Shown here piece after piece: positions 1-32,099 of a stretch of 32,099 nt of DNA. The translations under genes and the position numbers were made by a program. The notes under the pieces were generated by a model. It made no database searches and was not told where the DNA came from. It saw only the letters and a program-made list of their open reading frames with translations. Source of the stretch: Planctomycetota bacterium (GTDB taxonomy: Bacteria > Planctomycetota > UBA1135 > GCA-002686595); the NCBI GenBank assembly GCA_029259605.1, contig JAJDEV010000220.1, forward strand, positions 1 through 32,099. Reading direction: 5' to 3'. How positions within the stretch are numbered: position 1 is the stretch's first letter; each line of letters starts with the position of its first letter.

Positions 1-18
1 ATCGTCGAACGGCGCTGG

Positions 19-43
19 CGTGAGTTTCACCACGGGCTGCTAG
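19..43. repeat. CTAG-ended repeat, copy A (cut by window edge)
   Basis: This 25-bp stretch matches 1067-1091 at 22 of 25 positions. It ends in CTAG, which contains the TAG stop of the minus-strand kinase gene. Read on the minus strand it begins CTAGCAGCCCGTGGTG. Any outer arm lies beyond the window start. Confidence 0.65.
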
Positions 44-990
44 GAGCGACCGCGGACGCGGCCGTCGCGCGTCTCGGGTCCGCCGCCGGCGGCGTTCTCG
101 AGCGTCCACCCGATGCGGTGCACCCACGAGACTCTGCCGCCCTCGCGCGCGATCGCGCGCCAGTCCGCACGCCATTCGCTTCCGCGCTCGATCGCATCGC
201 CGCCCAGTGCGGCGCGGTAGGCGCGGAGGAAGCGCGCGACGCGCGGGCGCGTCAACGCGGCCGACAGCTCGTCCCGGCGCAGGACGTAGCGCAAGAGCCG
301 CGCGAGCGACGCGCGCCGCTCGTCGTCCGTCAGCGCATCGCGCAAGCCACAGCGATCGAGGTCGAGGACCCAAACACCGCCCCCACCGTCCGTCGCGAGC
401 AGCGTGTCGTCGACGAGCATGTTGCGCGGCGTCAGGTCGGTGTGCACGAGGCCGGCACCGTGCAGCTCGCCGACGAACGCGCCGAGCGCGGCGAAGACAC
501 GCTCGGCGACGGGCGCGGGGAGCTCGCCGGTGCCGACGCGCGCGAGCACGTGCGATGCGTCGGTCGCGCCCTCGACGCGCTTCGTGATCAACGCGAGTCG
601 CCAGCCCGGCCGCGCGCGTTGCGCGCGCGCCGCGACGACGGTCGGCGTCGCGATGCCGCGGCGCGCGAGCTCGAAGGAGAGGATCAGCTCCTCGAACGGA
701 CGCTCCGGCTCGCCGAAGCGCTCGTCGTTCATCCAGCGCAGAAGTCCGCCGTGGTGGAAGCGGCGCACGACGAGTCGCTCGTTGTCACCGACGACGAGTT
801 CGCCAAGGGCACGCCGGCCGGCGAGGTCGCTCGCCGGCGCGACACGCCCGCCGTCCGGACCGTGCCCGGACGCGACGAGCGCGTCCCGGTGGCTCGCGAG
901 CACGGCCAGGATCCCGCGCTCGCCCTCGACCACGTCGTAGCCCTCGGGCAGGCGCGCGAGGGTTTCGCGAAGGGCCGCGCGCTGAGCCAT
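40..990 (-). CDS. KdkA-like lipopolysaccharide core kinase (Kdo/WaaP family)
   Basis: A 316-residue protein with an atypical kinase fold of the Kdo kinase/WaaP type, which phosphorylates lipopolysaccharide core sugar at the inner membrane using ATP. Visible motifs are VVRRFHHGGLL (residues 75-84), matching the RxYxRGGL stretch of KdkA, the catalytic loop HTDLTPRNML (183-192; D185, N190) and VLDLDRC (208-214), which supplies the metal-binding Asp. The ATG at 988-990 gives the usual family length with a short N-terminus. The stop codon lies inside a CTAG-ended repeat shared with the next gene upstream. The call implies a diderm envelope. The exact acceptor (Kdo or heptose) cannot be told from sequence, so no symbol is given. 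Confidence 0.85.
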   Translation of the reverse strand: MAQRAALRETLARLPEGYDVVEGERGILAVLASHRDALVASGHGPDGGRVAPASDLAGRRALGELVVGDNERLVVRRFHHGGLLRWMNDERFGEPERPFEELILSFELARRGIATPTVVAARAQRARPGWRLALITKRVEGATDASHVLARVGTGELPAPVAERVFAALGAFVGELHGAGLVHTDLTPRNMLVDDTLLATDGGGGVWVLDLDRCGLRDALTDDERRASLARLLRYVLRRDELSAALTRPRVARFLRAYRAALGGDAIERGSEWRADWRAIAREGGRVSWVHRIGWTLENAAGGGPETRDGRVRGRS

Positions 991-1006
991 CGGGTCGGCG
1001 CGCGGA

Positions 1007-1091
1007 CTAGCGGGCCGTGGTGCCTCGGAGGAGACGCAACGCGCGTGCAGCCCCCCGCGAGGATGTCGTGAGCCTCACCACGGGTTGCTAG
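1007..1091. repeat. CTAG-ended inverted repeat, copy B
   Basis: Both ends of this 85-bp stretch read inward as CTAGC, three variable bases, then CCGTGGTG; 13 of the first 16 positions match between the arms. The right arm contains the TAG stop of the KptA-like gene and is the near-copy of 19-43. The left arm lies just upstream of the kinase gene start. It resembles a small mobile or extragenic palindromic element. Transcription-terminator activity is possible but there is no U-run. Confidence 0.55.
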
Positions 1092-2206
1092 ATCCCCGCT
1101 CCGAACCCGGGACCGCTCGACTCCTTGGGGGTCGAGCGCGCGGGCGCGGGCGTCGGGGCCGGACGCGGCGGCGGCGGTGCGGCCGCTTCCTGGCGCGACG
1201 CGCGCTCGCGCTCGCGTTCACGCTGCTCTTCGGTGAGGCCGGCCCCGAACGCGGGCGCGTTCGCGGGGCGCGACTCGCGCTTGCGTTCCGTGCGCTCGGG
1301 CGCGGGTGCCGCCGGTGCGGCGGCCGCCGGTTTGCGCTCCGGACGCTCTTCGCGGCGCGGACGCTCGTCGCGCGACGGTCGATCGTTGTCGCGTGTGCGT
1401 CCGCGGTCGTCATCACGCTTCTCGGCACGCTCGCGCGGTGCACGTTCCTCACGCGGTGCACGTTCTTCGCGCGGCGCACGTTCTTCGCGCGGCGCGTCGT
1501 CGCGGTCCGCGCGCGGGCGTTCCCGGTCGTCGCGTTCGTCCCGGTCGCGGCCGCGTCCGCGGCCTCCGCGACTGCGCCCGCGTTCGCCACCGCGTCGCTC
1601 GCCACGGCCGCCGCCGCGACGTCCGTCGCCGCGCCCACCGCGTGCGCCACGCTCGCGCTCGGTGCCGTCGTGGTAGGTCTCGCCAACGTCGATGAGGTGC
1701 GTCGGGACCTCCTCCGCGAGCCACAGGGACTTGCGGTCGTAGAAGTTCACGCCCTCTTCCCACGCGTCGAGCGCGCGGATCACGAGCACCGTGTAGTCGA
1801 CGGCGTTGCGCCGCCCCGACTCGCGCGCGTCGTCTTCCGTCAGCGCGAGGTGCAGGAAGCGACGGCGTCCGCCGCGCAGGCCGAAGCGCTTCGCGCGGTC
1901 GAGGTCGCGTTCGGGGATCGCGACGTAGAAGAACTCGGGCGGCTTGCTCGCGTCGCCGGGCTCGACCGGAACCGAGTGGCCGTAGAGCGCACGGATGCGA
2001 TCGCCCTGGATCTCGTAGCGCGCGCGGTCGCCGGAGCTGACGGCTTCGGTCAGGTCCGCCTCGTGCACCGGATCGCCGAGGCGTTCGTTCAGGGCGCGGA
2101 CGACGTCGCCGACATCGGCCCAGCCGTAGGCGTCCAATTCCAAATCGAATTGCTCCGGTTGGTGGCGGAGCATGAAGGCTAGGGCTCGCGTGATGCGCTC
2201 GATCAA
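1088..2206 (-). CDS. KptA/Tpt1-like RNA 2'-phosphotransferase with long charged C-terminal tail
   Basis: The first 180 of 372 residues match the KptA/Tpt1 family, which moves an RNA 2'-phosphate to NAD+. Seen are LRHQPE (13-18, with R14 and H15), a winged-helix-like region to about residue 75, IRALYGHS (71-78, with R72) and RRFLHL (115-120, with R115 or R116). These are plausible counterparts of the family's Arg-His-Arg-Arg catalytic set. The usual YHGT motif is replaced by FYVAI (93-97), so activity is uncertain. Residues 180-372 are a low-complexity Arg/Glu/Asp/Gly/Pro tail with tandem PREERA units, expected to be disordered and possibly RNA-binding. The start is TTG at 2206; the first internal ATG (2173) would remove conserved residues before LRH. 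No Shine-Dalgarno site is seen. Confidence 0.8.
   Translation of the reverse strand: MIERITRALAFMLRHQPEQFDLELDAYGWADVGDVVRALNERLGDPVHEADLTEAVSSGDRARYEIQGDRIRALYGHSVPVEPGDASKPPEFFYVAIPERDLDRAKRFGLRGGRRRFLHLALTEDDARESGRRNAVDYTVLVIRALDAWEEGVNFYDRKSLWLAEEVPTHLIDVGETYHDGTERERGARGGRGDGRRGGGRGERRGGERGRSRGGRGRGRDRDERDDRERPRADRDDAPREERAPREERAPREERAPRERAEKRDDDRGRTRDNDRPSRDERPRREERPERKPAAAAPAAPAPERTERKRESRPANAPAFGAGLTEEQRERERERASRQEAAAPPPPRPAPTPAPARSTPKESSGPGFGAGI
1426..1500. repeat. 21-bp tandem repeat inside the KptA-like tail
   Basis: About three and a half near-identical 21-bp units lie in the coding sequence, each giving a seven-residue unit of the APREER type on the minus strand. The units differ by single transitions, as expected from recent replication slippage. 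Confidence 0.7.
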
Positions 2207-2570
2207 GGCTAGCTCACTCGGTTGTCAAGATGTGCTGTTGCGGGAGGCTCCGCTCCCGATCGCGTGTCCGTTTCGAGCGCGCGCCGATGGTCCGGACCGG
2301 ACGTCCCAGGCGCGCGGCAAGGCACGCGGCTGAGGTGGGATCGGAACCCGGAGCACCCAGCGGTGCGATCCAAGCTCGAGTCGGCGGAGCATTCGGCCCG
2401 CGGCGCCACCAAGGGGCGAACACGGGTGACTCGGGGGAGCCGTTTGGGGGAGCGCCGCGTTCCACGCCGCTCTTTCGAGGGCGCATTCTAGCTCGATCCA
2501 GGCGGCAAGTCGCTGCCCAGGTCCGCCTGTGGAGCGGAAAGTGGACCCTTCCCGGGTTCTTGTCGGCCCG
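2207..2570. other. 364-bp gap with no convincing gene
   Basis: This lies between two minus-strand genes, so it should hold the trailer of the symporter gene and the leader of the KptA-like gene. The short open frames on either strand have no recognisable motif. The symporter stop is followed on the minus strand by CTAGCGGGCC, a 10-mer also present at 1007 and near 7497. No terminator hairpin with a T-run and no clear promoter were found. Confidence 0.55.
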
Positions 2571-4103
2571 CTAGACGTCGCCCGCGGTGGCGGGCCCCAC
2601 CTCGCCCTCGGTGCGGGCGATCACCGCCGCGCAGCAGGAGTCGGACCAGACGTTCACCGTGGTCCGCAGCATGTCGAGCGGGCGGTCCACGGCGAGGAGC
2701 AGGGCCGCGCCCTCGAGCGGCAGGCCGAGGGTCGCCAGGATCGTCAGCATCATCACGAGCCCGGCCGACGGGATGCCCGCCGCGCCGATGCTGGCGAGCA
2801 GCGCCATCACGATGACCTGCAGCTGCACGCCGAGCGTCAGGTCGAAGTCCCCCGTCGTCGCGTAGTACTGCGCGAGGAAGATGACGCCGATGCACTCGTA
2901 CAGCGCGGTCCCGTCCATGTTGACGGTCGAGCCGAGCGGCAGCGTGAACGACGCGATGCGACCCGAGACCTTGCCGCGCTTCTCCACCGTTTCGAGCGTC
3001 ACGGGCAGCGTCAGGCTCGACGAGCTCGTGCTGAAGGCGGTCATCAACGCCGGCGACATGGCGCGGAACCAGCGCCACGGCGAGATCCGACCGACGACCG
3101 CGACCAGGATCGGCAGCGTCACGCAGCCGTGCACCAAGATCGCGACGACGACGAGCAGCATGTAGTAGAGCAGCGGCTCGAAGACGCCGAAGCCCGTCTT
3201 CGCGACCACGCGCGCCAGCAGGCAGAACACGCCGTACGGCAAGAGCGACATGATCCCCTCCGCCATGCGGAGGATGACCTCGAACAGCGACTCGAAGACC
3301 TCGCGGATGCGCGTGCGGTGCGGTTCGGCGGTGCGCGTGAGGAAGACGCCGAACATGAGCGCGAAGAAGATGATCGCGAGCATCGCGCGGTTGTCGTCGA
3401 GGACCGCGAACACGTTCGACGGGACCATCCGCCGCAGGAACGCGGCGAAGCTCGAGTCCGCGCTGATGCTCGCGTTCTCCAGGCCGGCGAGGCCGAGCAG
3501 CGCGCCTTCGCCGGGACGGAAGATCGTGACGAGCACCTGTCCGACGAGGATCGCGAGGAAGCTCGTCGACACGTAGAAGAGCAGCGTCTTGCCGCCCAAC
3601 CGGCGCAGGTCCTTCAGGCTCCCGACGCCGGCGACGCCCGAGATGATCGACGTGACGACGATCGGCACGATGAGCATGCTCAGGAGGTCGATGAACACGT
3701 TCGCGCAGAAGTCCAGCGGGGCGACGACGCGGGCGAGGGTCGATTCGGGATCGAGCTCCATCGTCAGCCGTTCCTGAGCGTCGTCGTCGAGCACGAACCA
3801 GACGATGTCTCCGTTCGACGCGCTCGCGAGCACGTCCTCGACGTCCGCCGCGCCGGCGATCGCGATGGTCTGTTCGGATGGCTGCCCGCGATCGACGATC
3901 GCCGCGACAACCGTGTCACCGACCTCGAGGCTCGTCTTCGCGATCGGGCTGCCGGCGTCGACCGAAGCGATCTCGGCACCGCTGTCCGGCGCGTCGCTCC
4001 ACGTCGCCCCGCGCCACACGCGCGATTCGAGCCCGAATTGGAGGGCCAGTCCGACGAGCGCGCCCGCGAGCATCCAAACGAGGACCTTCCAATGGAACTT
4101 CAT
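2571..4103 (-). CDS. Dicarboxylate/amino acid:cation symporter (DAACS/GltP type) with PDZ-like insert
   Basis: A 510-residue inner-membrane symporter that would take up dicarboxylates or acidic amino acids with Na+ or H+. Core motifs of the GltPh family are all present: the serine-rich hairpin 1 (SSSS 360-363), NMDGT (395-399), hairpin 2 GIPSAG (443-448), and the last-helix string with D473, D477, R480, T481, N484 and D488. These align with D390, D394, R397, T398, N401 and D405 of GltPh. The Arg at 480 favours acidic substrates. Between the first helix (about 5-24) and the second (about 132-155) sits a soluble segment of about 90 residues with a PDZ-like pattern (SVDAGSPIAKTSLEVGD, 47-63), absent from usual family members. 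The ATG at 4103 was chosen because it opens directly into the first helix; more upstream starts run toward the divergent gene and add no recognisable sequence. Confidence 0.9.
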   Translation of the reverse strand: MKFHWKVLVWMLAGALVGLALQFGLESRVWRGATWSDAPDSGAEIASVDAGSPIAKTSLEVGDTVVAAIVDRGQPSEQTIAIAGAADVEDVLASASNGDIVWFVLDDDAQERLTMELDPESTLARVVAPLDFCANVFIDLLSMLIVPIVVTSIISGVAGVGSLKDLRRLGGKTLLFYVSTSFLAILVGQVLVTIFRPGEGALLGLAGLENASISADSSFAAFLRRMVPSNVFAVLDDNRAMLAIIFFALMFGVFLTRTAEPHRTRIREVFESLFEVILRMAEGIMSLLPYGVFCLLARVVAKTGFGVFEPLLYYMLLVVVAILVHGCVTLPILVAVVGRISPWRWFRAMSPALMTAFSTSSSSLTLPVTLETVEKRGKVSGRIASFTLPLGSTVNMDGTALYECIGVIFLAQYYATTGDFDLTLGVQLQVIVMALLASIGAAGIPSAGLVMMLTILATLGLPLEGAALLLAVDRPLDMLRTTVNVWSDSCCAAVIARTEGEVGPATAGDV

Positions 4104-4225
4104 GCGCAGGAGAGTAGCGCCTCGCGCCGACGCGGGCGAGCGCCCGTGCGTTCGGCTGGCGTTCGGCCCCCGCAGACGTCTACGATCCGCCGCGCGAGCA
4201 CACCGCGCTCCGCACCATCCCCCAC

Positions 4226-4957
4226 ATGCAAGCAAGCCTCTGCCTCGCGAACGTCGGCGCGCTCTTCGAAGCCTTCGATGCCATTCCGCTCGTGTTCGCG
4301 GTCCTCCTGGGCGGCCTCGTCGGACTCGAGCGCGAGATGAGCGGTCGACCCGCCGGGCTCCGCACACACGTGCTCGTGTGCGTGTCCGCCACGATGCTGA
4401 TCATGATGTCGCAGAGCGCCGCGGCGGACGGCGGCGCGGGCGTGTCCGGGCGCGTCGTGTTCGATCCGAACCGAATGGGTGCGGGCATCGTCACCGGCAT
4501 CGGCTTCCTCGGCGCGGCGACGGTGTTGCGCTCGGGCGACGTCCTGCGCGGACTGACGACCGCCGCGTGCATCTGGTTCGTCGCCGGGCTCGGGATCGTG
4601 CTCGGCTATCAGAACTACGCGCTCGGCATCGTGTCGACCGCGATCGCGCTCTTCGTCTTGACGGTGCTGAACCGGATGACGTCGATCATCGAGCCCGTCG
4701 TCTACCGGCGCTTGATCGTGCTCCACCGGAGGCACGACGCGACGGGCGTCTCCGACGCGATCGGAGCCATTCTGAAGGAGCGCGGAGTGCGCGTGCTCGA
4801 CATCGCGAGCGGCCACGACAACGACGGCGGCGTCAACGAGCTCGTCTTCTTCGTGTCGCTGAAGAACGAGTTCCAGGCCCCCGAGTTGACCGAGACGGTT
4901 GCCGCCCTCGACGGGATCTCGAGCGCACGCTGGCTGCTGATCGAAGCGCAGCACTGA
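4226..4957 (+). CDS. MgtC/SapB family inner-membrane protein
   Basis: A 243-residue protein. The N-terminal membrane domain has the family signatures GGLVGLEREMSGRPAGLRTH (33-52) and, further on, GAGIVTGIGFLGAATVLRSG and RGLTTAACIW. A soluble C-terminal domain of about 85 residues follows, as in full-length MgtC proteins, where it is ACT-like. MgtC proteins are linked to growth at low Mg2+ and to modulation of the F-type ATPase; the role here is not shown by context. The gene is divergent from the symporter, with about 120 bases between starts. A TACGAT box at 4181-4186 is a weak promoter candidate. Confidence 0.9.
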   Translation: MQASLCLANVGALFEAFDAIPLVFAVLLGGLVGLEREMSGRPAGLRTHVLVCVSATMLIMMSQSAAADGGAGVSGRVVFDPNRMGAGIVTGIGFLGAATVLRSGDVLRGLTTAACIWFVAGLGIVLGYQNYALGIVSTAIALFVLTVLNRMTSIIEPVVYRRLIVLHRRHDATGVSDAIGAILKERGVRVLDIASGHDNDGGVNELVFFVSLKNEFQAPELTETVAALDGISSARWLLIEAQH

Positions 4958-5005
4958 CAGCGGGGACGTCCGCAGCGTCGACGGACGCCCCCGCTCGGTC
5001 GCGCC

Positions 5006-7402
5006 CTACCGGATCGACAGCGGGCCGAGGTCCATGTCGTCGGACTTCGGTACGCCGACGAGGTCGAGCACGGTCGGCGCGATCTGCAGCGCGCGCACGC
5101 CCTCGGCCGGCACGTCCACCTTCTTGTTGCAGAAGAAGACGCCCGCCACGTCGGGCAGGTTGACCGAGATGTGCCCGCCGGACCACGGCGACGTGTTGTC
5201 GGTACAAATCGGCAGCAGGTTGTCGTCGCGATCCAGCGCGACGCCACCCGAGGTCGACGACCACGAGACGCGATAGGTCGGCGCGAAGCCGATGATCATG
5301 TCGCTCTCGCGATCGAGGAACGGACCGTTGTGGATCTCTTTGGTGACGTAGACGCTGCGGCAGATCGGCGCGCCGCCGTCCTGGTCCGTGGCGACGAGCA
5401 GCTTCTCGCGCACCTCGGCCATGAGCGCGTCCGCATCGCTCGCGGGCACGATGCCGTTCCGCTCGCGACCGATCTGGTTCACGTAGAGGAAGCCCATGCC
5501 CATGCTGTAGACGCGCGTCTTGTCCCAGTCGACGAAGAGCAGGAACGAGTCGTTGCCCTTCTTCTTCGAGACGCCCGGCTTCATCACGAGGTAACCCTGC
5601 TCGATGAGCCAGTTGTTCACGTTCACCTGGCGGTGGAACGACTGGAAGCCGTGGTCCGACACCACCATCAGCGTGTCGTTCGGCTCGAGCGAGTCGAGCA
5701 CGTCACCGATCACGCGGTCCATGTGCTTGTAGATCGTCGGGATCGCGTCGCGCAGCTTCATCGTCTCGCCGAAGAAGGTCATCGCGCGATCCGAGTCCGC
5801 GGCGACGTACTGCGGGTGGGTCTCGTCCCAGTAGCGATACATCATGTGCTGGACGCGGTCGGTCGTGCTGAAGACGCTCATCATCACGCGCCAATCGTCG
5901 CGCGCGAGCACCGAGTGCGTCAGCTTCTCACGCCACTGCATGGTGAACTCGACGTCCTCCATGAGCAGCTCCGGATCGACCTCGCGGTCCTTCACCGGCA
6001 TCGTCAGCGTGGGCCAGCCGTAGGTCTCGTACAGGCCGCAGTCGGCGGCGAGCTCGGCCGCGAACTCCGGCGGCGACGAGATCGGCTGCCAGAACGGAGG
6101 ATTGCGCGGGTCGATGTCGAGCACGTTCACGAACAGCTCGAAGTACGGGTCGGTCTTGACGACGCGCACGCGCGTGATCGCGTCGACCTTGAGCAACCGG
6201 TTCAGCTCGAAGCGCAACTCGTAGAACTCCGACCACTCGCCGAGCGCGACAGTCTGCGTCTGCCCGCCGATCGTGACCTGCGCGTCGTTCGCTCCGAGCT
6301 TGATCGACATGTCGACCGTCGTGCGCAGATCGAGCTTCGAGGCCGACTTGCCGTTCTTGATGAGCGGCTTGAGCTCGGCCTCGCGCGTCGCGAGCTTGCC
6401 GGACTCCGCCATCGGGAGGCCCGGGTCCTTGAACTTGACCGCGATTTCCGCGAGCTCCTTCTCGAGCTGCTCGAGCTCCCAGAAGTTCTTCGGCCCGTAG
6501 ATCAGCGTGTCGATCTCGCCGCCGCGGTCGTCGACGCGGAACACCATGCCCGCCGTCGTCGTCTTGCGGCCCTCGCGCTCGCGCTCCTCCGGGTTCGTCG
6601 TGTAGACGAACCAGTCGCCGAGCGCACCGCGCGCGTCCGGAACGCCGAGACCCGACAGGACCTTCGCGCCGCTCGGCGTCGGCATGCTGAACGACTGCGC
6701 CGCGTCGAGGATGATCGTGTTGACCCCGTTCTCCGCCGTCAGGTCCCAGAAGTTCCGGGCTTCGTTCGGGTTGCTCGTGACCGAGATCTCGGTCGGCAGC
6801 ATGTCGCGCGCTTGCATGCCGACGTACGCGCCGGCGCCACCGCCGATCAGACCGACGACCATGCCGATCGCGATGCGGCCGCCGGACACCAACAGTCCGA
6901 GCAAGAACGCGATGACGAAGCACGCCCCGCCGCAGATCGCGCCCATGGTGCCCTTGCTCCACAGCGGCAGCGGCGTGTTGTCGAACTCCTCGATCGGCTT
7001 CTTGTCGTCGGCGATGATGTGGCCGAACGTCGGGAACATCGTGGTCGTGTCGCGCTTGAGGAAGCCGGGGACGCCGGTCTTTGCCGGGTTCTGTCCGGTG
7101 TTGAGCGCGGCCCACGACACGGGCGACTCCGGCGGTGCGACGACCTCGAGCGGCTCGAACGTCCCCTCGCTCGCCAGCTTCGCGAACGTCGGATAGCTCG
7201 CCGGATCGCTTTCCATCAAGCCGCGAATCGTCCGCGCGTCGGCGCCGTCGAACCCGATGACGATCACGCGTCCGTCGGCGGCGCGAACGGTTTCGGTCGT
7301 CGCGGGCGTCGCGGAGGCCGCCGGCGCGTTGGGCGTCGGTTCGTCCGCGCTCGAGAGAAACAGGAGCGCGGCGGCCGCGGCGAGGAAAGTGAAGCGTTGC
7401 AT
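5006..7402 (-). CDS. Secreted alkaline-phosphatase-superfamily phosphodiesterase with membrane insert
   Basis: A 798-residue protein with an N-terminal signal segment (about 3-18). Superfamily motifs follow in order: VIGFDGAD (48-55, metal ligand D52), PPESPVSWAALNTGQNPAKTG (about 90-110, S93 at the expected nucleophile position), DRVQHMMYRYWDETHP, VVSDHGFQSF and GGHISVNLPDVAG. These supply the metal-binding Asp and His set of type I phosphodiesterase/nucleotide pyrophosphatase-like enzymes. Residues 153-196 form two Gly/Ala-rich hydrophobic stretches that look like a transmembrane hairpin inside the catalytic domain. A segment of about 300 residues between this hairpin and the later metal motifs is unassigned. 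The substrate is unknown. The gene stands alone on its strand, convergent with the MgtC gene. Confidence 0.8.
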   Translation of the reverse strand: MQRFTFLAAAAALLFLSSADEPTPNAPAASATPATTETVRAADGRVIVIGFDGADARTIRGLMESDPASYPTFAKLASEGTFEPLEVVAPPESPVSWAALNTGQNPAKTGVPGFLKRDTTTMFPTFGHIIADDKKPIEEFDNTPLPLWSKGTMGAICGGACFVIAFLLGLLVSGGRIAIGMVVGLIGGGAGAYVGMQARDMLPTEISVTSNPNEARNFWDLTAENGVNTIILDAAQSFSMPTPSGAKVLSGLGVPDARGALGDWFVYTTNPEEREREGRKTTTAGMVFRVDDRGGEIDTLIYGPKNFWELEQLEKELAEIAVKFKDPGLPMAESGKLATREAELKPLIKNGKSASKLDLRTTVDMSIKLGANDAQVTIGGQTQTVALGEWSEFYELRFELNRLLKVDAITRVRVVKTDPYFELFVNVLDIDPRNPPFWQPISSPPEFAAELAADCGLYETYGWPTLTMPVKDREVDPELLMEDVEFTMQWREKLTHSVLARDDWRVMMSVFSTTDRVQHMMYRYWDETHPQYVAADSDRAMTFFGETMKLRDAIPTIYKHMDRVIGDVLDSLEPNDTLMVVSDHGFQSFHRQVNVNNWLIEQGYLVMKPGVSKKKGNDSFLLFVDWDKTRVYSMGMGFLYVNQIGRERNGIVPASDADALMAEVREKLLVATDQDGGAPICRSVYVTKEIHNGPFLDRESDMIIGFAPTYRVSWSSTSGGVALDRDDNLLPICTDNTSPWSGGHISVNLPDVAGVFFCNKKVDVPAEGVRALQIAPTVLDLVGVPKSDDMDLGPLSIR

Positions 7403-7573
7403 CGGTGAGTTGGGGCGTTTCGCAGGCCGTTCGTCGGCCCGGGGAGGTTCGTCGGTCGTGATTCGGAGTCTTCCGTGACGGCGAGCGTTGCGGGGCCTAG
7501 CGGGCCAGGTAGGATCGCCGCGCTAGCCTGCGATCACCGCGCTCGCGGGAGGCGGGAAACGCCGTCGGGAGCG

Positions 7574-7585
7574 AGGAAGGGAAGG
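7574..7585 (+). promoter_or_regulatory. Purine-rich ribosome binding site deciding a GTG start
   Basis: AGGAAGGGAAGG ends eight bases before the GTG at 7594. It is the clearest Shine-Dalgarno-like site in the window and supports GTG as the start of the next gene. Confidence 0.6.
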
Positions 7586-7593
7586 TACGAAGA

Positions 7594-8760
7594 GTGGTGA
7601 TCGGCAACAGGGGCGCGAAAGCTAAGTCCGGCCGTCGAGGCGTGTCAAACACGACACGACCGAGATCGTCGGGTCGCGAGGGGCGGGGCGGGGCGTTCTA
7701 TCTCGGAATCGTCGCTATCGCGGGTTTCCTGGGGCTCTTGGCGCTGTGGATGACGCTCGGCGATCCGGATCGCCCCGCGGAGTCGGTCGGCGGTGAGTCG
7801 CTCGCACCTACGCTGACCGAGCCTCCGGAGTTGGCAATCGGTCGACGAACCGGCGCAGAGCCGGACGAAACCACCCGCAACGCGGCGCCGGACGGGACGG
7901 ACGACCTCGCGCTCGGGATGAACGGCGCCGACGTGCTCGCCACGCCCGACCGTTTCGTCGGTGAGACGGGCTCGATCCGCGGCCACGTCGAGGTCGCCGG
8001 CGGCGAGCCGTTTCCGCGCGTCTGGCGCCTGCTCCTCTCCCCCAGCACGACGCTCATCGGCCGCGAGACCGCAATCGAGAAGGTCGTCGACTTCACCGAC
8101 GGGCGCCAGGACTTCGAGGTCGAGGGGCTTCCGCTCGGCGGTTACGACGTGCGCGCCGAGGCCGCCGGAATGAACGGCCAGTCGCAGGGCGTGCTGCTCG
8201 AGCAGCGCAGTCCGGGCACGTTCATCAACCTGCGCATGATCGCGGCCGGGTTCGTCGCCGGAAAGGTCATCGACGCGAACGGCGCGCCGGCGGACGGTGT
8301 CGTCGTGACGCTCGTCGAGATGCCCTCGCGCGCGTCGCGCGAGGAGACGACCGACGCGCTCGGCGACTTCCGCTTCGAGGACGTGCTCGATGGCGCGTAC
8401 CAGTTCCTCGTCGGGCGCTTCGAGAACCCGATCCTGAAGGACGCGCGGACGCTGCGTGTGCAGGCGCCGGGCATGACGCTGCCCGACATCGAGCTCCCGG
8501 TGCTCGCGGCGCTCGAGTTCACGATCCTCGACCCCACCGAGGACCGCTTGCTCTCCGACGTCGTCGTGCGCGGCAGCGGCACGAACGGCGGCATGTTCGA
8601 GGGACGCACCGACAGCTTCGGGCGGTTCACGGCGCGGCACCTGCCCGCCGGGCGCTGGCGCCTGCGGCTCGAGCTCGACGGCTACGGCGGTCGACGCGAT
8701 GCGGTCGACCTCGTCGCGGGCGAGACGATGGAGCTCAGCCTGGGGTTGGCGCGCGAGTAG
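7594..8760 (+). CDS. Membrane-anchored protein with carboxypeptidase-regulatory-like domains
   Basis: A 388-residue protein with a basic N-terminus, one transmembrane helix (about 35-57) and an acidic linker to about 125. Three beta-sandwich repeats of the carboxypeptidase regulatory-like (CarboxypepD_reg/SdrD B-like) type follow. The repeat pattern is visible in GSIRGHVEVAGG, then FVAGKVIDANGAPADGVVVTL with TDALGDFRFEDVLDGAYQF, then RTDSFGRFTARHLPAGRWRLRLELDGY. No catalytic motif is seen. It is probably an extracytoplasmic structural or binding protein held in the inner membrane. The MATE gene starts eight bases after its stop, so the two may be co-transcribed, although a functional link is not obvious. 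Confidence 0.75.
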   Translation: MVIGNRGAKAKSGRRGVSNTTRPRSSGREGRGGAFYLGIVAIAGFLGLLALWMTLGDPDRPAESVGGESLAPTLTEPPELAIGRRTGAEPDETTRNAAPDGTDDLALGMNGADVLATPDRFVGETGSIRGHVEVAGGEPFPRVWRLLLSPSTTLIGRETAIEKVVDFTDGRQDFEVEGLPLGGYDVRAEAAGMNGQSQGVLLEQRSPGTFINLRMIAAGFVAGKVIDANGAPADGVVVTLVEMPSRASREETTDALGDFRFEDVLDGAYQFLVGRFENPILKDARTLRVQAPGMTLPDIELPVLAALEFTILDPTEDRLLSDVVVRGSGTNGGMFEGRTDSFGRFTARHLPAGRWRLRLELDGYGGRRDAVDLVAGETMELSLGLARE

Positions 8761-8768
8761 CGCGGGCC

Positions 8769-10196
8769 GTGGAGCTCCAGCACGGACGCACGTCGCGCAC
8801 GCGTGAGCTGCTACGCCTCGCGTGGCCCGCGGTGCTGTCGTACATCCTGAACAACACGTACCGCATCAACGACCAGTTCTGGATCCAGGGACTCGGCCCG
8901 AAGGCGCAGACGGCGATCGGCGCCACGTTCTTCATCCAGGTGCTGAACTTCGCGTTCGTGTTCCTCGCCGTCGGCGGCGCGCTCGCGCTCGTGTCGCGCA
9001 ACGTCGGCGCGCGCGACGACCACGCGCGCGACTCCTTCGCGCGCCACTCGCTCGCGATCGGCTTTCTCGTCGGGCTCGCCCTGACGGCGGCGGTCGTTCC
9101 GTCCGCGCACGCGCTCTCGGCCGGCGTCGGGCTCGACGGCCAGGCGCAGGAGATGGCGGGCGACTACCTCGGGACGCTCTACCTGTTCATGGGGCCGATC
9201 GCGGTCTTTCCCGCCCTCGACGCGATCTTCATCGCGCGCGGCCACACGCGCATCCCGATGGGACTGCAGTCGATGGCGGTCGTGATGAACTACGTGCTCA
9301 ACCCGCTCTTCATCTACGGCAAGGACGCGGCGCAGCACGTCGACGCGCCCGGAGCGGAGTTCATCGCGTCGATCGCGGAGCGGCTCGGCATCGAGGGGCA
9401 CGGGATCGCGGGCGCGGCGTTCGCGACCGGTGTCTCGCGCACGATCGTCGTGTGCGCCGGGCTGCTGATCCTGACCGGGCCGGTGCGCATGCGCTTCCGC
9501 GGACCGATCGCGTTCTCGCTTCGCACCTCGCTGCAGCGCGCGCTCGCCATCGTGCGCATCAGCGCGCCGTCGAGCGTGTCCATCGCGATCTACGCGCTCG
9601 CCTACCTCGGGCTCGTGCGCTTCGTCCTCTCGCCGCTCGGCGAGGACACGACGGCCGGGCTCGGACTCGGCTTCCAGATCTTCGAGGGCATCTCGTTTCC
9701 CTGCTACCTCGGCGTGGCGATCGCGGGCTCGTCGCTCGTCGGCCGCGAGATCGGCGCGAAGAATCGCCAGGGCGTGCTCGACGTCGTGCGCAGCGCACGC
9801 TTCGTGTCGCGGTTCCTGGGCGTCGCGTTCGCGGGCATCTTCCTCTTCGTCGGGCCACCCGTCGTCGCGTGGTTCACCCAGGACGCAGCGGTCGCCAAGC
9901 AGACGATCATCTACGTCCAGGTGCTCGCCTTCTCGCAGTACTGGGTCGCCGTCGAAGCGGTCAACGAGAAGGTGCTGCTCGGTTCGGGGCAGACCGGCGC
10001 GCTCTACTGGATCGCTCCGCTCGGCAACGTGCTCCGCATCCCGCTCGGCTGGTTCCTCGCGTTCGGGGATCCGGGCTTCGCGCTCGGCGCCGCGGGCGTG
10101 TGGTGGGCCGTGAACGTGACGACGCTGCTCAAGGCGTTCCTGTTCTGGCAACGCGTGCAGCGCGGCGCGTGGCTCGATCGCGCCCTGGCGAGCTAG
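8769..10196 (+). CDS. MATE family efflux transporter
   Basis: A 475-residue polytopic membrane protein with about twelve hydrophobic segments in two pseudo-repeats. It begins RELLRLAWPAVLSYILNNTYRINDQFWI and continues with IGATFFIQVLNFAFVFLAVGGALALVSRNVGA, typical of NorM/DinF-like Na+ or H+ antiporters that export cationic drugs or metabolites. The second half repeats the pattern (SIAIYALAYLGLVRFV, GISFPCYLGVAIAGSSLVGREIGA). The start is GTG at 8769, eight bases after the previous stop. Its TAG stop overlaps the TAG of the convergent PLP-enzyme gene within one CTAG (10193-10196). The substrate cannot be assigned. Confidence 0.9.
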   Translation: MELQHGRTSRTRELLRLAWPAVLSYILNNTYRINDQFWIQGLGPKAQTAIGATFFIQVLNFAFVFLAVGGALALVSRNVGARDDHARDSFARHSLAIGFLVGLALTAAVVPSAHALSAGVGLDGQAQEMAGDYLGTLYLFMGPIAVFPALDAIFIARGHTRIPMGLQSMAVVMNYVLNPLFIYGKDAAQHVDAPGAEFIASIAERLGIEGHGIAGAAFATGVSRTIVVCAGLLILTGPVRMRFRGPIAFSLRTSLQRALAIVRISAPSSVSIAIYALAYLGLVRFVLSPLGEDTTAGLGLGFQIFEGISFPCYLGVAIAGSSLVGREIGAKNRQGVLDVVRSARFVSRFLGVAFAGIFLFVGPPVVAWFTQDAAVAKQTIIYVQVLAFSQYWVAVEAVNEKVLLGSGQTGALYWIAPLGNVLRIPLGWFLAFGDPGFALGAAGVWWAVNVTTLLKAFLFWQRVQRGAWLDRALAS

Positions 10197-11425
10197 CGTG
10201 GAGCGCGAGCGGAGGACGACTCGGTCCCCGCATCGAGCGCCTGCGCGAAGTCCGCGACCAGGTCGTCGATGTCTTCGATGCCGACGGAAATGCGCACGAG
10301 TCCGGGGACGATGCCGGCGCGCGCGCGTTCGTCGGGTTCGAGGTACGCGTGCGAGAGATCGACAGGGCGCGACGCGAACGTCTCGACGCCGCCCAAGCTC
10401 GCGGCCTCGGCGGCGAGGCGCAGGCTGCGGATGACGCGGAGCGCCGCGTCGTCGCCGCCGTCGACCACGAAGCTGAACAGTCCGCCCGTCTCGTCGAGCA
10501 AGCGCTGTCCGCGGTCGAACGACGGGTCGCCTTCGAGGCCGCAGTAATGGACCGCGACGACGCGCGGGTGCGCGGCGAGGAAGCGCGTGAGCCGCGTGGC
10601 GTTCTCGGTGTGGACGCGCATCCGCAGCGCGAGCGTCTTGATCCCGCGATCGAGCAGCGCCGCGCCGTCGGGATCCATGCAGCCGCCGGCCGAAGTGCGC
10701 CACGTCCAAACGAGGTGCGCGAGCTCGGCGTCCGCGGCGACGACTCCGCCCGTCAGGTCGGAGTGTCCACCGAGGTACTTCGTCGCGGAGTGCAGCACGA
10801 CGTGCGCACCCAGGGCGAGCGGGCGCTGGCCGACAGGGCTCGCGAGCGTCGCGTCGACGACGAGCAGCCCGCGCTCGCTGCGCTCGGCGACGAGCGCGGC
10901 GATGCGCGGCAGATCCGTCACGGCGCTGAGCGGGTTCGAGATGCTCTCGCACAGGAACAAACGCGTGCGCGCGTCGACGCTCGCACGTTGCTCGTTCTCG
11001 TCGTCGAACTCGACGACGCGCAGCTCGACACCGAGGCGCGGCAGGAGTGCGCGCGCGAGGGAGAGCGTGCCGCCGTACACCTGCTGCGCCACGACGACGT
11101 TGTCGCCCCGCTCGAGCGTCGCCATGAGCACCCCGTGAAGCGCTGCCATTCCGGAGGCGAACACGAGCGCACGCTCGGCTCCTTCGAGCGCGGCGAGGCG
11201 CCCCTCGACGTTCTCGACGGTCGGGTTCGTCTCGCGCCCGTACGCGTAAGACTCGTACGCGCGCCCGGCGCGACGCGACGCATAGGCCGCGTCGTCCAGA
11301 TGGAAGACCGTGCTGCGCACGACGGGCGCGACGACCGGCGCTCCGGCGTGCGCGCCACGCGCATCGGCCCGGTGCACGCACAACGTGCGTGTTCGAAACT
11401 CGGGCGCGCCTCCATCGGTCGTCAT
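10193..11425 (-). CDS. Cys/Met metabolism PLP-dependent enzyme (cystathionine gamma-synthase/lyase family)
   Basis: A 410-residue fold-type I PLP enzyme of the trans-sulfuration family. Motifs are YGRETNPTVENVEGRLAALEG (62-82, with Y62 and R64 for cofactor phosphate), ASGMAALHG (90-98), VVDATLASP (189-197, cofactor Asp D191) and HSATKYLGGHSDLTGG (212-227, with K216 as Schiff-base lysine). The later DPDGAALLDRGIKTLALRM matches the family's GLKTLxxRM region. It could be a cystathionine gamma-synthase, cystathionine gamma-lyase, methionine gamma-lyase or O-acyl-homoserine sulfhydrylase; sequence alone does not decide. The ATG at 11425 is preferred because upstream in-frame codons lack family similarity. 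No other sulfur-metabolism gene is adjacent. Confidence 0.85.
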   Translation of the reverse strand: MTTDGGAPEFRTRTLCVHRADARGAHAGAPVVAPVVRSTVFHLDDAAYASRRAGRAYESYAYGRETNPTVENVEGRLAALEGAERALVFASGMAALHGVLMATLERGDNVVVAQQVYGGTLSLARALLPRLGVELRVVEFDDENEQRASVDARTRLFLCESISNPLSAVTDLPRIAALVAERSERGLLVVDATLASPVGQRPLALGAHVVLHSATKYLGGHSDLTGGVVAADAELAHLVWTWRTSAGGCMDPDGAALLDRGIKTLALRMRVHTENATRLTRFLAAHPRVVAVHYCGLEGDPSFDRGQRLLDETGGLFSFVVDGGDDAALRVIRSLRLAAEAASLGGVETFASRPVDLSHAYLEPDERARAGIVPGLVRISVGIEDIDDLVADFAQALDAGTESSSARAPR

Positions 11426-11633
11426 GCGGCCATCGTGTCGGCCCGCACCGCGGCGTTCAAGCCGGCCGCCGGGCTCCGTGTGCCGCGCGGGGGGCCACCC
11501 CCCGCCCACACCCCGTTCCCGTTGCATCGCCTCCCCCGCGGCGTACACTCCGCGCGCCCATCCGGACCGCTCGGACGTCGTCGAATGCACGCGCCGCGAG
11601 CCCTCGCCTCCGGAACCCCGACGCGGCAAACGC

Positions 11634-12110
11634 ATGGCGCAAACACTGATCGACCTCGACAGCCTCGACCTCACGCAGACCGTGTATTCGGTCGAGGACA
11701 TGCAGAAGGTCCTGAGTCAACGCGGTCGCTTCTCGCTGGTCGACGCCGTCGTGCATTGCGATCCGGCGACGGACTTCATCGTCGCCTACAAGGACATCCA
11801 CGCGGACGACTGGTGGGCCGAGGATCACGTTCCCGGACGCCCCATCTTCCCGGGAGTTCTGATGGCGGAAGCGTCCGCGCAGCTCGGGACGTTCGACTTC
11901 TTCGTGCGGCGACCGGACTTCAACCCGCAGTTCGTCGGCTTCGTCGGCATCGACCGCTTCAAGTTCCGCGCGATCGTCGAGCCCGAATGCCGGCTCTACT
12001 TCGTGGCGCAGGTGAAGCGCGTGCGGAACATGATGTTCACCTACGTCGGGCAGGGCATCGTCGACGGCAAGATCGTGTTCGACGGCGAGCTGACGGGCAT
12101 GGCGATGTAA
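11634..12110 (+). CDS. FabZ/FabA-like (3R)-hydroxyacyl-ACP dehydratase, hotdog fold
   Basis: A 158-residue hotdog-fold protein. The active-site string HVPGRPIFPGVLMAEASAQLG (65-85) matches HFPGxPxxPGVLxxEAxAQ of FabZ, with catalytic H65 and E79 present. Downstream GFVGIDRFKFRAIVEPE matches the family's strand that contacts the acyl chain. FabZ dehydrates beta-hydroxyacyl-ACP in type II fatty acid synthesis. The N-terminal 35 residues are longer and less typical than in FabZ, and no other fab gene is nearby. It may therefore be a FabZ paralogue used for a special lipid rather than the housekeeping enzyme. The ATG at 11634 was chosen because sequence upstream is intergenic-like. Confidence 0.8.
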   Translation: MAQTLIDLDSLDLTQTVYSVEDMQKVLSQRGRFSLVDAVVHCDPATDFIVAYKDIHADDWWAEDHVPGRPIFPGVLMAEASAQLGTFDFFVRRPDFNPQFVGFVGIDRFKFRAIVEPECRLYFVAQVKRVRNMMFTYVGQGIVDGKIVFDGELTGMAM

Positions 12111-12222
12111 CCGCGCTCGCGCGCGCGAAGCACCGATTGCGTTCGCGCAGTACCGGATCGGTAAAAGCCCCGGATGCCGCGCTACGGAAACCCGCGGTGG
12201 CGCTCGATACTGGGCGGGCCCC

Positions 12223-14085
12223 ATGCTCATCCCCCTTGTTCTAGCGCTCCTCGCGGGCGCAACCCTCGAGTCGCGAGCCCACCCGACCGCAGGCGATTCG
12301 GCCTGTCGTCCCGCGGAATACGACGCGGCCCAGGATCCGGAGGCGCCCGCTCCCGAGGCGCCCTGCGCGCCCGAGCAGGACGGCGACGAAGAGTTCGCGA
12401 CGGCGCGTCGCCTGCTCGACGAAGGACGCTGCGGTGAAGCCGCGACCGCGTTCGCGCGCATCGTCGATCGCGATCCGACGATCGGCGGGGCCTGGTTCCT
12501 CTACGGCTACGCGGTGCACATGTGCGCGTCCGAGGCGGCGACCGAAGGGGAACAGGTCGCGCTGCTCGAGCGCGCGCTCCAACTGCACCTGCGCGCCGCC
12601 GAGTTCGACGAGCTGCGCGGGTCCGCGCTCTACAACGCAGCCTGCGTGTGCGCGCTGCTCGGTGACACGGAGGAGGCGTTTCACTGGCTCGAGGAGGCGT
12701 TCGAGAACGGCTTCCGCTGGCGCAACACGGTCAAGTTCGACAAGGACCTGATCTCGCTCCACGGCGATCCGCGCTTCGAACAGTACCTCCCGCCCGAGAC
12801 GACGAACTCGGGACTCGGCGACGACGTGCGCGTCCTGCAATCGTTCTGCGGCGAGAGCGCGGGCGATCAGTTCGGATGGAACGGACGCAACGTCGGCGAT
12901 TGCGACGGCGACAAACACGCGGACATCGCGATCTCCGCGCCCTATCGCAAGGTGACGGGGCCGAACGCCGGAACGGTGTACGTCTATTCGGGAGCGACGG
13001 GCGAGAAGCTCTTCGTGCGCACCGGAACACCTGGCGAGAAGCTCGGCGTCGGACTCGACGCGGCCGGTGACGTCAACGGCGACGGATTCGCCGACATCGT
13101 CGCGGGCGCGAGCCAGTCGTACGACGTGGCCGGCAAGGCGTACGTCTTCTCGGGTGCCGACGGCTCGACGCTGCTCGAGCTCTCCGCGTTCGAGACCGGC
13201 GACCTGTTCGGCGCCAAGGTCACGGGCGTCGGAGACTTCGACGGCGACGATTGCTCCGAGCTCCTGATCGGCGCGCCCGGAAGCGACGAGGCGGGCAAGG
13301 ACGCGGGGCGCGCCTACCTCTTCTCGGGCAAGACCGGACGGCTGCTCGTCACGATCGACGGCGACCGGCCGGGCGACTCGCTCGGCACGTGCGTCGCCGG
13401 CACGGCGACGGGATCGCGACGCCTGGTCGCGATCGGTGCGGCCAACGCCGGCCCCGGACAGCGCGGCCGGGTCTACGTCTACGAGTTCCACCCGGGGCGC
13501 CCGGCGAACGAGGCGCTCGAGCCGATCTTCGGCATCGAATCGGACCGCACGGGCATGCACCTCGGCGGCATGTTCCTGTCCTTCGTCGGCGACATCGACG
13601 CGGACGGAACGCCGGACGTCTACGCATCGGACTGGGAGAACAACGCGCACGGACGCACGACCGGGCGCGCCTACGTCCACTCGGGTCGCACCGGCGAACG
13701 GCTCCTGACGCTGACCGGCGAACACGCCGGCGACGGCTTCGGGATCGGCCCCGGTCGCGCCGGCGACGTGAACGGCGACGGCCACGATGACCTCATCATC
13801 GGCGCGTGGCGCAACAGCGAAGGCGCGCCGATGGCGGGCAAGTGCTACCTGTTCTCGGGCGTCGACGGCTCGCTGCTCGACGAGTACATCTGCTCGATCG
13901 AAGGCGACACGTTCGGCTTCGACGCGGTCGGAATGGGCGACCTCGACGGAGACGGCGGCATCGACTTCCTCATCACGTCGGCGTGGAGCGGACGCGCGGG
14001 CAAGAAGTCCGGACGCGCGCTCGTCGTCGCCGGCCCGGTGTGGAACACGACGCTCGTCCAGGCGACCGCCGCCCAGGACGAGTAA
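12223..14085 (+). CDS. Secreted TPR plus seven-bladed FG-GAP (integrin-alpha-like) propeller protein
   Basis: A 620-residue protein with a signal peptide (about 1-20), a helical TPR-like region (about 55-185) and a beta-propeller (about 205-610). Seven blades can be counted from their openings GDQFG, GEKLG, GDLFG, GDSLG, GMHLG, GDGFG and GDTFG. Six blades carry a calcium-type loop (for example DCDGD, DVNGDGFAD, DFDGD, DIDADG, DVNGDGHDD, DLDGDG). Blade four has none. Such proteins act outside the cytoplasm in binding or adhesion; no enzyme motif is seen. A GATACT box ends eleven bases before the ATG, so the transcript may have almost no leader. Confidence 0.85.
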   Translation: MLIPLVLALLAGATLESRAHPTAGDSACRPAEYDAAQDPEAPAPEAPCAPEQDGDEEFATARRLLDEGRCGEAATAFARIVDRDPTIGGAWFLYGYAVHMCASEAATEGEQVALLERALQLHLRAAEFDELRGSALYNAACVCALLGDTEEAFHWLEEAFENGFRWRNTVKFDKDLISLHGDPRFEQYLPPETTNSGLGDDVRVLQSFCGESAGDQFGWNGRNVGDCDGDKHADIAISAPYRKVTGPNAGTVYVYSGATGEKLFVRTGTPGEKLGVGLDAAGDVNGDGFADIVAGASQSYDVAGKAYVFSGADGSTLLELSAFETGDLFGAKVTGVGDFDGDDCSELLIGAPGSDEAGKDAGRAYLFSGKTGRLLVTIDGDRPGDSLGTCVAGTATGSRRLVAIGAANAGPGQRGRVYVYEFHPGRPANEALEPIFGIESDRTGMHLGGMFLSFVGDIDADGTPDVYASDWENNAHGRTTGRAYVHSGRTGERLLTLTGEHAGDGFGIGPGRAGDVNGDGHDDLIIGAWRNSEGAPMAGKCYLFSGVDGSLLDEYICSIEGDTFGFDAVGMGDLDGDGGIDFLITSAWSGRAGKKSGRALVVAGPVWNTTLVQATAAQDE

Positions 14086-14101
14086 GGACCGGGGCGCTCG
14101 C

Positions 14102-14941
14102 CTACAACCCGGACCCGAACACGGGCGGGCCGGTGTGCTGGACCTTCTCCTCGCCTTCCGCGTCGAGGATCGCGGCGACGTCGAGTTCGACGCAGCGGCA
14201 CGGCAGGCCCAGCAGGCTCGCGAGCGACGGCTCGGTGTTGCCGTTCTCGCCGCTCAGCACTTCCTTCACGTAGGTGCCGTGCTGCGTGAGGAGGCGGATG
14301 AGGAGGCGGGTGCCGTCCTCCCCTCGCTCGTCCTCCAGGCGCTCGATGCTCTGGAACTCGATCCAGCGCACACGGTCCAGGTCCGCGCGGCGATGCGCGA
14401 CGCGCTTCGGCGTGTGCTGCGTGATGTCGATGCGCTTGCCAACGAGCGCATCGAGCTTGTCATCGTCGACCGCGCCGTCGACCTCGACCACCGCCGCGTA
14501 CTCCTTCGCGTGCGGTGTCTCCTTGAGGATCGCGACGCGCGCCTTCTCGGTCCAGTGCAGCCCCTCGAGCTCGATGCGTCCCTCGTTGCGCCGGTTGACC
14601 TCGGCTTCGAGTTCGGCGAGGTCGACGTCGAAGATCTTCGGACTGACCATCTCCAACACGAACGGTCGCCCGTTTCCGAGCATGCGCACGTCGATGTCCT
14701 CGCGTCCCGCGCCGTGGAACTTGTTCTTGCGCGTTCCAAACGCCTTGCCGGCGACCCAGCCGATCAGCTCCTGGACGGAATCGCGCGTCAGCTTGCCGAA
14801 GCCCTCGCAACGCTCGCACTTCTTGCGCCGCCGCGGATGCCCTTTGCAGTCCGGGCAGAAGAAGACGGTCTGCGGCAGGTCGCGAACGAGCTTCCGGTAG
14901 CGGCCTTCGATGAAGACTTTCGCCTTGGGCGGTTGGTTCAT
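14102..14941 (-). CDS. Pus10-type tRNA pseudouridine synthase
   Basis: A 279-residue protein matching the archaeal/eukaryotic Pus10 family, which makes pseudouridine 54 and/or 55 in the tRNA T-arm. The family catalytic string is GAGREDIDVRMLGNGRPFVL (77-96), in which D82 or D84 is the catalytic Asp. Near the C-terminus TQHGTYVKEVLSGENGNTEPS (219-239) matches the conserved GTYVKE(L/F)VxGDxGRTxP segment. A Cys4 site (C29, C32, C42, C45) lies near the N-terminus, as in family members. The protein is shorter than archaeal Pus10 and appears to lack the N-terminal THUMP-containing part. Pus10 is normally absent from bacteria, so this copy is noteworthy. It is convergent with the FG-GAP gene (16 bases between) and divergent from lgt. 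Confidence 0.88.
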   Translation of the reverse strand: MNQPPKAKVFIEGRYRKLVRDLPQTVFFCPDCKGHPRRRKKCERCEGFGKLTRDSVQELIGWVAGKAFGTRKNKFHGAGREDIDVRMLGNGRPFVLEMVSPKIFDVDLAELEAEVNRRNEGRIELEGLHWTEKARVAILKETPHAKEYAAVVEVDGAVDDDKLDALVGKRIDITQHTPKRVAHRRADLDRVRWIEFQSIERLEDERGEDGTRLLIRLLTQHGTYVKEVLSGENGNTEPSLASLLGLPCRCVELDVAAILDAEGEEKVQHTGPPVFGSGL

Positions 14942-15175
14942 CCCTGATCTCCGATGGGGAATCCTGTCGACGCAGCAAAGGCGCCGAGCGAACGAATGGA
15001 ACGTTCTCCGTGGGGCTCGCCCCGCGAACGAGGCACGGTCGACCGCTACGGCAGCGGGCGACGGGCGGGAGAGGATAGCGGCAGCGGCGCGTGGGGCAAG
15101 CCGCGCCGCGGCGCTCCTTCTGTGCCCTGCTCCCTTTCACCGTGTCCGCCGAATCCCTAACGTGCGACGCACGCC

Positions 15176-16150
15176 ATGCACCCCGTCCTCTTCGAGATCC
15201 CCGGCATCGGGTTCCCCATCCGGAGCTTCGGCGTCATGGTCGCCGGTGGGATGTTCCTCGGCATCTGGCTCTGGGGCCGCCTGCTCGCCAAGTATGGCGA
15301 CGATCCCGAGGAGGATCCGCTGCGCGCGTCGCAGGTCGCGGTCTGGGTCGTCATCGGCATCCTGCTCGGCGCGCGCCTCATGTACGTCACCGTCGAGTCG
15401 ACGCGCTACCTGACCGCGGACGTGTCCGAGGAGGTCGAGGCCTACCTCTCGGCGTCGCAACGTGGACAGGTCGCGGCGACGCTCTCCGCCGAAGACCTCG
15501 CGACCGCTCGACGCGTCGCGGGCGGCCATGACTTCGTGCACGACCCGGTCAAGATCCTCCTCATCTGGCAGGGCGGACTCGTCATGTACGGCGGGCTGAT
15601 CGGCGGCGCGTTGCTCGGAATGTGGAGCAGCCGCAAACAGAAGCTGAAGGTTTGGAGCGCGCTCGACACGGCGTTGATCGGCGCCTTCGCCGGCCTGATG
15701 GTCGGTCGCTGGGGCTGTCTGTTGGTGGGCGACGACTTCGGCAAGGTCGTCGAGGGCGCGCAGGCGAGCCTGCCGTTCCCGCTCACGATCACGGTTCCGT
15801 CGCTCGACTGGCTCAACGCGCATCCGCAATCGCTCTTCCCGCGCGAGTACGCCGGGCAAACGCTGTGGGCGACGCAGGTGTGGATGAGCGTCAACGCGAT
15901 CCTCGTCGCGCTCGTCGGCTGGTTCGTGCTGAAGCGGCGCACGTGGAAGGGGCAGGCGATGGCGGTGATGATCGTGCACTACTCGATCACCCGCTTCCTG
16001 ATCGAGATGTACCGCGGCGACGAGATCCGCGGTGTGTGGTTCGACGGCGCGCTGTCGACGTCGCAGCTCATCTCGGTCGCCGGGTTCGCGCTCGGCGTCT
16101 TCCTGCTCGTGAAGCGCCCCGGCCCTCGGATCACCGCGGCGTCGGCATGA
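15176..16150 (+). CDS. lgt: Prolipoprotein diacylglyceryl transferase
   Basis: A 324-residue inner-membrane enzyme that transfers diacylglycerol from phosphatidylglycerol to the lipobox cysteine of prolipoproteins. The Lgt pattern is clear: IGFPIRSFGVMVAGG near the N-terminus, GGLVMYGGLIGG (133-144), the signature region GRWGCLLVGDDFG (177-189) with the key Arg R178, and RFLIEMYRGD (273-282). Differences from E. coli are the signature Asn replaced by Cys, the Glu by Asp (about 186), the HGG motif by YGG, and an extra hydrophilic segment of about 50 residues (74-125). The two lipoprotein genes in this window fit its presence. Its TGA overlaps the ATG of the next gene (ATGA), so the two are co-translated. 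Confidence 0.9.
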   Translation: MHPVLFEIPGIGFPIRSFGVMVAGGMFLGIWLWGRLLAKYGDDPEEDPLRASQVAVWVVIGILLGARLMYVTVESTRYLTADVSEEVEAYLSASQRGQVAATLSAEDLATARRVAGGHDFVHDPVKILLIWQGGLVMYGGLIGGALLGMWSSRKQKLKVWSALDTALIGAFAGLMVGRWGCLLVGDDFGKVVEGAQASLPFPLTITVPSLDWLNAHPQSLFPREYAGQTLWATQVWMSVNAILVALVGWFVLKRRTWKGQAMAVMIVHYSITRFLIEMYRGDEIRGVWFDGALSTSQLISVAGFALGVFLLVKRPGPRITAASA

Positions 16151-17196
16151 CGCCGGCGCCCGCGAAGACGAACCACGCCCGCGATCGGGCGACGCCGCCG
16201 CGACCGTCGCGCGTCATCGCGGGCATCGACGAAGCCGGGCTCGGACCGTTGCTCGGACCGCTCTCGATCGGCTGGTCGGTCTTCCGTTTGCCGGAGCCGG
16301 GCGCGGATCCGTGGGTCCTCTTGCGCGGCAAAGTGAACAAGAACCCGACGCGCACGGCCAAGCTCGTCGTCGCCGACTCGAAGCGCGTGTACTCGCGCAA
16401 CGCGCGCGGGCTGCGCCGCCTCGAGACGACCGTGCTCACGTTCCTCTCGATGCTCGACGAGCACGGGCGTCCGCCCCGTGACCCGCGCGCGTTCCTCTTC
16501 GGCGAGCTCGGACCGAGCGAGGAAGAGATCCGCGCGCACCCCTGGTACTCGACTCTCCCGACGCTGCCCCGCGTGCTCGACGCGGCGAGCGTGGAGCTCT
16601 CGTCCGCGGTCCTCGCACGACGCATGTCCGAGCGCGGGCTCTCGCTCCTCGACGCCGGCACGCGCGTCGTTCCCGCCGGCGCGCTGAACGCGTCGTTCGA
16701 GGAGACGGGGAACAAGGGCACGACCATCTGGGCCAACTGCTTGGCCGTGCTGCAACGCCTCTGGCAGCGCCACGGCGAATCGGCGCCGGACGTCACGGTC
16801 GACATCCTCGGCGGCCGCATTCGCTATGCGTCGTTGCTGCGCGAAGGCTTCCCTGGAGCCGACGTGCGCGTGCTCTTCGAGGGGCCGGAACACTCCGCGT
16901 ATCAGCTCGACGAGCGCGACGAAACGGGTGCCGAGCGCTGGCTTCCGCGTCGCATGCGCATCGACTTCCTCGCGAAGGGCGAGGACGCATCGTTCGCCGT
17001 CGCGCTCGGTTCGTGCATCGCGAAGTACGCGCGCGAGCTCGCGATGTCCGGCTTCAACGCCTACTTCGAGGAGCGTCAGGCCGACCTGGTCCCGACCGCA
17101 GGCTACACGACCGACGGGCGACGCTGGCTCGACGACGCGCACGAAGCGATCCGCGCTGCGGGCGTCCCCGACGACGTCCTGATCCGAACGCGCTGA
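16147..17196 (+). CDS. Divergent RNase HII-like protein, enlarged
   Basis: A 349-residue protein, whereas bacterial RNase HII is about 200. RNase HII landmarks occur in the right order: AGIDEAGLGPLLGP (25-38; D28, E29), ADSKRVY (77-82, matching the DSK motif), DILGG (219-223) at the third acidic position, KGEDASFAVALGSCIAKYAREL (278-299) corresponding to the KGD...SIxAKxxRD helix, and AGYTTD (318-323) corresponding to the C-terminal GYxT motif. The extra length is mostly between residues 95 and 215. This suggests a nuclease of the RNase H superfamily, possibly acting on RNA/DNA hybrids, but altered specificity is likely. The ATG overlaps the lgt stop. Confidence 0.7.
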   Translation: MTPAPAKTNHARDRATPPRPSRVIAGIDEAGLGPLLGPLSIGWSVFRLPEPGADPWVLLRGKVNKNPTRTAKLVVADSKRVYSRNARGLRRLETTVLTFLSMLDEHGRPPRDPRAFLFGELGPSEEEIRAHPWYSTLPTLPRVLDAASVELSSAVLARRMSERGLSLLDAGTRVVPAGALNASFEETGNKGTTIWANCLAVLQRLWQRHGESAPDVTVDILGGRIRYASLLREGFPGADVRVLFEGPEHSAYQLDERDETGAERWLPRRMRIDFLAKGEDASFAVALGSCIAKYARELAMSGFNAYFEERQADLVPTAGYTTDGRRWLDDAHEAIRAAGVPDDVLIRTR

Positions 17197-17387
17197 ACCT
17201 GCGGCGTTTTCCGCGCACGCCGGAAGATCCTTCCGCGGCGTGCAGCGCGGCCACGCGTGTTTCGTCTCGGCAAACGGACCGAGTGGGCCGGTATCGACTC
17301 AGGCGCGGCGACGCTGCACTCGAAAGGTCCAACACGCCCTCCCCGGCGCACGCACCCCCTGAAACAGCGTCGCCACGATTCCCCACC

Positions 17388-18725
17388 ATGCCCGAAGAGA
17401 CGAGTACGCGGCGCTTCGACCGCGATACGAACGCAACGCTCCAATCCCGGATCGCGATCGTTCTCTGCCTCACGATCGTGTTCTCGTCGATCGCGCTGGT
17501 CGAGTTGAACCAACGCATCCGGGACTCGGTGATGTCGCTTCCCTCGGACGACAACGCGGCGTCGGAACGCGAGCGCCTCGCGCGCCTCGCATACGGCGCG
17601 CGACGGACCCGCCCGAAGCTGGTGTGCGTCCTTTCGATCGACGGCCTGCGCGCCGATCAAGTCGACGAGGAGGGACGCTTCGCCGATCTGACGCGCGAGT
17701 CACTCGCCTTCCACACGGCAGCTGCGCAGTCGTCGCAATCGCTCGTGTCGCTGAAGTCGATGCTGACGGGCAAGTATCCGTCGAGCCTCATCCTCGAGGA
17801 AACGAGCGCGGATCAGATGATGCTCTCGTCGCTCGAGAACCCGCGCGAGTTCCTGCTCGACGCGTTCCGCTCGGCGACGCCCACGCTCGCGGCGCACTTG
17901 AACGCGAACGGGTACCGCGCCGGTGTGTTCGCCGACGGCGGTCTCATGGAGAGCGAGCCGAGCCTGACCGCGGACTTCGGCAAGGTCGACGTCGACGCGA
18001 AGGACGCGAGCGAGTGCCTCGAGCGCGCAGCTGCGTGGCTCGCCGCGAACTCCGACCGCGACATCTTCCTGCTCGCGCACACACGCGCGCTGACAGCGGC
18101 CGACACGCACGCGACCTATCGCACCGCGGTCGACCGCGCCGAAACCGCGGTGGTCGCGTTCGTGGAAGCGCTCCGCGACCAAGGCGTCTGGGACGACACG
18201 CTGCTCGTGCTCACCTCGAACCACGGCACGAGCCTCGGCGAGCGCGACGAACCGGGCTCCGGCGACCTGTACATCGAGCAGCTGCTCGTGCCCGTCGTCG
18301 TCAAGCCGCCCGCGCACTGGAAACTCACGCCGGCGCGTGTCGACGCGGCGATCGAGCTCGTCGACCTGTACCCGTCGCTCGGCTCCGCCACGGGCGATCG
18401 AATGAACAAGGACATCGACGGCGTCTCGTTCCTCCCGATTCTCTTCCGCGGAGTCGAGGGTCGCGACTACCTCGTCGCGCAAACGTCGTGGAGCGGCGGC
18501 GGCGCGAACGCGGTCCGTCGCTCGGTCCTGTCGCCCGGGCGCTGGCAGATCATCCACGACGCGAACAACGACGTGGTCGAGTTCTTCTCGCTCGAGAACG
18601 ACCCGCACGGACTCATCGCCGCGGAACCGACGGGGGAGGAGGTGCCGGCGTTCATCGAGTCGCTCTTCCACAACCCCGCGCCGCGTTCGGCGCCGGCCGC
18701 CGGGTTCGAGCGCGGCGATTCCTGA
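17388..18725 (+). CDS. Membrane-anchored sulfatase/alkaline-phosphatase-fold protein
   Basis: A 445-residue protein with a cytoplasmic N-terminus, one transmembrane helix (about 21-41) and an external sulfatase-like domain. Seen are VLSIDGLRAD (81-90, metal ligand D85), SLVSLKSMLTGKYPS (118-132) around the nucleophile position (S118 by alignment) and LTSNHGTSLGE, where the usual SDHG metal pair has Asn in place of Asp. The CxPxR formylglycine signature is absent, so this is not a classical sulfatase. It could be a phospho-transferase or hydrolase acting on an envelope polymer, or a degenerate enzyme. It lies upstream of a flavoprotein and a glycosyltransferase on the same strand, which fits a role at the cell surface. 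The ATG at 17388 precedes the single membrane helix. Confidence 0.75.
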   Translation: MPEETSTRRFDRDTNATLQSRIAIVLCLTIVFSSIALVELNQRIRDSVMSLPSDDNAASERERLARLAYGARRTRPKLVCVLSIDGLRADQVDEEGRFADLTRESLAFHTAAAQSSQSLVSLKSMLTGKYPSSLILEETSADQMMLSSLENPREFLLDAFRSATPTLAAHLNANGYRAGVFADGGLMESEPSLTADFGKVDVDAKDASECLERAAAWLAANSDRDIFLLAHTRALTAADTHATYRTAVDRAETAVVAFVEALRDQGVWDDTLLVLTSNHGTSLGERDEPGSGDLYIEQLLVPVVVKPPAHWKLTPARVDAAIELVDLYPSLGSATGDRMNKDIDGVSFLPILFRGVEGRDYLVAQTSWSGGGANAVRRSVLSPGRWQIIHDANNDVVEFFSLENDPHGLIAAEPTGEEVPAFIESLFHNPAPRSAPAAGFERGDS

Positions 18726-18822
18726 CTCCAGCGCGTGGGCGAAAGCGTCGATCCTGGCGCAACCATCCGGGCCCCCGTAAGGTGACCCGCCGTCCCGCTC
18801 GACACCCCCAACCGATCCCCTC

Positions 18823-20148
18823 TTGAAGACTGCGATCCTCGGCGCCGGCGTCTCCGGTCTGGCCCTAGCGCGCCGACTGGCCGAGGGCGGCCTCCCCGCC
18901 TCCGACGTGCACCTGTTCGAGGCCGGCCCCGTGATCGGCGGGCTCTGCCGGTCGAAGACCGTCGACGGCTTCACCTACGACGTCTCGGGCGGCCACATCC
19001 TGTTCAGCAAGGACGCGCCCACCATGCAGTGGATGCGCGACTGCGCCGGCGGCGATGACGCGTTCGTCAAGCGCGACCGCAACACGAAGATCCGCTTCGA
19101 CGATCGCTGGGTGCACTACCCGTTCGAGAACGGCCTCGGCGACCTGCCCGACGGGGCGAAGTTCGACTGCCTGAAGGGTTACGTCGAGGCGTGGCACGCG
19201 CGCCAGGTCGACGCGAGCGCGGCGCCGAAGGACTTCAAGAGCTGGATCCAGTGGCGCTTCGGCGACGGCATCGCCAAGCACTTCATGGACCCGTACAACG
19301 AGAAGATCTGGAAGCGCCCGCTGGAACAGATCACCAGCTCGTGGGTCGCGGGGCGCGTGCCCGACGCACCGATCGACGACGTGCTGCGCGCGGCGATCGG
19401 CATCCGGACCGAGGGCTACACCCACCAGGCGATCTTCTACTACCCGAAGCAGGGCGGGTTCCAGGCCATCACGGACGGCATGGGTTCGACGCTCGCCCCG
19501 CAGATCCGCCTGAACACACGCGTCGAGAGCGTGACGCGGCACGGCGACGGATGGCGTGTGAACGGCGAGGACTTCGACCGCGTCGTCAACACGATCGCGA
19601 TGAACGATCTGCCGGACATCGTCGAAGGCATTCCGGACGACGTCGCGGCCGCGATGCGCGGGCTCGCGTTCAACTCGATCGTGTGCTTCCTCGTTGCGCT
19701 CGATCGCCCCGAGCATCCGAACCTGTCGTGGATCTACCTGCCGCAGCACGCGCAGGGTCCGGTCAACCGCGCGACGTACATGTCGAACTACTCCCCGGGC
19801 AACGCGCCCGAGGGCAAGACGAGCTTCCTGTTCGAGGTCACCGTGCCCGGCGGACACGCGCCGCCCGCGGGCGACCTCGAGGCCGAGGTGCTGCGCGGCG
19901 TCGAGCACGCGGGACTCCTGCGCAGGGACGAGGTGCTCTTCACCGATCGCAGCTTCTGCAAGCACGCGTACATCGTGTACGACCACGAGCTCGACGCACG
20001 CCGTGCGTCCTCGATCGCGTGGTGCGAGGCGAACGGCATCGAGCCGCTCGGTCGCTTCGGACACTACGACTACTTCAACTCGGACCAGTGCGTGATCGCG
20101 TCGACCGCGCTCGCCGAGCGCATGCTCGAACAAGCCCGCACGGGCTGA
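18823..20148 (+). CDS. UDP-galactopyranose-mutase-like FAD-dependent oxidoreductase
   Basis: A 441-residue flavoprotein of the amine oxidase/UDP-galactopyranose mutase type. It opens with the dinucleotide-binding motif ILGAGVSGLALARRL (5-19), then FEAGPVIGGLCRS and YDVSGGHILFSKD, the conserved FAD-contact regions of this group. IWKRPLEQITSSW and YPKQGGFQAI match the mid-protein pattern of Glf-like and protoporphyrinogen-oxidase-like proteins. A sugar-nucleotide ring-contraction role or oxidation of a lipid or sugar is possible; the substrate is not determined. The start is TTG at 18823, needed to include the Rossmann motif. A GT2 gene starts 14 bases after the stop, suggesting joint work on a glycan. 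Confidence 0.8.
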   Translation: MKTAILGAGVSGLALARRLAEGGLPASDVHLFEAGPVIGGLCRSKTVDGFTYDVSGGHILFSKDAPTMQWMRDCAGGDDAFVKRDRNTKIRFDDRWVHYPFENGLGDLPDGAKFDCLKGYVEAWHARQVDASAAPKDFKSWIQWRFGDGIAKHFMDPYNEKIWKRPLEQITSSWVAGRVPDAPIDDVLRAAIGIRTEGYTHQAIFYYPKQGGFQAITDGMGSTLAPQIRLNTRVESVTRHGDGWRVNGEDFDRVVNTIAMNDLPDIVEGIPDDVAAAMRGLAFNSIVCFLVALDRPEHPNLSWIYLPQHAQGPVNRATYMSNYSPGNAPEGKTSFLFEVTVPGGHAPPAGDLEAEVLRGVEHAGLLRRDEVLFTDRSFCKHAYIVYDHELDARRASSIAWCEANGIEPLGRFGHYDYFNSDQCVIASTALAERMLEQARTG

Positions 20149-20161
20149 GGCGCGCGCAGTC

Positions 20162-21181
20162 GTGACGGCTTCGACTCGAGCGGGTGCGATCACGGCGGAG
20201 CCGCGCTCCGTCTCGATGGTCATTCCGACGTGGAACGCGGGCGCGCGCTTCCACGAAGTGCTCGAGGCCCTGCGCTCGCAGTCTTTCGAGGGCGGCTTCG
20301 AGCTGCTCGTGATCGACTCGGGTTCGACCGACGGCACGCCGGAGGCGGCGCGCGCGGCGGGCGCGCGCGTGGAGTCGATCGCGCAGAGCACCTTCGGCCA
20401 CGGCCGCACGCGCAACCTCGGCATCGCGCACACGTCGGGCGACATCGTGCTGCTCCTCACCCAGGACGCCGTCCCCATCGGCAGCGACTACGTGGCGAGC
20501 CTCGTCGGCGCGTTCGACTCCGGCAACGTCGACGGCGCCTACGCGCGCCAGTACCCGCGCCCGGATTGCGACCCGATCCTCGCCGAGCGCCTGCGGCAGT
20601 GGAGCGCGTCGCGCAACGAGCGCGTGCTCCAGGTCCTCGCACCCGGCGACGCCGCCGCGGCGCAGCTCCTGTTCTCGCGCCTGCCCCCCATCGAGCGCTA
20701 CCTGTCCTGCGCCTTCGACAACGTCGCGTCGGCCGTGCGCCGCTCGACCTGGGAGCACACGCCCTTCCCCGAGCGCTCGTTCGGCGAGGACGTGGCCTGG
20801 GCGCGTGAGGTCCTGCTCGCCGGCGGCGCGGTCGCGTACGAGCCGGCGGCCAGCGTCGAGCACTCGCACCGCATCGAGCTCGTGCGCGAGTTCAAGCGGC
20901 TCTACTGCGACCATCGCAACCTGATCGAGCTGTTCGACCTGCGCAACGTGCCGAGCTGGCGCTCGGTGCGCGCCGGCGCACGCGGTCAGCGCGACGTGTA
21001 CCGGAAGCTGCTCGACGGCCAGCCGCTCGGCGCGTGGGAGCGCCGCTACTGGCGGCTGTACTCGGTCCCCTACGCGTGGCTCGAATGTGCGGCGCAGTTC
21101 CTCGGCGCGCGCAGCCACTGGAAGACCGAGGAGAGCGGGTTCTGGCGCTGGTTCGACGGGCGCGTGCGGCGCGGCGTCTAG
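20162..21181 (+). CDS. Family 2 glycosyltransferase (GT-A fold)
   Basis: A 339-residue glycosyltransferase of the rhamnosyltransferase-like GT2 group. Motifs are MVIPTWNAG near the N-terminus, IDSGSTDGTPEAA, a DxD-type site in LLTQDAVPIG, and GEDVAWAREVLLAGG, which supplies the catalytic-base region, followed by the conserved HSH. It would transfer a sugar from a nucleotide donor to a lipid-linked or surface glycan at the cytoplasmic face. The start is GTG at 20162 with a weak GAGG 11 bases upstream. The stop codon forms the first bases of a 166-bp palindrome. Confidence 0.88.
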   Translation: MTASTRAGAITAEPRSVSMVIPTWNAGARFHEVLEALRSQSFEGGFELLVIDSGSTDGTPEAARAAGARVESIAQSTFGHGRTRNLGIAHTSGDIVLLLTQDAVPIGSDYVASLVGAFDSGNVDGAYARQYPRPDCDPILAERLRQWSASRNERVLQVLAPGDAAAAQLLFSRLPPIERYLSCAFDNVASAVRRSTWEHTPFPERSFGEDVAWAREVLLAGGAVAYEPAASVEHSHRIELVREFKRLYCDHRNLIELFDLRNVPSWRSVRAGARGQRDVYRKLLDGQPLGAWERRYWRLYSVPYAWLECAAQFLGARSHWKTEESGFWRWFDGRVRRGV

Positions 21182-21343
21182 CAGACTGTGGCAAAAGTCA
21201 TTCACCTGCAGAACGCCGTCCTCCACTCCGGCTTGGCCCCCGAAAGCCTCGCCGAATCCACCGATTCGCCTACGTTTCCGGAGACCAACCCGGAGCGGAT
21301 GCCGACGCTCTGCGGGCGAAGCACTTGCGCCACAGCCTGCTAG
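21178..21343. repeat. 166-bp imperfect palindrome with CTAG ends
   Basis: The two 83-bp halves are inverted copies matching at about 61 of 83 positions (counted by eye), with no insertion or deletion. Both ends read inward as CTAGCAG, one base, CTGTGGC. The axis of symmetry lies between 21260 and 21261, within GAATCCACCGATTC. The left end includes the TAG stop of the glycosyltransferase gene. The element resembles the CTAG-ended copies at 19-43 and 1007-1091 at its tips. A dispersed palindromic element, or two inverted copies of a shorter repeat, are the likely explanations. Confidence 0.75.
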
Positions 21344-21459
21344 CCCGGTCGGCAATCCCTTCTCGCCGGACGAGCTTCGCCGGACGGTCGCCACCGTTCC
21401 GCGCGACTCGGCGTAAACTGGGCGCCCTACCGCGGAACACGCGGTACCTCGCAACCGGG

Positions 21460-24297
21460 ATGAACATGGAAGAGCGCGCCGAACCCGCGCAACCGCACGA
21501 CGGCGAGCCACGCCGCGCCACCGATCGTTCGGACGACTCGGGCGAACCGACGCCGTCGCGGCGGCCGGCCGACGATGCCGGTGCGCCGGACGAGGATCCG
21601 GAGGACGCGGGGCAGGACGACCTGCTCGTCCTCGCACGCCTGCTGCGCGAGGAGGAGACCGCCGCGGCCGAGGCGATGGACGAGGACGAGCCCGACCGCG
21701 AGCCCGAAGCGGACGAAGACGAGTTCCTCGACGACGTCCTGGGCATCGCGCTCGACGAGGACGACGTCGACCTCGCTGCTCTCGACGCCGAGGACGATGG
21801 CGGCGACGGCTCCGACGCGACGTGGATCGCCGGCCGCTTCGAGCTCGTCGCGCGCCTCGGCAACGGGCCGCGCGGCTACGTGCTGCGAGCGCGCGACCAC
21901 GAGAACCAGCGGCGCGAGATGGCGCTCAAGCTGCTCGACGACGACGGCGACGACCTCGAGGCGCGCGCGCGCGCGTGGCTGCGCGACACCGAGCGCCTGA
22001 CGCACGGCTCGATCAATCGCGCGCGCGAAGTCGGCTCGACCGAGGACGGGCGCGTCTGGATCGCCTCCGACCTGGTCGACGGAGAGAGCGCGCGCACGCT
22101 CGCCGAGCGCGCCGGAGCGCTGCCGCCGCGGCACGCGTTCGAGATCGTGCGCCAGGTGTTGCTCGGCCTCGAGAAGGGACACGAGCTCGGGCTCGTCCAC
22201 GGCGACGTCAAGGCCGAGAACGTCGCGCTCGTGCGCCGCGTCGCGTGGACCGAGGACAACCCGTTCGGCGTCGGCGTGCGCATCCTCGACTACGCCCTAC
22301 CGGGGATCTTCGCGCCGGCGAGCGCGGCGGACGATCTGCTCGCGGTCGGCGTGTTGCTCGCCGAGCTGCTCACCGGTTCGCGTCTCGAGCGAGATGCATC
22401 GGATTGGATCGGGAGCGGTGCGTCCGTCTCGACCGCCAACCTGACCGCGAAGGCGCGCGACGTGCTCGATCGCGCGCTCGACGACGACCCGCACGCACGC
22501 TTCGCCAGCGCGGCCGAGTTCCGCGCGGCGCTCGAGGCGACTCCCGAGTGGCGCCCGGAGGCACCCGCGCGCCGCGGGCTCACCCTCGGGCTCGTCGCGA
22601 CGGCCGCCGCGGTCGCCGTGGCCTTGTTCGTCTTCCGCGATCGGCTGCCGGTCGTCAGCGCGAAGGACGCGGCGCCGCCGACGGAAGACGCGGTCGACGT
22701 CGCGCGCATCCAATCCGAATGGCAAGCCGAACGCGAGGCGTTCCGCACGCGGCTCGACACGCTCGACGCCACGGCGGCGCAGTCGCAAAGCGAACTCGAG
22801 CGCGTGCGCGCCGAGCGCGAGCTCGACCGCATCGAGCGCGAGAAGCGCGAGCGCGAACTCGCGGCGAAGGCGCGCGAGGTCGACGCGCTCGAAGCGCGCA
22901 TGCGCGACGAAGCGGCGAAGGCCGCCGCGGCCCAGGCCCTGCTCGACGCGCGGGCCGAGGCCGAGGCCGTCGAGGAGGCCGCGCCGCTCGTCGCCGCGCC
23001 CGACCCGGCCGAGGCCGAGGCGCGCACCGTCGCCCGCGAGGTCGATCGCGTTCTCAAACCGCTCGTCGCCGTTCGTGTGGAGCGAGCGGGCCGCGCGGCG
23101 GCGGAGCTCAGCGACCCGGACGCACGACGCTTGTGCGCCGCGCTCACGGCGGCGCTCGGCGCGGCCGACGCGCTCGAGCGCGAGCCCGACGCGCTCGCGC
23201 GCCTCGACCTCTTGCCCGCCATGCACACGACCTTTCGCGACGGGCGTCAGCTCGAGCGCGCGATCGTCGTCGCCCAGCGCCCGCTCTGGTCCACGCTCGG
23301 ACCGGCCCCGGATCGCGCGCAGCGTGTGAGCGAGGTGCTCGACGCGATCGACGCGCAGGGAGCCCGGCTCGAACGCGAGCTCGATCGCGCGCTCGAGGAG
23401 CGTTGGAACGACCTGCTGCGCGCGCCCGATCGAGATCCGCGCGACGTCCTGCGCATCGCCGATCACTTCGACGACGGTCGCCTGCCGCTGTTCGTCGAAC
23501 GCCTCGCTCCGTGGCTCGCCGAGCGCTTGCTGCCCGCCGGGCTGCTGTCGCGCTCCGCGCTCCCGCGCTTCCAGCACCTCGGCGCGTGGGGCGCCGCGCT
23601 CGACACGCGCGCGGACGAGCTGCGCATGGCCACGGACGCCGCGCGTGAAACGGTCGCGGGGCTCGCCTTCGCGCACGCGTTCTACGCCACGCCTGGAACG
23701 CCGCTGCCCCGCGTGCCCGACGCGCTCGCGCTCGAGAAGACCCACTTCGACGGCTCGTGGCGCGAGTCGCTCGCCATCGGCGCCGCGCTGCTCGCGCCGA
23801 AGACCGGGCTGCCCGGCAAGGTCGGATCGCGTCGGCTCTACTTCGCGCGCACGCCCGATGGCGAGGAGAGCTGGCGCTGGGACGCGGTCGGTCCCGACTC
23901 GACTCCCCCGCCGGACGCGGACGCGAGTCGGCTCGTCACGCAAAGCTTCCACGACGCGGACGGAGTGAAGCTCGGCGAGCGCACCCTGCGCGTGTTCCGC
24001 ATCGGTCGACGCATCTTCGAAGAGGACGTGCGGCGCGTCGAGCTGTGCGACCTGGCCGCGCCCGAGGACGGCTTCAGCGTGCAGACCTGGGGCGGCGGCG
24101 GCACGCCGAATCCGCCCGCGCGGTTGCTCGTCGTGCCGGTCGCGCTCGACGCGTTCCGCGATCGGCTGCGACGCCTCCCCGAGCGCTGCCTCGTGCGCGA
24201 GAACGGCGCCGCGCGGACCTGGTGGTCGCCGACGCTGGGCTGCGTGCGGCACGCGGATCCGGACTGGATCACGTACGAGCTCGTGTTCGCCGAGTAG
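21460..24297 (+). CDS. Membrane protein kinase-like protein with coiled coil and unknown C-terminal domain
   Basis: A 945-residue protein. Residues 1-120 are very acidic and probably disordered. A Ser/Thr-kinase-like domain follows (about 124-365): a glycine loop LGNGPRGYVLRARD (133-146), MALKLL with K157, HGDVKAENV (247-255) with D249 and N254, and LDYALPG (276-282), where D277 stands at the DFG position but the rest is changed. One transmembrane helix (374-392) leads to a charged coiled coil (about 415-510). The last 430 residues match nothing I recognise. The core catalytic residues survive, so weak activity is possible, but a pseudokinase scaffold is equally plausible. The ATG at 21460 (or 21466) opens the acidic region. 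It is convergent with htpG, three bases apart. Confidence 0.75.
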   Translation: MNMEERAEPAQPHDGEPRRATDRSDDSGEPTPSRRPADDAGAPDEDPEDAGQDDLLVLARLLREEETAAAEAMDEDEPDREPEADEDEFLDDVLGIALDEDDVDLAALDAEDDGGDGSDATWIAGRFELVARLGNGPRGYVLRARDHENQRREMALKLLDDDGDDLEARARAWLRDTERLTHGSINRAREVGSTEDGRVWIASDLVDGESARTLAERAGALPPRHAFEIVRQVLLGLEKGHELGLVHGDVKAENVALVRRVAWTEDNPFGVGVRILDYALPGIFAPASAADDLLAVGVLLAELLTGSRLERDASDWIGSGASVSTANLTAKARDVLDRALDDDPHARFASAAEFRAALEATPEWRPEAPARRGLTLGLVATAAAVAVALFVFRDRLPVVSAKDAAPPTEDAVDVARIQSEWQAEREAFRTRLDTLDATAAQSQSELERVRAERELDRIEREKRERELAAKAREVDALEARMRDEAAKAAAAQALLDARAEAEAVEEAAPLVAAPDPAEAEARTVAREVDRVLKPLVAVRVERAGRAAAELSDPDARRLCAALTAALGAADALEREPDALARLDLLPAMHTTFRDGRQLERAIVVAQRPLWSTLGPAPDRAQRVSEVLDAIDAQGARLERELDRALEERWNDLLRAPDRDPRDVLRIADHFDDGRLPLFVERLAPWLAERLLPAGLLSRSALPRFQHLGAWGAALDTRADELRMATDAARETVAGLAFAHAFYATPGTPLPRVPDALALEKTHFDGSWRESLAIGAALLAPKTGLPGKVGSRRLYFARTPDGEESWRWDAVGPDSTPPPDADASRLVTQSFHDADGVKLGERTLRVFRIGRRIFEEDVRRVELCDLAAPEDGFSVQTWGGGGTPNPPARLLVVPVALDAFRDRLRRLPERCLVRENGAARTWWSPTLGCVRHADPDWITYELVFAE

Positions 24298-24300
24298 CGC

Positions 24301-26190
24301 TCAGCTCTTCTGCAGCATCAGCTCCGTGACGAGCTGCGCGAAGCGCACCGGGTCCTGCGGCGCTTCCCCACCCGTGACGAGCGCGGTGCCGAGCAAGAGC
24401 TCGCAGCCGCTCGCGAAGCGCGCGTAGTTGGCGTCGTCCGCCTGCAGCGCGGTGAGGTGCTCGATCAAGGGATGCGTCGCGTTGAGCTCGAGCGTCGCCT
24501 TCGCATCGGGCACGGGCTGGCCCGACTCTGCGAGCATGCGGCGCATCTGCGGCGTCAGGTCGTTGTCGCCGCCGACGAGGCACGCGGCGCTGTCGGTGAG
24601 GCGTGAGGAGAAGCGTACGGCCTCGACCTTGTCGGCCAGCTCCTTGCGGATCGCCTCGAGCACGGGCGCGAGCTCCTTCTCCTTCGCTTCACGCTCGGAC
24701 TTCTCGCCCTCGTCCTCGAGGTCGTGCTCGCCGCGGTCCACGCGCTTGATCGCGTGCTCGTCGAACTCGGTGAAGCGCTGCAGCACGAACTCGTCGACCG
24801 GGTCCGTCAGGAACAAAACCTCGACCTTCTTCGCCGCGAACGCCTCGAGGTGCGGCGAGCGCCGCGCGGCCTCGATGTTCGGCGCGACGAGCACGTAGAT
24901 GTCCTTCTGCTTGACCGGCATGCGCTCGACGTACTCGGCCAGGGTCGTCGGCTCGTCGCCGACCGTGCCGTGGAAGAGCGCGAGGCGCGCGACGTCTTCC
25001 TTGTGCTCGTCCTCGTAGTAGAGCCCCTCCTTCAGCACCTGGCCGAAGGCCGCCCAGAACGCGGCGTAGTCCTCGCGCCGGTCCTTCTGCAGCGCGAGCA
25101 GCGCGTCGAGCACCTTGCGCGTCAAGCGCTTGCGGATCTGCGCCATCTGGCGGCCGGATTGCAGCGTCTCACGCGACACGTTGAGCGGGAGGTCGGCGCT
25201 GTCGACGACGCCGCGCACGAAGCGCAGCCAGCTCGGCATCAGCTCCTCGCAGTCCTCCATGATGAAGACGCGACGGACGTAGAGGTGCACGCGCGACTTG
25301 GCCTGCTTCGGATCGAAGAGGTCCATCGGGCGCGCGCGCGGAATGTAGAGCAGCGCGGAGTACTCGGTCGTGCCCTCGACCTTGAAGTGCACGGTCTCGA
25401 GCGGCTCGTTCCAGTCGTGCGTCAGGTGCTTGTAGAACTCGACGTACTCGCTGTCCTCGATCTCGCTCTTCGGCCGCGCCCACAGCGGCTTCTTCGAGTT
25501 GAGGACCTCGAGCTTGGCGTCGTCGCCCTCGCCGGTCTCGAGTTCGATCGGGTACTCGATGAAGTCGGAGTAGCGCTTCACGACATCCTTCAGCACCCAC
25601 TCGGCCGTGTAGTCGCGGTCGCCGTCGACGTTCGGGTCGACGTCCTTCAGGTGCAGGACGACCGTCGTCCCACACTCGCTCTTGTCGATCTCCTCGAGCG
25701 AGTACTCGCCCTTGCCCTTCGAGATCCAGCGCGTGCCCTTCGCTTCGCCGGCGCGCTTGGTCTCGACCTCGACCTCGTCCGCGACCATGAACACGGAGTA
25801 GAAGCCGACGCCGAACTGACCGATCAGCTCGGGCAGGCTCACGTTCTTCTCCTGCGCTTCCTTCAGCGAGTTCAGGAAGCCCTTTGTGCCGGAGCTCGCG
25901 ATCGTGCCGATGTTGTCGATCACCTCCTGGCGCGACATGCCGATGCCGTTGTCGTCGATCTCGAGCACGCGATTCTTCGCGTCGACTTCTATTCGGACGC
26001 GTAGGCCAGCGGTGTCGGCGCCGAGCTCGGAATCGCGCAGCGACTCGAAGCGCAGGCGATCGAGCGCGTCGCTCGCGTTCGAGATCACCTCGCGCAGGAA
26101 GATTTCCTTGTGCGTGTAGAGCGAGTGAATGACGAGATCGAGCAGCTGGCTCGTCTCGGCCTGGAAGGCGATGGTCTCTTTCTTCGACAT
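24301..26190 (-). CDS. htpG: Molecular chaperone HtpG (Hsp90)
   Basis: A 629-residue cytosolic ATP-dependent chaperone, the usual length for bacterial Hsp90. The N-terminal ATPase signatures are complete: LLDLVIHSLYTHKEIFLREV, then ISNASDALDRLR, IDDNGIGMS, GTIASSGTKGF and IGQFGVGFYSVFMVAD. Middle-domain features include RRVFIMEDCEELMPSWLRFVRGVVDS and LNVSRETLQ with the catalytic-loop Arg further on. The C-terminal dimerisation domain is intact. The start ATG at 26190 (MSKKETIAFQ) matches the family N-terminus; an ATG 24 bases upstream is possible. No Shine-Dalgarno site is seen for either. Confidence 0.97.
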   Translation of the reverse strand: MSKKETIAFQAETSQLLDLVIHSLYTHKEIFLREVISNASDALDRLRFESLRDSELGADTAGLRVRIEVDAKNRVLEIDDNGIGMSRQEVIDNIGTIASSGTKGFLNSLKEAQEKNVSLPELIGQFGVGFYSVFMVADEVEVETKRAGEAKGTRWISKGKGEYSLEEIDKSECGTTVVLHLKDVDPNVDGDRDYTAEWVLKDVVKRYSDFIEYPIELETGEGDDAKLEVLNSKKPLWARPKSEIEDSEYVEFYKHLTHDWNEPLETVHFKVEGTTEYSALLYIPRARPMDLFDPKQAKSRVHLYVRRVFIMEDCEELMPSWLRFVRGVVDSADLPLNVSRETLQSGRQMAQIRKRLTRKVLDALLALQKDRREDYAAFWAAFGQVLKEGLYYEDEHKEDVARLALFHGTVGDEPTTLAEYVERMPVKQKDIYVLVAPNIEAARRSPHLEAFAAKKVEVLFLTDPVDEFVLQRFTEFDEHAIKRVDRGEHDLEDEGEKSEREAKEKELAPVLEAIRKELADKVEAVRFSSRLTDSAACLVGGDNDLTPQMRRMLAESGQPVPDAKATLELNATHPLIEHLTALQADDANYARFASGCELLLGTALVTGGEAPQDPVRFAQLVTELMLQKS

Positions 26191-26313
26191 GGATCTGGGT
26201 TCGGAAGCGTTCATCGGAGTCTTGGAGCGCCATGCGTGCACGGCGCCCATTACGACGGAGTCTACGCGGGTTCGCCGTTCGCTTCGAGCGTAGAGGGGAT
26301 CCGCGAAGCGCGG

Positions 26314-26319
26314 TATCAT
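26314..26319 (+). promoter_or_regulatory. Candidate -10 box close to a start codon
   Basis: TATCAT ends seven bases before the ATG at 26327. If used, the transcript would start at or next to the initiation codon (leaderless). No good -35 box is visible. Confidence 0.25.
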
Positions 26320-26326
26320 CGACCCC

Positions 26327-26995
26327 ATGGCCATGCCTCGCTGCTGCACCTCGCTCCGCACCCTTTCCGTCCGGTCGTCCGCCGCGCTCCGCGTCACCTC
26401 GCTCCTCCTGCTCGCGGCCGGCTGGACCGCGTGCGCCTCACCCGCGCGGGGCATCGTGTCCTCGCCGCCGGGCTTCGGGGGGTTCCCGACGCGCTCGTCC
26501 GACGCGGAGCTGTGGGCCGAGGCGGTGCTCTACACGGATCACGCCGACCGACTCGGCGCCGACCTGGCGGGCGCGCGTGTGCTCCCCGTCGCGTTGCGCG
26601 TCGGCACGATCACCGCGCCACCGAACGCGGAAGAGCGCTTCGCGTTGCGACCCGAGACGCTCGACGCGCGGCTGTTCCTGCAGGACGGCACGGTGCTCGA
26701 GTGGACGCGGCCCGACGCGGTTCCGGCGCGCGGTCGCGTGCGCAACGCGGCGACGAATCGCGGCCTCGCGCTCAGCCTCGTTCCCACTTGGGAGAACGCC
26801 GAGGAGGGCTTCCTCTTCTTCACGCTTCCGCCCGGCGTCGACGTCAAGAGCCACTACGCGCTCACCGCGCGCAACGGCGTGTACCGCGAGGTGGACCTGA
26901 ACCACTCGCTGCTCTGCTTCCGGGTCGAGACGCCCGAGGGAACGCGCGAGATCAAAGTCGGCGTTCGCGCCGAGGCGTACGGGGGCTCGCGATGA
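26327..26995 (+). CDS. Exported probable lipoprotein of unknown function
   Basis: A 222-residue protein with a basic N-terminus, a hydrophobic signal segment (about 20-32) and a cysteine in LLAAGWTAC (about 36) that fits a loose lipobox; Trp at -3 is unusual. The mature part is Ala/Arg-rich, probably all-beta, and contains no motif I recognise (for example LYTDHADRLGADL, LPPGVDVKSHYALTARNGVYREVDLNHSLLCF). Its TGA overlaps the ATG of the next lipoprotein gene, so the two are co-translated and may form an outer-membrane pair. Confidence 0.7.
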   Translation: MAMPRCCTSLRTLSVRSSAALRVTSLLLLAAGWTACASPARGIVSSPPGFGGFPTRSSDAELWAEAVLYTDHADRLGADLAGARVLPVALRVGTITAPPNAEERFALRPETLDARLFLQDGTVLEWTRPDAVPARGRVRNAATNRGLALSLVPTWENAEEGFLFFTLPPGVDVKSHYALTARNGVYREVDLNHSLLCFRVETPEGTREIKVGVRAEAYGGSR

Positions 26996-27846
26996 GACGC
27001 TTCCTCCCCTCGACGCTCGCGCTCGCCGTCGCGCTGTCCGGCGCACTCGCGTCGTGCGCCTCCGTTCCGCCGCTCGAGGACGACGCGCTCGGTTTCGTCG
27101 TCCCGAACATCGCCGACGAGTCGCGCCGCGAGAGCGCGGTGTTCCGGCTCGAGAACGTGCTCGTCTCGACCCAGACCGATCCCGAGTCGCACGCCTTCCA
27201 ACGCTTCTGGGCGTCCTACCTCTTAGCCGAGCTGCACTCCGCCGCTGCGAGTGCACCCTTCTTGACGGAGCCTCCGCCCGCGAGCGCGCTCGTCTACGCG
27301 TCGTCCGGCGCGACCCCGAGTCGCACCGCACACCTGGTCGCGGCGATCGACCACGCGAGCCGCGCGCGCCACCTGTTCCCGCGCATCGCGAACCGGCCCG
27401 TTCCCGCCGAGCTCGAGTCGCTCACCACCGAAGACGTGCAAGCCAACCTGGACCTGCTCGTCGCGACCGGCCTCGCGCGCCTGGGCTTCCAGACCGAGGG
27501 CGGCACGATCCTCGCGAACGCGCCGAAGCTGCTCGACCCCGATCAATGCCGCACCGAGCTGGCACGCCTGGCGCTGCGCGAGGACCTGGTCCCGTGGGTG
27601 TTCGTCCTCGCGTCGGACACGCTGCGAAAAACGGACGAGCTCCGCGCCTACCGCTTCGCGGTCATCGCTATCGAGAGCGGTGCCTTGCCCGCGGAGACGG
27701 TCGAGCGCCTCGAGACGTGGATCCTCACGGGCGCGAGCGTGCAGTTCGTGTGCCCGCGCTCGCAGACGGCTTACTTGCCGGGGCAGCGCAAGAGTCCGAT
27801 TAGCGGGGTGGCGCACCGCGACTACGTCGCGGTGCCGCGGCGGTGA
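26992..27846 (+). CDS. Lipoprotein of unknown function, helical
   Basis: A 284-residue protein with a clean signal peptide and lipobox (residues 1-22, LASC), a Lgt substrate by appearance. The rest is mainly alpha-helical with an irregular, TPR-like look (ASYLLAELHSAA, AHLVAAIDHASRARHLFPRI, DVQANLDLLVATGLARLG). It ends in a short segment with one Cys and several aromatic residues. No enzyme motif is present. Translation is coupled to the preceding lipoprotein gene by an ATGA overlap. The stop lies at the edge of a repeat-rich convergent gap. Confidence 0.75.
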   Translation: MRRFLPSTLALAVALSGALASCASVPPLEDDALGFVVPNIADESRRESAVFRLENVLVSTQTDPESHAFQRFWASYLLAELHSAAASAPFLTEPPPASALVYASSGATPSRTAHLVAAIDHASRARHLFPRIANRPVPAELESLTTEDVQANLDLLVATGLARLGFQTEGGTILANAPKLLDPDQCRTELARLALREDLVPWVFVLASDTLRKTDELRAYRFAVIAIESGALPAETVERLETWILTGASVQFVCPRSQTAYLPGQRKSPISGVAHRDYVAVPRR

Positions 27847-27890
27847 TTCGGGGGTAACGGGGCCCGCGGGGAGTCGTTGGCGTTTCCTCT

Positions 27891-27949
27891 CGCCTCGCTT
27901 GCGAACTTCGCTCGCGTCGCTCGCGTCGCTCGCGTCGCTCGTCGAGGCG
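27891..27949. repeat. Hairpin enclosing 9-bp tandem repeats
   Basis: CGCCTCG (27891-27897) pairs with CGAGGCG (27943-27949). Between them lie three to four copies of a CTCGCGTCG unit (27911-27942). Confidence 0.6.
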
Positions 27950-27995
27950 AAAACAACGTCGCGGGGAGTTGTTGACGTTCCCCACCGGTTGACGC

Positions 27996-28044
27996 GCAGC
28001 GCTTCGCGCTGCTGCAGCACAGGCTCGCTTCGCTCGCGTGCTGC
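27996..28044. terminator. Twin hairpins between convergent genes, possible bidirectional terminator
   Basis: GCAGCGC (27996-28002) pairs with GCGCTGC (28006-28012) around a three-base loop. GCAGCAC (28014-28020) pairs with GTGCTGC (28038-28044). Both stems are G+C-rich and lie between two convergent gene ends. Neither has a T-run, so intrinsic termination is not certain. Confidence 0.35.
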
Positions 28045-28077
28045 CTTACGCAACGGAACAGGGGTCTGCACGGCAGT

Positions 28078-28125
28078 TGTTGCGGCTCCCGGACTTGCAA
28101 AGGAGAGGTACGGGAACTTGCAACA
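28078..28125. repeat. Two-step stem structure
   Basis: TGTTGC (28078-28083) pairs with GCAACA (28120-28125), and inside it TCCCG (28087-28091) pairs with CGGGA (28111-28115). Confidence 0.4.
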
Positions 28126-28166
28126 GCGTGCTCGCCGCTGAACGCCCCGGGCGCGCGGCGTGAGCT

Positions 28167-28198
28167 ACGGTGCCAGGTGAACGTTCACCTGGCACCGT
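28167..28198. repeat. Perfect 32-bp palindrome
   Basis: ACGGTGCCAGGTGAAC is followed directly by its exact reverse complement, with no spacer. It lies between convergent genes, about 100 bases from the nearest stop, so an operator role for either neighbour is unlikely. It resembles extragenic palindromic (REP-type) elements or a protein-binding site. Confidence 0.85.
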
Positions 28199-28294
28199 GT
28201 CTCCGCACGTGCTCAATACCGAGTGACGAGCGCAATCAGCTCAGCGGCCTCGCGCTCTCGAAGCCGACGCGGCTCACGATCCTCCAGCCGAACG

Positions 28295-29641
28295 CTAGCG
28301 CTTCCAGCTCCGGACCGCGGCGTCGATGTAGGCGCGCAGCTCGGCGACCTGGACCTTGTCCTGCTGCATCGTGTCGCGGTCGCGGATCGTCACGACGTCG
28401 TTTTCGAGCGTGTTGCCGTCGATCGTGATGCACCACGGTGTGCCCACTTCGTCCTGGCGGCGATAGCGGCGGCCGATCGCGCCCTTCTCGTCGTAGAACG
28501 TCGCGAAGCCGGCGCGGCGCAGGTCCTCTTCGACCTCCATCGCCTTCTCCGGCATGCCGTCCTTCTTGACGAGAGGGAACACACCGACCGTGATCGGTGC
28601 GATCTCGGGGTGGAAGTGCAGGACGACGCGGGTGTCCTTCTCGAGCTGCTCTTCCTCGTAGGCGTCGACCAAGAAGGTCAGCGCCATGCGGTCGATGCCG
28701 CCGGCCGGTTCGATGACGTAGGGCGTGTAGTGCTCCTTCGTCTGCGGGTCGAAGTACTCGAGCGTCGTGCCCGATGCCTCCGAGTGGCGCTTGAGGTCGA
28801 AGTCCGTGCGGCACGCGATGCCCTCGAGCTCGCCCCAGCCGAACGGGTACTCGTACTCGATGTCGCAGGTTGCGGTCGAGTAGTGCGCGAGCTCCTTCTG
28901 ATCGTGCTCGCGCACGCGCAGCTTGTCCGCGCGGATGCCGAGGTCGGTGTACCAACGGTAGCGCTCGTCGCGCCAGTAGGCGTACCACTGGTCGTTCTCG
29001 TCGGGCGGCACGAAGAACTCCATCTCGGCCTGCTCGAACTCGCGCATGCGGAACACGAAGTTGCCCGGCGTGATCTCGTTGCGGAACGACTTGCCGATCT
29101 GCGCGATGCCGAAGGGCGGCTTGATGCGCGCCGAGCTGAGCACGTTCGCGAAGTTGAGGAAGATGCCCTGCGCGGTCTCGGGGCGCAGGTACGCGACCGA
29201 ACCCGAGTCCTCCATCGGCCCGAGGTTCGTCTTGAACATCAGGTTGAACGAGCGCGGCTCGGTCAGCTCGCCGTGGCACTCGCCGGGATGCTTCGAGGGC
29301 TTCTCCGGGCACGCGAGCTGGTCCAAGTGATCCGCCCGGAAGCGCCCCTTGCACGTCTTGCAGTCGATCATCGGGTCCGAGAACCCGCCGACGTGGCCCG
29401 AGACCTCCCAAACACGCGGGTTCTGGAGAATGGCCGAGTCGAGCCCGACCACATCGCGCCGCACCGTCACCGTCCGCGACCACCACGCGTCCTTGACGCG
29501 CCGCTTCAGCTCGACGCCGAGCGGACCGTAGTCGTAGGTGTTGCCGATCCCCCCGTAGATCTCGGAGGCCTGGAAGATGAACCCCCTGCGCTTGCACAGG
29601 GAGACGATCGTGTCCATCAACGACGGGGCTTGCTTGGCCAT
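28295..29641 (-). CDS. glyS: Glycyl-tRNA synthetase, single-chain (dimeric) type
   Basis: A 448-residue class II aminoacyl-tRNA synthetase that charges tRNA-Gly. This is the alpha2 single-chain form, not the two-subunit form typical of E. coli. Key segments are CKRRGFIFQASEIYGGIGNTYDYGPLG, HVGGFSDPMIDCKTC with further Cys residues of the zinc-binding insertion, RPETAQGIFLNF, the motif 2 region FRNEITPGNFVFRMREFEQAEMEFF, motif 3 GGIDRMAL, and a C-terminal anticodon-binding domain (APITVGVFPLVKK onward). The ATG at 29641 (MAKQAPSLMD) gives the normal N-terminus. Confidence 0.96.
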   Translation of the reverse strand: MAKQAPSLMDTIVSLCKRRGFIFQASEIYGGIGNTYDYGPLGVELKRRVKDAWWSRTVTVRRDVVGLDSAILQNPRVWEVSGHVGGFSDPMIDCKTCKGRFRADHLDQLACPEKPSKHPGECHGELTEPRSFNLMFKTNLGPMEDSGSVAYLRPETAQGIFLNFANVLSSARIKPPFGIAQIGKSFRNEITPGNFVFRMREFEQAEMEFFVPPDENDQWYAYWRDERYRWYTDLGIRADKLRVREHDQKELAHYSTATCDIEYEYPFGWGELEGIACRTDFDLKRHSEASGTTLEYFDPQTKEHYTPYVIEPAGGIDRMALTFLVDAYEEEQLEKDTRVVLHFHPEIAPITVGVFPLVKKDGMPEKAMEVEEDLRRAGFATFYDEKGAIGRRYRRQDEVGTPWCITIDGNTLENDVVTIRDRDTMQQDKVQVAELRAYIDAAVRSWKR

Positions 29642-29753
29642 AGGAAGGGTGCGCCTCACGGGGCGCCGGCTCGGGGCGAACGGGCGCGGGAGTCTACCGG
29701 GCGGCGTCACCCGTCGCCGAACAAAACCGCCGCGCGCGCGTCTGCGCGCGCCG

Positions 29754-30842
29754 CTACTCGGAGAGCTCCGCGAGCAGCTCGGCCACGACGCGTTCGAGCT
29801 TGTCGCCGTGCACGTCGCGGTGGCGGATGCGTCCCTCGGCGTCGATCACGAAGTTCGTCGGGAACATGCGGATGCCCCACTCGGACGGGATCGGGCCGTC
29901 GGGTCCGCCCTGCCACGCGTCGCGCCAGTTCAGCTCGTGCTCCTTCGCCTTCGCCGCGTACTCCGCTTTGTCCGTGTCCGTGTTGATGCCGATCATCGCG
30001 AAGGGGTCAGACTTGTGACGCTCGACGAGCGCCCGGAAATCGGGGATTTCCTGAACACAGGCGCCTCACCAGAAGCCCCAGAAGTCGAGCACCACGACCT
30101 TGCCGCGGTAGTCGGAGAGCTTGAACGTGTTGCCCTCGACGTCGGGCGACTCGAAGTCGGGCGCGAGCTTGCCGGGCTGGAAGCGCAGGTCCGCGATCTT
30201 CCGGCGCGCCTTGGCGGCGAACTTCGAGTCCGGCGCTTCGGCCATCAGGCGTCGAAACAGCGCCTCTGCCTTCTCGCTCGCGTCCGCCCCGTCGGCGCGG
30301 TTCAGCTCGAGGGCGAGCGAGTACATCGCTGCCGTGCGCACGTCGTCGCTCTCGGACGTCTCGACGAGGGCACTGAGCCACGCCTGCACCTCGTCGCCCG
30401 TGAAGTAGTCCGTCTGCTTCGTGACTCCCTTGACGAAGTCGGCCGTGAACTCCTCGCTCGCGAACTCGGCGACGATGCGGTCGAAGGACGCGCGCTTGAG
30501 CTCGCGCACCTCGCCCGGCGTCCGCTCGGTCTCCTCGGCGTTCAAGCCGACCCAGAGGACGGCGCGCCCGTCGCCACCCGCGGCCACCGCCTCGAAGCGC
30601 GCGAAGTAGGCGTGGATCGGATGCGGAACCGTGAAGTCCGCATTCCTCTTCTCGCGCTGCGCGGCCCGGCGCGCGCGGCGCCAGTCGAGCGAGGCGTCCT
30701 TGTACTCCGCGAGCAGCGCGTCGTAGGTCTCGCTCGCCGCGCCGGAATCGGTGACATCGTCCGTCGCGGGGCGATCGGTCGGAAGCGGGCCCTGGGGGGC
30801 GAAAAGGACGGCGGAGGCCATCGCGAGCGTCGCGGCGATCAT
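29754..30842 (-). CDS. TlpA-like thiol-disulfide protein with in-frame TGA (candidate selenoprotein, UxxC)
   Basis: Read through one TGA (30066-30068), this gene encodes 362 residues. There is a signal-like N-terminus (1-16), a helical region (about 37-220) and a redoxin/TlpA domain (224-362). Before the TGA the frame gives [19 protein letters not shown] and [10 protein letters not shown]; after it the same frame gives [17 protein letters not shown] and, later, the cis-proline region [13 protein letters not shown]. The TGA codon is residue 259, exactly the first Cys of the thioredoxin CxxC site; C262 is kept. No other stop or frameshift occurs. A strong hairpin begins at the base after the TGA. 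The best reading is selenocysteine at 259 in an exported redox protein. The alternatives are a TGC-to-TGA sequencing error or mutation, or a recent pseudogene. The start is ATG at 30842. Confidence 0.85.
30028..30065 (-). promoter_or_regulatory. SECIS-like hairpin directly after the in-frame TGA
   Basis: In the minus-strand RNA, counted from the base after UGA, bases 1-7 (GGCGCCU) pair with 32-38 (GGGCGCU), including two G-U pairs. A seven-base bulge (8-14) follows on the 5' side. Bases 15-20 (GGAAAU) then pair perfectly with 26-31 (AUUUCC) around the loop CCCCG. The loop begins 20 bases after UGA, within the usual spacing of bacterial selenocysteine insertion elements. The loop lacks a G in its first two positions, a departure from the E. 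coli-like consensus. Confidence 0.6.
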
Positions 30843-30988
30843 GGGTGGAGGGTCCTCGGTACGGAGTGAGGTGTGGGGTCGAGTCGTGCGGAGCCGGACG
30901 GCGTACGGAGCCGCGGGCGTCACGATAGCGCGAAGCGTGGCCGCGCGCCGCCGATGAGCAACAAAGCGCGAGACGCGCTCCCGAGGGT

Positions 30989-31015
30989 TTGCACAGGTCC
31001 CACCCGCTCTATACT
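30989..31015 (+). promoter_or_regulatory. Candidate sigma-70-type promoter of mqnC
   Basis: TTGCAC (30989-30994) and TATACT (31010-31015) are separated by 15 bases, slightly short. The -10 box ends eight bases before the ATG at 31024, which predicts a leaderless or nearly leaderless transcript. No Shine-Dalgarno site is present. Confidence 0.4.
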
Positions 31016-31023
31016 TCCTCCCC

Positions 31024-32099
31024 ATGGCCTCCCTAGCCACGTCCGCCCCCGACGCGTCGCCGAGCGAGCATTCCGCGCCAACCTGGCGCGCGCCGCTGGT
31101 TTCGTCCGCCAGCTCCGGTCCCCAGGCGCAGCGCCTCGCGCGCATCGCCGCGCGCGTCGAGGACGGCGAGCGGATCGACGCGGAGGAAGCGCTGCTGCTC
31201 CACGAACACGCCGACCTCCCCACGCTCCTGCGCCTCGCCGATCTTGCGCGCGCGCGCAAGCACCCGGACGGCATCGTCACCTACATCGTCGATCGCAACA
31301 TCAACCCGACGAACGTGTGCATCACGGACTGCGGGTTCTGCGCCTTCTACCGGCGCCCCAAGCACGACGAAGCGTACGTCCTCGACCGCGAGGTGATCGT
31401 CGAGAAGGTGCGCGAGACGGCCGAGCTCGGCGGGCGCCAGATCCTCATGCAGGGCGGACACCACCCCTACATCAAGACGGACTGGTGGTGCGACCTGATC
31501 GCCGACCTGCGCTCGCGCTTCCCGCAGGTGAACGCGCACGCGCTGTCCGCGCCCGAGCTCGATCACCTCGCGCGCATCGAGAAGCGTCCGGTCGCCGACG
31601 TGATCGACGAGCTGATCCAGGCCGGGCTCGGCAGCGTGCCGGGCGCCGGCGCGGAGATCCTGGTCGAACGCGTGCGCCTGATCATCGCACCGAAGAAGAC
31701 CACCACCGACCAGTGGCTCGACGTGCACCGCAAGATCCACGAGGCGGGCCTGCGCTCGTCCGCGACGATGATGTTCGGACACGTCGAGACGCCGGCCGAA
31801 CGCATCGAGCACCTCGCGCGCCTGCGCGACCTCCAGGACGAGACCGGCGGGTTCACCGCGTTCGCGTCCTGGAACACGCAACCCGAGGGCGTGCCCGAGG
31901 AGCACCTCTATCCGGAGCGCACGACGCCGGCCGTGTACCTGCGCGTCCAATCCATCGCGCGCATCTTCCTCGACAACATCGAGAACATGCAGACGAGCTA
32001 CGTGACCCAGGGCATGAAGACGAGCCAGGTCACGCTGCGCGCGGGCTGCAACGACTTCGGCGGGACGATGCTCGAGGAGAACGTCGTCAGCGCCGCCGG
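31024..32099 (+). CDS. mqnC: Cyclic dehypoxanthinyl futalosine synthase (partial, runs off the window)
   Basis: 358 residues are visible and the frame is open at the window edge. MqnC is a radical-SAM enzyme of the futalosine route to menaquinone that cyclises dehypoxanthine futalosine. The signature [23 protein letters not shown] carries the cluster-binding CxxxCxxC (C99, C103, C106). The following [62 protein letters not shown] and [30 protein letters not shown] are characteristic of MqnC. The related MqnE differs in these segments. The N-terminal 30 residues are a low-complexity extension. No other mqn gene is visible. Confidence 0.93.

Follow-up and report, generated by a model that had tools for sequence, protein, structure and literature searches.

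A planctomycete TlpA/ResA-like redox gene with an in-frame TGA at its active site is a probable selenoprotein gene from a family with RNA hairpins downstream of the codon

UxxC selenoproteins of the TlpA/redoxin fold are already known, and the gene described here is not unprecedented in kind. A thiol-disulfide isomerase-like selenoprotein with a UxxC motif has been catalogued under pfam13905 (PMC9312934) and under cd02966 (PMC13188914), four sequences of such a family were recovered from the Sargasso Sea (PMC1088965), and 321 sequences of Trx-like 1 (COG0526) UxxC selenoproteins came from the Global Ocean Sampling data (PMC2398784). Planctomycetes with selenocysteine (Sec) machinery and selenoprotein genes are likewise known, and the supplementary list of that study may include the family described here (PMC4807772). 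According to the accessible text of a 2026 review, the groups richest in selenoproteins are Thermodesulfobacteriota, Synergistota and Clostridia, and aerobes rarely keep selenoproteins (PMC13188914).

The window analyzed here is a 32,099-nucleotide stretch of DNA from a Planctomycetota bacterium (contig JAJDEV010000220.1 of assembly GCA_029259605.1). A sequence-only reading of this stretch had proposed a TlpA-like selenoprotein in which one in-frame TGA splits an otherwise intact redoxin domain at the first Cys of CxxC. Both points were borne out, on the minus strand, which that reading had left unstated. The frame runs from an ATG at 30842-30840 to a TAG at 29756-29754, and the only other stop triplet across its 362 codons is the TGA of codon 259 (30068-30066), where the active-site context reads FWGFW-U-GAC. 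The frame stays open past the TGA to the end of the domain, and Pfam matches to AhpC-TSA and Redoxin run across the codon (residues 222-350). Openness after the TGA is weak evidence by itself because 103 open codons would occur by chance with a probability of about 0.13 at 69.7% GC, and the case therefore rests on homology. The features of the gene and of its surroundings are collected in Table 1.

Table 1. Coordinates of the candidate selenoprotein gene, its parts and other annotated genes in the window.
Feature	Coordinates	Strand	Basis
Candidate selenoprotein gene, 362 residues, one in-frame TGA (Sec259)	29754..30842	minus	frame reading
TGA codon 259, putative Sec, first position of CxxC (U-G-A-C)	30066..30068	minus	
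Cys262 codon, partner (resolving) cysteine	30057..30059	minus	invariant in 40 aligned proteins
Pro328 codon, putative cis-Pro opposite the active site	29859..29861	minus	invariant in 40 aligned proteins
Hydrophobic N-terminus, residues 1-20, putative signal peptide	30783..30842	minus	by eye
All-helical N-terminal domain, residues 40-219	30186..30725	minus	helices of AlphaFold2 model
TlpA/ResA-type thioredoxin domain, residues 222-361	29760..30179	minus	Pfam, AlphaFold2, fold and profile searches
Distal SECIS-like hairpin, type B register, 7/7 pairs, loop GUC (30024-30026)	30017..30033	minus	
Proximal hairpin, 7 bp, loop CCC without G, 21 nt from UGA	30035..30051	minus	
Hsp90	24301-26454	minus	Pfam
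Large protein-kinase-domain protein	21034-24297	plus	Pfam
Flavin amine oxidase	18823-20148	plus	Pfam
Lgt	15176-16150	plus	Pfam
FG-GAP repeat protein	12223-14085	plus	Pfam

Three further genes of the window were noted. The next gene downstream on the same strand (28295-29710, minus) encodes a class II tRNA synthetase core with an anticodon-binding domain and by reading resembles glycyl-tRNA synthetase. A divergent radical SAM gene with a CofH/MqnC C-terminal region (31024-32097, plus) runs past the window end, and an ORF at 1088-2206 (minus) matches the RNA 2'-phosphotransferase Tpt1/KptA family with 70 bits.

An AlphaFold2 model built on a 40-row family alignment (A1) has a mean pLDDT of 92.5 and a pTM of 0.80, with helices from residue 40 to 219 followed by a thioredoxin fold up to residue 361. 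Redoxin, AhpC-TSA, Thioredoxin_8 and Thioredoxin are each matched by 40/40 family members at E <=0.001, and the window protein itself scores 76.5 bits against Redoxin (cut-off 26.6) and 38.1 bits against PF13905 (cut-off 27). For the helical domain, one of the 40 members matches TPR_6. Four positions are invariant in alignment A1: position 259 (Sec counted as Cys), C262, P328 and T329. The earlier statement that the thioredoxin fold continues through the cis-Pro region agrees with the invariance of P328-T329, with P328 as the putative cis-Pro. The hydrophobic N-terminus suggests that the protein is exported.

Three narrower assignments of the protein were considered. Its 72.9 bits against the ResA model of NCBIfam (NF002854) fall under the curated cut-off of 170 bits for ResA proper. 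The ResA-like WAxxUGC selenoprotein model (NF041054) gives 40.9 bits against a cut-off of 300, and the motif is UGAC, not UGC. Peroxiredoxins carry the active-site signature PxxxTxxC, which is absent from FWGFWUGAC. For the peroxiredoxins and for the UGC-type family, motif and score together led us to reject membership.

The same selenoprotein could nevertheless work mainly as a peroxidase of a peroxiredoxin-like UxxC type rather than as a thiol-disulfide reductase. AhpC-TSA and Redoxin are its best Pfam matches, GSHPx is also matched by 4/40 family members, and the NCBIfam models PrxQ and PrxU are matched weakly (27 and 22.6 bits). However, ResA-type reductases and thiol-disulfide oxidoreductases lead both the Foldseek search (4nmu_B, E 1.7e-11, 29% identity) and the profile search (4nmu, 5.1e-29), the ResA model, while short of its own cut-off, scores well above the peroxiredoxin ones, and the motif is W-U-x-x-C where peroxiredoxins have T-x-x-C. 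We therefore consider a mainly peroxidatic enzyme unlikely. Of the two roles that had been suggested from the sequence, thiol-disulfide or peroxide-linked, the first is favored on fold grounds and the second is less likely.

Matches to the family were found in 61/61 genomes searched. Among the first 30 rows listed, 27 have a single TGA as their only stop; of the other three, one carries a TAG alone, one a TGA and a TAG, and one is stop-free. For the alignment to residue 259 we used 30 supplied loci, 60 chosen regions (with stop-free copies deliberately included) and three named loci, leaving out three weak fragments that miss the active site as well as duplicates (the main copy of L052 is L029). 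This first set provides 93 positions, with TGA in 77, Cys in 8 and other residues in 8. Thirty loci from a survey of the phylum add 21 new positions, with TGA in 21/21, so that the distinct positions examined, which are a non-random sample, show TGA in 98/114, Cys in 8/114 and other residues in 8/114. The usual context of the active site in the family is DFWGxW-U-(G/P)PC, and Cys is the commonest alternative at the site (8/16 non-TGA rows). An alignment of homologues had been proposed as a check; TGA or Cys occupies 106/114 positions, and the homologues run on rather than ending at the site.

In L079, L092, L108 and L110-L113, the active-site Sec or Cys aligns with His, Ser, Gln, Val, Glu or Asn, and these copies are possibly non-redox members of the family.

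The genome of the window holds 12 family matches. Four copies were examined, namely the window gene, two with TGA (C6/L071 and C11/L094) and one with Cys (C273/L095). A sequencing error is untenable because other genera, and also the two additional copies of this genome, have the same TGA. Across the phylum, 153/294 planctomycete genomes match the family profile at E <=1e-30 (seven candidates scored per genome). Among the matches listed, 117 rows reach E 5e-50, of which 109 contain one in-frame TGA and 8 are stop-free, and these 109 represent 62 genomes and 21 family codes. The survey counted TGA codons, whose position was checked for the fetched loci only. Single genomes can carry at least four TGA copies (e.g. 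G003 and G311). TGA paralogues also lie side by side in tandem in other genomes, for example at L027, L042 and L044.

The genome assembly (5.88 Mb, 305 contigs, 91.5% complete) was searched for selA, selB, selC and selD, whose absence had been named as grounds for rejecting a selenoprotein, and all four are present. The tRNA-Sec gene reaches 75.6 bits (gathering score 47) and is called tRNA-SeC with anticodon tca (UCA) by ARAGORN. SelA is matched with 410.6 bits, SelB as two stretches of a 789-codon frame (together 343.7 bits) and SelD with 314.4 bits. The SelD frame holds an in-frame TGA of its own (SCAGUAAK), which fits the UxxK motif given for Sec-containing SelD in the accessible text of PMC13188914. 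The selD gene (L018:155-1099, contig C263) shares its contig with the tRNA-Sec gene and is located some 2.4 kb upstream of it.

Among relatives, tRNA-Sec is found above cut-off in 58/61 genomes. In the phylum survey, which used strict filters, it is present in 55/62 genomes with a TGA copy vs 124/232 others (Fisher p 1.4e-7). Under these filters no tRNA-Sec scored above cut-off in G035, G121, G123, G186, G205, G226 or G263, which are 77-92% complete. A permissive search of the three relatives lacking a hit (G022, G035 and G038) again yielded none above cut-off, and SelA was found in all three. Because G022 and G035 have TGA copies and SelA without a tRNA-Sec above cut-off, the correlation is imperfect; no TGA copy of G038 is among the matches listed. 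The SelA match of G035 spans 250/367 positions and the G022 assembly comprises about 750 contigs, and incomplete assemblies likely explain the missing tRNA-Sec in these two genomes. A divergent tRNA-Sec is the alternative for them.

These data also bear on the idea that codon 259 is read as Trp, Cys or Gly through recoding, be it local or genome-wide, or passed by simple readthrough, since a bacterium could in principle reassign TGA or leak at it. TGA is a normal stop in this genome because 3/8 Pfam-supported ORFs of the window end in it (Hsp90, amine oxidase and Lgt), which opposes genome-wide reassignment. The earlier claim that TGA ends eight other genes was checked in part, on these eight ORFs; the other five end in TAG (four) or TAA (one). 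Moreover, a full selABCD set with a TGA-bearing SelD indicates Sec, and the commonest alternative residue at the site is Cys. We regard recoding or readthrough as highly improbable.

The 106 Sec and Cys domains gave a poorly resolved tree (48/103 inner branches open, several long branches), whose strong branches force the Cys label to change at least four times. In this tree the window copy clusters with three Cys copies and one Sec copy (97). The tree supports an apparent repeated change between Sec and Cys, direction aside.

Next, the RNA downstream of the codon was considered, with the T of TGA numbered 1. Two hairpins recur in the family. In type A, positions 28-34 pair with 39-45 around a GGUC loop (GAGC-GGUC-GCUC), and in type B, which lies 8 bases further on, 36-42 pair with 46-52 around a loop region N-GU-N. 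At least 6/7 pairs of A or B are present in 73/77 TGA copies vs 1/16 non-TGA rows. RNAalifold found no structure over all 77 TGA copies together because the two registers were mixed, and splitting the copies by register resolved the structure.

Codon usage in the type A region points to constraint on the RNA. We used the 52 copies that have Glu-Arg-Ser-Leu (ERSL) at codons 11-14, chosen by protein sequence alone, which avoids circularity. Arg is CGG in 51/52 of them vs 143/986 elsewhere in the same genes (Fisher p 8e-39), Ser is TCG in 52/52 vs 194/770 (p 9e-30) and Leu is CTC in 51/52 vs 643/1323 (p 8e-15). ERSL itself occurs at these codons in 52/98 Sec copies and 0/16 non-Sec rows. The type A helix has 98.0% of cells paired and two compensatory cells, its variation being too low for much covariation.

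The type B helix was evaluated in the 47 other TGA copies, where 90.8% of cells are paired. Cells changed on both sides number 24 vs 6.8 in shuffles and <=4 when the helix is slid, and the covariation score is 0.286 vs <=0.110 when slid. The number of pairs with two-sided change, three among these 47 copies, is no higher than in shuffles. Invariance of the loop G-U is not independent evidence because it falls within a conserved Val codon. A second, proximal stem of at least 6 bp is present in 33/47 non-type-A copies, 0/51 type A copies and 0/8 Cys copies; a threshold of at least 5 bp separates the groups poorly (38, 8 and 3 copies, respectively). Of the 47 non-type-A copies, 39 have at least 6/7 distal pairs and 34 have both hairpins.

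To assess stability, codons 2-19 were shuffled synonymously 300 times. Over the whole region, the median z is -1.73 for type A (24/41 at p <=0.05) and -2.04 for the remaining TGA copies (23/36), vs -0.51 for the Cys copies (1/8), a control of 8 rows only, and +0.22 for the others (1/8). Divided into parts, type A copies have a distal z of -1.98 (22/41) and a proximal z of -0.48 (1/41), and the remaining TGA copies have a distal z of -1.39 (12/36) and a proximal z of -1.90 (17/36). On this comparative evidence, selection acts in the family on the RNA that follows the TGA.

The published bSECIS model has an upper stem of 4-16 bp, a loop of 3-9 nt with G in its first two positions, a distance of 16-37 nt from the UGA in most elements and an MFE <= -7.5, as given in the accessible text of PMC13188914. 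Type A copies, with a GGUC loop 31 nt from the UGA, agree with its stem, loop and spacing. Across 21 genomes, a covariance model of type A matched 26 sites at E <=1e-10, 25 of them within family matches and one at a contig end (G012:C612); at this threshold the element therefore revealed no other selenoprotein families. Taken together, we lean toward a large planctomycete TlpA-like Sec family whose SECIS would come in two forms, interchangeable and offset by 8 bases. The nucleotide-frozen type A element would dictate the protein (ERSL), and type B would be a hairpin that covaries, has G-U in its loop and mostly follows a proximal hairpin of drifting register.

The window copy has the type B arrangement with a proximal hairpin. 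Its distal loop is 39 nt from the UGA, just beyond the published range, and the distal stretch folds at -10.3 kcal/mol; the lowest-energy fold extends the proximal hairpin by borrowing bases of the distal one. Synonymous shuffles match the downstream RNA of this copy in stability (z +0.28, p 0.58; p 0.07 for the distal part), and a 62-nt stretch gives z -1.98 against dinucleotide shuffles. Because of this weak signal, the hairpin claim, although strong for the family, is no more than suggestive for the window copy.

The weak RNA signal of this copy when taken alone, together with the ordinary use of TGA as a stop in this genome, would suit a true stop that leaves a 258-residue helical protein and a dead redox domain, or a TGA that arose as a nonsense mutation or a sequencing error. 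However, the redox domain past the TGA is conserved and open in other genera and families, the TGA totals at this codon include two further copies from the same genome, the Sec machinery is complete, and RNA selection tracks the TGA copies as a group and is not seen in the few Cys copies (8). We give these readings very little credence.

TGA codon 259 is thus almost certainly used to insert Sec at the active site, judging from comparative sequence data. The original proposal of a selenoprotein is supported by the prevalence of TGA at the homologous positions, the complete selABCD set and RNA selection in the family. Very probably, the gene product is an exported TlpA/ResA-like thiol-disulfide oxidoreductase in which Sec replaces the attacking Cys of CxxC (Sec259-Gly-Ala-Cys262), with a hairpin in the coding sequence directing SelB. 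The UGA would be decoded by the tRNA-Sec of this genome, brought by SelB, which would be guided by the RNA hairpin just downstream of the codon. The Sec259 selenolate would then attack a substrate disulfide, and Cys262 would resolve the mixed selenosulfide. TlpA/ResA enzymes are recharged by a CcdA/DsbD-like protein, and a membrane reductase of this type might recharge the Sec-Cys pair. With Sec as its attacking residue, such a domain is expected to be a faster, more nucleophilic reductant. For the window copy, we infer Sec insertion, SelB binding, export, the substrate and the recharging partner.

Gene callers that treat TGA only as a stop would truncate these genes and lose the redox domain, and this planctomycete redox family is therefore probably mis-annotated in many assemblies. 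With its two registers and strongly frozen codons, the family supplies numerous natural variants on which signal recognition by SelB could be tested. If the two SECIS forms are indeed interchangeable, they constitute a natural series on the tolerance of SelB for a shifted RNA signal.

Among solved structures, the closest folds over residues ~222-361 are ResA, TlpA and CcmG (PDB 4nmu, 1st9, 1jfu and 2b1k), whose chains of ~140-190 residues have Cys in place of Sec and no helical domain. The NF041054 ResA-like selenoprotein also combines a ResA-like domain with Sec, but its motif is UGC rather than UxxC. The Sargasso Sea family shares the fold class and UxxC with the window protein, which passes PF13905; it consists of marine metagenome reads, and the accessible description, on which this comparison is based, mentions neither a helical N-terminal domain nor such an RNA element (PMC1088965). 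The Trx-like 1 set is likewise of the UxxC thiol-disulfide isomerase/thioredoxin type but comes from metagenome reads, and a word search of PMC2398784 gave no occurrence of "planctomycet". Judged by its description in the accessible text, the Redoxin family selenoprotein (PF08534, PMC13188914) shares the Redoxin domain and UxxC, and "planctomycet" is absent from the text of that review. Algal TlpA selenoproteins, again as described in the accessible text (PMC7539508), also belong to a Sec-containing TlpA family, but they are products of eukaryotic genes and the algal protein has a hemerythrin domain. A full-text literature search, which had most subscription journals outside its scope, returned no description of a planctomycete TlpA-type Sec family or of the RNA element. 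Compared with these systems, the multicopy planctomycete Sec TlpA-like family and its two-register RNA element appear to be new, and with at least four TGA copies in some single genomes and occurrence in 21 family codes the family adds a lineage to the picture of selenoprotein-rich groups drawn in PMC13188914.
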